A DNA stretch of 64,000 bases from assembly GCF_019977295.1 (NCBI RefSeq), contig NZ_AP024651.1, positions 4,588,001-4,652,000 on the forward strand. The letters are read 5' to 3'. The notes beneath the pieces are model-generated. The model was given only the letters and a program-made list of their open reading frames with translations. It was not told the origin of the DNA and ran no database searches. The position numbers were made by a program, and so were the translations under genes. Each line of letters opens with the position of its first letter. Within the stretch, counting starts at the first letter, position 1. This DNA comes from Arthrobacter sp. StoSoilB20. Lineage in GTDB: Bacteria > Actinomycetota > Actinomycetes > Actinomycetales > Micrococcaceae. Of the stretch, positions 1 through 64,000 are shown piece by piece.

Positions 1-406
1 CGCGCATCCCGACGTCTCCCAGGAGTTGATCTATAAGGTCAACGTCAACGAGGCCGACTTCATGACCAATGCGCAGGTGGAGGCTGTCATCGGCGACCGC
101 GTCAGCAGTCCTACCGAGCTGGCAGCCGCCACCGAGGTCAATGAGGAAGCCAGGCTTCGGGCCCTGCAGATCTCCCTGCTGGGTTTGTCCGGGCTCGCCC
201 TGCTGGCGATCGTTCCGGCCGGCCGCATGCCTGGCCGCATGAAAGGCGACCTGCCTGAACAACTGGAACCCGACGATCCCGATGCCATCCCGGAGCCGGG
301 CCTGCTGCCGGACCAAGCTGTCACGGCTTCTTCGGCGCCGGCCGCTTCTACTGCGGGCGCTCCAACCACAGCTGTCCCAACCACAAGAGAACGGGCGAAA
401 CGGTGA
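1..406 (+). CDS. MFS-type transporter, C-terminal fragment
   Basis: The reading frame is open from the window edge, so the 5' end lies outside and only about 134 residues are seen. One hydrophobic helix (LQISLLGLSGLALLAIVPAG) is followed by a long Pro/Ala/Thr-rich hydrophilic tail ending RERAKR. That layout suits the last transmembrane helix and cytoplasmic tail of a major facilitator permease, but too little is present to name a substrate. The stop overlaps the GTG start of the aminopeptidase gene (GTGA), so the two are probably co-translated. Family assignment is inference. Confidence 0.55.
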   Translation, partial: AHPDVSQELIYKVNVNEADFMTNAQVEAVIGDRVSSPTELAAATEVNEEARLRALQISLLGLSGLALLAIVPAGRMPGRMKGDLPEQLEPDDPDAIPEPGLLPDQAVTASSAPAASTAGAPTTAVPTTRERAKR

Positions 407-1950
407 ACCACGAACCCTACAAACTGATCCCGGAAGACTTCACGGTCCTCCCCTCCCTGGGCGGTACCGAACCTGAGCTGCATTTTGTGGACGGGTTCGG
501 CCCGCTCGACGTGATCGGTGTGCTGGTGCCCTCGGAAGGTGAGGTTCCTGAGTCCATCGGCCTGCACCGGGAAACCTTGGAGAAGGCAGGTTTTGACGGG
601 ACCCCGGGGACCACCCTGCAGCTGGCCAATGCCTCAGGAACCCTGGTGGTTGCCGTTGGCGGTGGAAAGCCGGGCTCCTTGGACGCGGACGGCTGGCGCA
701 AGGCCGCGGCAGCTTTGGTCCGTGCCACGCAGAAGCAATCGCGGATCGGCTTCGAACTGCCTGCCGGTTCCGGACAGGCCGAAGGTTCCGGAGGGGCCGG
801 GACAGCAAGCCTCGACGCCGGGAGGCTGGGCCAGGTTCTGGCCGAAGGCGTGCTGTTGGCCCGGTATAACTACGACACCCTCAAGAGCAAAGGCAAAGAA
901 CCCCCCCTGACCGAGGTCCAATTCCTGGCGCCGGGGTTGGACGTCGAGGCAGCTTCGCGCGGGCTGGAGACGGGCCGCGTGAAGGTGCGGGCCACCACCG
1001 TCGCCCGGGATCTGTGCAACGCTCCTCCCAGCCACCTCACCGCCGTTGGACTGGCTTCGGCGGCGAAGGAGCTTGGGAAACGGTTCGGATTCGGGGTTGA
1101 AGAGTTCGACAAGCAACAACTCATCGACCTCCGCTGCGGCGGCCTTCTGGGCGTCAACGCCGGCAGTGCCCAGGAACCGCGGATGATCAAGCTCACTTAC
1201 CAACCGGACGGGTCCGCCGCAGGCCACCTCGGACTGGTGGGCAAGGGCATCATGTACGACTCCGGCGGCGTCAGCCTCAAACCCAGCGACCCCATGCACC
1301 TGCTCATGAAAATGGACATGGGCGGCGCGGCGGCGGTTCTTGCGGTCTTCACCGCGCTGCGTGACCTCGGGTGCAAAGCCGCCGTCACCGGGTTCCTGAT
1401 GTGCACGGACAACATGCCTTCGGGCTCCGCCTACAAGTTGGGGGACGTGCTCACCACGCGCAGCGGACTCACCATAGAGGTGAAGAACACCGACGCCGAA
1501 GGTCGCCTGGTGATGTGCGACGCCCTGACGCTCGCTGTGGAGGATGGGGTGGACGGGATCGTGGACATCGCCACCCTCACCGGGGCAGCCTTGATGTCCC
1601 TGGGACAGCTCACGGCCCCGGTGTTCGGTAACAATCAGCGGCTGGTGGACCTGGTGCTGGAGTCGGGTGGGCGGGCTGACGAACAGCTGTGGCAGCTTCC
1701 CTTGGAACGGGCCTACCGTCCCCAGCTGGATTCGGACGTCGCCGACATCTCCAATCTTGGTGGACCTTACGCCGGTTCAACCACTGCCGCCCTGTTCCTG
1801 GCCGAATTCGTGGGCGATACGCCCTGGGCGCACATCGATATTGCGGGCACCATGCAATCGGACAAGGACGATGCCTGGCGAAGCAAAGGCGCCACGGGGT
1901 GCGGCGCGCGGCTCCTCATCGACCTGGCGCTGGACTATTCAGCCAGCTGA
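403..1950 (+). CDS. pepA: Leucyl aminopeptidase (M17 family)
   Basis: Cytosolic two-metal aminopeptidase of 515 residues, normal length for M17. The C-terminal catalytic domain carries the metal-binding motif GKGIMYDSGG near residue 280 and the family signature NTDAEGRL near residue 362, with KMDMGGAAAV between them. The N-terminal third is the usual less conserved macrodomain-like region. It releases N-terminal residues, preferably leucine, in peptide turnover. The GTG start overlaps the stop of the upstream permease by four bases. A short SHOCT-domain gene follows after 28 bp and is probably on the same message. Confidence 0.95.
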   Translation: MNHEPYKLIPEDFTVLPSLGGTEPELHFVDGFGPLDVIGVLVPSEGEVPESIGLHRETLEKAGFDGTPGTTLQLANASGTLVVAVGGGKPGSLDADGWRKAAAALVRATQKQSRIGFELPAGSGQAEGSGGAGTASLDAGRLGQVLAEGVLLARYNYDTLKSKGKEPPLTEVQFLAPGLDVEAASRGLETGRVKVRATTVARDLCNAPPSHLTAVGLASAAKELGKRFGFGVEEFDKQQLIDLRCGGLLGVNAGSAQEPRMIKLTYQPDGSAAGHLGLVGKGIMYDSGGVSLKPSDPMHLLMKMDMGGAAAVLAVFTALRDLGCKAAVTGFLMCTDNMPSGSAYKLGDVLTTRSGLTIEVKNTDAEGRLVMCDALTLAVEDGVDGIVDIATLTGAALMSLGQLTAPVFGNNQRLVDLVLESGGRADEQLWQLPLERAYRPQLDSDVADISNLGGPYAGSTTAALFLAEFVGDTPWAHIDIAGTMQSDKDDAWRSKGATGCGARLLIDLALDYSAS

Positions 1951-1978
1951 CACGCTCCACCACCGAAGGGATACCACC

Positions 1979-2272
1979 ATGGGTTTGTTCAGGACCGCCG
2001 GCCGTGCCGCCGTCGTGGGTTCAGTACTTGGCCGCACGCAGCGCAGGCAACAACAACGCTTTGCCGCCGAGGATGCCGCAGCCGCTGCGGCAGCGGGACC
2101 TCCCGTGGCACCGCTTCCGGTACCGCCGCCCCCGCCGCCTGTACCGTCCGCCGTCGTCGATCCGACCGATCACATGCTCGCCCAACTCAAGCAGCTCGGA
2201 GAACTGAAGGGTGCCGGCGTGCTCACTGACAAGGAGTTCCAGGCCCAGAAGGCACGGATCCTGGCGCGCTGA
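1979..2272 (+). CDS. SHOCT-domain small protein
   Basis: A 97-residue protein. The N-terminus (MGLFRTAGRAAVVGSVLGR) is basic/amphipathic, the middle is an Ala/Pro-rich linker with a run of prolines, and the last 30 residues (QLKQLGELKGAGVLTDKEF) match the SHOCT domain, a short helical module with a conserved Leu-Gly-x-Leu-Thr-x-x-Glu-Phe core. SHOCT proteins are common in actinobacteria and their roles are mostly unknown; oligomerisation is suspected. It follows pepA by 28 bp and is closed by a strong hairpin terminator. Confidence 0.8.
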   Translation: MGLFRTAGRAAVVGSVLGRTQRRQQQRFAAEDAAAAAAAGPPVAPLPVPPPPPPVPSAVVDPTDHMLAQLKQLGELKGAGVLTDKEFQAQKARILAR

Positions 2273-2288
2273 ACTCTTGCATGACAGC

Positions 2289-2325
2289 AAAGAGGCCCCG
2301 ACGCAGCAGCGTCGAGGCCTCTTTT
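2289..2325. terminator. Rho-independent terminator, probably bidirectional
   Basis: Stem AAAGAGGCC pairs with GGCCTCTTT, with an inner GACGC/GCGTC stem, then a short T run. It lies between the convergent SHOCT and GlsB-type genes and can serve both strands. Confidence 0.85.
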
Positions 2326-2339
2326 GCGATGCCAGGCGA

Positions 2340-2600
2340 TTAGGCCTTCTTGCGCGTCACCAGTCCCCAGATGACGAGGACCAGCAGTGCGCCGCCGATG
2401 GCGAGCAGCCAGGTGGACAGCGACCAGAACTCGTTGATGCCCACCTTGAACAGTGCGCTGCCGATCCAGCCACCCAGAACGGCACCCACGATGCCCAGGA
2501 GGATGGTGGTGATCCAGCCGCCACCCTGCTTACCGGGCATGATCGCCTTTGCGATGGCGCCGGCAATCAAACCCAAAATGATCCAACCGATAATTCCCAT
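2340..2600 (-). CDS. GlsB/YeaQ/YmgE family stress-response membrane protein
   Basis: An 86-residue, almost wholly hydrophobic protein. It begins MGIIGWIILGLIAGAIAK, the diagnostic start of the transglycosylase-associated (YeaQ/YmgE) family, and has three predicted membrane helices with glycine zippers (GIVGAVLGGWIG). The C-terminal helix ends in the basic residues TRKKA. Family members are induced by envelope or acid stress; no enzymatic role is established. It is transcribed alone, convergent with the SHOCT gene. Confidence 0.88.
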   Translation of the reverse strand: MGIIGWIILGLIAGAIAKAIMPGKQGGGWITTILLGIVGAVLGGWIGSALFKVGINEFWSLSTWLLAIGGALLVLVIWGLVTRKKA

Positions 2601-2672
2601 TTTTCATCTCTCTTTCATAAGTAGGACCCAGTTCGGCACAAGGACGCATACCGCTATCGACCTGATTGTTGG

Positions 2673-3653
2673 CTACCAGGTGAGTCGTCGGAACATTCCG
2701 ACGACTTGGCTGGCAGACGGCCTGCCGGCAGGATCGGGGTCGGTCATGGCATGAAGCACCATGGACCAACGCCGCCGAACCGTGCCGGGAATTCGGGGTT
2801 CCCCCAGAGTCCTTGCAACCATTGACTCGAGGGGAGGGCCTGGGAACGCTTTGGTTCCGGTCAGGCATTCAAGTGCCACCAAGCCCAGCGAATAGATGTC
2901 ACTGGCCGATGTGGACGTACCGCCGCACACCTCTTCAGGGCTTAGGTAGTGAGGCGTTCCCGACGACGACCTGGGCGCAGCATGACGACCGTCGATTGCT
3001 ATCCCAAAGTCGGTCAACTTCGCGGTCCCGAGGCTGTCCGGGGCTGCATTGAAATCCACCAGGATATTGCCGGGCTTGATGTCGTTGTGGACAATTCCAC
3101 GGCGATGCAGATGCGTGAGTGCCTTGGCAATCCCGCTCATCCACGCCACAGCCTGCCCAGGCGTGGCCGGTCGGTCATGGAGAATTGAGCGGAGGTCGCT
3201 TCCATCCATCAGGTCCATCACCAGGTAGTTACGGCTGCCCTGCGGATCTGTGGTTTCCCAGATACCGGAACCGAGCACCGCCACGATGTTCTGGTGGCGA
3301 AGACGGCTGTGGATGTCCACCTCCCGCCGGAAGGGCGCGTCCTTGGCGGCCTGCGATTTTGCGGGATCTGTTGCCCTGAAAATCTTGACGGCCACGGGCT
3401 TTCCGGTGCGCAGGTCAAGGGCTTCATTGACGTAGGCTTCCGAGCCGCCGCCCAGGCGCCCACCAAGCCGGTACCGTCCGCCGAGCACTACCTCGTCTTG
3501 AAGGGAAGCCGCAGGTTGCAGGGTGGCGCGTTCCCCCGCTGTGCGCGGAGCGGGCCCATAGGCTGTATGTTCCACGACTGCCTCCGGCCTGGCCATGCTT
3601 GAACACCCGGCCCCGCGATCAGCGCGGACGGCCGCAACATCAAGCGTGGTCAC
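2673..3653 (-). CDS. Serine/threonine protein kinase (PknB-like, non-RD)
   Basis: A soluble Hanks-type kinase of 326 residues. Visible motifs, in order: Gly-rich loop LGGGSEAYV, the ATP-anchoring lysine in PVAVKIF, catalytic loop HNDIKPGNIL, metal-binding DFG, and activation/P+1 segment GTPHYLSPEE. The catalytic loop has HND in place of HRD, making it a non-RD kinase that may not need activation-loop phosphorylation. No membrane segment or PASTA domain follows the kinase domain, so it should act in the cytosol. The GTG start at 3653 overlaps the stop of the upstream small gene (GTGA), suggesting translational coupling; an ATG at 3596 is an alternative. Confidence 0.88.
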   Translation of the reverse strand: MTTLDVAAVRADRGAGCSSMARPEAVVEHTAYGPAPRTAGERATLQPAASLQDEVVLGGRYRLGGRLGGGSEAYVNEALDLRTGKPVAVKIFRATDPAKSQAAKDAPFRREVDIHSRLRHQNIVAVLGSGIWETTDPQGSRNYLVMDLMDGSDLRSILHDRPATPGQAVAWMSGIAKALTHLHRRGIVHNDIKPGNILVDFNAAPDSLGTAKLTDFGIAIDGRHAAPRSSSGTPHYLSPEEVCGGTSTSASDIYSLGLVALECLTGTKAFPGPPLESMVARTLGEPRIPGTVRRRWSMVLHAMTDPDPAGRPSASQVVGMFRRLTW

Positions 3654-4066
3654 GCCAGGAGGGTTTCGATTTCGGCGGCAGGTACGCCGGCCACCTCGGC
3701 AAGCGCCTGGGGGTTGGCTCCGGCGTCAACGGCCTTCCGGAAAGCCAGGGCAAGGGTGTTCTGGGAGATGGCGAGTTCGTGCTGGAGACTCTGGCGGCGG
3801 AGAGCTGCGATCCAGACGCCGCTGACGGGGTCGATGGCGTCGATGTCCATACGGAAGCCGCACCCGCAGGCCCATTCCGGCCAAATGGGCTCCACGGAAA
3901 CCCATTTCATGGCGTCGTAGGCGGGTCCAGCCGAGATGGCCATGTGCGATCCGCAGTGCACGGGTCCCATGGGGATGACCTGATCGGTCACAACCTGCAC
4001 GTCATTCTCAGCCACTGGTGTGGAACTTGGTTCACGCAACGCGACTGTCATCGTCTTCCCACACAT
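3650..4066 (-). CDS. Hypothetical protein coupled to the kinase gene
   Basis: A 138-residue protein that I do not recognise. Its middle has clustered Cys and His (VHCGSH and CGCGF), which could bind a metal or form disulfides. The C-terminal 40 residues look helical and resemble a small helix-turn-helix or helical bundle (KAVDAGANPQALAEVAGVPA). Its stop overlaps the kinase start by four bases, so both proteins should be made together; a substrate or regulator of the kinase is an inference. The ATG at 4051 is preceded by GGGAAG and may be the real start instead of 4066. Confidence 0.65.
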   Translation of the reverse strand: MCGKTMTVALREPSSTPVAENDVQVVTDQVIPMGPVHCGSHMAISAGPAYDAMKWVSVEPIWPEWACGCGFRMDIDAIDPVSGVWIAALRRQSLQHELAISQNTLALAFRKAVDAGANPQALAEVAGVPAAEIETLLA

Positions 4067-4130
4067 TCCCTAGTAAGTAGCTTGGCTATCTAGTTATATG
4101 TGTACTTATCACTTAAGTCCAGTCGGCGGC

Positions 4131-4631
4131 CTAAGGAGTTGCGATGCTGTCGATCGCCTTTCTCATGCGCCGGAGGAACTCCACTACGACGGCAGAGTCC
4201 TCGCCACTAAGGCTCTCAGCCGCCTCCATCATGCGGGTGTGCATGTCCCCCAGAGTGCTGCGGACTTCCTGGTCCGAGCCTGCAGTGGGTCGAAGAATCA
4301 GGGCGCGCCTGTCGGTCGGGTGCGGTTCCCGGGTGACGTAACCGGACCTCACCAGGCGATCCACCAGCGAGGTCATGGACGCAGACGTCACTCCGAGCCG
4401 GACCGCCAACTCCTTGGGGCCCACGTCGCGGCCCGCCCGCTCGGCTTCCAGAAGGTAGCGCAAGGCCACGAGGTCGGTTTCGCCCATGCCCATCGAAGCG
4501 CGGGTGCGCCGACGCATGTCAGCCTCGGCCGAGCGATAGTCCCTGAGCGCATTCAGGACGTCCACGGCGCCCATTTGCTTGCGGCTCTCCAGCCCGTACC
4601 AATAGCCCTGACGTTCACTTTTGTCGTTCAT
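4131..4631 (-). CDS. MarR-family transcriptional regulator
   Basis: A protein of about 166 residues with the winged helix-turn-helix seen in PKELAVRLGVTSASMTSLVD followed by the wing RSGYVTREPHPTDRRAL, which contains the signature Asp-Arg-Arg. Flanking helices form the dimer interface. The ATG at 4631 is chosen because AAAGGA lies seven bases upstream; the frame stays open to an ATG at 4673. It sits 64 bp upstream of the small protein/kinase pair on the same strand and next to the FUSC membrane-protein gene, a plausible target. The ligand is unknown. Confidence 0.88.
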   Translation of the reverse strand: MNDKSERQGYWYGLESRKQMGAVDVLNALRDYRSAEADMRRRTRASMGMGETDLVALRYLLEAERAGRDVGPKELAVRLGVTSASMTSLVDRLVRSGYVTREPHPTDRRALILRPTAGSDQEVRSTLGDMHTRMMEAAESLSGEDSAVVVEFLRRMRKAIDSIATP

Positions 4632-4646
4632 CACCAGTCCTTTGGT

Positions 4647-4667
4647 AGACATGTATCTCGCTTGTCT
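4647..4667. promoter_or_regulatory. Inverted repeat, possible MarR operator
   Basis: AGACATG and CTTGTCT form an inverted repeat (6 of 7 positions) around a seven-base centre just upstream of the chosen marR start. A palindrome of this size here suits MarR autoregulation. Function inferred from position only. Confidence 0.4.
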
Positions 4668-4717
4668 AACCAATCGATACTAGGTGATAACTCCAGGGTC
4701 CGCCGACCTGCCCCTGT

Positions 4718-5782
4718 TCAGGCAGTGGATCGTGCCGAACGCAGCCGTCGCCAGAGGGCCGGCGCCACTACTACTGCGACGCCGACGGCGGCACCAATGA
4801 CGGTCTCGACGATGCGGTCCCGCAGGAGCAACGCAGGATCAACGGGCGCCGCCAACAAGGTAGCTATCAACGCCAGCGGAGTCACGAATACCTGCGCCAC
4901 GAGGTACTGCCGGGCAATGAACATTTCCGCGCCGAACTGGCATGCCGCAATCACCAGGACCATGGCCCAGGGTGCAGGGTTCAGCCACAGGATGCCCGCC
5001 AAAAGCACCAGCCCGATCACCGTACCGGCGATTCTTTGGATGCCCCGGCTTACCCGGTGGCGCGTCGAGTGGCCCACCAGTGGAACCACCGCGGCAACCA
5101 TCGCCCAATAGGTATGCCCGAACCCGAGACGCTCCCCCACCAACGTCGCGATGGTTCCCGCAAGGCCTGCTGCCACCAGGTAGCCGCCGCCCTCAAGCCA
5201 GATCGCCCGACGCTCCGCGCCCGTGTGACGAATGGGCGGCGGGCGTTTCCAAGGCGTTCGATGACTGCTGGCAATGCGCGAGGACATGCCGATCAGCAGG
5301 CAGAACCCGGTTGTCAGGATGGCCACCAGCATGGCTTCCCACAGTGGTGGCTGGGCTGCGATGGAAGCAATGGCGGCGAACGCAAAGATATGAAAGAGGG
5401 AGCCGCCTGGACGGAGCCGCCACGCAGCCACCACCACGGAACAACCACCGGCCACAATGGTGGTCGCGGCCGTCAGGAGCCAGGAATACGCCGCACCCTC
5501 CAACCCGGAAGCCTGGGCAAAACGGGCCATCAAAGCGGCCAGGAGGATGATCAAAAGCATGAAGCCGCCGGCACGCAATTGGCTCCGGAAACGGACGCTG
5601 TGCGGCTCGTTGCGGCCATAAATTCCGGTGAATGCACCGAAGGAGGCAAACACGGCCAGGTCCAACCGCCCGATCAGCGTCAGCGTAATCAGCGGAACGA
5701 ACACACCTATGGCGCAGCGGAGGGCGGGATGGTGGTCCTTGTTTCCAGGACCCATCGTGAACATTTCCGCTACAGCCTTCAA
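4718..5782 (-). CDS. FUSC-family integral membrane protein
   Basis: A protein of 354 residues with two hydrophobic blocks: several N-terminal helices starting near ALRCAIGVFVPLITLTLIG and a second set after residue 200 (YLVAAGLAGTIATLVG onward). It has the FUSC features FASFGAFTGIYGRNEPH and, in the second block, GHTYWAMVAAVVPLVG with HRVSRGIQRIAGTVIG. FUSC proteins include efflux components for aromatic acids such as AaeB; this one is about half the size of AaeB and resembles the single-unit actinobacterial form. Substrate unknown. The neighbouring MarR gene could regulate it. Confidence 0.82.
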   Translation of the reverse strand: MKAVAEMFTMGPGNKDHHPALRCAIGVFVPLITLTLIGRLDLAVFASFGAFTGIYGRNEPHSVRFRSQLRAGGFMLLIILLAALMARFAQASGLEGAAYSWLLTAATTIVAGGCSVVVAAWRLRPGGSLFHIFAFAAIASIAAQPPLWEAMLVAILTTGFCLLIGMSSRIASSHRTPWKRPPPIRHTGAERRAIWLEGGGYLVAAGLAGTIATLVGERLGFGHTYWAMVAAVVPLVGHSTRHRVSRGIQRIAGTVIGLVLLAGILWLNPAPWAMVLVIAACQFGAEMFIARQYLVAQVFVTPLALIATLLAAPVDPALLLRDRIVETVIGAAVGVAVVVAPALWRRLRSARSTA

Positions 5783-5883
5783 GGGGGCGGCTCGCCTTTC
5801 GTCGCAGGATCAAACGTACGACGACGGCGCTGGCGTCCGTTCCAAGGTTACGCTCCGGACGCCGGGCTGCTCCGGAATTGCGA

Positions 5884-5926
5884 CCGGATAGTGCCCGGAA
5901 TCACGCCGACAGAGCGCACTATCCGG
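5884..5926. terminator. Hairpin 3' of the SipW-type operon
   Basis: CCGGATAGTGC and GCACTATCCGG are perfect 11-bp inverted repeats around a 21-base loop. They lie about 80 bp beyond the last gene of the secreted-protein operon and upstream of the FUSC gene. No T run follows, so termination would be of the non-canonical type; the rest of 5783-6004 has only the repeat listed next. Confidence 0.4.
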
Positions 5927-5935
5927 CCACGAATC

Positions 5936-5998
5936 GCTGGTCCGCTTCACGAAGTCGAGTGTCCTGTTCACGAAATCGTGGGTCCTGTTCACGAAATC
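5936..5998 (-). repeat. Three 21-bp tandem repeats
   Basis: On the minus strand GATTTCGTGAACAGGACCCAC is followed by copies differing at few positions (5978-5998, 5957-5977, 5936-5956). The unit is seven codons long, so one minus-strand frame reads as DFVNRTH, DFVNRTL, DFVKRTS, but the 60-codon frame has no convincing ribosome site and is not called as a gene. Confidence 0.7.
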
Positions 5999-6004
5999 CA
6001 GCGT

Positions 6005-7264
6005 TCAGAACCGGGAAGGAGTACCTGAAACTGACCCCGGTGCCACCGCGTTTCCTGCCAGGTCCTTCAATCCGGGGGCCGGGTTGTAGCTGGGGAATAC
6101 CGAGGTGGAAGAAATCACCTTGTCGCCGCTGGTGTTCACTCCACCGAGGGTGATGGTCAGGGTGCCGGAGGTCGCAGTGGGAGTCCAGGCGAGGCTGGAG
6201 GCGTTGTTTCCATTCCCGACGAAAGTCAGGGGTCCCGAATTGTAGATGGCCCCGAGCCCTACGGTGCCAACACTGCATCCGTTACTGGTGACAGTGAGCA
6301 CATTGGCGGCATTGACGGACACCGTCACCACGCCGTTGCCAGTCAGGGTCTGGGCAGTGTTGGCGGTCCACGCAGTGCAGATGGACCCTGCGCTGAGTGG
6401 CTCGGAGAACGTCAGGGCCACCTTGTCACCCGAGGCCATGACTCCGCTCCCGCTGGTACCGCCTCCGTTGATCAGCTGGACACCCGTGATCGTCGGCGAT
6501 GACACGTCCTTGGTGGCCGTCGCCGTGCCTGCGGGACCTGTGTTGCCGGCCGCATCAGTGGCCTTTGCCGAGAAGGTGACGGTCCCGGGGCTGAACGCAC
6601 CCAGATTGACGGGCACGGCTGTCCAGTTGCCGGCCGCATCGGTGGTGATGGTTTGCGTGACAGCCTGGGCTCCGCCGCCGGTGATGGTCAGGACCACCGT
6701 GGAATTAGCTTCCGCCGTGCCACTGACCGGAACACTGCTGACATTTCCTTGGTTGACGGACCCAGGCGCAGTCACCACCGGAGCCAGTGGCGGGGTGGTG
6801 TCGGTGACCGGGGTCGTTGCTGTGCTTCGCTGGCTTTCGGTTCCTTGCCACAGGGAAAGCATGGGGGTCACGGTGTAGTACCAGGTTCCCGCGGGAACTG
6901 CGCTCTCCACGCAGCTCAGTGCCGCCACTGTTCCAGCGCACGCACCTGTAGCCGGGATCCTGGTCCCGGCGGTCGCTGAACTGTAGCGGGCAATACTGTA
7001 GCCGGTCACGGGGCGGCCTGCCGCCGTCGTGCTTGCCGTCCATGAAACCGTGACGTTGGCGCCTGAGATGCCGGCGGCAGGCCGTGCCCCCTGGGCCAGG
7101 GAGTCCGCTTTTGCTGCGCCCGGTCCACTGCTGATGGAGCCCCAGAAGGCGCTGGCAGCGGGTCCGCCCCACGAGAGAAGGAGAAGGCCGGCCACAATGA
7201 TTGCAAGCCTGCTCCTCCAGCCGAACAGTGCAGGGAGGGGTCGGTTCTGACCGGACGGGCTCAC
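6005..7264 (-). CDS. Secreted multi-domain protein with FN3 and Ig-like modules
   Basis: A 419-residue exported protein, last gene of the four-gene secreted-protein operon. The signal segment is LAIIVAGLLLLSW...ASAFWGS, similar to the AYW-type cleavage region of its neighbours. Next come a fibronectin III-like domain (NVTVSWTASTTAAGRPVTGY, about residues 65-145), a bacterial Ig-like domain with TDAAGNWTAVPV (about 155-255), and a SwmB-like domain (KVALTFSEPL, about 265-415). No sortase motif or anchoring helix is visible. The GTG start at 7264 overlaps the upstream stop as GTGA; the frame is open further upstream but reads there as the shadow of the neighbouring gene. It could be a surface or matrix protein. 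Confidence 0.8.
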   Translation of the reverse strand: MSPSGQNRPLPALFGWRSRLAIIVAGLLLLSWGGPAASAFWGSISSGPGAAKADSLAQGARPAAGISGANVTVSWTASTTAAGRPVTGYSIARYSSATAGTRIPATGACAGTVAALSCVESAVPAGTWYYTVTPMLSLWQGTESQRSTATTPVTDTTPPLAPVVTAPGSVNQGNVSSVPVSGTAEANSTVVLTITGGGAQAVTQTITTDAAGNWTAVPVNLGAFSPGTVTFSAKATDAAGNTGPAGTATATKDVSSPTITGVQLINGGGTSGSGVMASGDKVALTFSEPLSAGSICTAWTANTAQTLTGNGVVTVSVNAANVLTVTSNGCSVGTVGLGAIYNSGPLTFVGNGNNASSLAWTPTATSGTLTITLGGVNTSGDKVISSTSVFPSYNPAPGLKDLAGNAVAPGSVSGTPSRF

Positions 7265-7851
7265 TTCCGCACCTCCAGCGTGACGGGGATGGTGAATTGG
7301 GCGCCTTGGCAGGCGGAGAGGGACGAAGCTCCCATGCTGGCTGCGCCGGGAAGCGTCAGCAGGATGGAGGAGTTGGCCGGGATCACCACTGAGGGTGCCA
7401 GCGGCGCGGCCGGCGGCGTGAAGGTGACCCCAGTGGTGGTGCAGCCGGGATGGGCGGCATCTGCCGTCACAGACCCGTTGCCTGCGAGGCCGTAAATGGT
7501 CACCGGATGCGGGTTCGGGTTGGAGGCGCGAAGAAGGACGTCGGCGGTTCCGCCTGGGACCAGGCTGGTTTGCAGGGTGTCGCCCGGGACCAAGGCGTCC
7601 ACCGTGACGTTCTGCAGGGTGCCGTTCGTTGCTGAGCCACTGCCAATGCCCGTGGCTGCCCAATAGGCATAGGCAGATCCTGCCCCGCCCAGGATGCACA
7701 GGGCTACGGTGGCAGCGGCCGTTCGGGCAATTCTGCCCCGTGCCGGGGTATGTGGGGCCGGGGTGCGCGGAGTGCGGGTGCCCTGTGCCGGGGTGCGCGG
7801 GGTGCGGGTGCCCTGTGCCGGGGTGCGTGGAGTGCGGACTGTCGTCGTCAT
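7261..7851 (-). CDS. SipW-type signal-peptide secreted protein
   Basis: A 196-residue protein. The first 40 residues are a repetitive cytoplasmic leader (TPRTPAQG twice, then TPRTPAPHTPARG), then a membrane segment and the cleavage region GSAYAYWAATGIGSGSATNG, matching the SipW-dependent type signal peptides of TasA/camelysin-like proteins. The mature part is beta-rich with two cysteines (HPGCTT and SACQGAQ) and shares a layout with its two upstream neighbours. The ATG at 7851 lies one base after the upstream stop; the frame stays open to 7911. No known enzyme motif. The basic Thr/Pro leader is unusual. Confidence 0.8.
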   Translation of the reverse strand: MTTTVRTPRTPAQGTRTPRTPAQGTRTPRTPAPHTPARGRIARTAAATVALCILGGAGSAYAYWAATGIGSGSATNGTLQNVTVDALVPGDTLQTSLVPGGTADVLLRASNPNPHPVTIYGLAGNGSVTADAAHPGCTTTGVTFTPPAAPLAPSVVIPANSSILLTLPGAASMGASSLSACQGAQFTIPVTLEVRK

Positions 7852-7852
7852 G

Positions 7853-8725
7853 TCAGTTCGCCTGTCCAGTGCCGGTGTAGGTGAGCTGGATGGTTGCGCC
7901 TTTGCAACCATCCTGGTTCCGGGAAGTGTCCAGCATGGTGATCTGGGGCCTCTTCGGCTCGGCCACTCCCAGCGATGACAGGGTTCGATCCCCTGGCACC
8001 ACTGTCAGCGGATAGGTTCCTGCGTACTGGGTGAGCGTGTAGTCAGCCGTGGTGCATGGCAGGTTGGCTGCCGTCGCGGCGGCTGTCCTGACCACCTGGC
8101 TGATGGCAACCGTCAGATTGGTCACCGCGATGGCCTTGTTGTTGGGGTTGGAGATCAGCAGGTCCACGGATCGGGTGACTCCAGGGGCGAGCAGCCCGTT
8201 GACACTACCGCTCACGTCAAAGCTCCGTTTCACTTCCAGGACATGCAGTTGCGCCTGTGCGGACGACTCGATGCTTCCGGCCGTTCCCTTCACGATAAAG
8301 TCCGATTTTCCGGCCGGGGTACCTGCAGCTGTGGAGATTGTGACCGTGGCCTGGACGGTGCTTCCGGAGGTCAAAACCACCGACGACGGCGACCACGCGG
8401 CTGCCGCTCCTGCCGGCAGGCCCGCGGCTGCGAAGGTTACCGGTCCCGTGAATCCTCCAGTGGATGCGACGGACATCGTGTAGGTGGCTGACTGCCCCTG
8501 ATCGACTGTGCGGCTCGAAGGCGACAAAGTCACCGTGATTCCTTTGCCGGCCTTGGCCTGGCTTCCCTGTGCACCGATTGTTCCCTGCCCGCCATTTGTT
8601 CCTTGTCCGCCACTTGCGGCGAGTGCCGCAACAGGCACGAAAGCCACTACCAGCGCCAGGAGCAGCGCGCGCAGTGGTATTCCGATTCGGTGCAATGGCT
8701 CATTGGGCTCTGGCCGGGGGTCCAT
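7853..8725 (-). CDS. Secreted Ig-like protein of the SipW-type operon
   Basis: A 290-residue protein with an N-terminal signal segment (ALLLALVVAFVPVAALAAS). A Gly/Gln-rich spacer with repeated GGQGT motifs follows, then an Ig-like domain (VTLSPSSRTVDQGQSATYTM to FIVKGTAG, about residues 70-150) and a C-terminal domain (about 165-290). The latter has VSGSVNGLLAPGVTRSVDLL, a cysteine in LPCTTADY and a final QDGCKGATIQL. The same two-cysteine plan occurs in both neighbouring small proteins, so the gene looks like a domain-added paralogue. It lies 85 bp after the first operon gene. Confidence 0.78.
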   Translation of the reverse strand: MDPRPEPNEPLHRIGIPLRALLLALVVAFVPVAALAASGGQGTNGGQGTIGAQGSQAKAGKGITVTLSPSSRTVDQGQSATYTMSVASTGGFTGPVTFAAAGLPAGAAAAWSPSSVVLTSGSTVQATVTISTAAGTPAGKSDFIVKGTAGSIESSAQAQLHVLEVKRSFDVSGSVNGLLAPGVTRSVDLLISNPNNKAIAVTNLTVAISQVVRTAAATAANLPCTTADYTLTQYAGTYPLTVVPGDRTLSSLGVAEPKRPQITMLDTSRNQDGCKGATIQLTYTGTGQAN

Positions 8726-8810
8726 GGAAGCTCTTTTCGGACGGTTCAGTGCTGGGCAGGAAGATCAGCCGGGGACCACCACTCACAGGATGGTCCCCGG
8801 CAGGCCGGTG

Positions 8811-9266
8811 CTACAGGCTGGAGACGTTGACCGTCACGATCGCCGATTTGCAGGCGTCCTGGTTCACGGTGGTGCTGTCGTTGAACTTCAGGACGCCGCT
8901 GCCCACGGAGGTTCCGGCGGCGCCTGCTGCCACGGGGCTGTTGCTGGTGACGGCGGTGACCTCAAACCATGCGGGCAGGCAACCAGCCACGTTGGTGGTC
9001 ACGTTCGCGGTGAGGGCGCCAACCACTGTGCCGGAGGTAGTGGAGTTGTCGGCTGTGTAGGCCACGTCAACCTGGTTTCCGGGGGCAAGTCCGCCGGCAA
9101 AAGTTGCATGGAGGGTAACCGTTCCACCGCCGGCCGAGTTGGTCGCTGAGCCACTGCCCGAGCCCGTGGTGGTCCAGTAGGCGTATGCGGCTCCACCGCC
9201 CACAGCTACCAATGCCACGCCTGCGACAGCGGCTGTGATCCGGCTCTTCTTGGAAAGCTTGCGCAT
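8811..9266 (-). CDS. SipW-type signal-peptide secreted protein, first gene of operon
   Basis: A 151-residue protein starting with a twin-lysine basic n-region, a hydrophobic helix and the cleavage region GGGAAYAYWTTTGSGSGSAT. The AYAYW...GSGSAT pattern is nearly identical to that of the third gene. The mature domain is small and beta-rich, with cysteines in AGCLPAWF and QDACKSAIV. The ATG at 9266 has AAGGAG eight bases upstream, the strongest ribosome site of the operon, consistent with a major product. Relatives of TasA/camelysin form surface fibres; fibre formation here is inference. Confidence 0.82.
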   Translation of the reverse strand: MRKLSKKSRITAAVAGVALVAVGGGAAYAYWTTTGSGSGSATNSAGGGTVTLHATFAGGLAPGNQVDVAYTADNSTTSGTVVGALTANVTTNVAGCLPAWFEVTAVTSNSPVAAGAAGTSVGSGVLKFNDSTTVNQDACKSAIVTVNVSSL

Positions 9267-9670
9267 GATAAGACTCCTTGGTTTTCTCTGTCCCGGGGAG
9301 CCGCCTCGCAACCCCCAGCATCCGAACTTTGTTGTCGGATGAAGCGATGCCCCCAATGTTTCTGTGCGGCATGCTTGCGTGGCTACCCTTGGCTGTACGC
9401 CATTTTTCGGGCCGAACAAGGAGTCGGAAATACGCTCATTCCGGATGCAAGTACTCAGTTTTGGGTTGCGGACTACTTGGATGGACAGGTGGGAATGCAG
9501 GCACGGCGGGGCGGCGGGTACTCACTTTTGGTTGAGCCGCTCCGAGTGCCGTCCCCACGCTTCGGGATCCCCTGAAGCGCACCGGCACGCGGCCCTGCGC
9601 GAACATTGTGCGCGTCTTGAGCAAAAACTGCGCTGGCGTTCGAGTCCTGCGGGTTCATGACTTAACCCCC
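9267..9670. other. Operon leader / intergenic region with paired motifs
   Basis: This gene-free stretch should hold the promoter of the secreted-protein operon. Two direct repeats stand out: GTACTCAGTTTTGGGTTG at 9451 and GTACTCACTTTTGG-TTG at 9518, 67 bp apart, in minus-strand terms CAACC(C)AAAA-C/G-TGAGTAC. They could be activator sites. No convincing protein-coding frame was found. Confidence 0.5.
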
Positions 9671-9711
9671 GACGGCGGTCAGCCGCCTCCAGGAGGTTGC
9701 TGACCGCCGTC
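9671..9711. repeat. Perfect inverted repeat with nested hairpin
   Basis: GACGGCGGTCAGC and GCTGACCGCCGTC pair over 13 bp; the 15-base loop contains CCTCC-A-GGAGG, giving a nested stem. There is no T tract. It may terminate transcription or be a cruciform/protein site between lipA and the secreted-protein operon. The 9712-9910 stretch beyond it has only a 12-bp palindrome, GGAAGCGCTTCC, at 9759-9770. Confidence 0.7.
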
Positions 9712-9910
9712 GTTAATCAACGTTTCCGGGTGTTGGCTGAGGGCGTAAACCGGGTTGCGGAAGCGCTTCCAGGGAGTTGAAGCTGTAGAGCTGGATACGG
9801 CGACGCCCACCTCCATGCGGCCACCGCTGAATTTCCGCGATGTCCGTCAGTGGTTCTCCAAAGCATGGCGTGGCCCTTGCGGGCTTGGTGCAGGGGGTCG
9901 TGGAGCAGTG

Positions 9911-10028
9911 CTTAGCCGTGCCCAGCCGTGCCTGGCCGTGCCTGCCGTGCCTGCCGTGCCTGGCCGTGCCTAGCCGTGCCCAGCCGTGCCTAGCCGTGCC
10001 TAGCCGTGCCTGGCCGTGCCTAGCCGTG
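9911..10028 (-). repeat. Decamer tandem array at the end of lipA
   Basis: About twelve copies of CCTAGCCGTG (minus strand CACGGCTAGG) with single-base variants; two copies are nine bases long. The last copy includes the lipA stop codon and final His-Gly codons, so the array looks like slippage copies of the gene's own end. Confidence 0.9.
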
Positions 10029-11039
10029 GGCGGCGAGGATGGTGGAGGCTTCCTGGCGGGTGGTGCCGGAGTCCTGGATGCCTTCTGCGATGTGGGCGAG
10101 TTCGGCGGGGATGTCCCGGCCTTTCTTCCGCATCGCGGTGGCCCACAAACGCCCGGCCCGGTATGAGGACCGCACCAACGGACCCGACATGACACCCAGG
10201 AAACCGATCTCCTCGGCCTCGTGCTGGAGGTCCACGAACTCCTGCGGTTTGACCCACCGGTCCACCGGCAAGTGCCGCTCGGACGGGCGCAGGTACTGGG
10301 TGATCGTGATCAAGTCACACCCGGCCTGGTGCAGGTCCCGCAGCGCCTCGGAAATTTCTTCGCGGGTCTCGCCCATGCCCAGGATCAGGTTGGACTTGGT
10401 CACCATGCCCAGATCCCGGCCCTGCGTGATGACATCCAGGGACCTTTCGTACCGGAACGCCGGACGGATCCGCTTGAAAATCCTCGGCACGGTCTCCACA
10501 TTGTGCGCGAACACCTCGGGCTTGGAATCACAGATCGCCGCGATGTGCTCAGGCTTGCCGGAGAAGTCCGGGATCAGCAACTCCACCCCGGTGCCGGGGT
10601 TCAGTTCGTGGATCTTCCGGACCGTTTCGGCGTACAGCCAGACACCCTCATCGGCCAGGTCATCACGGGCCACCCCGGTCACCGTGGCGTAGCGCAGCTG
10701 CATGGCCTGGACGCTGCGGGCCACCTTGGTGGGTTCGAACATGTCCACCGGGGAGGGCTTGCCGGTATCGATCTGGCAGAAATCACAGCGCCGGGTGCAC
10801 TCGGACCCGCCGATCAGGAACGTCGCTTCCTTGTCTTCCCAGCACTCGAAAATGTTCGGGCAGCCGGCCTCTTCACACACGGTGTGCAGGCCTTCCTTCT
10901 TCACCAGGTTCTTGAGCTGGACAAACTCAGGACCCATCTGGACCTTGGCCTTGATCCACTCAGGCTTACGTTCAACCGGGATTTGGGCGTTGCGGGCCTC
11001 GACGCGCAGCAACTTACGGCCTTCAGGTGCGAGAGTCAT
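10020..11039 (-). CDS. lipA: Lipoyl synthase
   Basis: Radical SAM enzyme that inserts two sulfurs into protein-bound octanoyl groups. It has 339 residues, normal length. The auxiliary cluster cysteines are C55, C60 and C66 ([13 protein letters not shown]) and the radical-SAM cluster cysteines are C81, C85 and C88 (CTRRCDFC). It has the conserved ends [13 protein letters not shown] and [11 protein letters not shown]. It is the most distal gene of the glycine-cleavage cluster, which fits because GcvH needs lipoylation; lipB is not nearby. The 3' end merges with a decamer repeat array. Confidence 0.97.
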
Positions 11040-11072
11040 GGGGTTCCTTCGTGTTGATCTGTAAATTCTTGC

Positions 11073-11133
11073 GTTGCGGGGCCCGTTCTGCGCCCTTTGG
11101 CCTCGGCATATCGTGCACAGCGGGCCTCACAAC
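11073..11133 (-). repeat. REP-like palindromic element, single copy
   Basis: Terminal inverted repeats GTTGCGGGGCCCG and CGGGCCTCACAAC bound a 61-bp element between sdaA and lipA. It ends directly at the sdaA stop. The same terminal sequence bounds the tandem elements at 49.3 and 59.3 kb. Confidence 0.75.
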
Positions 11134-12546
11134 TCAGCATTCGACGACGTTGACAGCCAGGCCGCCCATCGCGGTTTCCTTGTACTTATCGGACATGTCC
11201 TTGCCCGTTTCCCGCATGGTCACGATCACCTCATCCAACGAGACCCGGTGCGTACCATCACCCCACAACGCCATCTTCGCCGCGTTGATCGCCTTCGCCG
11301 CAGCAATCGCGTTCCGCTCGATACACGGAATCTGCACCAACCCGCCAATCGGATCACACGTCAACCCCAGGTTATGTTCCATCGCGATCTCCGCCGCGTT
11401 CTCCACCTGACCCGGCGTACCACCCATCACCTCAGCCAACCCCGCAGCAGCCATCGACGACGCCGACCCCACCTCACCCTGACACCCCACCTCAGCACCG
11501 GAAATGGACGCCTGCTCCTTATACAACACACCCACAGCACCGGCAGTCAGGAGGAACTTCACCACCACATCATCCCGGTTCTTTTGGGAAGCCTTGTCCA
11601 TCCCCGGGGCGTAATTCAACGCGTAATACAACACCGCCGGAATGATCCCCGCAGCACCATTGGTCGGCGCCGTCACCACCCGGCCGCCCGAAGCGTTCTC
11701 CTCATTGACCGCCAACGCGATCAGGTTCACCCACTCCTGCCAATACTTCGGATCATTCCGGTCCTTGTCCTCCTTCAGCAGCCGCTCCAACCAATCAGGA
11801 GCACGACGCCGGACCCGCAACCCGCCAGGAAGCACACCCTCACGCATCAAACTGGTTTCAACACAGGCCTCCATCACGGACCAGATATGCAGCAAACCCT
11901 CCCGGATCTCCGCCTCGGACCGGGACGCACGCTCATTAATGAACATGATGTCGCTGATGCCCAGCCCCTTGGACTGGCACCTGCCCAACAACTCCGCCGC
12001 CGTCCTAAAAGGCAACGGCAACTCCTTCTTGGACTCCTCCAACTCCTGCTGAGCGGCGTTCTCCCCACCCTCACGGACAATGAACCCGCCACCAACAGAG
12101 AAGAACGTCGCCTCCCGCACGATGTTTCCCTCAGCATCCGAGACAGCAAACTTCATCCCGTTCGTATGCCGCGGCAACACCGTCAACGGATGGAGAATCA
12201 TGTCCTCCACCGCATAGGGCAACTCCACCCCCTCACCAGAGGCACCAGCCAGGTTCAGCACACCGGTCTCAGCAATAGCAGCCAACCGCGCCTCCACCTC
12301 CTCAGGCAGGATCAGCTCAGGGTGGTAACCCTCCAAGCCCAGCAGCGTGGCAGTCATGGTCCCGTGGCCACGTCCCGTCGCAGCCAACGACCCATACAAA
12401 TCCACCCGCAACGACGCCACCGAACCCAGGACACCAGCGTCCCTCAACTCACCAGCAAACACCGCAGCAGCCCGCATCGGCCCCACAGTATGAGAACTCG
12501 ACGGACCAATACCCACAGAGAACAGATCAAAGACCCCAACGGCCAT
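11134..12546 (-). CDS. sdaA: L-serine ammonia-lyase, single-chain iron-sulfur type
   Basis: Deaminates L-serine to pyruvate and ammonia using a [4Fe-4S] cluster. About 470 residues with fused beta and alpha parts. The N-terminal beta part carries [16 protein letters not shown]; the alpha part has the Cys-containing segments [41 protein letters not shown] and a C-terminal VVEC ending in the cysteine typical of this family. Start 12546 (AGGAA seven bases upstream) is preferred over the ATG at 12552. It lies downstream of glyA, draining serine made from glycine into central metabolism. Confidence 0.96.
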
Positions 12547-12697
12547 GGTCATTTCCTAACCTAAGTAAAACGAAACAGAACCCGCCCCGCCCCCAACAAA
12601 CGGAGCGGACCCTCAAACCCTTCAGCCCCCATTTCGGGGAATCACTGCCAAACATGCCGTTCGCATCACGGACGCCGGCATACGCACCCTCCAATTC

Positions 12698-13525
12698 GAG
12701 GAATCACTGCCAAACATGCCGTTCGCACGGCACACCCAGCAGCAAACCCCCGAACCGGCGCAAACCCACACCACCCGGCGGGCCCCCTCCTGCCTAGGCA
12801 TCCGCCAGCGGGCGTCCAAGGGGGCATCGCATCCGCCCAGCGGATGCCTATGCGACCGAGCCCGCCGAGGACACCTGGCCCAACGCCGAGGACCCTGGCA
12901 CACACCCTCCATTTCGAGGAATCGCTGCCAAACATGCCGTTCGCACGGCACCACCAGCAGCGAACCCCCGAACCGGCGCAAACCCACACCACCAAGCAGG
13001 CCCCCTTTGGGCTTGGGGTCCGGCGGCGGGCGTCCAAGGGAGCATCGCATCCGCCCAGCGGGGGCCTATGCGACCGAGCCCGCCGAGAACACCTGGCCCA
13101 ACCCCGAGGACCCTGACACACACCCTCCAATTCGAGGAATCGCTGCCAAAACATGCCATGCGCACGGCACCCCCAGCAGCAAACCCCCGAACCGGGCGAA
13201 CCCACACCGCCAGGCAGGCCACCTCGGGCCTAGGCATCCGGCAGCGGGCGTCCAAGGGAGCATCGCATCCGCTCAGCGGGTGCCTATGCGACCGAGCCCG
13301 CCGAGAACACCTGGCCCAACCCCGAGGACCCTGACACACACCCTCCATTTCGAGGAATCGCTGCCAAACATGCCGTTCGCACGGCACCCCCAGCAGCGAA
13401 CCCCCGAACCGGCGCGAACCCACACCACCCGGCAGGGCCCCGTGCCTAGGCATCCGGCAGCGGGCGTCCAAGGGAGCATCGCATCCGGCCAGCGAATGCC
13501 TATGCGACCGAGCCCGCCGAGGACT
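12698..13525. repeat. 218-bp tandem repeat array
   Basis: The phrase GAGGAATCRCTGCCAAA recurs at 12698, 12916, 13134 and 13352, exactly 218 bp apart, giving three full copies and one truncated copy. Each unit also contains CAGCGGGCGTCCAAGGG and TGCGACCGAGCCCGCCGAG. The array fills most of the 1.0-kb gap between glyA and sdaA. The remaining 12553-12697 holds only a partial unit and the sdaA leader. Long open frames here are shadows of the repeat. Confidence 0.9.
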
Positions 13526-13555
13526 TCAGGCCCATCGGCCAATGCAACCGAGCGG

Positions 13556-14875
13556 CTAGCTCAGGTTCGCGACCCCCGGGTACAGCGGGTGCGCCTTCGC
13601 GAGGACATCGACCCGGTGCCGCAGGCCGGAAAGGTCCGCGTCGGCGTCGGCGATCAAAACTTCGGCGATGATGTCCGCAACCTCACGGAAGGCTGCCTCC
13701 CCGAACCCGCGGGTAGCCAAAGCCGGCGTGCCGATCCGGAGACCGGAGGTGACCATGGGCGGGCGTGGGTCGAAGGGCACGGCGTTGCGGTTGACTGTGA
13801 TATCGACGGCGGCGAGGCGGTCCTCGGCTTGCTGGCCGTCGAGCTCGCAGTTTCGGAGATCGACGAGGACAAGGTGAACGTCGGTTCCGCCGGACACCAC
13901 GGAGATCCCCTTAGCGGCGACGTCGGGCTGGATCAGTCGCTCGGCGAGGATGCGCGAGCCCGCGAGGACACGTTCCTGGCGCTCACGGAATTCCTCGGAA
14001 GCGGCGATCTTGAATGCCACGGCCTTGCCCGCGATCACGTGCTCGAGCGGCCCGCCCTGCTGCCCTGGGAACACGGCCGAGTTGATCTTCTTGGCGATGT
14101 CGGCGTCGTTGGAGAGGATGATGCCGCCACGCGGACCGGCGAGGGTCTTGTGGGTGGTGGACGTGGTGACGTGCGCATGCGGAACCGGCGAGGGGTGCAG
14201 GCCCGCGGCAACCAGGCCGGCGAAGTGGGCCATGTCCACCATCAGGTAGGCACCCACGGAGTCGGCGATCCTGCGGAATTCAGCAAAGTCCAGCTGCCGC
14301 GCATAGGCGGACCAGCCGGCGACAATCAGTGCCGGTTTGTGCTCCAAGGCCAGGCGCTCGACCTCGGCCATGTCCACGGTGTGGGTGTCCTCGCGGACGC
14401 CGTAAGGGACCACGTTGTAGAGCTTGCCGGAGAAGTTGATGCGCATACCGTGGGTCAGGTGCCCGCCGTGGGCGAGGTTCAGGCCCATGATGGTGTCGCC
14501 CGGTTTGATGAGGGCGTGCATCACCGAGGCGTTGGCCTGCGCACCGGAGTGAGGCTGGACGTTCGCGAACTCCGCGCCAAACAGTGCCTTGATACGGTCA
14601 ATCGCGAGCTGCTCGATCACATCAACGTGCTCGCAGCCACCGTAGTATCGCTTGCCGGGGTAGCCCTCGGCGTACTTGTTGGTCAACACCGAACCCTGGG
14701 CCTGCATCACGGCAACGGCCGTGTGGTTCTCCGAGGCGATCATTTCCAAGCCGTCGCGCTGGCGACCCAGTTCGTCGTCGATCTTCGCAGCGACCTCAGG
14801 ATCCAGCTCGGACAACTGGGCGTCCAGCGACGCCGACGCCACTTGCTGGTACTCAGTTACAGATACCGGGTTCAC
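13556..14875 (-). CDS. glyA: Serine hydroxymethyltransferase
   Basis: PLP enzyme interconverting glycine plus methylene-THF with serine. It has 439 residues. The Schiff-base lysine is K243 in [16 protein letters not shown]; other marks are the N-terminal [20 protein letters not shown] and [10 protein letters not shown] segments. The GTG start overlaps the gcvH stop by four bases (GTGA), so both are on one message. Placement between gcvH and sdaA makes a glycine to serine to pyruvate route. Confidence 0.97.
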
Positions 14876-15255
14876 AGTTCTCCACCGTTCGTTGCAGCGT
14901 ATTCTTCGGCCGTCATGAGCGGCCCTTCCTCCGTGGCGGCCACCTTGAACAACCAGCCCGCGCCGTAGGGATCGTTGTTGATCAGGGCCGGATCGGTAAC
15001 AACGGCGTCATTGATCTCGGTCACCTCCCCCGTCACGGGCGAGTAGAGGTCCGAGACCGACTTGGTCGACTCCACCTCGCCGCACGTCTCGCCGGCAGTC
15101 ACCGTGGAACCAACCTCGGGCAGGTCCACATAAACAATGTCGCCCAAGGCATCAGCGGCAACCGCGGAAATTCCAATCCCCACGGGCCCGTCACCATCAA
15201 CGGCAACCCACTCGTGCTCAGCCGAGTATTTCAATCCAGCAACTACTTTGCTCAT
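14872..15255 (-). CDS. gcvH: Glycine cleavage system H protein
   Basis: Lipoyl carrier of the glycine cleavage complex, 127 residues. The lipoylated lysine is K65 in [18 protein letters not shown]. It shuttles the aminomethyl group from GcvP to GcvT. It lies 585 bp after gcvT, a gap filled by repeats, and overlaps glyA by four bases. Confidence 0.97.
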
Positions 15256-15329
15256 TCCAATTCCTTACTTCTCGTATACCTAAAAATGTTGTGTTCCGCG
15301 GTCCCTGGCTGGGTGGCGGAGACCCGAAC

Positions 15330-15405
15330 TCCTCCGCGTGCTCGGTCGCGAAGACGCCCGCTGAGCGGACGTGCCGCTTCCTTGGGCGCACGCTTCCGGA
15401 GTTCG
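15330..15405 (+). repeat. Degenerate inverted copy of the gcv repeat
   Basis: CCTCCGCGTGCTCGGTCGC followed by ACGCCCGCTGAGCGG and CTTGGGCGCACGCTTCCGGA is a diverged reverse-oriented copy of the 118-bp unit at 15503-15738. Facing the array, it could allow a long hairpin in the message. Confidence 0.6.
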
Positions 15406-15502
15406 TTACTCAGCTTCTGTCAGTCACAGGGCTCCGCTCCCGCGAACGGTGACTTGGAACCCGCCTTTCAGCAGGTTGCCTCGGTATCCTGGTCCGTGCG
15501 CA

Positions 15503-15838
15503 GCGTGAGCCGCGCAGCCCCAGCGGGAGTGACGTCCGGAAGCGGGCGTCCAAGGGAGCATCGCGCCCGCCCAGCGGGCGCTCCTGCGACCGAGCTCGCG
15601 GAGGATGACACTCCCGTCGGGCGTGAGCCGCGCAGCCCCTGCGGGAGTGACGTCCGGAAGCGGGCGTCCAAGGGAGCATCGCGCCCGCCCAGCGGGCGCT
15701 TCTGCGACCGAGCCCGCGGAGGACGCCACACCCGTCGGGCGTGACGCACCAAGCCACGCCCAGCGGGCGCTTCTGCGACCGAGCCCGCGGAGGACGCCAC
15801 TCCCGCCGGGCGTGAGGCACCCAGCCACACCCGCCGGG
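15503..15838. repeat. 118-bp tandem repeat array at the gcvT stop
   Basis: Two full copies (15503-15620, 15621-15738) and truncated copies to 15838, three bases from the gcvT stop. The core AGCGGGCGTCCAAGGGAGC and the phrase TGCGACCGAGC are shared with the 218-bp units between glyA and sdaA, so both arrays come from one repeat family. Confidence 0.85.
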
Positions 15839-15840
15839 AC

Positions 15841-16989
15841 TTACTTGACCCGCTTGTAGAACGGCAGCGCCACGACTTCGAACGGCTCGGCTTTACCGCG
15901 CAGGTCAACCTCGACGATCGTGCCCGGCTCTGAATGCTCGACGTCGACATAGGCCATCGCTACCGGGTAGCCGAGCGTGGGGCTCGGCTGGCCGGAGGTG
16001 ACTTCGCCAATGAGCGAACCGTCCTTGAGGACCGAGTAGTGTCCGCGTGCGGCGCGGCGTCCGGTGCCTTTGAGGCCCACCAGCTTCTGGCCCAGTGTGG
16101 ATCCGACGCCGGCAGCTTTGATGGCTGTGAGTGCTTCCCGGCCAATGAAGTCGCTTTCCTTGGCCAGGGAAACAACGGGGCCAAGTCCGGCGGCGTAGGC
16201 GTTGGCGTGGATGGAGAGCTCGTTGCCGTAGAGCGGCATCCCGGCTTCCAGGCGCAACGAGTCGCGGGCGGCGAGGCCTGCCGGGATCAGTCCGTGGCCT
16301 TCGCCGGCTTCGAGCAAGGCTTCCCAGAGGCCTGAGGCATCGAGGTTGGGGACGTAGATCTCGAACCCGTCTTCGCCGGTGTAGCCGGTGCGAGCCAGCA
16401 GCAGCTGCTGCGTGCCGCCGTCGAACGTTACCGGCACCTCAACCGCCGCGTAGTACTTCAGTTCCGTGACCAACGCGTGCTGATCGGCCGGCACCAGGGC
16501 CAGGAGGATCTCTTCGGCGTTCGGGCCCTGCACGGCGACGAGGGACGTCTCGGCGGAAGCGTCTTCCACTGCAACGTTAAAACCGGCCGCGCGCTTCAGA
16601 AGTGCGGCAGCAACCACCTTCGCGTTGCCCGCGTTGGGGACTACCAGGTACTTGTCCACACCGTCTTCGGGTGAGGGCCGACGGTAGGTGATGAGGTCGT
16701 CGATGATGCCGCCATCGGCGTTGCAGATCAGTGAGTACTTGGCTTTGCCTACCGCGACGGCGGACAACTTGCCCACCAGCGCATAGTCCAGGAAGGCAGC
16801 CGCGTCGGGACCGGTGACCCAGACTTCGCCCATGTGGGAGAGGTCGAAAAGGCCTGCGGACTTGCGGACGGCGTGGTGCTCAGCCAACTCCGAGGAGTAT
16901 TTGAGCGGCATCTGCCAGCCACCAAAGTCCGTGAAGGAGGCGCCGGCCTTTTTGTGCTGCTCATAGAGAGCGGTGTAATTCTCAGACAT
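15841..16989 (-). CDS. gcvT: Glycine cleavage system T protein (aminomethyltransferase)
   Basis: Transfers the aminomethyl carbon from lipoyl-GcvH to tetrahydrofolate and releases ammonia. It has 382 residues. Marks are the N-terminal FGGWQMPLKYSSELAEH, LFDLSHMGEVWV, and RTGYTGEDGFEIYVP in the middle, with GEVTSGQPSPTLGYPVAMAYV near the C-terminus. It starts 11 bp after gcvP, so they are co-transcribed. Confidence 0.97.
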   Translation of the reverse strand: MSENYTALYEQHKKAGASFTDFGGWQMPLKYSSELAEHHAVRKSAGLFDLSHMGEVWVTGPDAAAFLDYALVGKLSAVAVGKAKYSLICNADGGIIDDLITYRRPSPEDGVDKYLVVPNAGNAKVVAAALLKRAAGFNVAVEDASAETSLVAVQGPNAEEILLALVPADQHALVTELKYYAAVEVPVTFDGGTQQLLLARTGYTGEDGFEIYVPNLDASGLWEALLEAGEGHGLIPAGLAARDSLRLEAGMPLYGNELSIHANAYAAGLGPVVSLAKESDFIGREALTAIKAAGVGSTLGQKLVGLKGTGRRAARGHYSVLKDGSLIGEVTSGQPSPTLGYPVAMAYVDVEHSEPGTIVEVDLRGKAEPFEVVALPFYKRVK

Positions 16990-17000
16990 GTGGGGAGTCC

Positions 17001-19886
<2,886 letters not shown>

Positions 19887-19929
19887 GATTCAGGCGCCCA
19901 GTGAGCGCCACGATGATGTGGGGTTCCTC

Positions 19930-20127
19930 CCCGCTCTGTATTGGACCTGAGAGATTCCGCAGACTGTGTTTCCACATGCCGTCTGCTTGCACCGTCGGTG
20001 AGCCCGGTTACCCGGACTGCTTTCCAGAGTTGCCTACCCGCGGCGGTACATGGGCCTGAGAGATTCCTGGGGAGGATTTGCTCCTACGGCGCCTGACTGG
20101 ATGTACCGGCAGGACTCTCCCGCCGCA
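19930..20127 (-). promoter_or_regulatory. Tandem glycine riboswitch
   Basis: On the minus strand two aptamer-like units follow each other. Each ends with the conserved GGAATCTCTCAGG (near 19949-19956 and 20059-20071) and starts with a GGGAGAGTCCTGC or GGCAACTCTGGAAAG segment. The pair matches the two-aptamer glycine riboswitch (gcvT element), which usually turns gcv genes on when glycine is plentiful. It lies in the leader of gcvP. Confidence 0.9.
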
Positions 20128-20166
20128 GATCAAAAGCGTTGCATCACCATGAGTGACACGCTTCAC

Positions 20167-20196
20167 ACCATAGCCGCTTCCCGCGAAAAAGCGCAA
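20167..20196 (-). promoter_or_regulatory. Likely promoter of the gcv operon
   Basis: Minus-strand TTGCGC and TATGGT are separated by 18 bp, about 40 bp upstream of the first riboswitch aptamer. The match to a housekeeping actinobacterial promoter is fair; position supports it. Confidence 0.45.
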
Positions 20197-20207
20197 GCAA
20201 GGTGTGG

Positions 20208-21737
20208 CTACTGATGCATCGCCTCGTGGATCTGCAGGGCGAACCAGAGCTGGGCAACTGTGGACGTTTCACCCATGTCCAGCCCCGTCAGTTCGCCGAT
20301 TTTCCGCATCCGGTAAATGATGGTTTGCCGGTGGGCGAAGAGCGCAGCCGCGGTCTTTTGCCAGGAACGCTGCGAGTCCAGATACGTCCTCAACGTCAGG
20401 ATGAGGTCGCCTTCCTGGCTCTGTTCGTAGTCGAAAATCGGCCCGAGCAAACGTCTCACCAGCGCCGTTCCTTCCTCGAATCCGGTAAGCCCAAGCCACG
20501 ACGGCCCTTCGGCATAGCGGGCCAGCCCCAGCTTGTTGGCCCGGGCGGAACCAAGTGCCCAGAGGGACTCCTGCAATGCGCGTTGGATAGTGGACACTGC
20601 TGCCGGTGCGCTGATTCCGATCGAGGTTTCCAGGCCGGCGCAATGGATCAGGACGTCGTCCGGCACGCCTGCCGGGACCACCACGTGGAGCCTGTTGTTC
20701 CGCTTCAGCGACGCCGATGCAACCCCGTGCCGCCACAGTTCGATGTGGACGTTGGCCAGCTTGTCGCCGTCGTCCGCAGTTTTTTGGTCGGTCGCTTTTG
20801 GTTCGGCGGCCGCCGTCAGGGAGGCGAGCAGGAATTCCTCGGGCGGAACGTCGAATGCAGCCAGCCGGCTCTCCATCTCCGCGGCCCCGAGGCGCCCGTC
20901 CATGGCCTGCAGCAGGAACTCGCCGGCAAGGCGGTGGCGGCCTTCCAGGGACAAGACAATGCGCGACAACTGCAGTCCCAGCACCGTTGCGGCATGGAGA
21001 AGTACGACGGCGTCCGGGTGCGGTTCGTTGTTGGGCAGCACCACCAGGAGCGCGTTGGCATGGGTGGGAATGTCCATGGTGAGCACGTGCCGGCCGCGGA
21101 TGCGGTGCCATTGGAAGTTCTTCCCCGCGAGGGATACCTGCCCGGACAAGGGAGCCCACTCTTCGGCCAGGAACACCGGGAGGGACTGCCCGTCGGGATG
21201 CCAGGGGTGGAGGCAACGTCGGTCCACCACGAACAGGTCCGCGTCGAGTTCGGTGGCCAGCCGCTGGACCAGGCTTTGCCAGTGGTCCTCGGAGGCTCCG
21301 GCGGTGCGGAGGAGATCGTAGACGCGGGCCGTTTGCCGCAGCCGGCGCGACTCTTCGAGCAGGGAGGACTCGGCTACCGACCGGGCTATCGCGATGAATG
21401 GCAGCGGGTACGGGATGTTGATCAGGGGCAAGGGGAGCTGCTCGCAGGCGGCCAGGAATTCCCGGGTGAGGGGCGGTGCGTGCATTTTCTCGCCAATGGC
21501 CAGCGCACTGGCACCGCTGTCCATGAGGGCCTCGGCGAGCGCCACTTGGCCTGCTGCGTCGGCGGGTATGGAGAGGCCGTTGGTCATCATGAGTTCTCCG
21601 CCGGTGACCCATTCCCAGAGCTTGGGCAGGTCTGAGGTGTGGGCCCAGGTGATGCGGTTGTCCAGGCCGGCTTTTCCGGCCAGGAGGGTGAGTCCTAGTT
21701 GCGGCTCTGCGATGAGTTCAGCGACGGTAATCGCCAT
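20208..21737 (-). CDS. PucR-family transcriptional regulator
   Basis: About 509 residues. The N-terminal purine-catabolism-type domain begins ITVAELIAEPQLGLTLLAG and includes WVTGGELMMTNGL; a central region follows, and the C-terminal helix-turn-helix is at SQRSWQKTAAALFAHRQTIIYR. The ATG at 21737 has GGAG eight bases upstream; the frame is open to 21779. It is divergent from the ureohydrolase gene with 188 bp between the starts, so it very probably regulates that operon. PucR proteins sense purine-derived or other nitrogen compounds; the ligand here is unknown. Confidence 0.9.
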   Translation of the reverse strand: MAITVAELIAEPQLGLTLLAGKAGLDNRITWAHTSDLPKLWEWVTGGELMMTNGLSIPADAAGQVALAEALMDSGASALAIGEKMHAPPLTREFLAACEQLPLPLINIPYPLPFIAIARSVAESSLLEESRRLRQTARVYDLLRTAGASEDHWQSLVQRLATELDADLFVVDRRCLHPWHPDGQSLPVFLAEEWAPLSGQVSLAGKNFQWHRIRGRHVLTMDIPTHANALLVVLPNNEPHPDAVVLLHAATVLGLQLSRIVLSLEGRHRLAGEFLLQAMDGRLGAAEMESRLAAFDVPPEEFLLASLTAAAEPKATDQKTADDGDKLANVHIELWRHGVASASLKRNNRLHVVVPAGVPDDVLIHCAGLETSIGISAPAAVSTIQRALQESLWALGSARANKLGLARYAEGPSWLGLTGFEEGTALVRRLLGPIFDYEQSQEGDLILTLRTYLDSQRSWQKTAAALFAHRQTIIYRMRKIGELTGLDMGETSTVAQLWFALQIHEAMHQ

Positions 21738-21925
21738 GTTTCCGCTCCGGTTCCTGGCCTTTGTGTTGGGTCCTGCCACGCGGTTCAGCGGGACTTAGAC
21801 ATTCGTCTAAACGGCTCGGCCATTTGTAGTCAATGTACCGCTATCCGGAGTGATCCACGTCACCAACAATGGAATTACGTACTTCCCGCTCAACGGCGAG
21901 CACCCCTCACCCCAAGGATCCGTCA

Positions 21926-22930
21926 ATGACAACGCACAAGCCCATCGGCCCGGTTGATGCAACCAAAGTCCCCCGGTATGCAGGCCTCGGCACCTTCGCC
22001 CGCCTCCCCCAAATCGACCGCGTCCCGGATTACGACATTGCGATCGTCGGCGTACCGTTCGACGGCGGAACCTCCTTCCGGCCCGGCGCCCGTTTCGGTC
22101 CTGCCGCGGTCCGCGAGGCCTCCCGCCTCCTGCGCCCCGGCTACCACCCGGAGCTGGACGTTGAACCTGTGTACGAAGCCCAGGTTGTGGACGCCGGCGA
22201 TATCGCCTGCACCCCCTACGACATCGCCCGGGCAGTCCGTGAGATCGAGGAGCAGGCCTTGCCCCTGATCAGCGAGGACAAGCGGCTCATCTCCATCGGT
22301 GGCGACCACACCATCGCCCTGCCCATGCTGCGGGCCCTGAACACGGTCCACGGCCCGGTGGCACTGCTGCATTTCGACGCGCATCTGGACACCTGGGATA
22401 CGTACTTTGACCAGCCGATTACGCACGGCACCATCTTCCGGCGGGCGTTCGAGGAAGGCCTGCTGGTGGAGGACAAGTCCATGCACGTAGGAATCCGCGG
22501 GCCGGTCTATGACCGCAACGACTTCCTCCGGGACCACGAGTTCGGGTTCCAGATCATTCGATGCTCGGACCTGGACGTCATCGGTGTTCCCGCCGCCATC
22601 CAGCGCGTGAAGGACAGGCTCGGGGACACCCCCGTGTACGTCTCCATCGACATCGACGTCCTGGACCCGGCCTTCGCTCCCGGAACCGGCACCCCGGAGA
22701 TGGGCGGGCTCCACTCCCGCGAACTCCTGGCCTTGCTCCGCGGACTGAACGGCATCAACATTGTGGGCGCCGACGTCGTGGAAGTCGCCCCTGCCTACGA
22801 TCATGCGGACATCACCACCGTTGCCGCCGCCACCCTGGTGTTCGATCTGCTGGGGCTGATGGTGAACCGCAGCAAGTCAAACAGCGCAGCTGTTCGCGAA
22901 CTCGCTTCAGCATCCCGGAGTGCGTCATGA
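21926..22930 (+). CDS. Agmatinase-like ureohydrolase
   Basis: A Mn-dependent arginase-family enzyme of 334 residues releasing urea from a guanidino substrate. Metal and catalytic motifs are GGDHTIALPML, HFDAHLDTWD and SIDIDVLDPAFAPGTGTPE. The N-terminal VGVPFDGGTSFRPGARFGP fits the agmatinase/guanidinobutyrase branch rather than arginase. ATG at 21926 has AAGGA seven bases upstream. The stop overlaps the permease start (ATGA). The exact substrate (agmatine, 4-guanidinobutyrate, guanidinopropionate or another) cannot be told from sequence alone. Confidence 0.88.
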   Translation: MTTHKPIGPVDATKVPRYAGLGTFARLPQIDRVPDYDIAIVGVPFDGGTSFRPGARFGPAAVREASRLLRPGYHPELDVEPVYEAQVVDAGDIACTPYDIARAVREIEEQALPLISEDKRLISIGGDHTIALPMLRALNTVHGPVALLHFDAHLDTWDTYFDQPITHGTIFRRAFEEGLLVEDKSMHVGIRGPVYDRNDFLRDHEFGFQIIRCSDLDVIGVPAAIQRVKDRLGDTPVYVSIDIDVLDPAFAPGTGTPEMGGLHSRELLALLRGLNGINIVGADVVEVAPAYDHADITTVAAATLVFDLLGLMVNRSKSNSAAVRELASASRSAS

Positions 22931-24369
22931 ACACCGCGCCCGTCACAACCGAGGTGCCACGCCTGGAGGACAAGACCATCCAGCCGATCCCCCTCAACGA
23001 GCGGCACGGCAAGGCGCGGGATCTCTTCACCATCTGGTTCGGCTCCAACATCATGATCATGACCATCGTGACCGGCGGGCTCGCCACCACGGTGTTCGGC
23101 CTGGGATTCGTTCCGGCGATCGTGGGCATCATCATCGGCAACGTGGTGGGCGGCATCTTCATGGCGCTGCACTCCGCCCAGGGCCCGCAACTGGGTGTGG
23201 CCCAAATGATCCAGACCCGCGGCCAGTTCGGTTCCTTCGGTGCACTGCTGATAGTGGTCATTGTGGTGGTCATGTACGTGGGCTTCTTCGCGGCGAACCT
23301 GGTGTTCGGCGGCGAAGCGATGGCCGCGGTCAGTCCCGGCATCAGCGTTGACGGCGGAATCATCATCATCGGCGTGGTCAGCGTGATCGCCACGATCTTC
23401 GGCTACCGGCTCATCCACGCCTATGCCCGCGTCCTCAGCGTCGCGGCAGGGTTGGCATTGCTGCTGGCGTTCGGCTGGATCCTGATGGTCCATGGCTTGC
23501 CGGTCAACTTCCTGGAGACGGGCAACTTCAACTGGGTGGGCTTCATGGGCACCATCTCCGTTTCCGCGTTGTGGCAACTGGCCTACGCACCCTACGTCTC
23601 CGACTACTCCCGCTACATGCCTCAGGGCACCGGTTCCGGCCCGGCCTTCTGGGCTTCCTACTCAGGTTGCGTCCTGGGCACGCTGTTCCCCATGATCCTG
23701 GGTGCTTTGGTGGGTACCCTCGCGGTGTCCATGAGCACCGGCGACGTCGAAATCGTCGGCAGCCTCGGCACCCTGCTGCAGCCGTGGACCCTCATTATCG
23801 TGGGCATCTTCTGCCTGGGAGTTGCGGCTTCGAACGCCATGAACCTGTACTGCGGTGTCCTGTGCACCCTCACCATCGGGCAGACCTTCAGGCCCTCGTG
23901 GTTGCCACGCGCCAAGACCCGCACCATCGCCGCCATCATCCTCTTCGTTGTGGCTGTCTCCATTGCCCTCTTTGCCCGCGACAACTTCATCCTCTTCTAC
24001 ACCAACTTCCTCTCCTTCCTGATGTACGTGCTGGTTCCGTGGACGGCCATCAACCTGGTGGACTACTACCTTTTGCGGCACGGAGACTACCGGGTTGAAG
24101 ACTTCTTCAAGCGCGACGGCGGCGTGTACGGACGGTTCAACTGGATCGCCATCGGCTCATACCTGGCAGGCGCCCTGATCCAGGTTCCCTTCTCGGCTAC
24201 AGCTATCTACACCGGCCCCTTGGCTGCGGCGATGGGTGGAGTGGACATCTCCTGGATCGTCGGACTCGTGGTTGTCGCTCCCCTCTATTACGTGGCGGCC
24301 CGGGTGTTCGGCAAGAAGACTGAACCAGCCACGTTCCCAGCAACGGCACTCACCCCGGACCTCATCTGA
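22927..24369 (+). CDS. NCS1-family permease
   Basis: A 480-residue, roughly 12-helix membrane protein of the nucleobase:cation symporter-1 family. N-terminal LNERHGKARDLFTIWFGSN is the typical NCS1 lead into helix 1, and FNWVGF and SDYSRYMPQG are conserved elements. Family members carry cytosine, purines, allantoin, hydantoins or thiamine. Coupled start (ATGA) with the ureohydrolase suggests it imports that pathway's substrate. Confidence 0.88.
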   Translation: MNTAPVTTEVPRLEDKTIQPIPLNERHGKARDLFTIWFGSNIMIMTIVTGGLATTVFGLGFVPAIVGIIIGNVVGGIFMALHSAQGPQLGVAQMIQTRGQFGSFGALLIVVIVVVMYVGFFAANLVFGGEAMAAVSPGISVDGGIIIIGVVSVIATIFGYRLIHAYARVLSVAAGLALLLAFGWILMVHGLPVNFLETGNFNWVGFMGTISVSALWQLAYAPYVSDYSRYMPQGTGSGPAFWASYSGCVLGTLFPMILGALVGTLAVSMSTGDVEIVGSLGTLLQPWTLIIVGIFCLGVAASNAMNLYCGVLCTLTIGQTFRPSWLPRAKTRTIAAIILFVVAVSIALFARDNFILFYTNFLSFLMYVLVPWTAINLVDYYLLRHGDYRVEDFFKRDGGVYGRFNWIAIGSYLAGALIQVPFSATAIYTGPLAAAMGGVDISWIVGLVVVAPLYYVAARVFGKKTEPATFPATALTPDLI

Positions 24370-24528
24370 GGGCACCCGTGGCCAGTCGTTGACCCGGCCG
24401 CCTCCTGATCTCCCCACCACCCCTGACCGGCACCTCATCCGACCAGCGTCCTCCGGCCAGCAACTCCTCCGGCCACCACTTCATCCGGCCACCGCCCCCG
24501 ACCAAACCTTTCCTGAAAGCGGATCACC

Positions 24529-26079
24529 ATGACCACCCAGACCGAGCAGTTCACCGTGCGACGCCCAGCCCCCGACGCCCAAGCTTCCCTCCCCGGAGAG
24601 CACCCGATGTCCCCGCAGCCCCTGCAACTCCCCCTGTCTCTGCCCCTGCCTCCGGCGGGGCACTTCATCAACGGTTCCTTCGTCCCAGGCTCCACCCGGC
24701 TCCTGATCGACGTCGTTGATCCCGCCACCGAGGCCGTCATCGCCTCAGTCCAGGCGGGCACCGCCGATGACGTGGACGCCGCTGTTGCCGCCGCCGTCGT
24801 GGCCCAAAAAACCTGGGGTGCCACTACCCCGAAGGAACGCGCCGACGTCCTGAATCTCATTGCCAACATCATCGAGGAGAACCGGGCCGACTTTGAGGCC
24901 ATCGAGTCCGCAAACACCGGCAAGCCGCAAGCCGTGGCCGAGGACGACGTCTCCAGCACCATCGACACTTTCCGCTTCATGGCCGGCGCATCGCGGACCC
25001 TCACCTCCATGGCCGGCGGTGACTACGCCACCGGCCACACCTCGGTGATCCTGCGCGAACCCGTAGGCGTGGTGGGGGTCATCACGCCATGGAACTACCC
25101 GCTGCTGATGGCTGCCTGGAAGATCGCCCCCATCCTTGCCGCCGGCAACAGCATCGTCATCAAGCCCTCCGAGCAGACCCCCTTGTCCACGCTGAAGCTC
25201 GTGGAAGTGCTGGCCGGACGGATTCCGGATGGCATCCTCAACGTGGTCACCGGCCGCGGCCGGACCGTTGGACAGCGTCTCTCCGAGCACCCTGACATCG
25301 CGCTGGTAGCCCTCACCGGCAGCGTGGTCAGCGGCCAGGCGGTGGCCGAAACAGCGGCAAAGTCGGTCAAACGCGTCCACTTGGAACTCGGTGGCAAGGC
25401 CCCTGTTGTGGTCTTCTCCGACGCCGACCTCCGCGCCGCTGCTGCCGGTGTCCGGAACGCCGGGTTTTGGAATGCCGGCCAAGACTGCGGTGCCGCCTGC
25501 CGTGTCCTGGTGCACGAGTCCGTAGCCGAAGAATTCACCAGTCACCTGGTCCGGGAGGTCAGCACCTTGGTGATCGGCGCGCCCGACGCCGGGGACGACG
25601 TCGAAATCGGCCCCATGATCTCCCTCCCGCACTTTGAACGGGTCAAGGAAGCGCTGGCTGAAGCACGGGCCGCAGGCCTCACAGTCGCCATCGGCGGTTC
25701 CGCGCTGGAAGGTCCCGGCTACTTCATCGAGCCCACAGTCATCACCGACGTGCCCGCAGGGGCGCACATCGCCACGCATGAAATCTTCGGGCCGGTGGTC
25801 ACTGTGGAAACCTTCAGCACCACCGAAGAAGCGGTGACCCGCGCCAATGAGAGCCCCTACGGATTGTCAGCCTCGGTCTGGACACGCGATTCAAGCCTTT
25901 CCCTCCGGATTCCCAAGCAGCTGGACTTCGGCACCGTGTGGGTCAATGCCCACCTGGTCCTGGCTTGCGAGGTACCGTGGGGCGGATTCAAAGGTTCCGG
26001 CTACGGCCGCGACCTCTCGCTCTACGCCCTGGATGACTACTCGCGCACCAAGCACGTCATGATCAACCACGGCGCGTAA
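24529..26079 (+). CDS. Aldehyde dehydrogenase (amino-/guanidino-aldehyde type)
   Basis: NAD(P)-dependent ALDH of 516 residues, slightly long because of about 40 extra N-terminal residues (an internal ATG at 24607 would remove 26). Motifs: ITPWNYPLLMAAWK, LTGSVVSGQAVAE for the cofactor, catalytic Glu in LELGGKAPVV and catalytic Cys in GQDCGAACRV. The C-terminal WGGFKGSGYGRDL is typical of betaine/4-aminobutyraldehyde dehydrogenases. It follows the permease by 159 bp containing short imperfect CC-rich repeats. Confidence 0.9.
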   Translation: MTTQTEQFTVRRPAPDAQASLPGEHPMSPQPLQLPLSLPLPPAGHFINGSFVPGSTRLLIDVVDPATEAVIASVQAGTADDVDAAVAAAVVAQKTWGATTPKERADVLNLIANIIEENRADFEAIESANTGKPQAVAEDDVSSTIDTFRFMAGASRTLTSMAGGDYATGHTSVILREPVGVVGVITPWNYPLLMAAWKIAPILAAGNSIVIKPSEQTPLSTLKLVEVLAGRIPDGILNVVTGRGRTVGQRLSEHPDIALVALTGSVVSGQAVAETAAKSVKRVHLELGGKAPVVVFSDADLRAAAAGVRNAGFWNAGQDCGAACRVLVHESVAEEFTSHLVREVSTLVIGAPDAGDDVEIGPMISLPHFERVKEALAEARAAGLTVAIGGSALEGPGYFIEPTVITDVPAGAHIATHEIFGPVVTVETFSTTEEAVTRANESPYGLSASVWTRDSSLSLRIPKQLDFGTVWVNAHLVLACEVPWGGFKGSGYGRDLSLYALDDYSRTKHVMINHGA

Positions 26080-26108
26080 GCGCACGGACAAGCAACGGAG
26101 CTTTCACC

Positions 26109-27392
26109 ATGACCACCAATGTTTCGGGCGTACCTGCCGCAGCTACGCCTACAGCCCCCTTCACCACGGACGCCACGTGGACCAACTGGGGCGGGAACCA
26201 AAGTGCTACGCCCGCCTTCACCGTACGGCCCGGGAATGAACACGAAGCGCTCGACGCCGTCCGTTTCGCCATCCGCGAGGGCTTGCCTGTGCGGGCGGTC
26301 GGCTCAGGGCACTCATCCTCGCCTTTGGTTCAGACCGGCGGGGTCCTGATGGACATGTCCGGGCTCTCAGCCATCACCGGCACGGATCGTTTGGGGCGCC
26401 GAGCCCGGGCATTGGCCGGCACCACCATCAACGCGTTCGGGGACGCCTTGTGGGACAAGGGCTTGGCGCTGAGCAACCAGGGCGACATCGACAAACAGCA
26501 GATCGCAGGCGCACTGGCCACCAGCACGCACGGGTCCGGCAAGGACCTCGGCAGCTTCTCTTCCAAGTTGCGCTGGGTGAAGCTGATCAACGGCTACGGC
26601 GAGATCGTGGAAATCGGCGAGGACCAGCTACGGGAACTTCGCGCAGCCCAGACGGCTCTGGGCACATTGGGGATCTTCCTGGAAGTCGAGTTGGCCGTGG
26701 AGGACAGCTACTACCTGCAGGAAGAGATCACCTACCCCACGTGGGCGGAAACCAGGTCCACGTGGCAGGCCGACATCGACAACAACCGGCACTACTCCTT
26801 CCTGTGGTGCCCCGGGGACGACTCGTGTGAACTCCTTGACCTGCCCGGTTCGCCGGATCACAGCATGGGCGGCCGCAGCTACACCAAGCGCTACAACGCG
26901 GCTTCAGTCCAGGACGAGAGCCAGCTTTCCACTGTTGAAGGTGCCCGGTTGGACCGTTCCTACCGCATCTATCCGGGCGGATTCACAACGCAGTTCCATG
27001 AGCTGGAGTACTTTGTCCGCAGCGAGGACGGATTGGTGGCCGTCGAAGCCATCCAGGAGCTGATCCGGAGCAGGTACCCCGAGCAGAAATACCCCGTGGA
27101 GGTCCGCTGGGTGAAGTCCGACGACGCCTACATGTCCCAGTTCCAAGGCCGAGACAGCACCGTCATCACCCTGACCACCGAGCCCGGAACCGACTACTGG
27201 CAGTTCTTCCGTGACGCCGACGCCGTGCTGCAGGAATTCGAGCCGCGCGCCCACTGGGGCAAAATCCACTTCATGACCCGCAGCCGCCTCGAACGCCTCT
27301 ACCCGGAGTTGGACACCTTCATCCAGGTCCGGCGGGAGTTCGATCCCAAGGGAATGTTCCTCAACGACCACACGAGGTCGCTGCTCGGCTGA
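26109..27392 (+). CDS. FAD-linked oxidase, alditol oxidase / ALO-like
   Basis: VAO-family flavoprotein of 427 residues. The N-terminal FAD domain has RAVGSGHSSSPLVQTGG, where the His matches the residue covalently bound to FAD in alditol oxidases, and QQIAGALATSTHGSG. The C-terminal ALO-type domain ends with HWGKIHF and FDPKGMFLNDHTRSLL. Related enzymes oxidise a primary alcohol or a lactone using oxygen. Placed 29 bp after the aldehyde dehydrogenase, it could supply its aldehyde; this step order is inference. Confidence 0.85.
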   Translation: MTTNVSGVPAAATPTAPFTTDATWTNWGGNQSATPAFTVRPGNEHEALDAVRFAIREGLPVRAVGSGHSSSPLVQTGGVLMDMSGLSAITGTDRLGRRARALAGTTINAFGDALWDKGLALSNQGDIDKQQIAGALATSTHGSGKDLGSFSSKLRWVKLINGYGEIVEIGEDQLRELRAAQTALGTLGIFLEVELAVEDSYYLQEEITYPTWAETRSTWQADIDNNRHYSFLWCPGDDSCELLDLPGSPDHSMGGRSYTKRYNAASVQDESQLSTVEGARLDRSYRIYPGGFTTQFHELEYFVRSEDGLVAVEAIQELIRSRYPEQKYPVEVRWVKSDDAYMSQFQGRDSTVITLTTEPGTDYWQFFRDADAVLQEFEPRAHWGKIHFMTRSRLERLYPELDTFIQVRREFDPKGMFLNDHTRSLLG

Positions 27393-27400
27393 CCATCTCC

Positions 27401-27472
27401 CACATCCCACCCCCTTCCCGCCAACCCTCACTCACATCCCACCCCCTTCCCGCCAACCCTCACTCACATCCC
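27401..27472. repeat. 32-bp direct repeat
   Basis: CACATCCCACCCCCTTCCCG plus CCAACCCTCACT occurs at 27401-27432 and 27433-27464 with an 8-base third start. It directly follows the FAD-oxidase gene. Function unknown. Confidence 0.85.
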
Positions 27473-27552
27473 GGTTACACCAGCTGGAAACTTCCGAGTG
27501 GTATTTTGATCACTGCTGGAGGCAGACACTGCACCTATTGGGAGGACCATCC

Positions 27553-28017
27553 ATGTTCAAGGGCTTCAAAGACTTCATTCTTCGCGGCAACGTGATCGAA
27601 CTGGCCATTGCTGTGGTTATCGGCAGTGCCTTCACCGCGCTCGTTGCAGCATTCACCAACAACATCATCAACCCCGTGATCGCGGCAGCCGGCGGTATGA
27701 ACGCCGACGGGCTCGGTTTCCGGATCTGGCAGGACAACCCGGCAACGTTCATCAACTTCGGCGCCGTCCTGACCGCCCTGGTGACCTTCCTGATCACCGC
27801 TGCCGTGGTCTACTTCATCTTCGTGGCCCCCATGAACAAGATCAATTCCCTGGTCAAGGACCGTCTCTCCACGGAGGAACCCGAGGAAGAGCCCCTGCCG
27901 GCGGACACCGCCCTGCTTGCCGAGATCCGCGATCTCCTGAAGGATGCTGCTGCCGCCCGCAATGCAGGACAAGCCCAAGGCGTGGATCCGGACTTCGATT
28001 CCGACCGCACCCGCTAG
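27553..28017 (+). CDS. mscL: Large-conductance mechanosensitive channel
   Basis: A 154-residue pore protein that opens under membrane tension to release solutes in hypo-osmotic shock. It begins MFKGFKDFILRGNVIELAIAVVIG, helix M1, followed by the periplasmic loop and helix M2 (LTALVTFLITAAVVYFIFV). The C-terminal helix bundle is seen as LLAEIRDLLKD. The ATG at 27553 is chosen over 27538 because of GGGAGG eight bases upstream. Single-gene unit with a terminator after it. Confidence 0.95.
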   Translation: MFKGFKDFILRGNVIELAIAVVIGSAFTALVAAFTNNIINPVIAAAGGMNADGLGFRIWQDNPATFINFGAVLTALVTFLITAAVVYFIFVAPMNKINSLVKDRLSTEEPEEEPLPADTALLAEIRDLLKDAAAARNAGQAQGVDPDFDSDRTR

Positions 28018-28062
28018 GAACTGGCCGCTCTCCGCGAGCGATCCCTCCCGTTTCTTCGCCAG

Positions 28063-28099
28063 GAACCCGGTGTTCTCCCATTGAGAACGCCGGGTTCTT
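28063..28099 (+). terminator. Rho-independent terminator of mscL
   Basis: GAACCCGG-T-GTTCTC pairs with GAGAAC-G-CCGGGTTC around a five-base loop, followed by TT. Confidence 0.8.
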
Positions 28100-28175
28100 G
28101 CGTGTTCACGAGACTGTCCCAGGAACGTGACGCACAAGCAACGGGTTCGAAACAGGGACAAGCCAGCATGAAAGC

Positions 28176-29093
28176 ATGAAGCCCAGCGCGAGCACTCCGG
28201 CCACCGCGGATCTCCTCTGCGATGCCTGTGGCCAACTCCCCGAACCGCCCAAGGCCCGGCTCACCCTGGCCAATATCGCCGTGATGCTTCCCATCGAACT
28301 GCTGGTCCATGCTGCCGTGGTGGGAACCCATCTCCCGTACGCAGCCAAGGTCGTGCTCCTGGCCGTCACCGCAACCGTGCTGGTCATATGGGTAGCAGAG
28401 CCGTCGGCTGCCAAGGTGCTCAGGCGGTGGTTGCACGCGGCAGCCCTCCGCCAGAGACGCACCTTGCATCTGGCACCTTCCCTTTGGCGTGCCCGGACTG
28501 TGCTTCTCGACCAGCCTGGTTCCCTGCAGAAAATCACCAAGTCCCTGGCCAAACTGGACAGCAACATCCTCAGCGTCCACGTGCATCCGATGCCCGGAAC
28601 GCAGTCCCCTTCCGGGGAGCTTACCCAGTCGGTGATGGATGAGTTTGTGCTGTCCGCCCCTGGAGAGCTCACCGAGCTTGAACTGCTAAAGGCACTGGAC
28701 GACGGCGGCGGGCGGGATTCCCAGGCGTGGCCCACCACCGCCTTGGCTATGGCTGATGGCCAAACCAAGGCTTTGAGCCTCGCCACCCGTATTGCGGGAA
28801 ACCCGAAGGAACTTCCACACGCGGTTGCCGAGCTCCTGTCCGCGAAAATCGTCCAAGTGGATCCCGAGCACCCGGCCCCCAACCTGAGTGCCGCCGTCGG
28901 GCCGTCCGCTGACATCCTCAAGATCCCGACCGCCTGGCACGGACCCTTGGTATTCTCCCGGCCAGGTGAACCCTTCTCGCTGGCAGAATCGGCGAGGGCA
29001 CACCGGCTGGCGGAGCTCGCGGAAATCCTGGCACACAGTCCGGGCTCCATGGAAAGCCCACCCGCTCGGGTCGCGGTGTTCCCGCCCGGGTAG
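28176..29093 (+). CDS. Membrane-anchored ACT-domain protein
   Basis: A 305-residue protein. Residues 1-75 include a CDAC pair and two hydrophobic helices (IAVMLPIELLVHAAVVG, VVLLAVTATVLVIWV); the segment from about residue 110 (RTVLLDQPGSLQKITKSLAKLDSNI) is an ACT-type ligand-binding fold. The remainder looks like a second, ACT- or GNAT-unlike regulatory region with no catalytic motif. ACT domains bind amino acids; a membrane-tethered ACT protein is uncommon and its role is unknown. Confidence 0.7.
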   Translation: MKPSASTPATADLLCDACGQLPEPPKARLTLANIAVMLPIELLVHAAVVGTHLPYAAKVVLLAVTATVLVIWVAEPSAAKVLRRWLHAAALRQRRTLHLAPSLWRARTVLLDQPGSLQKITKSLAKLDSNILSVHVHPMPGTQSPSGELTQSVMDEFVLSAPGELTELELLKALDDGGGRDSQAWPTTALAMADGQTKALSLATRIAGNPKELPHAVAELLSAKIVQVDPEHPAPNLSAAVGPSADILKIPTAWHGPLVFSRPGEPFSLAESARAHRLAELAEILAHSPGSMESPPARVAVFPPG

Positions 29094-29179
29094 GGGAACA
29101 AAGGGGCCACTTGCGGGGCGGGTGGACGTCGCTTGAACTCTCCTAAGTAGGCGGGAGTGGATCAGCCGGGTGGCTAAAC

Positions 29180-29527
29180 TCAGTCCTGGTCGATCTTGTC
29201 GAGCAGTTTGCCCAGCGCCTCACGAATGTCGTCGTGGTCGTACTGCCCCGCCCGGCTCTCGGCCGCGATCACACCGCAGCGGTGGATCTTCTTGAAGTCG
29301 CCGATGGGGAACTTGTAGTGGCCCTTTTGGTCCTCCGGGTGTTCGTCGTCCACACCCAGGAACCACTTGGAATATTCGGCGTGCCCGTGCTTCTCCAGGA
29401 AGGCACTCTCTTGTTTGGTGGAGGGAGCGTGCTCACTCCAGTCATCGCGGATGTCCTTGACTACTTTGCCGTCCTGAATCAAACGTTTCGCGTGATCATA
29501 GGCCTTCTTATTGAGTTTTACGGTCAC
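29180..29527 (-). CDS. Conserved hypothetical protein
   Basis: A 115-residue, charged, soluble protein starting MTVKLNKKAYDHAKRLIQDG. It contains HAEYSKWFLGVDDEHPEDQ and a C-terminal REALGKLLDKID helix. I do not recognise a characterised family, although small proteins of this kind are common in soil actinobacteria and often stress-linked. Ribosome site GGGAGG (minus strand) precedes the ATG. It is convergent with the ACT-domain gene. Confidence 0.75.
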   Translation of the reverse strand: MTVKLNKKAYDHAKRLIQDGKVVKDIRDDWSEHAPSTKQESAFLEKHGHAEYSKWFLGVDDEHPEDQKGHYKFPIGDFKKIHRCGVIAAESRAGQYDHDDIREALGKLLDKIDQD

Positions 29528-29616
29528 GTCGGAACCTCCCTTGGATGTGGGCCGTACATGGTTGGGTACTTCGTGCAGCCCAGCTTAGGATCAGTCCGAC
29601 CGGCCCGGAAAGCCTT

Positions 29617-29892
29617 TCAGTCCATGAGCCTGAGCCGGAGACCGGTTCCGCGTTCTTTCTCAACCAACCGCCGCTCTATGGGTCCGCTTTGGGCAAGCCA
29701 AAGAACCTTTCCGTCATAGGTCACAGACTCCACGCAGCCTTCGTCGACAATCTCGTTGTACCGCCAGACCTGAACCGTCTGGCCCACGAGGATCCGCCAA
29801 TTGGTCACGGCCCGGCCTTCCGCCTCGACGAAACGCGGCCCCGGCGCCGACTTCTTCTTACTGTCCTGCACGTCAATACTCCTAGCGGTCAC
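29617..29892 (-). CDS. Small hypothetical protein
   Basis: A 91-residue protein, basic and soluble, with a beta-rich middle (VWRYNEIVDEGCVESVTYDG, KVLWLAQSG) that could form a small barrel. No motif recognised. It lies 62 bp beyond the end of pntB and is on the same strand upstream of the 115-residue hypothetical. Confidence 0.6.
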   Translation of the reverse strand: MTARSIDVQDSKKKSAPGPRFVEAEGRAVTNWRILVGQTVQVWRYNEIVDEGCVESVTYDGKVLWLAQSGPIERRLVEKERGTGLRLRLMD

Positions 29893-29954
29893 AAGCCTTC
29901 TGTAGAGACTTGTGCCGCCACGGCCCAGTACATGACGCGGTTCAACGATTTTTC

Positions 29955-31328
29955 CTAGAGTCCCTTCACGGCACCGAGGACCTTTGTCAGGGAATCCTTG
30001 GCGTCTCCGAAGAGCAAGGTGGTTTGTGGTTCGTAAAGGAGTTCGTTTTCGATTCCGGCGAATCCTGGCCGCATTGAGCGTTTGAGGAATACCACCTGCC
30101 GGGCGTCGGCGACCTCGAGGATTGGCATTCCGTAAATCGGCGATCCGGAGGTGGTCTTCGCTGCAGGGTTCACGACGTCGTTGGCGCCAACTACCAAAGC
30201 AACATCGGCGGTCTTGAATTCGGAATTGATCTCACCCATTTCCTTCAGCGACTCATAGGGCACATTGGCCTCGGCCAGCAGTACATTCATGTGTCCCGGC
30301 ATTCGTCCTGCCACGGGATGGATGGCGAAGTCGACTTCAATGCCCCGCGCTTCCAGGGCTGAGGCGAGCTCGGCGGCAGTGTGCTGTCCCTGGGCAACTG
30401 CCAAGCCATACCCCGGCACAATGATGACCCGCTGCGCATACCCCAGGAGCACCGCCACATCCTCCGCGCTGGAAGACCGGACCGGCCGTTCGCTGACCTC
30501 TGTGGATCCGGCAGTGGAGCCGCCCTTGAACGCTCCGAACATGATGCCCGCCACGCTCCGCCCCATCGCGGCGGCCATGGCCCGGGTCAGGATGGTGCCA
30601 GATGCGCCCACCAATGTCCCGGCCACCACCAAAAGAACGTTGCCCAGCACCAGCCCCGACGCTGCCACGGCAAGGCCGGTAAACGCATTCAGGAGCGAGA
30701 TGACAATCGGGACATCGGCGCCACCCACCGGAAGAACCAAAAGGATGCCGGCACAAAGACCCAGGACCAGCAGCACCAGTGCCAGCGCAAGCGAGCCTGT
30801 GACGATCACGGCCACCCCTGCCCCTACCGCAGCAAGCAGCACCACGGCCATGAGGATGGGAAGTCCGGGGAAAGTCACGGGCCGGGTGGTCATGAGCCCC
30901 TGAAGCTTGGCAAAAGTAACCCCGGAACCGGCGAAGGAGACCGCCCCCACCAGCAAGGTGAAGACGATGGCCAGCCGAACCCAAGGATCATCCGTGTGGG
31001 AAAGTTCAAGCAAGGCCACGAGCGCCGCAGCCCCACCGCCCACACCGTTGAAAAGTGCCACGAGCTGGGGCATTTGCGTCATCTGCACCCGTCGGGCAAC
31101 AGGGGCGGCAACGCCGGAGCCAACGGCAATGGCCCCCAGGATCCAAGGGATGTTATCCAGTTTCACGGAGAGGAACACCGTGACCACGGCCACCAGGGCA
31201 CCCAAGGCTCCGATCAGGTTTCCGCGCCGCGCCGTCCGGGGGGAGTTAAGGCCCTTCAGGGCCAGGATGAAGCATGCTGCCGCGGCGAGATACAGAAGCG
31301 CGGTCCAGGTGGGGTTCAGCAGCGTCAT
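29955..31328 (-). CDS. pntB: NAD(P) transhydrogenase subunit beta
   Basis: A 457-residue subunit of the proton-translocating transhydrogenase. The first 270 residues hold about nine membrane helices; the C-terminal domain III binds NADP, with VIIVPGYGLAVAQGQH, HPVAGRMPGHMNVLLAEA and VGANDVVNPAA. With the alpha subunits it converts NADH plus NADP to NADPH using the proton gradient. Its ATG overlaps the alpha-2 stop (ATGA). Confidence 0.95.
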   Translation of the reverse strand: MTLLNPTWTALLYLAAAACFILALKGLNSPRTARRGNLIGALGALVAVVTVFLSVKLDNIPWILGAIAVGSGVAAPVARRVQMTQMPQLVALFNGVGGGAAALVALLELSHTDDPWVRLAIVFTLLVGAVSFAGSGVTFAKLQGLMTTRPVTFPGLPILMAVVLLAAVGAGVAVIVTGSLALALVLLVLGLCAGILLVLPVGGADVPIVISLLNAFTGLAVAASGLVLGNVLLVVAGTLVGASGTILTRAMAAAMGRSVAGIMFGAFKGGSTAGSTEVSERPVRSSSAEDVAVLLGYAQRVIIVPGYGLAVAQGQHTAAELASALEARGIEVDFAIHPVAGRMPGHMNVLLAEANVPYESLKEMGEINSEFKTADVALVVGANDVVNPAAKTTSGSPIYGMPILEVADARQVVFLKRSMRPGFAGIENELLYEPQTTLLFGDAKDSLTKVLGAVKGL

Positions 31329-31765
31329 TGCCGGCGCCCCTTTTTGATTGGACCCGCTGAGTCGACCGGCCGGGCTGCTGTGGAACCCGTCTGATCTCCA
31401 GAACCCGCCTGACCTGCAGAACTTGCCGCGCCTCCTGCACCTCCAGTGCCGCCAGTGCCTCCAAGCTGTCCAACGTTCGACGGCGGCCGTTGCCGTCCGC
31501 GGAACATCTCCAGCATGCGGTCGGTCACCACGAACCCGCCTACAAGGTTGGCCGTAGCGAGGACGACAGCCAGCAGGGCGACCGCCAACACCCACGGATC
31601 CGCAGCCTGTCCCGCAACAATGATGGCACCCACCAGGATGATCCCGTGGATCGCGTTCGCGCCTGACATGAGGGGCGTGTGCAGGGTGCTGGAGACTTTG
31701 GAAACAACCTCGAAGCCCACGAACACTGCCAGGACTGTAATGGTCAGCAGGCTCATGCCGTCCAT
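31325..31765 (-). CDS. pntAB: NAD(P) transhydrogenase subunit alpha 2 (membrane part)
   Basis: A 146-residue protein with three helices typical of the split alpha subunit: LLTITVLAVFVGFEVVSKV, TPLMSGANAIHGIILVGA and a third ending GGFVVTDRMLEMF. The C-terminal 45 residues form a Gly/Ser/Ala-rich tail, longer than usual. It overlaps both neighbours, so all three subunits are translated from one message. Confidence 0.93.
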   Translation of the reverse strand: MDGMSLLTITVLAVFVGFEVVSKVSSTLHTPLMSGANAIHGIILVGAIIVAGQAADPWVLAVALLAVVLATANLVGGFVVTDRMLEMFRGRQRPPSNVGQLGGTGGTGGAGGAASSAGQAGSGDQTGSTAARPVDSAGPIKKGRRQ

Positions 31766-33171
31766 CAGCGCACTCCTTCACTGCCGGGTGCGGGACCGCC
31801 GCGCGGAACACTGCCGGAAGCCGCACCTCCAGGCGAGGAACTGCCGGAACCGGCACCGCCCGGCGGGAGACTGCCGGAAGCCGCACCTCCAGGCGAGGAA
31901 CTGCCGGAAGCCGCACCGCCCGGCGGGAGACTGCCGGAACCGGCACCGCCCGGCGGAACACTGCCAGGCGAGGGACCGCCGCGTGGAACTACGCCGGCAC
32001 TCCCACCGACGACGGGCACAATCTCGCCAGCAAACGCCGTGAGTGCCTCTGCGGTGGGGGCGTGCCGGACCTGGCCGTCGTGGGTCAGGCAAGTCCCGGC
32101 CACGACTTCGTCCGAGAAATCCGGGGACACTTTGCCGTCTTTGGTCATGAGCGCCAGCAGGTTGGCCACGTTCTTTGCGTAAAGGCGGGAGGCGTCCGCG
32201 GGCATTGCGGAGGCGGCGTCCTTGATGCCTACCAGCGTCACAACGCCCTGGCCGTCGGCTGTGGGGACAGGGATATCCTGCCCCGGGATGCTTCCTTCGA
32301 CGTTGCCGCCCGATTCGGCGGCCAGGTCCACCACCACGGAGCCAGGTTTCATGCCCTGGACCATGTCCCGGCTCACCAGGAGCGGCGCCCTCCTGCCGGG
32401 AACGGCGGCAGTGGTGATCAAGACGTCGGACTGGGCCACATGCGGCGCCAGGAGTGCCCGTTGCAAGGCCCCCCGGTCTGCGCTGAGTTCGCGTGCGTAC
32501 CCACCGGAAGCCTCAGCTGTTTCCAGGTCCAGCTTGATGAACGTTCCGCCCATGGAGGCTACTTCATCCGCCGACGCCGGACGAATGTCATTGGCCGAAA
32601 CCCTGGCCCCGAGCCGCTTCGCTGTGCCGATCGCTTGAAGTCCGGCAACACCGGCGCCCAACACCAGCACCCGGGCGGGCGGAATGGTCCCCGCTGCCGT
32701 CATGTACAGCGGGAAAAAGCGGGGCAAGCGCAGGGCCGCTTCAAGGACGCACCGGTAGCCCGCCACCAGGGCCTGGGACGTCAGTGCGTCCATGGATTGG
32801 GCGCGGGAAATCCGGGGAACCAGTTCAAGGGCAAAAGCGGTGATACCGCCTGCGGCGAGCGCCCGCACGGTAGGCAATTCGGAGGCCGGTGACCCTAATC
32901 CGACGGTGACCGAACCCCGGCGGAGGGCTGCCGCCGTCGACGGTTCCATGGGACGGACGTGGCAGTAAACATCCAGGGCCCCCAGATTCAGGGACTGCAC
33001 CACGGATGCGCCTGCCTGACGGTAATCGTCGTCGCTGTGCCCGGATGCCAATCCGGCACCGGACTCGATCTGAACTTCCAGGCCCAGCCCGATCAATTGC
33101 TTGACCGTTTCGGGCGTGGCGGCCACGCGTCTCTCGCCGTCGAGCGCCTCGCGCGCAATGCCTGCTCTCAC
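31765..33171 (-). CDS. pntAA: NAD(P) transhydrogenase subunit alpha 1 (NAD-binding)
   Basis: Soluble NAD-binding domain, about 468 residues. It begins RAGIAREALDGERRVAATPE, matching the family N-terminus, which is why the GTG at 33171 is preferred over the ATG at 33222. It has VLVLGAGVAGLQAIGTAKRLG for the dinucleotide and GSVVVDLAAESGGN. The last 75 residues are ten-residue repeats (PPGGAGSGSL and variants), encoded by a 30-bp minisatellite, absent from typical family members. Confidence 0.93.
   Translation of the reverse strand: MRAGIAREALDGERRVAATPETVKQLIGLGLEVQIESGAGLASGHSDDDYRQAGASVVQSLNLGALDVYCHVRPMEPSTAAALRRGSVTVGLGSPASELPTVRALAAGGITAFALELVPRISRAQSMDALTSQALVAGYRCVLEAALRLPRFFPLYMTAAGTIPPARVLVLGAGVAGLQAIGTAKRLGARVSANDIRPASADEVASMGGTFIKLDLETAEASGGYARELSADRGALQRALLAPHVAQSDVLITTAAVPGRRAPLLVSRDMVQGMKPGSVVVDLAAESGGNVEGSIPGQDIPVPTADGQGVVTLVGIKDAASAMPADASRLYAKNVANLLALMTKDGKVSPDFSDEVVAGTCLTHDGQVRHAPTAEALTAFAGEIVPVVGGSAGVVPRGGPSPGSVPPGGAGSGSLPPGGAASGSSSPGGAASGSLPPGGAGSGSSSPGGAASGSVPRGGPAPGSEGVR
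31785..31990 (-). repeat. 30-bp coding minisatellite in pntAA
   Basis: About seven in-frame copies of a 30-bp unit encoding PPGGAxSGS-type decapeptides form the pntAA C-terminal tail. Variants alternate LPP, SSP and VPP starts, so the copies have diverged in an alternating pattern. Confidence 0.88.
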
Positions 33172-33367
33172 CCGCCACCCCACTTCCTGAACTCTCCCGA
33201 ACGCTCCTGAACCAGTTGGCATGAGTCTATGACTGCAAGGGTCCGTGCGGGAGTAGGGGGCTGCGCTATGTGCACAACTCCATTAGGGTCGGTGGAAGCT
33301 GGGGGCAACCAGCCACCACACCGTCGACGAGCCGGTTCCGGCCGTGCCGTCGGAAAGGAACGCCACT

Positions 33368-33979
33368 ATGGATACCTTCAAAATCGGTTATTTCGTGGGA
33401 AGCCTGGCGGGCAATTCGATCAACCGGGTTCTTTCCAAGGCGCTGATCAGCGTTGCGCCTCCGGAGCTTGAGTTCCATGAGATCGCCATCAAGGACCTTC
33501 CCCTCTACAGTTCGGACTACGACGCCGATTTCCCGCCGGCCGGACGCGAACTTAAGGATGCGATCGCGGCCTCGGACGGGATCCTTTTCATCTCCCCTGA
33601 ATACAACCGTTCCATCCCCGGCGCCCTGAAGAATGCCATCGACTGGGGTTCGCGTCCGTGGGGCACCAACTCGTTTGCCCGGAAGCCCACGGGAATTATT
33701 GGCGCATCGCCGGGCGGCATCGGGACAGCGGTGATGCAGTCGTCCATGCGCAGTGTGTTGAGCTTCCTGGACGCACCGCAGTTGAACGCACCTGAGGCGT
33801 ACATCCGCTTTGTCGCGGACGCGTACGACGACGACGGTTCAGTTAAGGACGAAGGCACCGCTGCCCTGTTGCGGCATTACATGGAGGAATACAGCGCGTT
33901 CGTGCAGCGTGTCCTCGCCGCCAACGCACCTGGCCACATCGGCGACCAGGAACCGGATTCCGCCAAACTCACCCGCTAG
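33368..33979 (+). CDS. NADPH-dependent FMN reductase
   Basis: A 203-residue flavodoxin-like reductase. FMN-phosphate site GYFVGSLAGNSINRVLS at the N-terminus and SPEYNRSIPGALKNAIDW are diagnostic of the NADPH-dependent FMN reductase/azoreductase group. The ATG at 33368 has AAAGGAA nine bases upstream. It may reduce quinones or supply FMNH2. It is divergent from the transhydrogenase, an NADPH supplier, but a link is not shown. Confidence 0.9.
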   Translation: MDTFKIGYFVGSLAGNSINRVLSKALISVAPPELEFHEIAIKDLPLYSSDYDADFPPAGRELKDAIAASDGILFISPEYNRSIPGALKNAIDWGSRPWGTNSFARKPTGIIGASPGGIGTAVMQSSMRSVLSFLDAPQLNAPEAYIRFVADAYDDDGSVKDEGTAALLRHYMEEYSAFVQRVLAANAPGHIGDQEPDSAKLTR

Positions 33980-33988
33980 GAAAGGAAT

Positions 33989-34018
33989 GGGTGCCGCCCC
34001 TGTGCCCGGGCGGCACCC
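33989..34018 (+). terminator. Hairpin terminator of the FMN reductase gene
   Basis: GGGTGCCGCCC pairs with GGGCGGCACCC around eight bases; no clear T run follows. Confidence 0.65.
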
Positions 34019-34043
34019 CCGAAAATCACCCACCAGGACGGTT

Positions 34044-34061
34044 TAGTCAGTATCCTTACTA
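34044..34061. promoter_or_regulatory. TAGTAAG-type palindrome, site 1
   Basis: TAGTCAGTATCCTTACTA agrees at 15 of 18 positions with the perfect palindrome at 38616. It is 43 bp upstream of the start of the small secreted protein gene and overlaps its likely promoter. Confidence 0.5.
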
Positions 34062-34103
34062 GTGTGAGGATAACGAAAACCCCCTAGACCCCTGGAGGTA
34101 ACG

Positions 34104-34547
34104 ATGTTTCGAAGACTAGCCACCACTACAGCGGCATTCGCCCTTATTGCAGGCTCCATGCTCGCGACCTCGGCCGCAGCCAGCGCAGCGCCCGGTTATC
34201 AAGCAAGTGCTGCTCAGGCCAGTGCCGCCCAGGCCAGCGCCACCCAAGGCAACGTGGCCGCCACGACACCGACGCCCACCGCGGATTCCACCAACCCGTC
34301 CGGTCCTTCGACTCAAACGCCAACCAACCCTGCACCCTCATCCGGTGCGCCCAGCACACCCAACCCTGCAGGCAGCGGCCCGGCCAACCCCGGGACCGGA
34401 GAGTCCGATCCCCAGGAACAGACCCGCACCGACGCCACTCCCTGGGTACTGGCCGGTGTAGCCGCGGTAATTATCATTGCGTTGATTATTTGGACCGCAC
34501 GCAACCGGCGTGGACGGGACAAGGGCATCAGCGATTCCCAGCGGTAG
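34104..34547 (+). CDS. Small secreted/membrane-anchored Pro-Thr-rich protein
   Basis: A 147-residue protein. The signal peptide ends ATSAAASAAPG. The mature part is low-complexity Ala/Gln then Thr/Pro/Ser-rich, with short QASAA repeats, and the C-terminus is a membrane helix (VLAGVAAVIIIALIIWT) followed by basic RNRRGRDKG. This gives an extracellular flexible stalk anchored by one helix. GGAGG precedes the ATG. Function unknown; the TAGTAAG-type site upstream links it to the genes at 35.7 and 38.7 kb. Confidence 0.75.
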   Translation: MFRRLATTTAAFALIAGSMLATSAAASAAPGYQASAAQASAAQASATQGNVAATTPTPTADSTNPSGPSTQTPTNPAPSSGAPSTPNPAGSGPANPGTGESDPQEQTRTDATPWVLAGVAAVIIIALIIWTARNRRGRDKGISDSQR

Positions 34548-34643
34548 TCGCCCGGGACAGCTCCACGGCTCCGCAGCTCCGCCTTGCGTCCAACCAACAC
34601 AGCAGCCGCGCTAAGCCCCCGCGCGCTGAAGCCAGCCTGCAGC

Positions 34644-34663
34644 GGCGGGCCCTCGGGCCCGCC
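34644..34663. terminator. GC-rich hairpin between convergent genes
   Basis: GGCGGGCCC and GGGCCCGCC are inverted, separated by two bases. There is no T run. The flanking 34548-34745 sequence also has a repeated CCCGCAGGCGCTT-CGTCC phrase and no gene. Confidence 0.4.
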
Positions 34664-34745
34664 ACTCCGACCCGCAGGCGCTTGCGTCCAACTAAAGCCT
34701 GACAAAGCCAACCAACCCGGCCAACCCGCAGGCGCTTACGTCCCG

Positions 34746-35450
34746 CTAAGCCCCGCGCGACCCCGCAGCGAGCCGGCCCACGATGCTGCTTTCCAGGTGC
34801 TCCAGCAGGTGCCGTGGATTGTCATAGACTTCCGCGGCGCCTGCGTCGCGCAACTCCGCTTCGCTGATTCCGCCGCAGGTCAGTCCAACCACTGGGACAC
34901 CAATGGCCGCGCCGGCTTTCACGTCCCACACTGCGTCGCCAACAAATACGGCATCCTCGGGGCTGATTCCCAGTTTCTCCAGGCACGCAACCAGGATGTC
35001 CGGCGCAGGCTTGCTCTCCTTGGCGTCGTTGGAGCTGGTCCAGGCGTCGATCGAGGATCCGGCGTCGAGGATATGCCGGCTGACCTCGAGGTCACGCTGT
35101 TGAGCCGACGACGCCAAGCCCACGGCCAGTCCGGCATCGGAGCATGCCGCGAGGAGGTCGCGCGCCGAGTCGAATGCCCTCAGCGTCGGCCAGAATGTTG
35201 AAAAGACTGCGCCGTGGGCACTCTTCAGGTCTTCCTGCATCTCGTCGGTGCAGTCGGGCAGAAGGCTCTGGATCAACCGGTCGCCTCCCCTGCCCACCCG
35301 CCGGTGGATTGCTGACATCTCGATGTCCAGGCCTTCCCGCCGGAAGGCCTGCCACCAGGCCATGGCGTGGAAGTAGCTGGAATCGATCAGGGTCCCGTCC
35401 ACGTCGAAGAGAATCCCGCGCTTCTTATGCGGCGTTGGTTCAGCTGCCAC
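34746..35450 (-). CDS. HAD-family hydrolase (phosphatase, beta-phosphoglucomutase-like)
   Basis: A 234-residue haloacid dehalogenase-type phosphatase. Motif I is LFDVDGTLID (Asp16 nucleophile, Asp18 acid), motif II GLASSA, motif III lysine in KESKPAPD, motif IV VFVGDAVWD. The cap is the small helical subclass I type. It hydrolyses a phosphomonoester, substrate unknown. The GTG start overlaps the upstream small gene by 11 bases. Confidence 0.9.
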   Translation of the reverse strand: MAAEPTPHKKRGILFDVDGTLIDSSYFHAMAWWQAFRREGLDIEMSAIHRRVGRGGDRLIQSLLPDCTDEMQEDLKSAHGAVFSTFWPTLRAFDSARDLLAACSDAGLAVGLASSAQQRDLEVSRHILDAGSSIDAWTSSNDAKESKPAPDILVACLEKLGISPEDAVFVGDAVWDVKAGAAIGVPVVGLTCGGISEAELRDAGAAEVYDNPRHLLEHLESSIVGRLAAGSRGA

Positions 35451-35721
35451 AGTTGACCGCCTTCGCTTGGGTCCGCGCCCCTTGCTCGGCGAGTGCGGAA
35501 TCGATGACGGGTTCTTCCAGCATCAGCACGGCGTAGCGCTCAGCTGAAGCCGGGCGAAGAAGGCCCGTTCCCGCCACTTCCCTGATAGCGGCAACTCCCT
35601 CCACGGCCTCATCCATGGATGAGAACTGTTTGGAGAGTCCCATCAGGACGTCCTCACCGTCCACCATCAGAATCCGATATTCCCCATCAGGCGTTTCAAC
35701 CAGTTCCAAATGTCCGGCCAT
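35440..35721 (-). CDS. Small DUF1508-like protein
   Basis: A 93-residue protein whose first 55 residues (HLELVETPDGEYRILMVDGE to FSSMDEAVEGVAAIREVA) resemble the DUF1508/YegP fold, a beta-beta-alpha unit. The C-terminal 35 residues are extra. GAGGAGG lies seven bases upstream of the ATG at 35721. A TAGTAAG-type site lies 33 bp upstream. YegP-type proteins are often stress-induced; the role is unknown. Confidence 0.68.
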   Translation of the reverse strand: MAGHLELVETPDGEYRILMVDGEDVLMGLSKQFSSMDEAVEGVAAIREVAGTGLLRPASAERYAVLMLEEPVIDSALAEQGARTQAKAVNCGS

Positions 35722-35753
35722 CGCTACCTCCTCGTCTTCGATGCCAACCAGCA

Positions 35754-35771
35754 TAGTAAGACTCCTTAGTA
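35754..35771. promoter_or_regulatory. TAGTAAG-type palindrome, site 2
   Basis: TAGTAAGACTCCTTAGTA is an imperfect palindrome, 14 of 18 positions equal to the site at 38616. It lies in the 115-bp region between the divergent DUF1508-like gene and the reductase gene and could act on both. Confidence 0.5.
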
Positions 35772-35836
35772 TAGGCCTCATTGAAATATTGCGTAACGCG
35801 GGAAATACGCGCGTGCAACTTTTGGTTGCCGCCTGC

Positions 35837-36478
35837 ATGACAACAATCGGAATCATCGGAGCAGGACACATTGGCAGCCAGATCGCGCGCAAAGCCGTGG
35901 AACTGGGCTACGACGTCGTCATCAGCAATTCACGGGGACCTGAAACCCTCGGTGAACTGGTGGCAGAACTGGGACCGCGGGCCCGTGCCGCCACGCCCGG
36001 TGAGGCAGCAGCGGCAGGCGATTTCGCCGTCGTGACCGTACCCCTCAAAAACTACCAGGACATCCCGGTAGAGCCGCTCGAGGGCAAGATCGTCATCGAC
36101 ACCAACAACTACTACTGGGAGCGCGATGGCCGCATCCCGGAGCTGGACAACGGCCAAGCCACCACCTCCGGCCTGCTCCAGAAGCATCTCCCGACGTCCA
36201 AGGTGGCCAAGGGCTTCAACCACATTTTCGCCAAGGACATCACTACCGACGGCACCCCTGCAGGCACGCCCAACCGTCGGGCGCTGGCCACCGCGAGCGA
36301 CTTCCCGGATGCCGCCGGGCTCGTCACCAAGCTCTACGACGAATTCGGTTTCGACACCGTCAACATTGGCCCCCTGGAAGACAGCTGGCGCGTTGAACGC
36401 GACCGTCCCGCGTACGTCGTCCGGCAGACCGCCGTCGAGCTTCAGGACAACCTCGCCAAGGCGAGCCGCACCGTCTAA
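35837..36478 (+). CDS. F420-dependent NADP reductase-like protein
   Basis: A 213-residue NAD(P)-binding protein. The Rossmann motif GIIGAGHIGSQIARKA is at the N-terminus with NSRGPETL after strand 2, where the Arg suggests NADPH. The segment VIDTNNYYWERDG is typical of NADPH:F420 oxidoreductase relatives. No close F420 biosynthetic gene is present. The ATG at 35837 is chosen from the motif position; its ribosome site is weak. Confidence 0.8.
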   Translation: MTTIGIIGAGHIGSQIARKAVELGYDVVISNSRGPETLGELVAELGPRARAATPGEAAAAGDFAVVTVPLKNYQDIPVEPLEGKIVIDTNNYYWERDGRIPELDNGQATTSGLLQKHLPTSKVAKGFNHIFAKDITTDGTPAGTPNRRALATASDFPDAAGLVTKLYDEFGFDTVNIGPLEDSWRVERDRPAYVVRQTAVELQDNLAKASRTV

Positions 36479-36689
36479 CCCTCACGCACGACGGCGGGGC
36501 GCGGCCGACGCTCCCGCGTCGCCTTGCGATGGACTGCTGCGCGGCACGGTGCCTTGAAAAAGTGGCCGGAAACAGTGTCACGAATCGGGCCAACGGCGCA
36601 CTTTATGGGTGGCTGCTTCCTTAGGTGCTTGGCGCATCGAGCACCTGGGGAAGCAGCTGCATCGCCAGCGCCCCGACCCGAGGAGTCCC

Positions 36690-37472
36690 ATGTCCACCAA
36701 GATTTCAAACTGGCCCGCAGCAACTCCCCTGTGGGTGGACCTGGGCGTGGACCACCCCGAAGCGGCGAAGGCGTTCTATGCAGACCTGTTCGGCTGGGAA
36801 TTTGTGTCCGGCGGACAGGAAGCCGGGGGCTATCAATTGGCCCAGCTGAGGGGCCGCGCCGTGGCGGGAATGGGGCCCAAACAGGATCCCGGCACGCCTA
36901 CGTCCTGGACGACGTTCCTGGCCTCGGACGATGTTGACCTTACGGCCAAGAAAATCGTCGCTTCCGGAGGGCAGCTGCTTGCCGAGCCCTTTGATGTCGA
37001 CCAATCCGGCCGGATGGCCCTTGCCGCAGACAGTTCTGGTGCAACGTTCGGCGTGTGGCAGGCCGGCACCCATATCGGCGCTGAACGCGTCAATGAGCAT
37101 GGCGCCCTCTGCTGGAACGAACTCCATACACGGGACTACTCCGCAGCCCGGTCCTTCTACGCGGAGGTCTTTGACGTCAGCTACCAGGACGTTAGTGAAG
37201 AAGGCCTTGTCTACTCCACGATCCGCCGGCCCTTCGATGGCCGGGAAGTGGGCGGAGTGCATCATGACACCGCACTTCCCGATCACACCCCCAACCACTG
37301 GATGACGTGGTTCGCCAGCGATTACGTTGCCGGAACAGCCACCCGGGCAGTAGAGCTCGGGGCCACCCTCCTTGGCCCCGTGGAAGAGAACGCACTGGGC
37401 CGGATGGTAGTGGTCCGGGGACCGCAAGGCGAAGTGTTCGGCGTCATTGATGCCCCACGGACCAGCGACTAA
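36690..37472 (+). CDS. VOC-family protein (two glyoxalase domains)
   Basis: A 260-residue protein with two vicinal oxygen chelate domains: residues about 12-125 (WVDLGVDHPEAAKAFYADLFGWEF) and about 138-255 (WNELHTRDYSAARSFYAEVF). Both end with a GxxFGVW/VFGVI strand. The domains are paired as in many actinobacterial VOC proteins of glyoxalase/bleomycin-resistance type. Metal ligands are not obvious in every expected place, so enzyme activity is uncertain. The 211 bp upstream hold no gene. Confidence 0.85.
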   Translation: MSTKISNWPAATPLWVDLGVDHPEAAKAFYADLFGWEFVSGGQEAGGYQLAQLRGRAVAGMGPKQDPGTPTSWTTFLASDDVDLTAKKIVASGGQLLAEPFDVDQSGRMALAADSSGATFGVWQAGTHIGAERVNEHGALCWNELHTRDYSAARSFYAEVFDVSYQDVSEEGLVYSTIRRPFDGREVGGVHHDTALPDHTPNHWMTWFASDYVAGTATRAVELGATLLGPVEENALGRMVVVRGPQGEVFGVIDAPRTSD

Positions 37473-38357
37473 TCAGGCCGCCGCAGGATCCAGCGCTTCT
37501 GCGATGATCTCGTGTGCATGGGCTGCGGCCAGGGGTGCTGCCAGGCGGTGAACTACCTGGAACGTCCTGCGGACCGCGGGCCCATGCCACTCCGGCGGGA
37601 GGTAGTCGGTGGGCAGGTTGGGGTCCCGGTAAGGGAACTTCCTCCACATTGTCAGCATGGGAATGTAGTAACGGAAAGCGTCGCGCCGCAGCTCTTCCGT
37701 GGACTCTGCCAGGGCCCTTTCAGGATCGTCGCCGACCCTTTGCGTCCACTGCTGTTCCGCACCCTCATACAGCCCAAGGAACTCGGTAAATTGTTCGTCA
37801 AGTTCCTTGAGATCCCACCATTCGGAGATTTTGGGCCGCATGGGGCCGTCAAAAACGTAGTCGCTCCGGAACAGGTCCACGAACTCAATCAGCCCGCCGG
37901 CAGTGAGCCGTTCGCGGGCTTGCTCCAGCTTGTGGGCCGGCGCGATCCACACACCGTTGGCCACTGAACCGAACCCCAGCGCCAGCAATGCGGAGCGCAG
38001 CTGGTGCCGGCGGTTGCGCATGGACTCAGGCACCGAAAAGACGGCAAGCACCCAGGTATCAACCGGGGCGGGCTGCTCCGGGGCAAAGATGCGCTTGTCA
38101 CCTTCACGGAACACATCGCTGACGGACTCGGAAATCTTGTACTTGGCGATCCCGCCTTCGCGGACGCTCTTGAGCACGCCCTTCGCCTTGAGCCTTGAAA
38201 CCGACGACCTCACGCCCGGTGCGTCATAGCCGAGCGAGCCCAGCATGGAGATCAGCGCAGAAACCGGCAAGGCATCGCCCGCATTCCGGCCGTAGAGGCC
38301 GAAGATCGTAACGAGCAACTGCTGGTGGCGCACCGGGGGTGCCGGAACGACGAACAT
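37473..38357 (-). CDS. PaaX-family transcriptional regulator
   Basis: A 294-residue repressor-type protein with an N-terminal winged helix (LISMLGSLGYDAPGVRSSVSRLKAKG), a central PaaX domain (WVLAVFSVPESMRNRRHQLRSALLALGFG) and a C-terminal PaaX domain ending LPPEWHGPAVRRTFQ. PaaX binds phenylacetyl-CoA and controls its degradation. No paa genes are present here; the nearest aromatic operon is the CoA-dependent salicylate one at 39-47 kb, so a CoA-ester ligand from that route is possible. Confidence 0.88.
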   Translation of the reverse strand: MFVVPAPPVRHQQLLVTIFGLYGRNAGDALPVSALISMLGSLGYDAPGVRSSVSRLKAKGVLKSVREGGIAKYKISESVSDVFREGDKRIFAPEQPAPVDTWVLAVFSVPESMRNRRHQLRSALLALGFGSVANGVWIAPAHKLEQARERLTAGGLIEFVDLFRSDYVFDGPMRPKISEWWDLKELDEQFTEFLGLYEGAEQQWTQRVGDDPERALAESTEELRRDAFRYYIPMLTMWRKFPYRDPNLPTDYLPPEWHGPAVRRTFQVVHRLAAPLAAAHAHEIIAEALDPAAA

Positions 38358-38477
38358 CTGAAGAGCCTCATTTCCGCGCCCTCATCAGGCGCCAGTCCAG
38401 TTCATCATAGGTTCGGTCACAGTCCCCATCGACTCGGCGCCATCCAACCGTGCGAGCGGCCACGGCCCCGCCGCACC
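38358..38477. other. paaX leader without genes
   Basis: The sequence between the PaaX start and the repeat array. It should contain the paaX promoter. No palindromes or reading frames of note. Confidence 0.4.
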
Positions 38478-38618
38478 AACGGGTGGCCCCGCCTCGCCAA
38501 CGGGTGCCCCGCCTCGCCAACGGGTGCCCCGCCGCGCCAACGGGTGGCCCGGTGCGCGAACGGGTGGCCCGGTGCGCGAACGGGTGGCCCGGTGCGCGAA
38601 CGGGTGGCCCCGCCTTAG
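38478..38618. repeat. 20-bp tandem repeat array
   Basis: Seven copies of AACGGGTGGCCCGGTGCGCG or variants (first copy 21 bp). Three central copies (38539-38598) are identical. The array ends where an 18-bp palindrome begins. Confidence 0.9.
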
Positions 38619-38633
38619 TAAGCATGCTTACTA
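38616..38633. promoter_or_regulatory. Perfect 18-bp palindrome TAGTAAGCATGCTTACTA
   Basis: A perfect dyad lying 71 bp upstream of the start of a membrane-protein gene. Related sites occur at 34044 and 35754. The size suits a dimeric TetR/MarR/Xre-type operator; the regulator is not identified. Confidence 0.6.
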
Positions 38634-38703
38634 TAGAACTACGCTGTTTTGGGGCCCCGCGGCCTCGAAGGGTCCTTTCCGTATCAACGATAGGAAGCAC
38701 ATC

Positions 38704-39237
38704 ATGGCAGGAAATCTCGTAGCCCGTTCCATTCACGACCTCACCGCCGCAGCATGGTTCGGCGGCTCGCTGATGGGGGCCATCGGACTCAATGGTGCCG
38801 CAGCAGAGGCAAAAGACCCCACCGAGCGGACCCGCCTTTCAAGCAAGGGCTGGGGCAAGTGGGCGCCGATCCAGACTGCGGCTTTCGCTGGGCACCTGGC
38901 GGCGGACCTGGCCATCGCATGGGAAAACAAGGGCCGGATCGCCAAGCAGGACAGCGTTGCGGCGAACACCGTCTACAAGACGGCCGTGACCCTGGCAGGC
39001 GCTGCCGTCACCCTGTATGCAGGCATTGTGGGCAAGAAAGTGGACGAACTCTCCGGTGAAGGGGCCGAGGGTGCAACCGAACCGCGCGCCGGGGCATCGG
39101 ACGAGCTGAAGGCCGCCCAAACGCAGCTGAAAGCACTCCAGTGGGCCATTCCCGCATTCGCCGGCTGGGTCATCATCCTCGGCGCCAAGCATGGAGAGAT
39201 GCAGCGCCCCAAGAACATCCTCAAGGGCCTGCGCTAG
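38704..39237 (+). CDS. Putative membrane protein
   Basis: A 177-residue protein. There are hydrophobic segments near AAWFGGSLMGAIGLNGAAA, a helix at VTLAGAAVTLYAGIVG and a C-terminal WAIPAFAGWVIILGA. The middle contains a Lys/Glu-rich loop, and the C-terminus is basic. AGGAAG lies eight bases upstream of the ATG. The family is unknown to me. The perfect palindrome upstream suggests tight regulation. Confidence 0.72.
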   Translation: MAGNLVARSIHDLTAAAWFGGSLMGAIGLNGAAAEAKDPTERTRLSSKGWGKWAPIQTAAFAGHLAADLAIAWENKGRIAKQDSVAANTVYKTAVTLAGAAVTLYAGIVGKKVDELSGEGAEGATEPRAGASDELKAAQTQLKALQWAIPAFAGWVIILGAKHGEMQRPKNILKGLR

Positions 39238-39261
39238 AAGCCCCACACCTCCAAACGCCGA

Positions 39262-39312
39262 GATGGCAGTTGATGACAGTCCCAGAGCTCGACATTGTCA
39301 TTAACTGCCATC
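39262..39312. terminator. Long hairpin between convergent genes
   Basis: GATGGCAGTTGATGACA and TGTCATTAACTGCCATC pair over 17 bp with one G:T. It lies between the membrane-protein gene and the thioesterase gene and may terminate both. Confidence 0.6.
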
Positions 39313-39325
39313 CCGGCGGAGGGGG

Positions 39326-39730
39326 TTAGCCTTCCTGCCCAGCCCTGACTGCCCGGATCAGATGCTCCGGCCAAGGCTGCGCAGAAGTGGTCCCCTGGGG
39401 GACGTGCACGGTGGTGACCGTCCCGTAAGCGGCAACCTCACCGGCGTCGGACGTTACCTCGAACGCCATGGTCATGGAGGTCCGGCCCAGCGCCTGGATC
39501 TTCACCATGGCGGTAATGCGCTGGCCGAACCACAGCTTGGCCTTGTAGTTGATCACTTGCTGGACCCGGGGAGCGTTGGGAAAGTAATCCGGCAAGTCCA
39601 GCAGGCGGAAGAGTTCGGCTTCGGCGGCCTCAACCCAGCGCAGGATGGCTGAATTGTGCTGGTGTCCGGAGGCGTCGGTGTCCACCCACTCCACCGTTCG
39701 CTCCACGCTCGCCTCCGGAAACCTGTCCAT
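39326..39730 (-). CDS. Acyl-CoA thioesterase, hot-dog fold (4-hydroxybenzoyl-CoA type)
   Basis: A 134-residue hot-dog protein with VEWVDTDASGHQHNSAILRW, where the Asp and His are the usual catalytic pair, and VQQVINYKAKLWFGQRI. Last gene of the salicylate operon, 8-9 bp after the permease gene. In this setting it probably hydrolyses gentisyl-CoA or recycles stalled CoA esters. ATG at 39730 or 39736 are both possible. Confidence 0.85.
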   Translation of the reverse strand: MDRFPEASVERTVEWVDTDASGHQHNSAILRWVEAAEAELFRLLDLPDYFPNAPRVQQVINYKAKLWFGQRITAMVKIQALGRTSMTMAFEVTSDAGEVAAYGTVTTVHVPQGTTSAQPWPEHLIRAVRAGQEG

Positions 39731-39738
39731 GACCACTC

Positions 39739-41097
39739 CTAGCGGGCACCGACGGCGGCGTCGTCAGGATCGACGTCGACGGCGGCAACGGGCACCTCAG
39801 GTTGCGGCTTGGGAATCATCGCCACAGCACCCGCGGCCAACACGGCGATGCCGGCGAAGATCGCAAAGTTGGCCTCGAAAGGCAACTTGGAGCCGGCGAT
39901 CCACCCACCGATCAACGGTCCGGAGATGGCACCCAGACGGGCGAAGCTCAGCGCCCAACCCGTCGCCGTGCCGCGGACCTTGGCCGGGTAGTAGTCGGCG
40001 ATGTATCCGGTGAGGACCAGCGAGGTGGAGATGGAACCGACACCGGCGAAGGCGACGAACAGCAGGTTGACCACCATGATGTTCGGGAAGACCAGCAGCA
40101 TGATGCCCAGGCCGCCCAGGATGTAGAACACCACCAGGATGAGCTTCTTGCCGTACTTGTCCGCGGCGCGACCCAGGAGCAGGCCACCGATGGCTGATGC
40201 AAGGCTGAAGACCAGGAGGAACGTCAGGGAAGAGCCGAGGTCGTAGCCGGCCTTCTTCATGATGCTCGGCAGCCAGGTGTTCAGGCCATAGACCAGGACC
40301 AGGCCGCAGAAGAGCGAGATCCAGAAGAACACGGTAGATCGCAAGTACTTGCGGGAGAACATGGTGGTAATGGTTTTCCACCACGGGTCCGCTTGGACGC
40401 CGGCAACAGGAGCTGCGGGAACCACCGGTGTGTAGTTGGCAATGTTCAGCTTGGCAGCCAAGGCCTTGGCCTCGGACTTCCGGCCCTTCGACTCCAGGAA
40501 TTCCAAGGACTCGGGGAGGAACTTCCAGATGATCGGGAGCAGCACCACCGGCGCAGCGCCGATCGCAATGACTGCACGCCATCCCCCCACGGGCAGGACA
40601 AACAGGGCAGCAAGGGCTGCAGCCACAATTCCCAGAGAGTATCCGGAGTACATGAGGCCGTAGTTGTAGGACCGCTTGTTCGGTGCCGAATATTCGATGG
40701 TCAGGGCCGCTGCCACCGGGATGACTCCACCCATGCCCAGCCCGCCGATCAGACGGAAGATTCCGAACAGTTCCGGGGTAGGTGCCCACGCTGCGCCGGC
40801 TTGGGTAATCGTGAAGATCACCATGGAAGCCAGGAGCATCTTCTTGCGGCCCACGAGGTCGCTGAGGGTACCGATGAACAGCGCTCCGATAAGCATGCCG
40901 ATCAAGGCATATGAACCGAGGCCGCCGAGAGCCAGCGGGCTGAGGTTCCATTCCTTGTATTCGGCGAGGGCGGGGAGGATGGCTCCCAGGACGCCGACGT
41001 CGTAGCCTTCGGCCAGGATGGCAAGCCAGCAGCAGAAGAGGACCACGCCGGTGGTCTTCTTGGGCACGTTCCAGTCGTTGACCGGTGCGGTGGCCAT
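39739..41097 (-). CDS. Aromatic acid:H+ symporter (MFS, AAHS family)
   Basis: A 452-residue, 12-helix MFS transporter. The helix 2-3 loop is GTLSDLVGRKKML and helix 1 contains AEGYDVGVLGAILPAL, where the Asp is typical of AAHS proteins such as PcaK and BenK. The central loop is long and the C-terminus is acidic. Located in the salicylate operon, it should import salicylate or a related hydroxybenzoate. Confidence 0.9.
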   Translation of the reverse strand: MATAPVNDWNVPKKTTGVVLFCCWLAILAEGYDVGVLGAILPALAEYKEWNLSPLALGGLGSYALIGMLIGALFIGTLSDLVGRKKMLLASMVIFTITQAGAAWAPTPELFGIFRLIGGLGMGGVIPVAAALTIEYSAPNKRSYNYGLMYSGYSLGIVAAALAALFVLPVGGWRAVIAIGAAPVVLLPIIWKFLPESLEFLESKGRKSEAKALAAKLNIANYTPVVPAAPVAGVQADPWWKTITTMFSRKYLRSTVFFWISLFCGLVLVYGLNTWLPSIMKKAGYDLGSSLTFLLVFSLASAIGGLLLGRAADKYGKKLILVVFYILGGLGIMLLVFPNIMVVNLLFVAFAGVGSISTSLVLTGYIADYYPAKVRGTATGWALSFARLGAISGPLIGGWIAGSKLPFEANFAIFAGIAVLAAGAVAMIPKPQPEVPVAAVDVDPDDAAVGAR

Positions 41098-41099
41098 GG

Positions 41100-43490
41100 C
41101 TACTTCACCAAAACCGATGCGGCGGCGGACTCGGGAGTCCAGCGAAGGTGGGTGTTGGCCTCTTCGATTTCCGCTTCCTTGAGCAAGGACAAGCGCGGAC
41201 GAACGGCATCAGTGCGGGAGCTCGGCGGCTTCCGGCGGCCTGCCCGGAACTGCGGGATCCACTCGGCACCGGGGCCCTGGTATTCCTGCTCAGCGGCAGC
41301 GTGCAGGGTCCATTGGGGATCGTAGAGGTGCGTTCGGCCAAGGGCAATCAGGTCCGCACGGCCGGCGAGCAGGATGGAGTTCACGTCGTCGTAGCTGGAG
41401 ATGGCGCCGACGGCGATCACGGCCACACCTGCCGGAGCGGCAACTTCCTGACGGATACGGTCGGCGAACGGCGTCTGGTAGCTGCGGCCGTAGGCGGGCT
41501 TCTCTTCCTTGGCGACCTGGCCGGTGGAAACATCCAGGCCGGCTGCGCCGTGCTCTACGAAGGCGCGGGCAATGGCCACGGAATCATCGGAAGTGTTGCC
41601 ACCCTCGATCCAGTCCGTGGCGGAGATGCGTACCGTCACCGGTTTGTCGGCCGGCCAAGCCGCGCGAACGGCGTCGAACACTTCCAGCGGGAACCGCAGC
41701 CGGTTCTCCAGGCTGCCGCCGTATTCGTCGGTCCGCTTGTTGGACACCGGCGAAAGGAAGGAGGACAACAGGTAGCCGTGGGCGGCGTGGACTTCCAGAA
41801 GGTCGAACCCGGCCTCGTCGGCACGGACTGCGGAAGCAACGAACTCGGCCTTGATGGCGTCCATGCCGGTACGGTCCAGCTCCACTGGGGTTTGGTTCTG
41901 CGGGCTGTACGGCAGCGCAGAGGGCCCGACGGCGGTCCAGTTGCCGGACTCGAGCGGCTGGTCGATGCCTTCCCACATGAGCTTGGTGGAGCCCTTGCGT
42001 CCTGAGTGACCCAACTGTGCGCCGATCTTGGCAGTGGAACGGCCGTGAACGAAGTCCACGATTTCCTTCCAGCTGTCACGCTGCTCATCGGTGTAGAGGC
42101 CGCTGCAGCCGGGGGTGATGCGGCCGGCTTCGGAGACGCAGACCATTTCGGTCATCACCAGGCCGGCACCGCCGAGGGCTTTGGAACCGAGGTGGACCTT
42201 GTGGAAGTCACCGGGAATGCCGTCCGTGGCGGAGTACATGTCCATCGGGGAGACCACGATGCGGTTCTTCAGCTCCAGCCCACCAATGCGGTACGGCTGG
42301 AACATGGCCGGTGCCACCTCTGGCAGTCCCTGCGAGGAAGCGAAGCCGCGGTCCACGGCGTCGGCGAACTCGGGATCGCGCAGGCGCAGGTTTTCCTGCG
42401 TGATGCGGCGGCTGCGGGTGAGCAGGTTGAATGCAAACTGGGTGGGGTCCTGGTCCTTGTACTGGCCGATGCGCTCGAACCACTCCAAGGACGCCTGGGC
42501 CGCACGCTGCGTGGAAGCGACCACGGGCCGGCGCTCAGCCTCATACGCCGCCAGGGCGGACTCAACGTCCGGGTGTTCGTGCAGGCAAGCAGCCAGTGCC
42601 AGCGAGTCCTCCATAGCCAGCTTGGTACCGGAACCGATGGAGAAGTGGGCTGTATGGGCAGCGTCGCCCAGCAGCACCACGTTGTTGTGGCGCCAGTTCT
42701 CGTTCCGGACCGTGGTGAAGTTGATCCATTTGGAGTTGTTGGTGAGAACCTCGTAGCCGTTCAGTTCCTCGGCAAAGATCTCGCGGATCTTGGTGATTGC
42801 CTTTTCATCCGAGACGCCGGGAGGGAAGACCTCGTTGGCGGTTTCGTCGAAGCCGGCAGCGTGCCACACGTCCTGGTGCATTTCCACAATGAACGTGGAA
42901 CCCTCATCCGAGTAGGGGTAACCGTGGATTTGCATGACGCCCCACTCGGTTTCCTTCACGAAGAACTTGAAGGCCTCGAACACCTGGTTGGTGCCCAGCC
43001 ACATGAACTTGTTGGTCCGCGGGTCCAGGTTCGGCTTGAACGAGTCAGCGTATTTGGCGCGGATCTGGGAGTTGATGCCGTCCGCCGCAAGTACGAGATC
43101 GTAGTTGGCTTCGAGTTCTTCAACGGCCGGGGCCAGGGTGCTGAAGCGCACGTCCACGTTCAGTTCGATGCAGCGGCGCTGGAGCAGTTCCAGCAGTTCC
43201 TTGCGGCTCATGGCAGCGAAGCCCTGTCCGCCCACCGTGATCATCTGGTCGCGGAAGTGGATGTCGATGTCCGACCAGCGGGCGAAACGGCGGCTCATGT
43301 ATTCGGCCACCACAGGATCGGCATTGCCGATGCCGCCGAGCGTCTCATCGGAAAACACGACGCCGAAGCCAAAGGTGTCGCTGGCAGCGTTGCGTTCCCA
43401 GAGGGTGATGTCGTGCGAGGGGTCCAACTGCTTCATCAGTGCTGCGAAGTACAGGCCGCCGGGGCCGCCTCCAACGATTGCGATTTTCAT
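41100..43490 (-). CDS. Salicylyl-CoA 5-hydroxylase fused to Old Yellow Enzyme-type reductase
   Basis: A 796-residue two-domain protein. Residues 1-about 385 are a flavin monooxygenase: FAD site IVGGGPGGLYFAALMKQLDP, GDAAHTAHFSIGSGTKLAMEDSLAL. From about residue 395 (MFQPYRIGGLELKNRIVVSPM) to 770 is an NADH:flavin oxidoreductase of the Old Yellow Enzyme type, with EVHAAHGYLLSSFLSP. Such fusions are known as bifunctional salicylyl-CoA 5-hydroxylase/oxidoreductase and make gentisyl-CoA. Located between the ligase and the permease, three bases from the latter. Confidence 0.93.
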   Translation of the reverse strand: MKIAIVGGGPGGLYFAALMKQLDPSHDITLWERNAASDTFGFGVVFSDETLGGIGNADPVVAEYMSRRFARWSDIDIHFRDQMITVGGQGFAAMSRKELLELLQRRCIELNVDVRFSTLAPAVEELEANYDLVLAADGINSQIRAKYADSFKPNLDPRTNKFMWLGTNQVFEAFKFFVKETEWGVMQIHGYPYSDEGSTFIVEMHQDVWHAAGFDETANEVFPPGVSDEKAITKIREIFAEELNGYEVLTNNSKWINFTTVRNENWRHNNVVLLGDAAHTAHFSIGSGTKLAMEDSLALAACLHEHPDVESALAAYEAERRPVVASTQRAAQASLEWFERIGQYKDQDPTQFAFNLLTRSRRITQENLRLRDPEFADAVDRGFASSQGLPEVAPAMFQPYRIGGLELKNRIVVSPMDMYSATDGIPGDFHKVHLGSKALGGAGLVMTEMVCVSEAGRITPGCSGLYTDEQRDSWKEIVDFVHGRSTAKIGAQLGHSGRKGSTKLMWEGIDQPLESGNWTAVGPSALPYSPQNQTPVELDRTGMDAIKAEFVASAVRADEAGFDLLEVHAAHGYLLSSFLSPVSNKRTDEYGGSLENRLRFPLEVFDAVRAAWPADKPVTVRISATDWIEGGNTSDDSVAIARAFVEHGAAGLDVSTGQVAKEEKPAYGRSYQTPFADRIRQEVAAPAGVAVIAVGAISSYDDVNSILLAGRADLIALGRTHLYDPQWTLHAAAEQEYQGPGAEWIPQFRAGRRKPPSSRTDAVRPRLSLLKEAEIEEANTHLRWTPESAAASVLVK

Positions 43491-43504
43491 GGTGTTGCTC
43501 CTTC

Positions 43505-45214
43505 TCAGGCCTGGCTCTGGCCGGCGGGGGTAAGTTGTTCGTTCTGGCTCGCGTTCGCGCCGGTTTCCTTGGCAAAAAGGCCGTCACGGAGCTTGAAATG
43601 CTGGAGTTTTCCGCTGGGATTGCGCGGAAGTTCGTTGACGAAGCGCACGTCCCGGGGGTACTTGTACGGGGCGATGGTCTGCTTCACGAAGTCCTGGATT
43701 TCCTTGTGCTTGGTGGCATCGCCGGTGACGCCTTCGCGCAGGACAATGAACGCGCAGACGATGCTGCCGCGCTCCTCGTCCGGAACCCCGATGACCGCGT
43801 TCTCCACGACGTCAGGGTGCTGGTCGATGGCCGTTTCAACTTCGGGCGCGCCGATGTTGTAGCCGGAAGAAACGATCATGTTGTCCGAGCGGGCCTGATA
43901 GGTGAAGTAGCCGTCCGCGTCCATGGAGAACGTGTCTCCGGTGACGTTCCAGCCACGGACCACGTAGTTCGCCTGCCTGGCATCATCCAGGTACCGGCAT
44001 CCGGTAGGACCAATCACGGCCAGGCGGCCGATGTTGCCGGCGCCGAGCTCATTGCCGTCGTCATCCAGGATGGTGGCCCTGAATCCAGGCACCGCACGGC
44101 CGGTGGTTCCGGGCCGGATGTCATCGCCGGCAGCGGAAATGAAGACGTGCAGCATCTCGGTGGCACCGATCCCGTTCACCAACCGCAGACCCGTGGCTTC
44201 ATGCACGGCGTCCCAGGTTTCCTTGGAAAGGTGCTCGCCGGCAGAAACGGCGATGCGCAGGCCCCGGAGGAGATCTCCGCGCTTCTCTTTCAGGATCGCC
44301 CGGTAGGCGGTTGGTGCCGTGAAGAGGATGCTGGCCCCGGCTGCGGCGGCGTGCTCCGCGAGTTCCACAGGACCGGCCTTCTCGGTCAGAAGCGAGGACG
44401 CGCCGAACCGGAGCGGGAAGACCACCAGGCCGCCCAGTCCGAACGTGAAGGCCAGGGGCGGGGAACCGGCGAACACGTCATCAGCCGTGGGCTGCAGGAT
44501 GTAGCGGGCAAAGGTGTCCGCATTGGCCAGAATGTCCCGGTGGAAGTGCATGGTCACCTTTGGCACACCGGTGGTGCCCGACGTCGGACCCAGCAGGGCA
44601 ACGTCGTCAGCGGCGGTGTCCACTGCCGTGAACCTGCCGCTCTTGTGCTCGCAGCGCGAGGCGAGGTCGCCGTCGTCGTCGAATCCGTTGCCGGCCCCGT
44701 ACGTCAGGACCTGTACCTTGACGCCGGCTGTTTCGTTCTCAGCGGCAATTGCGAGTTCGTCCACGAACCGGTGGTCGGAAATGGCCACTACCGGCTTGGT
44801 GAGGTCGATCAGGGTGGCGACCTCGGTGGAGCGCAGCATGGGCATGGTGGTCACCACTACGGCGCCGGCCTTCAGCACGCCGAGCCAAGCGGCCACGATC
44901 CACGGGTTGTTGGGCCCGCGCAGGAGCACGCGGTTGCCGGGGACCACGCCGAGGTCTTCGGTAAGGACCTGGGCCACCTGGTTGGAGCGCTTCTGGAGCT
45001 GGCCGTAGGTCCAGACAACGCCGTCCGGGGTCCAGAGGGCGGGGCGGTCCGCGCCGAACTGTTCAACAGCGTCGTCGATCAGCACGGCAGCAGCATTGAG
45101 CCGCTCCGGGTAGTGGAGTTCGGGGAGGGTGAATTCAAGCGCAGGCCAGGTATCGGCGGGCGGCAGGTGGTCGCGGGTGAACGTGTCCACGTGGGCCGAT
45201 GGCATCATGCTCAT
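43505..45214 (-). CDS. Benzoate-CoA ligase family enzyme, likely salicylate-CoA ligase
   Basis: AMP-forming acyl-CoA synthetase of 569 residues. ATP motif LGPTSGTTGVPKVTMHF, adenylation loop NVTGDTFSMDADGYFTYQARSDNMIVSSGYNI and C-terminal lysine in PSGKLQHFKLR are all present. The neighbour being salicylyl-CoA hydroxylase points to salicylate as substrate; benzoate or 2-aminobenzoate are alternatives. It lies 15 bp upstream of the hydroxylase gene. Confidence 0.88.
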   Translation of the reverse strand: MSMMPSAHVDTFTRDHLPPADTWPALEFTLPELHYPERLNAAAVLIDDAVEQFGADRPALWTPDGVVWTYGQLQKRSNQVAQVLTEDLGVVPGNRVLLRGPNNPWIVAAWLGVLKAGAVVVTTMPMLRSTEVATLIDLTKPVVAISDHRFVDELAIAAENETAGVKVQVLTYGAGNGFDDDGDLASRCEHKSGRFTAVDTAADDVALLGPTSGTTGVPKVTMHFHRDILANADTFARYILQPTADDVFAGSPPLAFTFGLGGLVVFPLRFGASSLLTEKAGPVELAEHAAAAGASILFTAPTAYRAILKEKRGDLLRGLRIAVSAGEHLSKETWDAVHEATGLRLVNGIGATEMLHVFISAAGDDIRPGTTGRAVPGFRATILDDDGNELGAGNIGRLAVIGPTGCRYLDDARQANYVVRGWNVTGDTFSMDADGYFTYQARSDNMIVSSGYNIGAPEVETAIDQHPDVVENAVIGVPDEERGSIVCAFIVLREGVTGDATKHKEIQDFVKQTIAPYKYPRDVRFVNELPRNPSGKLQHFKLRDGLFAKETGANASQNEQLTPAGQSQA

Positions 45215-45272
45215 GGCCGGTCCTTTCAGTGGTGCGTCGTTGAAGCTGATGGTTGGGGAGGTGGAAAGCTGT

Positions 45273-46145
45273 CTACGCGCCGGCGCGGATCATGCCCTCT
45301 TGGGCAACCGTGGCGAGCAGCCGTCCTTGGCGGTCGAAGAAGCGGCCCATGGCAAGGCCCCTGTTGCTCTGACCGGAAATGGCATCCTGGGCGTAGAGCA
45401 CCCAGTCGTCGGCGCGACCGTCGCGGTGGAACCACATGGAGTGGTCCAGGCTGGCGGTGGCGAGCCCCGGGCTGGACCAATTGAGGCCGTTCACCCGGAG
45501 CAGTGGCTCCAAAATCGTGTAATCGCAGACGTAAGCCAAGGCTGTGCGGTGGAGGTCGGCGTCGTCGGGCAGTGCGTCGAAGGCCTTCACCCAGATCGCC
45601 TGCTGCGGAACCGATCCACCTTCCAGATCGATATATACCGGACCAGGAATATGGCGCATATCGAAGCTCCGGCCCGCGGACCAGTACTCGGCGGCTTTGC
45701 CGTCCACGCCATCCAGTGCTTCAGCTGCCGTCCGCAGCGATTCAGGCTCGACGGCGGCAGGGGCCTCAGGCTGGAAGTCCGGTCCGTTCTCGGGAACCTG
45801 GAACGAACCCATGGCCGCGTACACGGGTTTGCCGTTTTGGAAGCCGCGGACGGTCCGCGTGGAGTAGCCCCGGCCATCCCGCAGGCGCTCCACTTCGTAG
45901 CGGACACTGGAACCAATATCCACCGGACGCATGAAGTAGCTGTGCATCGAGTGCAGAGTCCTGTCAGCATCAACGGACCGCATCATTGCGGCCGCGGCCT
46001 GTGCCACCATGTCTCCACCATAGGCTTTTGGCCACGGTACATACTGTGTGGTCGCTTCATAGGCTTCATCGAAAACTTCAGCCGTTGTGGGCGTCAGTTC
46101 AACGGCCTTGAGGAAGGTCTCCGAGGTCAGGGTTCCAGTGATCAT
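45273..46145 (-). CDS. Acyl-CoA thioesterase II (TesB-like)
   Basis: A 290-residue double hot-dog protein. The first hot-dog has GGDMVAQAAAAMMRSV and HSMHSYFMRPVD; the second has SLDHSMWFHRDGRADDW and GRFFDRQGRLLATVAQEGM, with the catalytic Asp of the TesB family in the LDHSMWFH segment. In this operon it is a good candidate for gentisyl-CoA hydrolysis to gentisate. There is a second, unrelated thioesterase at the operon end. Confidence 0.88.
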   Translation of the reverse strand: MITGTLTSETFLKAVELTPTTAEVFDEAYEATTQYVPWPKAYGGDMVAQAAAAMMRSVDADRTLHSMHSYFMRPVDIGSSVRYEVERLRDGRGYSTRTVRGFQNGKPVYAAMGSFQVPENGPDFQPEAPAAVEPESLRTAAEALDGVDGKAAEYWSAGRSFDMRHIPGPVYIDLEGGSVPQQAIWVKAFDALPDDADLHRTALAYVCDYTILEPLLRVNGLNWSSPGLATASLDHSMWFHRDGRADDWVLYAQDAISGQSNRGLAMGRFFDRQGRLLATVAQEGMIRAGA

Positions 46146-46148
46146 GGC

Positions 46149-46631
46149 TTAGGCCCGGCGGTAGTCGGCGAGGGTTTCGTCGGCCACGTCTTCGAGGTTG
46201 ACCACGAGGTTCTCCGGCGTGCGTGCCGTCAGCCAGACGAGCTCCTCGGTGACGGACATGTTGGCTTCAACGTGGGGCATGAACGGCGGCACGAAAACCC
46301 AGTCGCCGGCCTTCATGTCCAGGAATTCGGAGTAGTTCTCGCCGAAGTAGATCCGGCCGTGCCCCCGGAGTACATAGCCACCCGTTTCGGCCTCGCCATG
46401 GTGGTGCGGGAGTGAGCGGTACCCGGGGGTGTTGGATACCTGGCCGAACCAGATCTTGGTTGCCGGAGTGTGCTGGATGCTCACTCCGGAGACGCGGATG
46501 CAGTCGCCGGACTGGGCAGTGTTGGTGTCTTCCGCGCCGGCACGGGTGACGACGGGGACAACTTTGCCGTCGGCCTGGGCGTAGATGGAGTTGTCGCCTT
46601 CGAGGACGTATTCGGTGGTGCTCTGGCTCAT
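46149..46631 (-). CDS. Single-domain cupin protein
   Basis: A 160-residue cupin. Metal-binding motif 1 is LPHHHGEAETGGYVLRG and motif 2 is WVFVPPFMPHVEANMS. AGGAG lies seven bases upstream of the ATG at 46631. It is half the size of gentisate 1,2-dioxygenase (about 350 residues, double cupin) and occupies the place where that enzyme would be expected. It might itself open a ring or be an isomerase/binding protein. Confidence 0.83.
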   Translation of the reverse strand: MSQSTTEYVLEGDNSIYAQADGKVVPVVTRAGAEDTNTAQSGDCIRVSGVSIQHTPATKIWFGQVSNTPGYRSLPHHHGEAETGGYVLRGHGRIYFGENYSEFLDMKAGDWVFVPPFMPHVEANMSVTEELVWLTARTPENLVVNLEDVADETLADYRRA

Positions 46632-46659
46632 GGGGTTCTCCTTTGGTGTGGTGTGACGT

Positions 46660-47514
46660 TCAGGCGTTGGCTGGAACTGAGGCGTGGATTCGGAACTGGT
46701 TCTCCAACCGGCCGATCCCGTCGATTTCGGTAGTGAGGACATCCCCGTCCTTGAGGAAGCGTGGCGGGGTCATCCCCATACCCACTCCCCCGGGCGTTCC
46801 CGTCAGGACGAGGTCGCCGGGACGCAGGACGGTGAACTGGGAGATGTAGGACAGCAACTGGGCCGGACCGAACACCAACGTGCTGGTATTCCCCTGCTGC
46901 ACCAGCTCGCCGTTGACGTAGCCGCGGACCTCGAAGTGTTCTCCCGCTTCATCGGCGGTGACCATGACCGGGCCCACAGGGGTGCTGCCATCCCACGCTT
47001 TGCCTTGGAACCATTGCAGCGTCCGGCTCTGCCAATCGCGCATGGAAACATCGTTGGCCACGGTGTACCCGGCAATTGCCGCGCGGGCTTGGTCTTCATC
47101 CGCCCGGTACAGCTCGGAACCCACGACGACGGCCAGCTCGGCTTCCCAGTCGACGCGGTCGCTGCCCTGGACTTCCACGGCGTCGTTGGCTCCCACCAGG
47201 GTGTCCGCGTACTTGGCGAACAGCGTGGGGTACTCCGGCAGGTCCCGGCCCATTTCCTGGATGTGGTCACCGTAGTTCAGGCCACAGCAGATGACTTTGC
47301 CGGCGCGGGGAAGGAGGGGCGCAAGCACGGCTTCACCGGCGGCGATGACCCTCTGCTCCTTGGATGCCGCGGCCTCCGTCACCACTATCCGCCATTCCGA
47401 CTGGGCCAGGAGGGCCCCGACGTCGGTGGCGGGCAGCGTGAGGTAGGAATCGGCGCCCGTGGCGAGCGCCGCCGTCGTACCTCCGTTGGCCGTGCGCAAG
47501 GTGGCGAGTTTCAT
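46660..47514 (-). CDS. Fumarylacetoacetate hydrolase-family protein (fumarylpyruvate hydrolase-like)
   Basis: A 284-residue FAH-fold enzyme; ICCGLNYGDHIQEM and DWEAELAVVVGSELY carry the metal-binding carboxylates, and the C-terminal LTGTPGGVGMGM is typical of the family. In a gentisate route it would split fumarylpyruvate or maleylpyruvate to fumarate/maleate and pyruvate. It is the first gene of the operon, divergent from the RidA gene. Confidence 0.87.
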   Translation of the reverse strand: MKLATLRTANGGTTAALATGADSYLTLPATDVGALLAQSEWRIVVTEAAASKEQRVIAAGEAVLAPLLPRAGKVICCGLNYGDHIQEMGRDLPEYPTLFAKYADTLVGANDAVEVQGSDRVDWEAELAVVVGSELYRADEDQARAAIAGYTVANDVSMRDWQSRTLQWFQGKAWDGSTPVGPVMVTADEAGEHFEVRGYVNGELVQQGNTSTLVFGPAQLLSYISQFTVLRPGDLVLTGTPGGVGMGMTPPRFLKDGDVLTTEIDGIGRLENQFRIHASVPANA

Positions 47515-47532
47515 GTGGGGGTTCCCTTCGAG

Positions 47533-47565
47533 TTTTACGATGTGTCGACTTTTTTACGATCGTCA
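47533..47565. promoter_or_regulatory. Repeated TTTTACGAT operator-like motif
   Basis: TTTTACGAT occurs at 47533-47541 and 47552-47560, 19 bp apart; the second overlaps the dyad TTACGATCGTCA (ACGATCGT core). It lies between the divergent FAH and RidA genes, 19-33 bases upstream of the FAH start. Likely site for a regulator of the salicylate operon; PaaX is one candidate. Confidence 0.45.
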
Positions 47566-47650
47566 CATATGCTCAACGTAGCACGGCGGAAATGATCTGC
47601 ACAGAGGCTTTCCAAAAGTTTTTGCAGTTGCCACAACGAGGAGGAACAGC

Positions 47651-48049
47651 ATGAGCCACACAACAATCAACCCGGAATCGCTGGCCAAACCATCCGGCTA
47701 CGCACACGGCATTCTTGCCGGGAACACCGTGTTCCTGGGCGGGCAGACCGCTCTGGACAAGAACATGAACATCGTTCCCGGCGGCATCGTGGAACAGTTC
47801 ACGCAGGCGTTCTCCAACGTCATCACCACCCTGCGCGAGGCGGGCGGACAGCCTGAAGACCTGGTCAACGTGACCATCTACCTCACGGACGTGGACGACT
47901 ACATGGCCAACGGCCGCGAAATCGGGCGCATCTGGCGTGAAATGGCGGGCTCGCAATATCCGGCTATGGCTGGCATCGGGGTCACACGGCTGTGGCAGAA
48001 AGAGGCCCTGATCGAAATCCAGGGCATCGCGGTGATTCCCGAGCGCTAA
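47651..48049 (+). CDS. RidA-family protein
   Basis: A 132-residue reactive-intermediate deaminase-type protein (YjgF/YER057c/UK114). GQTALDKNMNIVPGGIVEQF and NVTIYLTDVDDY are characteristic, and the Arg expected for catalysis lies in GVTRLWQKEALIEIQGIAV. It is divergent from the salicylate operon. RidA members linked to aromatic operons may act on 2-aminomuconate-type or enamine intermediates. Confidence 0.9.
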   Translation: MSHTTINPESLAKPSGYAHGILAGNTVFLGGQTALDKNMNIVPGGIVEQFTQAFSNVITTLREAGGQPEDLVNVTIYLTDVDDYMANGREIGRIWREMAGSQYPAMAGIGVTRLWQKEALIEIQGIAVIPER

Positions 48050-48090
48050 AGACTCTGGCACCTTCGGCGCGCTTGGGGAAGCATGTCCCT

Positions 48091-48435
48091 ATGGGAACCG
48101 TCACCGAATATCTGGAGAGCGTCTCTGCCGGCAATCGCGGCATTCTTGAGCGGATTGTGGGGATCGCCCGCGAGCTCGCGCCCGACGCCGAAGAAGGCGT
48201 CAGCTACGGGATGCCCGCGCTGCTGGTTGATGGCAAGGGCTTGGTGAGCGTGCTCGAAACGAAGAAACACCTGGCCCTGTACCCGTTCAGCGGGCAGATC
48301 CTGCCGGAGATGTCGGAGGAGCTGGGCGGCTATTCGTGGTCGCCGGGGACGCTGCGGTTCTCGGCAGACAACCCCGTGCCCGACTCGATGGTGCGGCGGA
48401 TCCTGGAGACACGGCTGGCGGCGATCCGGAAGTAG
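48091..48435 (+). CDS. DUF1801-family protein (YdhG/frataxin-like fold)
   Basis: A 114-residue protein starting MGTVTEYLESVSAGNRGILE and containing EEGVSYGMPALLVDGKGLVSV, LYPFSGQILPEM and GTLRFSADNPVPDSMVRRIL. These are the DUF1801 family marks. Members have been linked to iron handling, but no catalytic role is established. It is convergent with the IclR gene; a small ACCGACT/AGTCGGGT hairpin lies between them. Confidence 0.82.
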   Translation: MGTVTEYLESVSAGNRGILERIVGIARELAPDAEEGVSYGMPALLVDGKGLVSVLETKKHLALYPFSGQILPEMSEELGGYSWSPGTLRFSADNPVPDSMVRRILETRLAAIRK

Positions 48436-48464
48436 CCCCCGGCTGACCGACTGAGTCGGGTGGG

Positions 48465-49268
48465 TTAGTGCTTGGCGGACACGTCCTGCGAGATCGCGTT
48501 GGCCGTGGCCACTACTTCCAGCCGCACTGACTCGAGGTACACGTCTGGGTCTGGCCGGGCTGCGACGGCCTGGGCCTGCAGGGACACGTTTATTGCGGCA
48601 ACATTGTCGCCGTTGTTGTGGTTCCACACCGGCGCCGCGATGGACATCAGGCCGATTTCCAGCTCCTGGTCCAGCAGGCACCAGCCTTGCGCACGGACAT
48701 GCTCGACGGCGGCCCTCAAGTCGGGCACGCTGGCCACGGTTCGCGGCGTGATCGGGGTAAGTTCCGCCGTCGAAAGGTAGGCCTCAAACTTGGCCTGGGG
48801 CAATCCGGCGAGCAGGACGCGCCCCATGGACGTTGCGTACGCCGGGAAGCGGGTGCCCACGGTGATGCCGACGTTCATGATCCGGCGGGTAGCGACGCGG
48901 GCAACGTAGAAAATGTCCGGACCGTCCAGGACCGCGGCCGACGTCGACTCCCCCAGCTTCAGGCTGAGCTGCTCCAAGTGGGGCTGGGCGAGCTGGGGCA
49001 GGGACAGCGCGGAGAGATACGAGTAGCCAAGCTGCAGCACCTTGGCCGTGAGCGCGAACGTCTTGCCATCAGTGCGGACGTAGCCGAGCTCAACCAGGGT
49101 GTGCAGGAACCTCCGGGCCGTTGCGCGGGTCAGGTCCGTGCGGGCCGCGACTTCGCTGAGCGTCATCACCGGGTTGTTTGCGTCGAAGGCCCGGATCACA
49201 GCGAGACCCCTGGCCAACGACTGGACGTACTGGTCGCTGGCCTGCGGGGTAACTGCGGAGTCGGTCAT
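48465..49268 (-). CDS. pcaR: IclR-family regulator of the pca genes
   Basis: A 267-residue IclR protein. N-terminal winged helix: MTLSEVAARTDLTRATARRFLHTL; the C-terminal effector domain has DIFYVARVATRRIMNVGITVGTRFPAYATSMGRVLLAGL and QGWCLLDQELEIGLMSIAAP, which match PcaR/PcaU-type proteins closely. It is the last gene of the pca cluster, separated from pcaJ by a repeat array. Effector is probably beta-ketoadipate or protocatechuate. The ATG at 49268 is chosen because the region upstream is repeat sequence. Confidence 0.88.
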   Translation of the reverse strand: MTDSAVTPQASDQYVQSLARGLAVIRAFDANNPVMTLSEVAARTDLTRATARRFLHTLVELGYVRTDGKTFALTAKVLQLGYSYLSALSLPQLAQPHLEQLSLKLGESTSAAVLDGPDIFYVARVATRRIMNVGITVGTRFPAYATSMGRVLLAGLPQAKFEAYLSTAELTPITPRTVASVPDLRAAVEHVRAQGWCLLDQELEIGLMSIAAPVWNHNNGDNVAAINVSLQAQAVAARPDPDVYLESVRLEVVATANAISQDVSAKH

Positions 49269-49289
49269 GGTTTCCAATCCTAGATTGCG

Positions 49290-49512
49290 TTGCGAGGCCC
49301 ACTCCGCACGCTTGGCGCGCGAAATACCCTGCAAACCAGGCCCCACAACGCGAAGGACCCAACGTTGCGAGGCCCACTCCGCACGCTCAGCGCGCAAAAT
49401 ACCCTGCAAAACAGGCCCCACAACGCGAAGAGCCCAACTTGCGAGACCCACTCCGCACGCTCAGCGCGCAAAATACCCTGCAAAACAGGCCCCACAACGC
49501 GAGGAGCCCAAC
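49290..49512 (-). repeat. Three tandem REP-like elements
   Basis: Units starting TTGCGAGGCCCACTCCGCACG at 49290, 49365 and 49439 have periods of 75 and 74 bp, with a fourth start at 49513 running into the pcaJ stop. Each begins GTTGCGAGGCC and ends GGCCCCACAAC, the same inverted ends as the 11073 and 59343 elements. Confidence 0.88.
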
Positions 49513-49521
49513 TTGCGAGGC

Positions 49522-50190
49522 CTACTCTGCCTTCTTCAGCGGCAGCGGTACGAGCTCCTGGATTTCCTCGAAGGTGCAGCCGAAGGTCTCGCGGACGGTG
49601 ACGCCGTCGGGTCCTGTCAGGAACACAGCCTTGTCCGTGTACACGCGGGTGACGCAGCCGACGCCAGTGAGCGGGTAGGTGCACTGTTCCACGAGCTTGG
49701 ACACGCCCTCGCGCGTCAGCAAAGTCATCATCACAAACACGTCCTTGGCGCCGGTGGCGAGGTCCATGGCACCTCCGACGGCGGGGATGGCGTCGGGCGC
49801 TCCGGTGTGCCAGTTGGCCAGGTCACCCGTTGCGGAAACCTGGAAGGCGCCGAGCACGCAGATGTCCAGGTGCCCGCCGCGCATGATCGCGAACGAGTCG
49901 GCGTGGTGGAAGTACGAGGCCCCGGGCAGCTCCGTGACGGGGATCTTCCCGGCATTGATCAGGTCACCATCGACGTCATCCCCAACAGCGGCCGGGCCCA
50001 TCCCCAGCATCCCGTTCTCCGTGTGGAGCGTGATGTTCTGTTCCTCGGTGAGGTAGTTGGACACCAGTGTTGGCTGGCCAATGCCCAGGTTCACGAAGGA
50101 GCCAGGGACGATGTCGCGGGCCACCAGCTGGGCGAGTTCGTCGCGGCCCAGCGGCTTTTCGAAGGTCTGGAGGCTGGTTTGGGTGCTCAT
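49522..50190 (-). CDS. pcaJ: 3-oxoadipate CoA-transferase subunit B
   Basis: A 222-residue beta subunit of the succinyl-CoA:3-oxoadipate CoA-transferase. The catalytic glutamate is E58 in LHTENGMLGMGP. It works with PcaI in the next-to-last step of the pathway. The ATG at 50190 follows the pcaI stop by two bases; the longer open frame is a pcaI shadow. Confidence 0.94.
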   Translation of the reverse strand: MSTQTSLQTFEKPLGRDELAQLVARDIVPGSFVNLGIGQPTLVSNYLTEEQNITLHTENGMLGMGPAAVGDDVDGDLINAGKIPVTELPGASYFHHADSFAIMRGGHLDICVLGAFQVSATGDLANWHTGAPDAIPAVGGAMDLATGAKDVFVMMTLLTREGVSKLVEQCTYPLTGVGCVTRVYTDKAVFLTGPDGVTVRETFGCTFEEIQELVPLPLKKAE

Positions 50191-50192
50191 GA

Positions 50193-50876
50193 TCAGGCCA
50201 CCTGTTCTGCGCTGGAACCGCCGACGCGGACCACGCTGTTGACGTAAATACCGGGTGTCACCACGTTTTCCGGATCCAGGGAACCGGTTGGCACGATTTC
50301 CGAGACCTGCACAATGGTGTGCTTGGCAGCAGCAGCCATAATCGGGCCGAAGTTCCGGGCGGTCTTGCGGTACACGAGGTTGCCCTTGCCGTCGGCCTTG
50401 AGTGCTTTGATCAGGGCAACATCGGCGTGGATCGGTGTTTCGAACACCTGCCATTTCCCGTCCAGCAACCGGGTTTCCTTGCCCTCGGCCAGCGTGGTGC
50501 CATAGCCGGTGGGCGTGAAGAAGCCACCAATTCCAGCGCCCGCGGCACGGATCCGCTCGGCCAGGTTGCCCTGCGGGACCAGTTCCAGCTCGATCTCTCC
50601 GGCGTGGAACTTGGCGTCGAAATGCCATGAATCGGACTGCCGTGGGAAGGAGCAGATCATCTTGCGGACCCGGCCTTCCTTGATCAGCAGCGCCAGGCCT
50701 TGGTCGCCCTGGCCGGCGTTGTTGTTCACCACGGTCAGGTCCTTGGCACCGCAGTCCATGAGGGCATCGATCAGTTCGAACGGCTGCCCGGCGTTGCCGA
50801 ACCCGCCGATCATCACGGTGGAGCCGTCCTTGATGCCGGCGACAGCCTCGCCAACAGTGTCAATGAAATTCAGCAT
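50193..50876 (-). CDS. pcaI: 3-oxoadipate CoA-transferase subunit A
   Basis: A 227-residue alpha subunit. It has the glycine-rich MIGGFGNAGQPFELIDAL and the conserved GGFFTPTGYGTTLAEGKE. Together with PcaJ it activates 3-oxoadipate. It lies 15 bp after pcaF. Confidence 0.94.
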   Translation of the reverse strand: MLNFIDTVGEAVAGIKDGSTVMIGGFGNAGQPFELIDALMDCGAKDLTVVNNNAGQGDQGLALLIKEGRVRKMICSFPRQSDSWHFDAKFHAGEIELELVPQGNLAERIRAAGAGIGGFFTPTGYGTTLAEGKETRLLDGKWQVFETPIHADVALIKALKADGKGNLVYRKTARNFGPIMAAAAKHTIVQVSEIVPTGSLDPENVVTPGIYVNSVVRVGGSSAEQVA

Positions 50877-50891
50877 GACTCAACCCCTTTC

Positions 50892-52106
50892 TTATGCCGA
50901 TGCGCCGGCAGTGACGTTCTCCAACACAACGGCCAGGCCTTGGCCCACGCCGATGCAGATCGCTGCGACACCCCAACGCTGCCCGGACGCCTGCAGCGAA
51001 CGGGCGAGCGTACCCAGGATGCGGGTACCGGAGGCACCGAGCGGGTGACCCATCGCGATCGCACCGCCGTGCTGGTTCACGATTGCGGGATCGATCCCCC
51101 ACGCGTCAACGCACGCCAGCGATTGTGCGGCGAACGCTTCGTTAAGTTCGACGGCGCCAACCTGGTCCCAGCCGATGCCCGCCTTCGCGAGGGCCTTGTT
51201 TGCGGCCTCCACAGGGGCGAAGCCAAAGTACTGGGGATCGTTGCCGTGCGCACCCCGGCCGGCGATGCGGGCCAGGGGCTCCATGCCCAGCAGCCCAGAA
51301 GCAGCCTCCGAGCCGATCCACGCCGCCGAAGCACCGTCAGATAATGGCGAGGCATTCCCGGCGGTGACCGTACCGCCGTCGGGCCCGTCAGCCTCGGGCC
51401 GGAACACGGTCTTCAAACCGCCCAGCTTCTCCGCCGATGAACCTGCTCGGATGCCCTCGTCGCGGACCAGGTCAGTGCCCGGAACCTGCGACACCAGAGA
51501 ATCGTAGAAGCCTTCGTTCCACGCAGCATCGGCCAGATTATGTGAATCAGCCGCAAAAGCATCCTGGCGTTCCCGGGTGATGCCGTACTTCTCCCGCAGC
51601 CGTTCGGTGGCTTCGCCCAAGGAGATGGTCCAGTCCCTGTTCATGGCCGGGTTCACCAAACGCCAACCGAGCGTGGTTGAAGCGAGGGTCATGTCACCGG
51701 CCGGGTAGGGCTTGGACGTCTTCGGCAACACCCAGGGCGCACGGGACATGGATTCGGCCCCGCCCACGAGCATGAGGTCGGCGTCGCCGGCGTTGATCTG
51801 GCGCGAAGCGATGATCGCTGCATCCAAGGAAGATCCACACAGACGGTTGACCGTGGTTCCCGGAATGGAGACCGGAAGCCCGGCGAGCAGCGTGGCCATG
51901 CGGGCAACGTTGCGGTTTTCTTCGCCGGCACCGTTGGCGTTGCCGAACACCACCTCGTCGATCCTCTCGACATCCAGGCCGGGAGCACGCTTGACGGACT
52001 CGCGGACCACGTGGGCAGCAAGGTCATCGGGACGGACAGCGGCAAGACCGGAGCCGAACTTGCCAAAGGGCGTGCGCACGGCGTCGTACACAAAAGCCTG
52101 GTTCAT
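50892..52106 (-). CDS. pcaF: 3-oxoadipyl-CoA thiolase
   Basis: A 404-residue thiolase; C90 (VNRLCGSSLDA) is the acyl-accepting cysteine, and NQHGGAIAMGHPLGASGTRI plus the C-terminal CIGVGQGLAVVLEN complete the active site. It yields succinyl-CoA and acetyl-CoA. The ATG at 52106 has AAGGA upstream; an earlier GTG/ATG at 52133 is less likely. Confidence 0.93.
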   Translation of the reverse strand: MNQAFVYDAVRTPFGKFGSGLAAVRPDDLAAHVVRESVKRAPGLDVERIDEVVFGNANGAGEENRNVARMATLLAGLPVSIPGTTVNRLCGSSLDAAIIASRQINAGDADLMLVGGAESMSRAPWVLPKTSKPYPAGDMTLASTTLGWRLVNPAMNRDWTISLGEATERLREKYGITRERQDAFAADSHNLADAAWNEGFYDSLVSQVPGTDLVRDEGIRAGSSAEKLGGLKTVFRPEADGPDGGTVTAGNASPLSDGASAAWIGSEAASGLLGMEPLARIAGRGAHGNDPQYFGFAPVEAANKALAKAGIGWDQVGAVELNEAFAAQSLACVDAWGIDPAIVNQHGGAIAMGHPLGASGTRILGTLARSLQASGQRWGVAAICIGVGQGLAVVLENVTAGASA

Positions 52107-52130
52107 GGGTTTTCCTTCGTTCTCTCTGCC

Positions 52131-52192
52131 CAACTGAGTAACAGCAAACGTCGCTATGAGCCCCCAATGGGACGTTTGCTGTTACCTAGTTG
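52131..52192. terminator. Long hairpin between pcaC and pcaF
   Basis: CAACTGAGTAACAGCAAACGTC pairs in part with the segment at 52171-52192 (20 of 22 positions), loop 18 bases. It splits the pca operon between its protocatechuate-cleaving and CoA halves and could attenuate or stabilise the message. Confidence 0.55.
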
Positions 52193-52206
52193 GGTGGCGG
52201 TGGGGA

Positions 52207-52653
52207 CTAGTTGGGTTCGTTGGCGTCGATCTCGGCGAATACTTTTTGGGCCGTCTTGAACGCGGAGTTGGCTGACGGCACGCTGCAATAGATGGCGGTC
52301 TGCAGCAGGATTTCCTTGATTTCGTCCCTGCTCAGGCCGTTGTTGAGGGCTGCCCTGATGTGCATGGCGAGCTCTTCCCAGTGACCGTGCGCCACCAGTG
52401 CCGTGAGGGTGACGGCGGAGCGCATTTGCCGGCTCAGGCCGGGCCGCGTCCAGATGCCACCCCAGGCGATCCTGGTGATCATGTCCTGGTAATCCTCGGT
52501 AAAGGAGTCCTTGCCGGCGTTGGCCCGGTCCACATGGGCATCGCCCAGTACTTCGCGGCGGACCACCATTCCGGCGTCGTACAGGTCCTGGATGGTGGAG
52601 TCCGGCTGCACGGCGCCGTTCCGTTCGAAATTGTCCGGGGACACAGTGCTCAC
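52207..52653 (-). CDS. pcaC: 4-carboxymuconolactone decarboxylase
   Basis: A 148-residue decarboxylase of the AhpD/CMD fold; LVAHGHWEELAMHIRAALNNG and KEILLQTAIYCSVPSAN are typical, with the His/Glu/Cys layout of PcaC. The GTG start overlaps the pcaD stop by four bases (GTGA). In many actinobacteria pcaD and pcaC are fused as pcaL; here they are separate. Confidence 0.93.
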   Translation of the reverse strand: MSTVSPDNFERNGAVQPDSTIQDLYDAGMVVRREVLGDAHVDRANAGKDSFTEDYQDMITRIAWGGIWTRPGLSRQMRSAVTLTALVAHGHWEELAMHIRAALNNGLSRDEIKEILLQTAIYCSVPSANSAFKTAQKVFAEIDANEPN

Positions 52654-53453
52654 AGTCCGTTCTCCTTCACAAAGGTGCGCATCAAGTCCGCCACAGCGGC
52701 GGGTGCCTCGGCGGGCGCCAGGTGACCCACGCCGTCGAGCGTTTGCACCTCGGCCAAACCGCCGCCGGCTTTGATGCCCGAAACCACGGCTTCGGCCATC
52801 GACGGCGGCGCCACCGAATCCTCGACGCCGGCGATCACCTGCGTGGGGACAGTGATGCTGCCGAGCTGCTCGCGGACGTCGAACGCGGCGAGGGCCTCAC
52901 AGCAGAACGCATAACCGAAGCGGTCGGCGTCGCGGAGGGCATGCAGGAGGCGGCTGCTGATCTCCGACTGCCGGTCCATGAAACCGGGACCGAACCAGCG
53001 TTCGGCCGAGCCTTGGATCATGACAGGCGTCCCCAACTTGCGGACCGTTTCGGCGCGTTCCAGCCAGCCTTCGGGCGTGCCCAGCTTGGCGCCACTGCAC
53101 TGGACGGAGAGGCTGCGAAGGCGGTGGCCATGCTTGATGGCGAGTTGGAGGCCGGTGGCCCCACCGAGCGAAACACCCGCATAGTGAAAGGACGCGCCCG
53201 GCGAAACAGAGTCAACGAGATCGACGACGGCGTCCGCCAGTTCCGCGACATCGAAACCTTCTATGGTGGTCGGCGAAATGCCGTGGCCGGGGAGGTCCCA
53301 ACCGATGACGTCGTACTCGTCGCCGAGGAGGGCCGCGGTTTCGGTCCAAAGAACCGTGGACGTACCCAGCGAAGGGCCCACCACCAGGAGCGGCTTGGTT
53401 CCGAGCCCGCGCTGCGGGGAGAGCAGCACGGCCTTGACGATTGGTTTAGCCAC
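52650..53453 (-). CDS. pcaD: 3-oxoadipate enol-lactonase
   Basis: A 267-residue alpha/beta hydrolase. Nucleophile S95 in YAGVSLGGATG, acid Asp in GVEDSVAP, His in GVGHLAP. The GTG at 53453 (AAGGGAG seven bases upstream) overlaps the pcaB stop by eight bases and is preferred over the longer frame to 53498. Confidence 0.93.
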   Translation of the reverse strand: MAKPIVKAVLLSPQRGLGTKPLLVVGPSLGTSTVLWTETAALLGDEYDVIGWDLPGHGISPTTIEGFDVAELADAVVDLVDSVSPGASFHYAGVSLGGATGLQLAIKHGHRLRSLSVQCSGAKLGTPEGWLERAETVRKLGTPVMIQGSAERWFGPGFMDRQSEISSRLLHALRDADRFGYAFCCEALAAFDVREQLGSITVPTQVIAGVEDSVAPPSMAEAVVSGIKAGGGLAEVQTLDGVGHLAPAEAPAAVADLMRTFVKENGL

Positions 53454-54864
53454 GAGCGGCTCCCTTCGATGATGATGCAAAGTTCGGGTAGGCGGCAAGG
53501 ATCCGACGACTGATTTCCCGGGCCTCGCCGAGGTAGCTTGCGGGGTTCAGGAGTGCATCAAGTTCGGCGTCGGAGAGCTTGTCCGCAGGCACCGTCTCGC
53601 GCAGGAGTTTGGTGTAAATCCGGGGCTGCTCAGCGGCGGGCGCCTTGAGGGTTTCATCGACGACGCCCTGCAGTTTTTGCTTCCCGTCCTCCCCAAGGAG
53701 GGGGGCGACGGCGGCTGAGACGCCTTCGCTGAGGAGCAGCGGTCCGGAGATCTCCAGGTTCCGGCGCATAGCATCAGGGAAAACACGGAGGCCTTCGGAG
53801 AGCTCGCGGACGTGTCCGGCAGCCCCGAGCGTCAAGGCCAAGAGCTGCCGGAGCGCGGGCCATTCGCTATGCCAGGCGCCATCGGGTCGCTCGTCGTTGA
53901 AGGTTGCTGCGGCGAGGTGCAGTTGCGATGCGAGACCGGGTGCCTGCAACGCTGCACTGCGGATCAGCACTGACAGCACGGGGTTTTGCTTCTGCGGCAT
54001 GGCCGAGGAAACTCCACGCCCGGCGGCCAGGGGTTCGCCGAGTTCGGCGACTTCCGGCCGGCTGAGGAACAGCAGGTCAGCGGCGATCTTGCCGAAGGAA
54101 TCCAGGAGCGCCCCCAACGCGTCGCCCAGCGAAGTGACGGCCAGCCGGTTGCTGTGCCACGGGGCGGGAGCGGGTGCCAGGCCCAACGCTGCGGCCAGGG
54201 AATCGGCCAATGTAAACGGCGTTGCGTCCGAACCAGCAGTGAGCTTGGTGCCCGAGGCCAGCGTTCCGCCCGCCCCGCCATACTGCACCGGAAATTCCAA
54301 GGACTCCAATCGCGCAGCCGCGGCGGCCACGCCCTGGAACCACTGGGCGGCCTTGAGCCCAAAGGTATAGGGCAGGGCATGCTGCGTCAGGCTCCTGCCC
54401 ACGCTCAACGTGCCCGCATGCTGTTCCGCCAAGGTGGCGAGCGCCGTCGTCGTGCCCTTGACCTCGGCCAGCAACGAGGAAACGGTGCGGCTGGCGAGAA
54501 GCATGAGGGCGGAGTCGAGGACGTCCTGGCTGGTCAGCGATGTGTGCACAGCTTTGGCGGCGCCGATTCCGGCAGTGTCCAACTCCCGGACCCGGGCCCG
54601 CAAGTCTCCGAGCAAGGGAATCACCGGGTTTCCGCCGCCTTGGGCGCGCTCCGCTACCGAAAGAACGTCGTAAGAACCGGGATCGGCGGCTTCGGCCACC
54701 ACGGCGGCGGATCCGGCGGGAGCCAGTCCCGCTTCCTCGAGGACAGCAGCCCAGGAGGCTTCGACGTCGAGGATTGCCGCGATTACGGCACGGTCGCCCG
54801 TCAGCGCCACCACGGAGGGCGACGCCGAAACGGGGCTGAGGAGGCCGAAGTCGCCGTCGATCAT
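53446..54864 (-). CDS. pcaB: 3-carboxy-cis,cis-muconate cycloisomerase
   Basis: A 472-residue member of the fumarase/argininosuccinase family. The superfamily signature is SSAMPQKQNPVLS, and HTSLTSQDVLDSA and GRSLTQHALPYTFG are conserved. It closes the muconate ring-cleavage product to the lactone. The start overlaps the pcaG stop (ATGA). Confidence 0.94.
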   Translation of the reverse strand: MIDGDFGLLSPVSASPSVVALTGDRAVIAAILDVEASWAAVLEEAGLAPAGSAAVVAEAADPGSYDVLSVAERAQGGGNPVIPLLGDLRARVRELDTAGIGAAKAVHTSLTSQDVLDSALMLLASRTVSSLLAEVKGTTTALATLAEQHAGTLSVGRSLTQHALPYTFGLKAAQWFQGVAAAAARLESLEFPVQYGGAGGTLASGTKLTAGSDATPFTLADSLAAALGLAPAPAPWHSNRLAVTSLGDALGALLDSFGKIAADLLFLSRPEVAELGEPLAAGRGVSSAMPQKQNPVLSVLIRSAALQAPGLASQLHLAAATFNDERPDGAWHSEWPALRQLLALTLGAAGHVRELSEGLRVFPDAMRRNLEISGPLLLSEGVSAAVAPLLGEDGKQKLQGVVDETLKAPAAEQPRIYTKLLRETVPADKLSDAELDALLNPASYLGEAREISRRILAAYPNFASSSKGAARG

Positions 54865-55481
54865 GCCGGGTTTTCCGTTTCGGCAGTTTCCTGGTTGTTC
54901 CCGACGCTGTTATCCAGCGATCCGTCCTGCTGGAAGTCCAGGAACACGGTCTCGTCGCCGCCCTGGAGACGGATGTCCCAGGTGAGGCCGCCGTCAGGGT
55001 CGCGGCGGGCGATGAGCGTCTTGCGGCGCTCGGGATCCAGGGAGCTCAGCAGGGGATCGTTGGCCAGCGCTTCCTCGTTTTCCGGGAGGTAGACGCGGGT
55101 GAAGAGGCGGTTCATGAGGCCGCGGGCGAACACGGCAACGGAGATGAACGCTGCCGCCCCCGGAGCCGTGGGGCCAGGGTTGACCGTGGTGAAGGTGTAC
55201 ACGCCCGAGTTGCCAACGGAGCCGCGGCCCCATCCGGTGAACGTGTAGCCGTCGCGGACCAGGGAGCCGGTGCGCTGAACGATGTTGCCCTCGGAATCAG
55301 GCTGCCAGATTTCCAGGATGGCGTCCGGGATGGGGTTGCCGGTGCCGTCGTACACGGTGCCCTGGAGGCGGATGCTGCCGGGGCTTCCGGGTGCCAGGAG
55401 TTCGTTGTCCTTGTTGAAGGGGAGGGCGTAGCCGTAGAAAGGGCCTACGGTCTGGCCCGGTGTGGGTGCCAGCTTGCTCAT
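54861..55481 (-). CDS. pcaG: Protocatechuate 3,4-dioxygenase alpha subunit
   Basis: A 206-residue intradiol dioxygenase subunit. It has TPGQTVGPFYGYAL at the N-terminus, EIWQPDSEGN and VFARGLMNRLFTRVYLPE near the C-terminus. It lacks the iron ligands of the beta subunit and forms the (alpha-beta) dioxygenase with PcaH. It starts four bases after pcaH. Confidence 0.95.
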   Translation of the reverse strand: MSKLAPTPGQTVGPFYGYALPFNKDNELLAPGSPGSIRLQGTVYDGTGNPIPDAILEIWQPDSEGNIVQRTGSLVRDGYTFTGWGRGSVGNSGVYTFTTVNPGPTAPGAAAFISVAVFARGLMNRLFTRVYLPENEEALANDPLLSSLDPERRKTLIARRDPDGGLTWDIRLQGGDETVFLDFQQDGSLDNSVGNNQETAETENPA

Positions 55482-55485
55482 GCGC

Positions 55486-56355
55486 TTACTCCTCGTCCCC
55501 GGCGTCGCCGTATGCTTCGTTTTCTGTCCAGGTCCGCTTGGAACCGGTCAGGATGATGTCCCACTTGTAGCCGAGCGCCCATTCGGGGCTGGTGAGCTCG
55601 TGGTCATACTGTGCCACGAGGCGGTCGCGGGCGTCCTGGTCCACGATCGACTGGTAGATGGGGTCCAGCGGGAAGAGCTGGTCACCCGGGAAGTACATCT
55701 GGGTGACGATCCGCTGCGTGAACTCAGAGCCGAACATGGAGAAGTGGATGTGCGCCGGACGCCAGGCGTTCAGGTGGTTCTTCCACGGGTAGGCGCCGGG
55801 CTTGATGGTGGTGAAGCTGTAGGAGCCGTCGTCGCCGGTGATGCAACGCCCGACGCCGGTGAAGTTCGGGTCCAGGGGTGCGGGGTGCTGGTCGCGCTTG
55901 TGGATGTAGCGGCCTGATGCGTTCGCCTGCCAGATTTCCACCAGCTGGCCGGCCACCGGGCGGCCGTCGCCATCAAGGACCCGGCCCGCGACGATGATGC
56001 GTTCACCCTGCGGCTCGCCGTTGTGCTGGATGGTCAGGTCCGACTCCAATGCGTGCACGTCCTGGTGTCCGAACGCCGGCGAGTAGAGCTCAATGGTTTC
56101 CGGGTCCGCGTGGTGCAGGCTCTTGGTGGGGTGGCGAAGGATGCTGCTGCGGTACGGCGCGTAGTCCAGCCGCGGCATGGTCTCCGGACCTTTCCCGTTC
56201 TTCAGTGCCTCGGCGTAGCGGTCCCCGATGCCCTTGATCTCAGCACTGAGATCCGCCTGGGTTTCCACCTTTTTGGCTTGGTGGGCGGCCTGCGGCTCTG
56301 CGGGCGGCACGAGTTCCTCGGATTCGAGCGCCTGTGCTGTCTGTTCGTGTGGCAC
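55486..56355 (-). CDS. pcaH: Protocatechuate 3,4-dioxygenase beta subunit
   Basis: The iron-bearing subunit of 289 residues, about 40 longer than usual because of an N-terminal extension rich in Glu/Ala/Gln. Iron ligands are visible as the Tyr of ASGRYIHKRD, the Tyr of KPGAYPW and the two His of RPAHIHF. It opens protocatechuate between the hydroxyl groups to 3-carboxymuconate. First of the pca genes after quiC. Confidence 0.95.
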   Translation of the reverse strand: MPHEQTAQALESEELVPPAEPQAAHQAKKVETQADLSAEIKGIGDRYAEALKNGKGPETMPRLDYAPYRSSILRHPTKSLHHADPETIELYSPAFGHQDVHALESDLTIQHNGEPQGERIIVAGRVLDGDGRPVAGQLVEIWQANASGRYIHKRDQHPAPLDPNFTGVGRCITGDDGSYSFTTIKPGAYPWKNHLNAWRPAHIHFSMFGSEFTQRIVTQMYFPGDQLFPLDPIYQSIVDQDARDRLVAQYDHELTSPEWALGYKWDIILTGSKRTWTENEAYGDAGDEE

Positions 56356-56408
56356 GGCCGGCTCCTTTCGGTTGACGGTTTCTGTTGGTTGGCGGGGCGG
56401 CGGTGGGT

Positions 56409-58280
56409 TTACACCCGGTGGAGCGAGTCGTATTGGACGGCGTGGCGCACCGGGGCGTTGGGCGCCCCGTAACCGTCGTAGTTGCCGCGGCGTTCCACCA
56501 TTTCGAAGAACACACTGCCCACTGTGGCGGTGTAGAAGTGGAGGAATTCGCCGTTGGCGTCCCGGTCATACAGGAGGTTCAGCTCCTTGAGGGTGGCCAG
56601 GAATCCGGGTTCGAGATCGAACCGGGCGTCCAGGTCCTCGTAATAGTTGGCCGGAATCTGCAGGAACTCCAGGCCTCTTTGGTGGGCGGACCGGGCGGTG
56701 GCCACGAGGTCGTCCACGGCGAAGGCGATGTGTTCCTGATACGTTTTGCGCGCTGTTTGTGCCTGCTGGGCCGGTGCAAGGTTCAGGACCAGCCTGACCT
56801 CCCCGTTGCTGGTTTCCATGACCTGCGAGCGGACCAGGCCGCTGGGACTTGGGACTTCAGCGAAGGGCTGCGGTTCCAGGGCAAGGGCGCTGGTATAGAA
56901 GAGGACGGCTTCGTCAAAGTGCTGCCACGGCTGGGCGAGGTTCACGTGGTCGATCACGGCGTTCTGCGTGCTGGGGGCGTGTTCCCGCCCTTCGCCGAAC
57001 TCGTGCGTCCATGCCGCGGTGCCGTCCGGGCTTCCCTGGCACAGGAAGATCTCGGTGGAATCGGGCGCGGAGATGCCTTGGAAGACTTCCTCGTCGGCCT
57101 GGACCTTGCGGGCAACCACGGGTGCCTTGAGTTGCTGGGCGCGGGCGGAGGCAATCACTGGGGAGTCGACGTCGAACCCCAAAGCGGCGATAGCCGGTTC
57201 CGCGTGGGATGCCGCCTGTTCGTTGATGATCACGCGGGCCTGGCCCATGGTCCAGAGCTGGACGTCCTTGGTGCGGTGCCGGCCCTCGAACTCGAACCCG
57301 AGCTGGCCCAGGAGCTTCTCCAGCTGCGCGGTGTCGTCCGCTTTGACCTCGGCGAAGTTGAAGCCGGCGGGCTCGTTCACCTTGGGCAGCGTGGCAAGTT
57401 CCATGGGATAACGACGGCGGGATGCGGCTTTTGCGTCAGTTCCCGCTTCCGCGGAGGTGCTTGCGAGCCATGCGGCACTCTGCTCCTCAAGCCAGATCAG
57501 GGAGCGCATGGCGTCAACGGCCGTGCGCTCGGTGTCCGACTGCCGGAAGACGTCGTTGAAAACTTCCAGTGACACCGGCCCGGCGTAACCTGCGCGGACC
57601 ACGTGGCCCATGAACTTGGCGAGTTCGAACTGGCCCTCCCCGGGGAAAACCCGGTAGTGGCGGCTCCAGGAGAGCACGTCCATGGAGAGCTTGGGGGCGT
57701 CGGCAACTTGGACGAAGAAGATCTTCTCCGCGTTGATTTCCTCGATCGGTGCCGTGTCCCAGTCGCGGGACAGGATGTGGAACGAGTCCAGGCAGGTGCC
57801 GAGGTTGGGGTGGTCCACCATCTCCACCAAGCGGTACGCGTGCTCGTAGTCGTTGACGTATTTGCCCCAGGCCAGTGCCTCGTAGGCAACCTTGACGCCG
57901 TGGTCCCCTGCCAATACTGCGAGTTCGGCCAGCTGTTCAGCGCGGAGGTCGTCGTGGTCGATGGTGGCCGTGGCGACGTTGGAGCAGACCAGGATGGTGT
58001 CCATGCCCAAGCGTTCCATCAGGTTGAATTTGGCCTCTGCCCGCTTGAGGTTGGCCTTCAGCAGGTCCGGAGTGACGCCGTCGAAATCGCGGAACGGCTG
58101 GTAGAGATCAAGGCCCAAGCCAAGATCCGCGGCCATTTTCCGTACTTCCTCCGGGCTGTGCGGAGAGGTGACCAGGTCCTGTTCGAAGATCTCAATGCCG
58201 TCAAAGCCCGCAATGGCGCAGGCCTGCATTTTCTCTTTCAGTGTGCCGGACAGGCAGACCGTTGCGATTCCGGTGCGCAT
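56409..58280 (-). CDS. quiC: 3-Dehydroshikimate dehydratase, TIM barrel plus HPPD-like domains
   Basis: A 623-residue fusion. Residues 1-270 form a xylose-isomerase-like TIM barrel (TGIATVCLSGTLKEKMQA, CLDSFHILSRDWDT, SLEVFNDVFR) and residues 290-623 resemble 4-hydroxyphenylpyruvate dioxygenase (IDHVNLAQPWQHFDEAVLFY, YQEHIAFAVDDL, FFEMVERRGNYDGYG). This architecture is known for bacterial QuiC, which makes protocatechuate from 3-dehydroshikimate. Its ATG at 58280 shares a base with the upstream stop (TGATG). Confidence 0.9.
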   Translation of the reverse strand: MRTGIATVCLSGTLKEKMQACAIAGFDGIEIFEQDLVTSPHSPEEVRKMAADLGLGLDLYQPFRDFDGVTPDLLKANLKRAEAKFNLMERLGMDTILVCSNVATATIDHDDLRAEQLAELAVLAGDHGVKVAYEALAWGKYVNDYEHAYRLVEMVDHPNLGTCLDSFHILSRDWDTAPIEEINAEKIFFVQVADAPKLSMDVLSWSRHYRVFPGEGQFELAKFMGHVVRAGYAGPVSLEVFNDVFRQSDTERTAVDAMRSLIWLEEQSAAWLASTSAEAGTDAKAASRRRYPMELATLPKVNEPAGFNFAEVKADDTAQLEKLLGQLGFEFEGRHRTKDVQLWTMGQARVIINEQAASHAEPAIAALGFDVDSPVIASARAQQLKAPVVARKVQADEEVFQGISAPDSTEIFLCQGSPDGTAAWTHEFGEGREHAPSTQNAVIDHVNLAQPWQHFDEAVLFYTSALALEPQPFAEVPSPSGLVRSQVMETSNGEVRLVLNLAPAQQAQTARKTYQEHIAFAVDDLVATARSAHQRGLEFLQIPANYYEDLDARFDLEPGFLATLKELNLLYDRDANGEFLHFYTATVGSVFFEMVERRGNYDGYGAPNAPVRHAVQYDSLHRV

Positions 58281-59185
58281 CAGTGGCCCGCCTTTGCCAG
58301 CTCGGGGGTTGCTGCGTCTTCCGCCGCGATCAGCTCCAGGAAGTGGGCGCGCATCCGGTCCCGGTCGGCTTTGCGGCCGGTGATGAGCTGGAAAGCGTCC
58401 GCCGCCTGACCGACTGCCATGCGGCCGCCGTCGAGGACGTCGCATCCCTTGGCGCGGGCCTGGCGGACCAGCTGCGTTTCAATAGGCCGGTAGACGATGT
58501 CCGCCACCCAGTGCCGCGGCTCCAGGAGTTCGATGTCCAAAGGCAAGCCAGGGTGGGCGGCCATGCCGATCGGGGTGCAGTGCACCAATCCGTCAGCCAG
58601 GGGCATGATCCCCGGCAGCTCGGTGGTGCTTCGGGGCGTCACGGTGGCCTCCGGGAAGAGTGCGCCCAGTTCCGCGGCGCGTTCTGCCGCACGGGCCGGG
58701 TCCATGTCCACGAGGTCCAGCGTTTTGACGCCGGCTGTGAGGAGTGCGTAGGCGACGGCGGAGCCGGCACCGCCCGCACCAAGCTGGACCACGCGATCCA
58801 GTTTTGCCTTGGGGAGCCCGTCGGCGAGCGCCGAGCCGAAACCGGAGAAGTCGGTGTTGTGGCCGATCAGCCGACCATCCTGGATCAGGACTGTATTGAC
58901 GGCACCCAGTCGACGGGCGTCGTCGGAAATTTCATCAAGGCGTTCCAGCACCAACTGCTTGCACGGGTGCGTGATGTTCAGGCCGTTGTAGCCCATACGG
59001 TTCGCTGCGGTCAGGAGATCCCCGACGGCGGTGGCCGGCAATGCGAGTTCCAGCAGGTCCAGGGGGCGGTACAGCAAGCGGAGGCCTTGCACATCGGCTT
59101 CGCGTTCATGCATGGGCGGCGTGAGCGAGGGCATGACGCCTTCGCCTATGAGGCCCACCAGAACGGACTCGGCTCGGTTGCTCAT
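58280..59185 (-). CDS. Shikimate/quinate dehydrogenase (AroE-like)
   Basis: A 301-residue AroE-fold enzyme. N-terminal substrate domain has SLTPPMHEREA and the lysine/Asp pair in NGLNITHPCKQ and NTDFSGF; nucleotide domain has QLGAGGAGSAVAYALL with DMDPARAAE, where the acid at strand 2 suggests NAD. It most likely supplies 3-dehydroshikimate to QuiC, acting in catabolism rather than aromatic amino-acid synthesis. Confidence 0.9.
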   Translation of the reverse strand: MSNRAESVLVGLIGEGVMPSLTPPMHEREADVQGLRLLYRPLDLLELALPATAVGDLLTAANRMGYNGLNITHPCKQLVLERLDEISDDARRLGAVNTVLIQDGRLIGHNTDFSGFGSALADGLPKAKLDRVVQLGAGGAGSAVAYALLTAGVKTLDLVDMDPARAAERAAELGALFPEATVTPRSTTELPGIMPLADGLVHCTPIGMAAHPGLPLDIELLEPRHWVADIVYRPIETQLVRQARAKGCDVLDGGRMAVGQAADAFQLITGRKADRDRMRAHFLELIAAEDAATPELAKAGH

Positions 59186-59342
59186 CCTAAAGCTCCTTTG
59201 ACTTCAGCACCGCGGGCGTTTGGCACTTTTGGAACGCGCCGCCTGACCGGGTGTTATTGAGATTACTACAAGTGTTCATATTCCGCACGCTTGTTCTTAT
59301 CGCGAACATTTGGCGATTGTGGTGCCGCGTTGCGGGGTGTGC
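59186..59342 (-). other. Promoter region of the shikimate/pca operon
   Basis: The leader of the dehydrogenase gene is AT-richer than its surroundings and holds the TGTTC-N7-GAACA dyad listed separately. It has no reading frame of note. Confidence 0.5.
59292..59308. promoter_or_regulatory. TGTTC-N7-GAACA palindrome, possible IclR operator
   Basis: TGTTCTTATCGCGAACA is a dyad about 107 bp upstream of the dehydrogenase start. On the other strand it reads TGTTCGCGATAAGAACA, which resembles the PcaU/PobR-type IclR sites. A regulator of the quinate/pca operon could bind here. Confidence 0.5.
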
Positions 59343-59696
59343 GTTGCGGGGCCCGCTCTGCCGGGTATCCCGCGTGCTTGGGGTGCATAACGGGCCTCCC
59401 AACGAGAGGGGGTGTGCGTTGCGGGGCCCGCTCCGCTGGGTATCCCGCGTGCTTGGGGTGCATAACGGGCCTCCCAACGAGAGGGGTGCGTTGCGGGGCC
59501 CGCTCTGCCGGGTATCCATCGTGTTTGGTGTGCATAACGGGCCTCCCAACGTGCGGGGGGTGCGTTGCGGGGCCCACTCTGCCGGGTATCCATCGTGTTT
59601 GGTGTGCATAACGGGCCTCCCAACGAGAGGGGTGCGTTGCGGGGCCCGCTCTGCCGGGTATCCATCGTGTTTGGTGTGCATAACGGGCCTCACAAC
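59343..59696. repeat. Five tandem REP-like elements
   Basis: Copies start with GTTGCGGGGCCC at 59343, 59418, 59490, 59564 and 59636 (periods 75, 72, 74, 72), and each ends GGGCCTCCCAAC or GGGCCTCACAAC. A partial start lies at 59329. The array ends six bases from the iclR stop. No spacers, so not a CRISPR. Confidence 0.9.
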
Positions 59697-59701
59697 GGGG
59701 G

Positions 59702-60472
59702 CTAGCGCTGGGGCAGGCGGGCCGACAACTCAGCTGCGGCTTCCTGCAGGGTGGGGACGTGCGCGATCAGCTCCTCCATGCCCATCCGGAAGACGGGCAC
59801 GGCGACTGCCAGCGATGCGAACGCATGGCCTTGTGAGTTGAGGACGGGAACCGCGACGGCGCGCATTCCGACCTCATTCTCCTCGTCCATCACGGCGTAG
59901 CCCTGGCGTCTAACCTGCTCGATTTCCTCCCGGAACACATCGCGATCTGTGATGGAACGTTCCGTGAGGGGGTCCAGGGGAAGCTCTTCCAGCAGGCGCT
60001 TCCGCTCCACCTCTTCCTCGAAAGCCACAATGGCCTTGCCCACGGACGTTGTGTGCAGGGCACCGAGATGGCCGGGATCGCTGGTGACGCGGAACGTCTT
60101 GGGGCCATCCACCTTGTTGACCGTCAGGTGATGGTTGCCGTCGCGGACAGAAAGGATGGTGGCCTCATGCGTCCGCTCCGTGACCCGCTGCAGGACAGGC
60201 AGTGCCGTAGCCGCGAAGCCGTGGTGGTTGGAAACCCGCTGCCCCAGCTGGAACACGCGCAGGCCCAGGTGGTAGCGCCGCCCGTCGGGCTCGTAGTCCA
60301 CAAACCCGTCCCGTGTCAGCGAGCCCAGCAGCCGGTAGGTGGTGCTGAAGGGCAGGCCTGCACTCCTTGCCAGGTCCGCCGCGCTGGCGCCGCGCGGCTC
60401 GTCGCCCAGCAGGACCAACAAACTCAGGGCTTTGCCGACCATGTCGGTCTTTGTGTCTTCTTTCACACTCAT
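59702..60472 (-). CDS. IclR-family regulator, divergent from the MHS permease
   Basis: A 256-residue IclR protein: winged helix in ASAADLARSAGLPFSTTYRLLGSL and effector domain with LGALHTTSVGKAIVAF and GYAVMDEENEVGMRAVAVPV. The ATG at 60472 has GGGAG nine bases upstream. It probably regulates the permease and itself, with shikimate or a relative as effector. A 17-bp inverted repeat lies in the gap. Confidence 0.9.
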   Translation of the reverse strand: MSVKEDTKTDMVGKALSLLVLLGDEPRGASAADLARSAGLPFSTTYRLLGSLTRDGFVDYEPDGRRYHLGLRVFQLGQRVSNHHGFAATALPVLQRVTERTHEATILSVRDGNHHLTVNKVDGPKTFRVTSDPGHLGALHTTSVGKAIVAFEEEVERKRLLEELPLDPLTERSITDRDVFREEIEQVRRQGYAVMDEENEVGMRAVAVPVLNSQGHAFASLAVAVPVFRMGMEELIAHVPTLQEAAAELSARLPQR

Positions 60473-60484
60473 GACTCGATGCTC

Positions 60485-60587
60485 CCACATAGTGAGAGCT
60501 ATTTCTAGATGGTGGTGACATCTCTTGACAAGTGACCCCACTCACAGCCACTATTGCTGTATTGCACAAGTAGCTCTCACCATGTGG
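60485..60587. promoter_or_regulatory. Paired 17-bp inverted repeat in the iclR-permease gap
   Basis: CCACATAGTGAGAGCTA at 60485 and TAGCTCTCACCATGTGG at 60571 are inverted copies agreeing at 16 of 17 positions, 69 bp apart. They could be twin operators bound by the IclR regulator with DNA looping. Confidence 0.6.
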
Positions 60588-60675
60588 TTACTTTAGGGAT
60601 GATCCGGCCGCACCTCGCTCTGGTCTTCCCACCGAAGCCAGATCCGCGACATCGTCGTCACAGAAGGAACCTTCC

Positions 60676-62013
60676 ATGAGCCAAACAATGCCGTCAGCGA
60701 CGCCAGGCACTGAAACCACCACAGGAACACCCCGGAAAGCCGCACTTGCCAGCTTCCTGGGCAGCGCGGTGGAGTACTACGACTTCTTCATCTTCGGCTC
60801 CGCCGCAGCCCTGATCTTCCCCCACGTGTTCTTCCCCTCCGCCGACGCCAATGCGGCTGTCATGTCTTTTGCCACCTTTGGTTTCGCGTACTTGGCCCGC
60901 CCCATCGGTGCGGCATTCCTGGGTCATTTCGGAGACAAGATCGGCCGGCAAAAGGTCCTCATGTTTACCCTGGTCCTGATGGGCGCGTCGACGTTCGTGA
61001 TCGGCTGCCTCCCTGATTTCAAAACAATCGGCTGGTGGGCGCCCGCTCTGCTGGTGCTCGCCCGGTTGTGCCAGGGACTTTCCGCAGCCGGTGAACAAGC
61101 TGGCGCGTCATCCATGACCTTGGAACACGCTCCAGACAACCGCCGATCTTTCTTTACGTCATGGACCCTCACTGGAACCCAGGGAGGCCAGATCTTGGCC
61201 GCATTGGTTTTCATCCCCGTGGTGGCACTGCCGGATGACATCAAATACGGAATCGGCTGGCGCGTCCCCTTCTGGCTCAGCGCAGTGGTGGTGCTTGTGG
61301 CCTTCTTCATCCGCCGCACCCTGCACGAACCGCCCGCTTTCGCTGAGGCCCAGAAGAACAACCAGATCGCCAAGCTTCCCATCGCAGACCTGCTGAAGCA
61401 CCACTGGCAGGACGTCCTGCGGGTCATCTGCTGCGCTTTCATTGCAGCAGTCAGCACCGTTTTCGGCACCCTCGCCATCAAATACGCCCAGGATGTCGCC
61501 GGGGTCAACAGCACCATCACTCTGTGGCTGGTGGTTGCGGCCAACGTTGTTGCCCTGGGAACCCAGCCGCTGTTCGGCATGCTCGCAGACCGCATCGGAC
61601 GCAAGCCCGTGTTCATCTACGGGGCCGTGGCGAGCGCCATCATGACACCATTCTTCTTCCTGAGCTTCGAATCCGGCTCCACGCCGCTTATGTTCATCGC
61701 CGCTATCGCGTACTTCTCACTGGGCTACGCGGCAGCCAACGCCGTGTGGCCTTCGTTCTACGGCGAGATGTTCAGCACTAAAGTCCGCTTCTCCGGCTTG
61801 GCCATCGGCACCCAGCTTGGCTTCCTTGCGGCAGGCTTCGCGCCCACCATCGTCACCGCGATCGGCGGAACCAAGCCTGGCGGATGGGTCCCAGTTTCGA
61901 TCTTCACAGCCGTAGTTTGCCTCATCGCCGTCATCTCGGCCTCCACCGCCCGCGAATCCGCCAAGACGCCCACCGCAGAGCTCGGCCTGCCCAAGCAAAC
62001 CCAGCACGTGTAA
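60676..62013 (+). CDS. MHS-family MFS permease (shikimate/quinate-type)
   Basis: A 445-residue, 12-helix metabolite:H+ symporter. Helix 1 has SFLGSAVEYYDFFIFGSAA, the MHS mark; the loop is GHFGDKIGRQKVLM; the second copy is LADRIGRKPVFI. ShiA of E. coli belongs to this family. Location next to the shikimate/quinate operon makes shikimate or quinate the likely cargo. AAGGA precedes the ATG; a strong terminator follows. Confidence 0.88.
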   Translation: MSQTMPSATPGTETTTGTPRKAALASFLGSAVEYYDFFIFGSAAALIFPHVFFPSADANAAVMSFATFGFAYLARPIGAAFLGHFGDKIGRQKVLMFTLVLMGASTFVIGCLPDFKTIGWWAPALLVLARLCQGLSAAGEQAGASSMTLEHAPDNRRSFFTSWTLTGTQGGQILAALVFIPVVALPDDIKYGIGWRVPFWLSAVVVLVAFFIRRTLHEPPAFAEAQKNNQIAKLPIADLLKHHWQDVLRVICCAFIAAVSTVFGTLAIKYAQDVAGVNSTITLWLVVAANVVALGTQPLFGMLADRIGRKPVFIYGAVASAIMTPFFFLSFESGSTPLMFIAAIAYFSLGYAAANAVWPSFYGEMFSTKVRFSGLAIGTQLGFLAAGFAPTIVTAIGGTKPGGWVPVSIFTAVVCLIAVISASTARESAKTPTAELGLPKQTQHV

Positions 62014-62051
62014 GCCCGTACTCAGCCCCGCTGGGCTGAGATCGGAGAAGC

Positions 62052-62095
62052 AGCGAAAAACCCGGAATGTCACATGGCATTCCGGGTTTTTCGCT
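62052..62095 (+). terminator. Strong Rho-independent terminator
   Basis: AGCGAAAAACCCGGAATG and its exact complement form an 18-bp stem around an eight-base loop, with T tracts in both directions, serving the permease gene and possibly the FG-GAP gene. The following 62096-62222 holds only a small GGAAG/CTTCC hairpin. Confidence 0.92.
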
Positions 62096-62222
62096 GTTCT
62101 TCGAACCTGAGGGGCCAATGGCAACCGGGAAGGAGCGCTTCCCACTTCCACGTTGCCTCACCCAGCGCAACAATTCCGGGTGCTATACCTGAGGCTCACC
62201 TCTGGACAACTCAGACGACGAC

Positions 62223-64000
62223 CTACCGCGGGTCCAACGCCACCGGCTTGAACTTTCCAGAACCCGTTCCGGAGTAGAGAAGCAGTGTTCCATCCCCGGC
62301 CACGCCCACCAGGGACGGATCGCCTGTGCCCGTAAAGGCGTTGCCCAGGGCAGCAAAGGAAGTGAACATGTTCCACCCGGACCCCAGGTACTGCCGTGTC
62401 AGGAAGCCCCCGGTGCCATTGCCCGGATAGAGCCACAGTGCACCATCGGTACCGCGGGCCAGGACGTCTTCCCGGCCGTCACCGTTGAAGTCGCTGCCCT
62501 GCATGACGGCGTTGAAGATGTTCCAGCCAGTCCCGATCTGCTTCCACGGCTGGAATCCCCCGGCACCGTTGCCGGGGTAGAGCCACAAGGCTCCGTCCGC
62601 GGCCCGTGCCAGGATGTCGGAGCGGCCATCGCCGGAGAAGTCGCCCGGTGCCAACAGCTCAGTGAATCCTTGCCAGCCCGCACCAATCTGTTTGCGGGCC
62701 AGGAACTGCCCCTTCCCATCGGTCGGATAAAGCCACAGCGTCCCATCGGAGGCCCTGGCCACCAGATCCGGGTGCCTGTCGCCGTCGAAGTCGCCGACGC
62801 TCAGAACCGACGTGAAGATGTTCCACCCGGTCCCCACCTGTACGCGTGGCAGGAAGCCACCCGAACCGTTCCCCGGGTAGAGCCACAGCATGCCGTTGGC
62901 TCCCCGCGCCAGGATGTCGCCCACGGAGTCGCCGTCGAAATCACCGGCTTCCCACACCTGGCTGAATTGGTTCCAACCGCTTCCGATCGCCAGCCGCTCG
63001 GCAAAGCCGGTCCCGTCACCCGGGTAAAGCGTCATATCGGAACCAACGCCAAGGACATCCGCCTTGCCGTCGCCGGTAAATTCCTGCCCGCCAACAATGT
63101 CACCGGCCAGGTTCCAACCGGTTCCGACGGCGGTACGCGGCAGGAGGCTGCCCGCGCCGTCGCCGGGGTAGACGAAGAGGGCGCCGTCCGACGTGCGGGC
63201 AAGGAGTCCTGCCATGCCGCCACCGAAAGTGCCCGCCGCGGAAAGACTGGTGAACACATCCCAGCCTTGGCCGATCTGCCGCTGGTCCAGGAATCCACCC
63301 GAACCGTTGCCGGGATAAAGCCAGAGACGGCCGTCGGAACTGCCGGCAATGAGGTCTGCCCGGCCGTCGCCGTTGAAGTCACCGGGAGCCACCAACTGCG
63401 TAAAGCCCTGCCAGCCATACCCTGCCTGGCTTCGGGGCAGGAAGCCGCCCTTGCCATTGCCCGGGTAGAGCCATAAGGCGCCGTCGCTGCTGCGCGCCAG
63501 GATGTCGGCGAAGCCGTCGCCAGTGAAATCGGACGTGCCCAGGACCGCGTTGAAGATGTCCCAGCCGGAGCCTATCCGTACAGGGTCCTCGAGGCGGTTC
63601 CCGGGGAGGCCTGCGTAGAGGAGAAGCGAACCGTCCGCTTCGCGGGAAAGGACGTCGGCCAGCTTGTCACCGTCGAAATCTCCGGCGGAGAAGCTCATTC
63701 GTGTCTTGAGTTTCGTGTCCGCATTGATGGTGACCGTGGCGGAGGTTGAACTGACCGAGTTGATGGTCACCCTGGTACCTGTGTAGGTGGTGAAAGTGCT
63801 CCCGGCCTGCCAGGCGTGGTTCTGGCTGTACCAACCACTGAACGGCGTGGTGTCCGGCATGAGGATCAGCGACGAAGCAATCGTGGCACCGCCGCGCTGG
63901 ACAATTTTGACGCCTTTGTTGCCGCCTGAAAGGTAACTGTCGTAGCCAACCGGCTGCCGAAGTTCCAGGTAATAGACCTCCTTGCTGACGGGGTCCGTGA
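62223..64000 (-). CDS. FG-GAP/VCBS repeat protein, C-terminal part
   Basis: The frame stays open to the window edge, so the start is missing; at least 592 residues are seen. The part nearest the edge (VYYLELRQPVGYDS, VKIVQRGG, SLILMPDTTPFSGW) resembles the region after the catalytic domain in M11/M6-type secreted metalloproteases, which is inference. About ten repeats of the type GDFDGDGxxDILARxxDGxLWLYPGNGxGGFL follow, each with a Ca-binding DxDGD loop. Some loops are degenerate (GTFGGGM, NAFTGTG). A beta-propeller surface protein is expected. Confidence 0.85.
   Translation of the reverse strand, partial: TDPVSKEVYYLELRQPVGYDSYLSGGNKGVKIVQRGGATIASSLILMPDTTPFSGWYSQNHAWQAGSTFTTYTGTRVTINSVSSTSATVTINADTKLKTRMSFSAGDFDGDKLADVLSREADGSLLLYAGLPGNRLEDPVRIGSGWDIFNAVLGTSDFTGDGFADILARSSDGALWLYPGNGKGGFLPRSQAGYGWQGFTQLVAPGDFNGDGRADLIAGSSDGRLWLYPGNGSGGFLDQRQIGQGWDVFTSLSAAGTFGGGMAGLLARTSDGALFVYPGDGAGSLLPRTAVGTGWNLAGDIVGGQEFTGDGKADVLGVGSDMTLYPGDGTGFAERLAIGSGWNQFSQVWEAGDFDGDSVGDILARGANGMLWLYPGNGSGGFLPRVQVGTGWNIFTSVLSVGDFDGDRHPDLVARASDGTLWLYPTDGKGQFLARKQIGAGWQGFTELLAPGDFSGDGRSDILARAADGALWLYPGNGAGGFQPWKQIGTGWNIFNAVMQGSDFNGDGREDVLARGTDGALWLYPGNGTGGFLTRQYLGSGWNMFTSFAALGNAFTGTGDPSLVGVAGDGTLLLYSGTGSGKFKPVALDPR

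Follow-up and report, generated by a model that had tools for sequence, protein, structure and literature searches.

A conserved four-gene actinobacterial operon of exported proteins with AxA[YF]W N-termini and its proposed role as a surface appendage

What do four adjacent genes for exported proteins make when three of their products carry an aromatic pair behind a hydrophobic helix and no SipW signal peptidase gene lies beside them? The genes are found in the window, i.e., the whole stretch of 64,000 nucleotides that was analysed, which corresponds to bases 4588001-4652000 of a 4.78-Mb single-contig genome. An earlier note on this DNA had described them as an operon of SipW-type proteins resembling TasA and camelysin and had considered a fibre role possible. 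Our results indicate that the operon is real, conserved and undescribed as a system as far as the literature was searched, no published description having been recognised among sources that were mostly abstracts. Its layout is like that of the TasA/SipW kind, yet the family tests failed, and the mechanism presented below is a proposal drawn from sequence comparisons.

The reading frames, all on the minus strand, were the same on re-reading as the earlier note gave them. The first gene, g1 (8811..9266), encodes an exported protein of 151 aa (...GGGAAYAYWTTTG) in which AYAYW follows the helix; alignments and an AlphaFold model, mostly above pLDDT 90 from residue 51 on, indicate one Ig-like domain and two conserved Cys, and we propose it as the major subunit. 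The product of g2 (7853..8725; 290 aa, ...VAALAASGG) is exported with an ordinary signal peptide, whose helix terminates in ALA-A without the aromatic pair; it combines an N-terminal Ig-like domain with a C-terminal domain homologous to g1 and might serve as base, terminator or chaperone. The g3 protein (7261..7851; 196 aa, ...GAGSAYAYWAATG) is an exported paralogue of g1 with AYAYW after the helix and a long N-terminal tail with RTPRTPAQGT repeats, and is the candidate minor subunit. The last gene, g4 (6005..7264), starts with GTG and encodes an exported protein of 419 aa (...GGPAASAFWGS) with ASAFW after the helix and with fn3-like and Big_13-like domains, both below the Pfam cut-off; it would be an exchangeable adhesin. 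A gap of 85 nt separates g1 from g2, g2 and g3 are 1 nt apart, and g3 and g4 overlap by 4 nt (GTGA), which bears out the start-stop contacts described for the last three genes. The cleavage-region motif after a hydrophobic helix was likewise found, as claimed, in three of the four products (g1, g3 and g4, not g2). The four-gene operon with AxA[YF]W N-termini is thus a confirmed observation.

The AxA[YF]W codon pattern matched the whole genome 65 times versus 57 times for a reversed-pattern control, which shows no genome-wide enrichment of the pattern itself. All 65 matches were filtered by context, with a hydrophobic stretch required immediately ahead of the motif and a start codon at a distance of 12-65 codons upstream; eight passed, and three of these are g1, g3 and g4. 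The other five (L184, L187, L203, L218 and L219) are probably membrane proteins or wrong-frame readings, and in our judgement, made from the sequences, only g1, g3 and g4 among the 65 appear to be N-termini of exported proteins. These three are concentrated in one operon of the genome.

With each protein as query, all four genes were present in 14 of the 37 genomes of the genus, the genome studied here included; the 23 genomes counted as lacking the operon include four with a g1-like match only (G002, G007, G016 and G020), most of which have a g4-like neighbour of that match. Among the matches listed, the closest homologues belong to Paenarthrobacter and Arthrobacter, and a search of 72,556 plasmid records returned one g1 match, on an Arthrobacter replicon of 1.35 Mb. 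A scan across named genomes yielded 49 loci, 12 of them cut off by contig ends, and BLAST labelled all four genes in 45; the remaining four (L128, L129, L133 and L134), to which best-hit naming gave fewer than four labels, were left out of the counts, and each showed a g1-type N-terminus in the motif scan. Gene order and strand were the same in 45 of 45 loci, g3 began 1 nt past the stop codon of g2 in 43, and g4 at -4 in 44, on gene calls that were made for this analysis and often place start codons too early in relatives. The earlier note had named homologues occurring singly, without co-occurrence, as evidence against its reading; instead, the operon is kept together in relatives.

The motif is conserved as well. 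Ala at -3, Ala at -1 and the following Tyr-Trp were invariant in 69 aligned g1/g3 sequences (the window's own two and 67 chosen among the 240 homologues that were listed). Among the 45 loci, the strict motif was found in 45 g1, 45 g3, 42 g4 and no g2 proteins; the g1 and g3 counts hold partly by construction because the scan seed contained AYAYW, and those for the g4 motif, gene order and spacing are independent of it. The three deviating g4 proteins have AYGFW (L117 and L120) or AWSYW (L130).

A class survey with a profile that was not seeded with AYAYW found relatives in at least 26 of 394 genomes and at least 18 of 137 genera, which are lower bounds because at most nine candidates were scored per genome; three of the survey genomes are only 1.0-1.4 Mb, with an estimated completeness of 60-76%. 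Among 20 class-wide regions, several of which are short contigs, all four gene types occurred in six (L273, L276, L277, L280, L283 and L284) and the g1, g2 and g3 types in four more (L272, L274, L279 and L282). Gene order differed in L282 and L283, and in 16 of the 20 regions the g1-type protein had a loose form of the motif. Several relatives have a smaller gene set, limited to one g1-like and one g4-like gene (e.g., L079 and L083-L085).

Profile comparisons indicate that g1, g3 and the second domain of g2 form one domain family. In hhalign, g1 (A1) matched g3 (A2) at 98% and g2 (A3) at 93%, g3 matched g2 at only 26%, and the g1/g3 alignment profile (A4) matched g2 residues 169-283. The g1-type profile met g4 at the N-terminal motif only (7.6%), and a second profile search found no g1-type domain in g4. 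Pfam and NCBIfam returned sub-threshold matches only for the four window proteins, the best being Big_13 in g4 (E 3e-5, 24.8 bits vs 27), and a sequence search of solved structures gave one match at E 0.46 for A4 and none for A3. Several g4 homologues carry domains above cut-off, namely Laminin_G_3 (L130 and L280), Ice_binding (L134), He_PIG (L273) and Big_13 repeats, so that the g4 end domains vary between relatives from Ig repeats to laminin-G lectin and ice-binding domains.

In the gap between g1 and g2 lies a hairpin with a 13-15 bp stem (8768..8801, minus strand), probably a partial terminator or an element that stabilises the mRNA. In 39 of the 45 loci, the 75 nt that follow g1 folded with z < -2 relative to shuffles, and this level was reached after g2 in four, after g3 in one, inside g2 in five and after g4 in 32; the window's own values were z -1.8 after g1 and z -1.1 after g4. 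The stem sequence changes between lineages and the hairpin is kept (in L096, the 60-nt hairpin stretch was cut through the stem). No U-run of an intrinsic terminator was seen by eye after g1, and no Rfam family reached the gathering score in any of eight relatives. A sub-threshold miRNA match in the window (5600-10000, E 1.9) was taken as chance. Two occurrences of AAANTGAGTAC lie upstream of g1: AAACTGAGTAC (9451..9461, minus strand) is approximately 190 nt before g1, and AAAGTGAGTAC (9518..9528, minus strand) is 67 bp further upstream. The core of this element, GAGTAC, had 47 forward matches (15 reverse) in 46 upstream regions versus 4.2 expected, without correction for relatedness; it is often placed near -190 and -257 of g1 and is absent from 15 of the 46 regions. 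The longer pattern had five matches genome-wide, two of them at this operon, versus seven for a reversed control, so that only its placing is notable.

From these observations we tentatively propose, with a confidence somewhat short of even, that the operon encodes a secreted surface appendage with g1 as main subunit and g4 as end adhesin, joined by N-terminal donor strands. The helix would be removed at AxA|[YF]W, leaving a new N-terminus of Tyr/Phe-Trp followed by a glycine-rich stretch, and this N-terminus would insert as a donor strand into the following subunit's Ig-like domain, in the manner of TasA residues 28-38. In this scheme, g1 would be the main subunit, which fits the hairpin behind it, since this would allow an excess of g1; g3 would be a minor subunit, and g4 an end adhesin with a binding domain that varies by lineage. 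Because g4 has the plug N-terminus and no detected g1-type domain, it could sit at the start or tip of a chain, and g2, with a g1-type domain and no plug N-terminus, could end or anchor one. We infer the cleavage site, the polymerisation and the role of each subunit from these features. A dedicated SipW would not be required in every host, and the Trp would have a role in the mature protein, which would account for its retention in genomes that lack SipW.

This last point bears on whether the proteins depend on SipW after all. Part of the SipW-type description stood: the profile of the 69 g1/g3 sequences matched a profile of 15 SipW-type cargo proteins at 92% in hhalign, over g1 residues 9-67, compared with 0.3% for g2 with its ordinary signal, and some homologues are labelled by their sources with terms like 'SipW-cognate class signal peptide' (P0207 and P0235). 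The N-terminal layout is therefore like that of SipW cargo; dependence on SipW was not supported. As the earlier note had stated, no signal peptidase gene lies beside the operon, and the search that it suggested elsewhere in the genome returned four SipW-type genes above the TIGR02228 cut-off, the nearest approximately 23 kb from the operon and outside the window.

One of these distant enzymes might process g1, g3 and g4 in trans if AxA followed by Tyr/Phe-Trp were a poor site for an ordinary signal peptidase. According to the portions of PMC10269814 consulted, E. coli LepB (signal peptidase I) is hindered by an aromatic residue two places past the cut, and none of its 143 verified substrates has one there. 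The same portions give Trp at P2 as the main cause of the poor cleavage of TasA (PMC10269814), however, and a P2 Trp is absent from the operon's proteins. On the operon's contig, a SipW gene was found at approximately 23 kb here (G000), 7 kb in G034 and 35 kb in G001, G009 and G035, the last three suggesting that a loose neighbourhood may exist; against this, it lies hundreds of kb or megabases away in G012 and G022 and on other contigs in G008 and G015. Our own SipW profile matched one of 69 contexts, five of which are the same stretch twice (the match, L067 of G034, is the one at approximately 7 kb), and none of the 20 class-wide contexts. Over the 37 genomes of the genus, SipW above the cut-off occurred in 9 of the 14 that have the operon and in 14 of the 23 that lack it (Fisher p = 1). 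The other five operon-bearing genomes (G003, G006, G013, G026 and G029, of which G006, G026 and G029 are single contigs) had no SipW above the TIGR02228 cut-off, and the Trp is still kept in g1, g3 and g4 of all five. These genomes have two PF10502 signal peptidases each (three in G013), and operon genomes may also contain a divergent SipW below the cut-off. Altogether, we consider processing by SipW in trans unlikely.

A further alternative, which we regard as distinctly improbable, is that the helix is never cut and that g1, g3 and g4 are single-pass membrane-anchored surface proteins with Tyr-Trp at the membrane interface. Trp at a helix end suits an interfacial membrane anchor, and here it is invariant. 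Poor cleavability by a LepB-type enzyme would be expected from the consulted portions of PMC10269814, and g2 of L130 and L134 starts with a helix that has no obvious cut site. However, Ala at -3 and -1, invariant in the 69 g1/g3 sequences, is expected of a cleavage site and needless for an anchor. Very unlikely, finally, is a released, non-polymerising complex of adhesive Ig-domain proteins such as a lectin complex: the Ig, fn3, laminin-G and ice-binding domains found here are also known from secreted proteins that build no fibres, but two small paralogous subunits and a hairpin favouring g1 excess, we would argue, fit a major/minor scheme better.

The surface-appendage proposal, with its Trp role and donor-strand joining, can be widened to a class-wide donor-strand fibre system in which signal cleavage creates the Tyr/Phe-Trp plug, g4 is donor only, g2 is acceptor only, the adhesin varies by lineage and no dedicated SipW is needed; in this full form we hold it to be rather doubtful. 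If true, it would define one testable surface-fibre gene set in at least 18 actinobacterial genera, tie an exact N-terminal motif to assembly and separate the aromatic P2' residue from SipW dependence. It would also make adhesins findable through their gene neighbours, including a possible ice-binding one in Marmoricola (L134).

How does the operon compare with known systems? With chaperone-usher pili, which assemble by donor-strand exchange, it would share the proposed joining principle only, and inspection by eye of the four translations for LPXTG, the mark of sortase-anchored pili, revealed none. Actinobacterial SipW-cognate cargo (TIGR04088) has a similar signal layout, e.g., the TLAYWT of cargo proteins from two relatives at the level of the order (L141 and L153), but the profile match spans the signal region; mature g1, trimmed, was rejected as a sequence homologue, the mature parts having no detectable similarity. 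TIGR04088 had no match at E <= 1 in the four window proteins and matched only 1 of the 69 aligned homologues (E 2.8), and TIGR04089 matched 3 of the 69 (best E 4.2). Elsewhere in the genome, the TIGR04088 model finds five places, four of which adjoin a SipW gene, whereas this operon does not.

The closest comparison is with the TasA-TapA-SipW fibre of Bacillus subtilis and with TasA/CalY of B. cereus. This operon differs in having no SipW gene, in its two conserved Cys and in including an exchangeable multidomain protein. The window proteins match none of TIGR04088, NF046066 and PF12389 (among the 69 homologues, PF12389 matched two, best E 0.0027, and NF046066 one, E 0.085), so that of the proposed TasA/camelysin likeness the layout stood and the family assignment did not. 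The fibre structure of TasA (8aur_A) ranked second in Foldseek for the g1 model (E 8.1e-3, prob 0.97, TM 0.33/0.25), a weak match that was not among the 50 VIA-align matches listed. Both are short operons of exported beta-sandwich proteins with an accessory protein next to the major one, and both would have an aromatic residue at P2' if the proteins studied here are cut after AxA. In the portions of PMC9674648 consulted, residues 28-38 make up the TasA donor strand, in which Phe29 makes hydrophobic contacts to the subunits that follow; given a cut after AxA, the invariant Trp lines up with Phe29.

Directly downstream of g4, the last gene of the operon, lies a 21-bp direct repeat of 3.4 copies (window 5928-5998). 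It falls in the region where 32 of the 45 relatives with all four operon genes named show a stable fold (z < -2 versus shuffles). A 10-bp tandem repeat of about 12.7 copies (window 9904-10028) lies at the downstream end of an open reading frame whose product, we presume, resembles lipoyl synthase. Within g3, a 30-bp tandem repeat (window 7757-7837) codes for RTPRTPAQGT repeats in the N-tail, and most of the 120 homologues listed, at ~163-174 aa, are shorter than the g3 protein of the window.

A g4 homologue in a Marmoricola MAG (L134:4376-7150) carries a helix followed by AWAYW and showed a strong match to an ice-binding domain, making it a possible ice adhesin.

Two neighbouring PF10502 signal peptidases were found in each of the 19 genomes scanned for this family, and one member of the pair may have a specificity of its own. 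The StoSoilB20 genome also encodes, at ~0.27 Mb, an 835-aa open reading frame with an N-terminal SipW-type peptidase domain (L018:7744-10251), which is adjoined by an exported protein.

The same genome holds three near-identical copies of a 201-aa SipW-type cargo protein, at ~4.57 Mb (L013:6626-8590), ~1.02 Mb (L015:6479-7990) and ~0.68 Mb (L017:7724-8329), and a near-identical SipW-type peptidase adjoins two of the three. This pattern looks like the product of recent duplication. A close homologue of this cargo in another genome of the genus (L158, G033) matches PF12389, the TasA/camelysin family.
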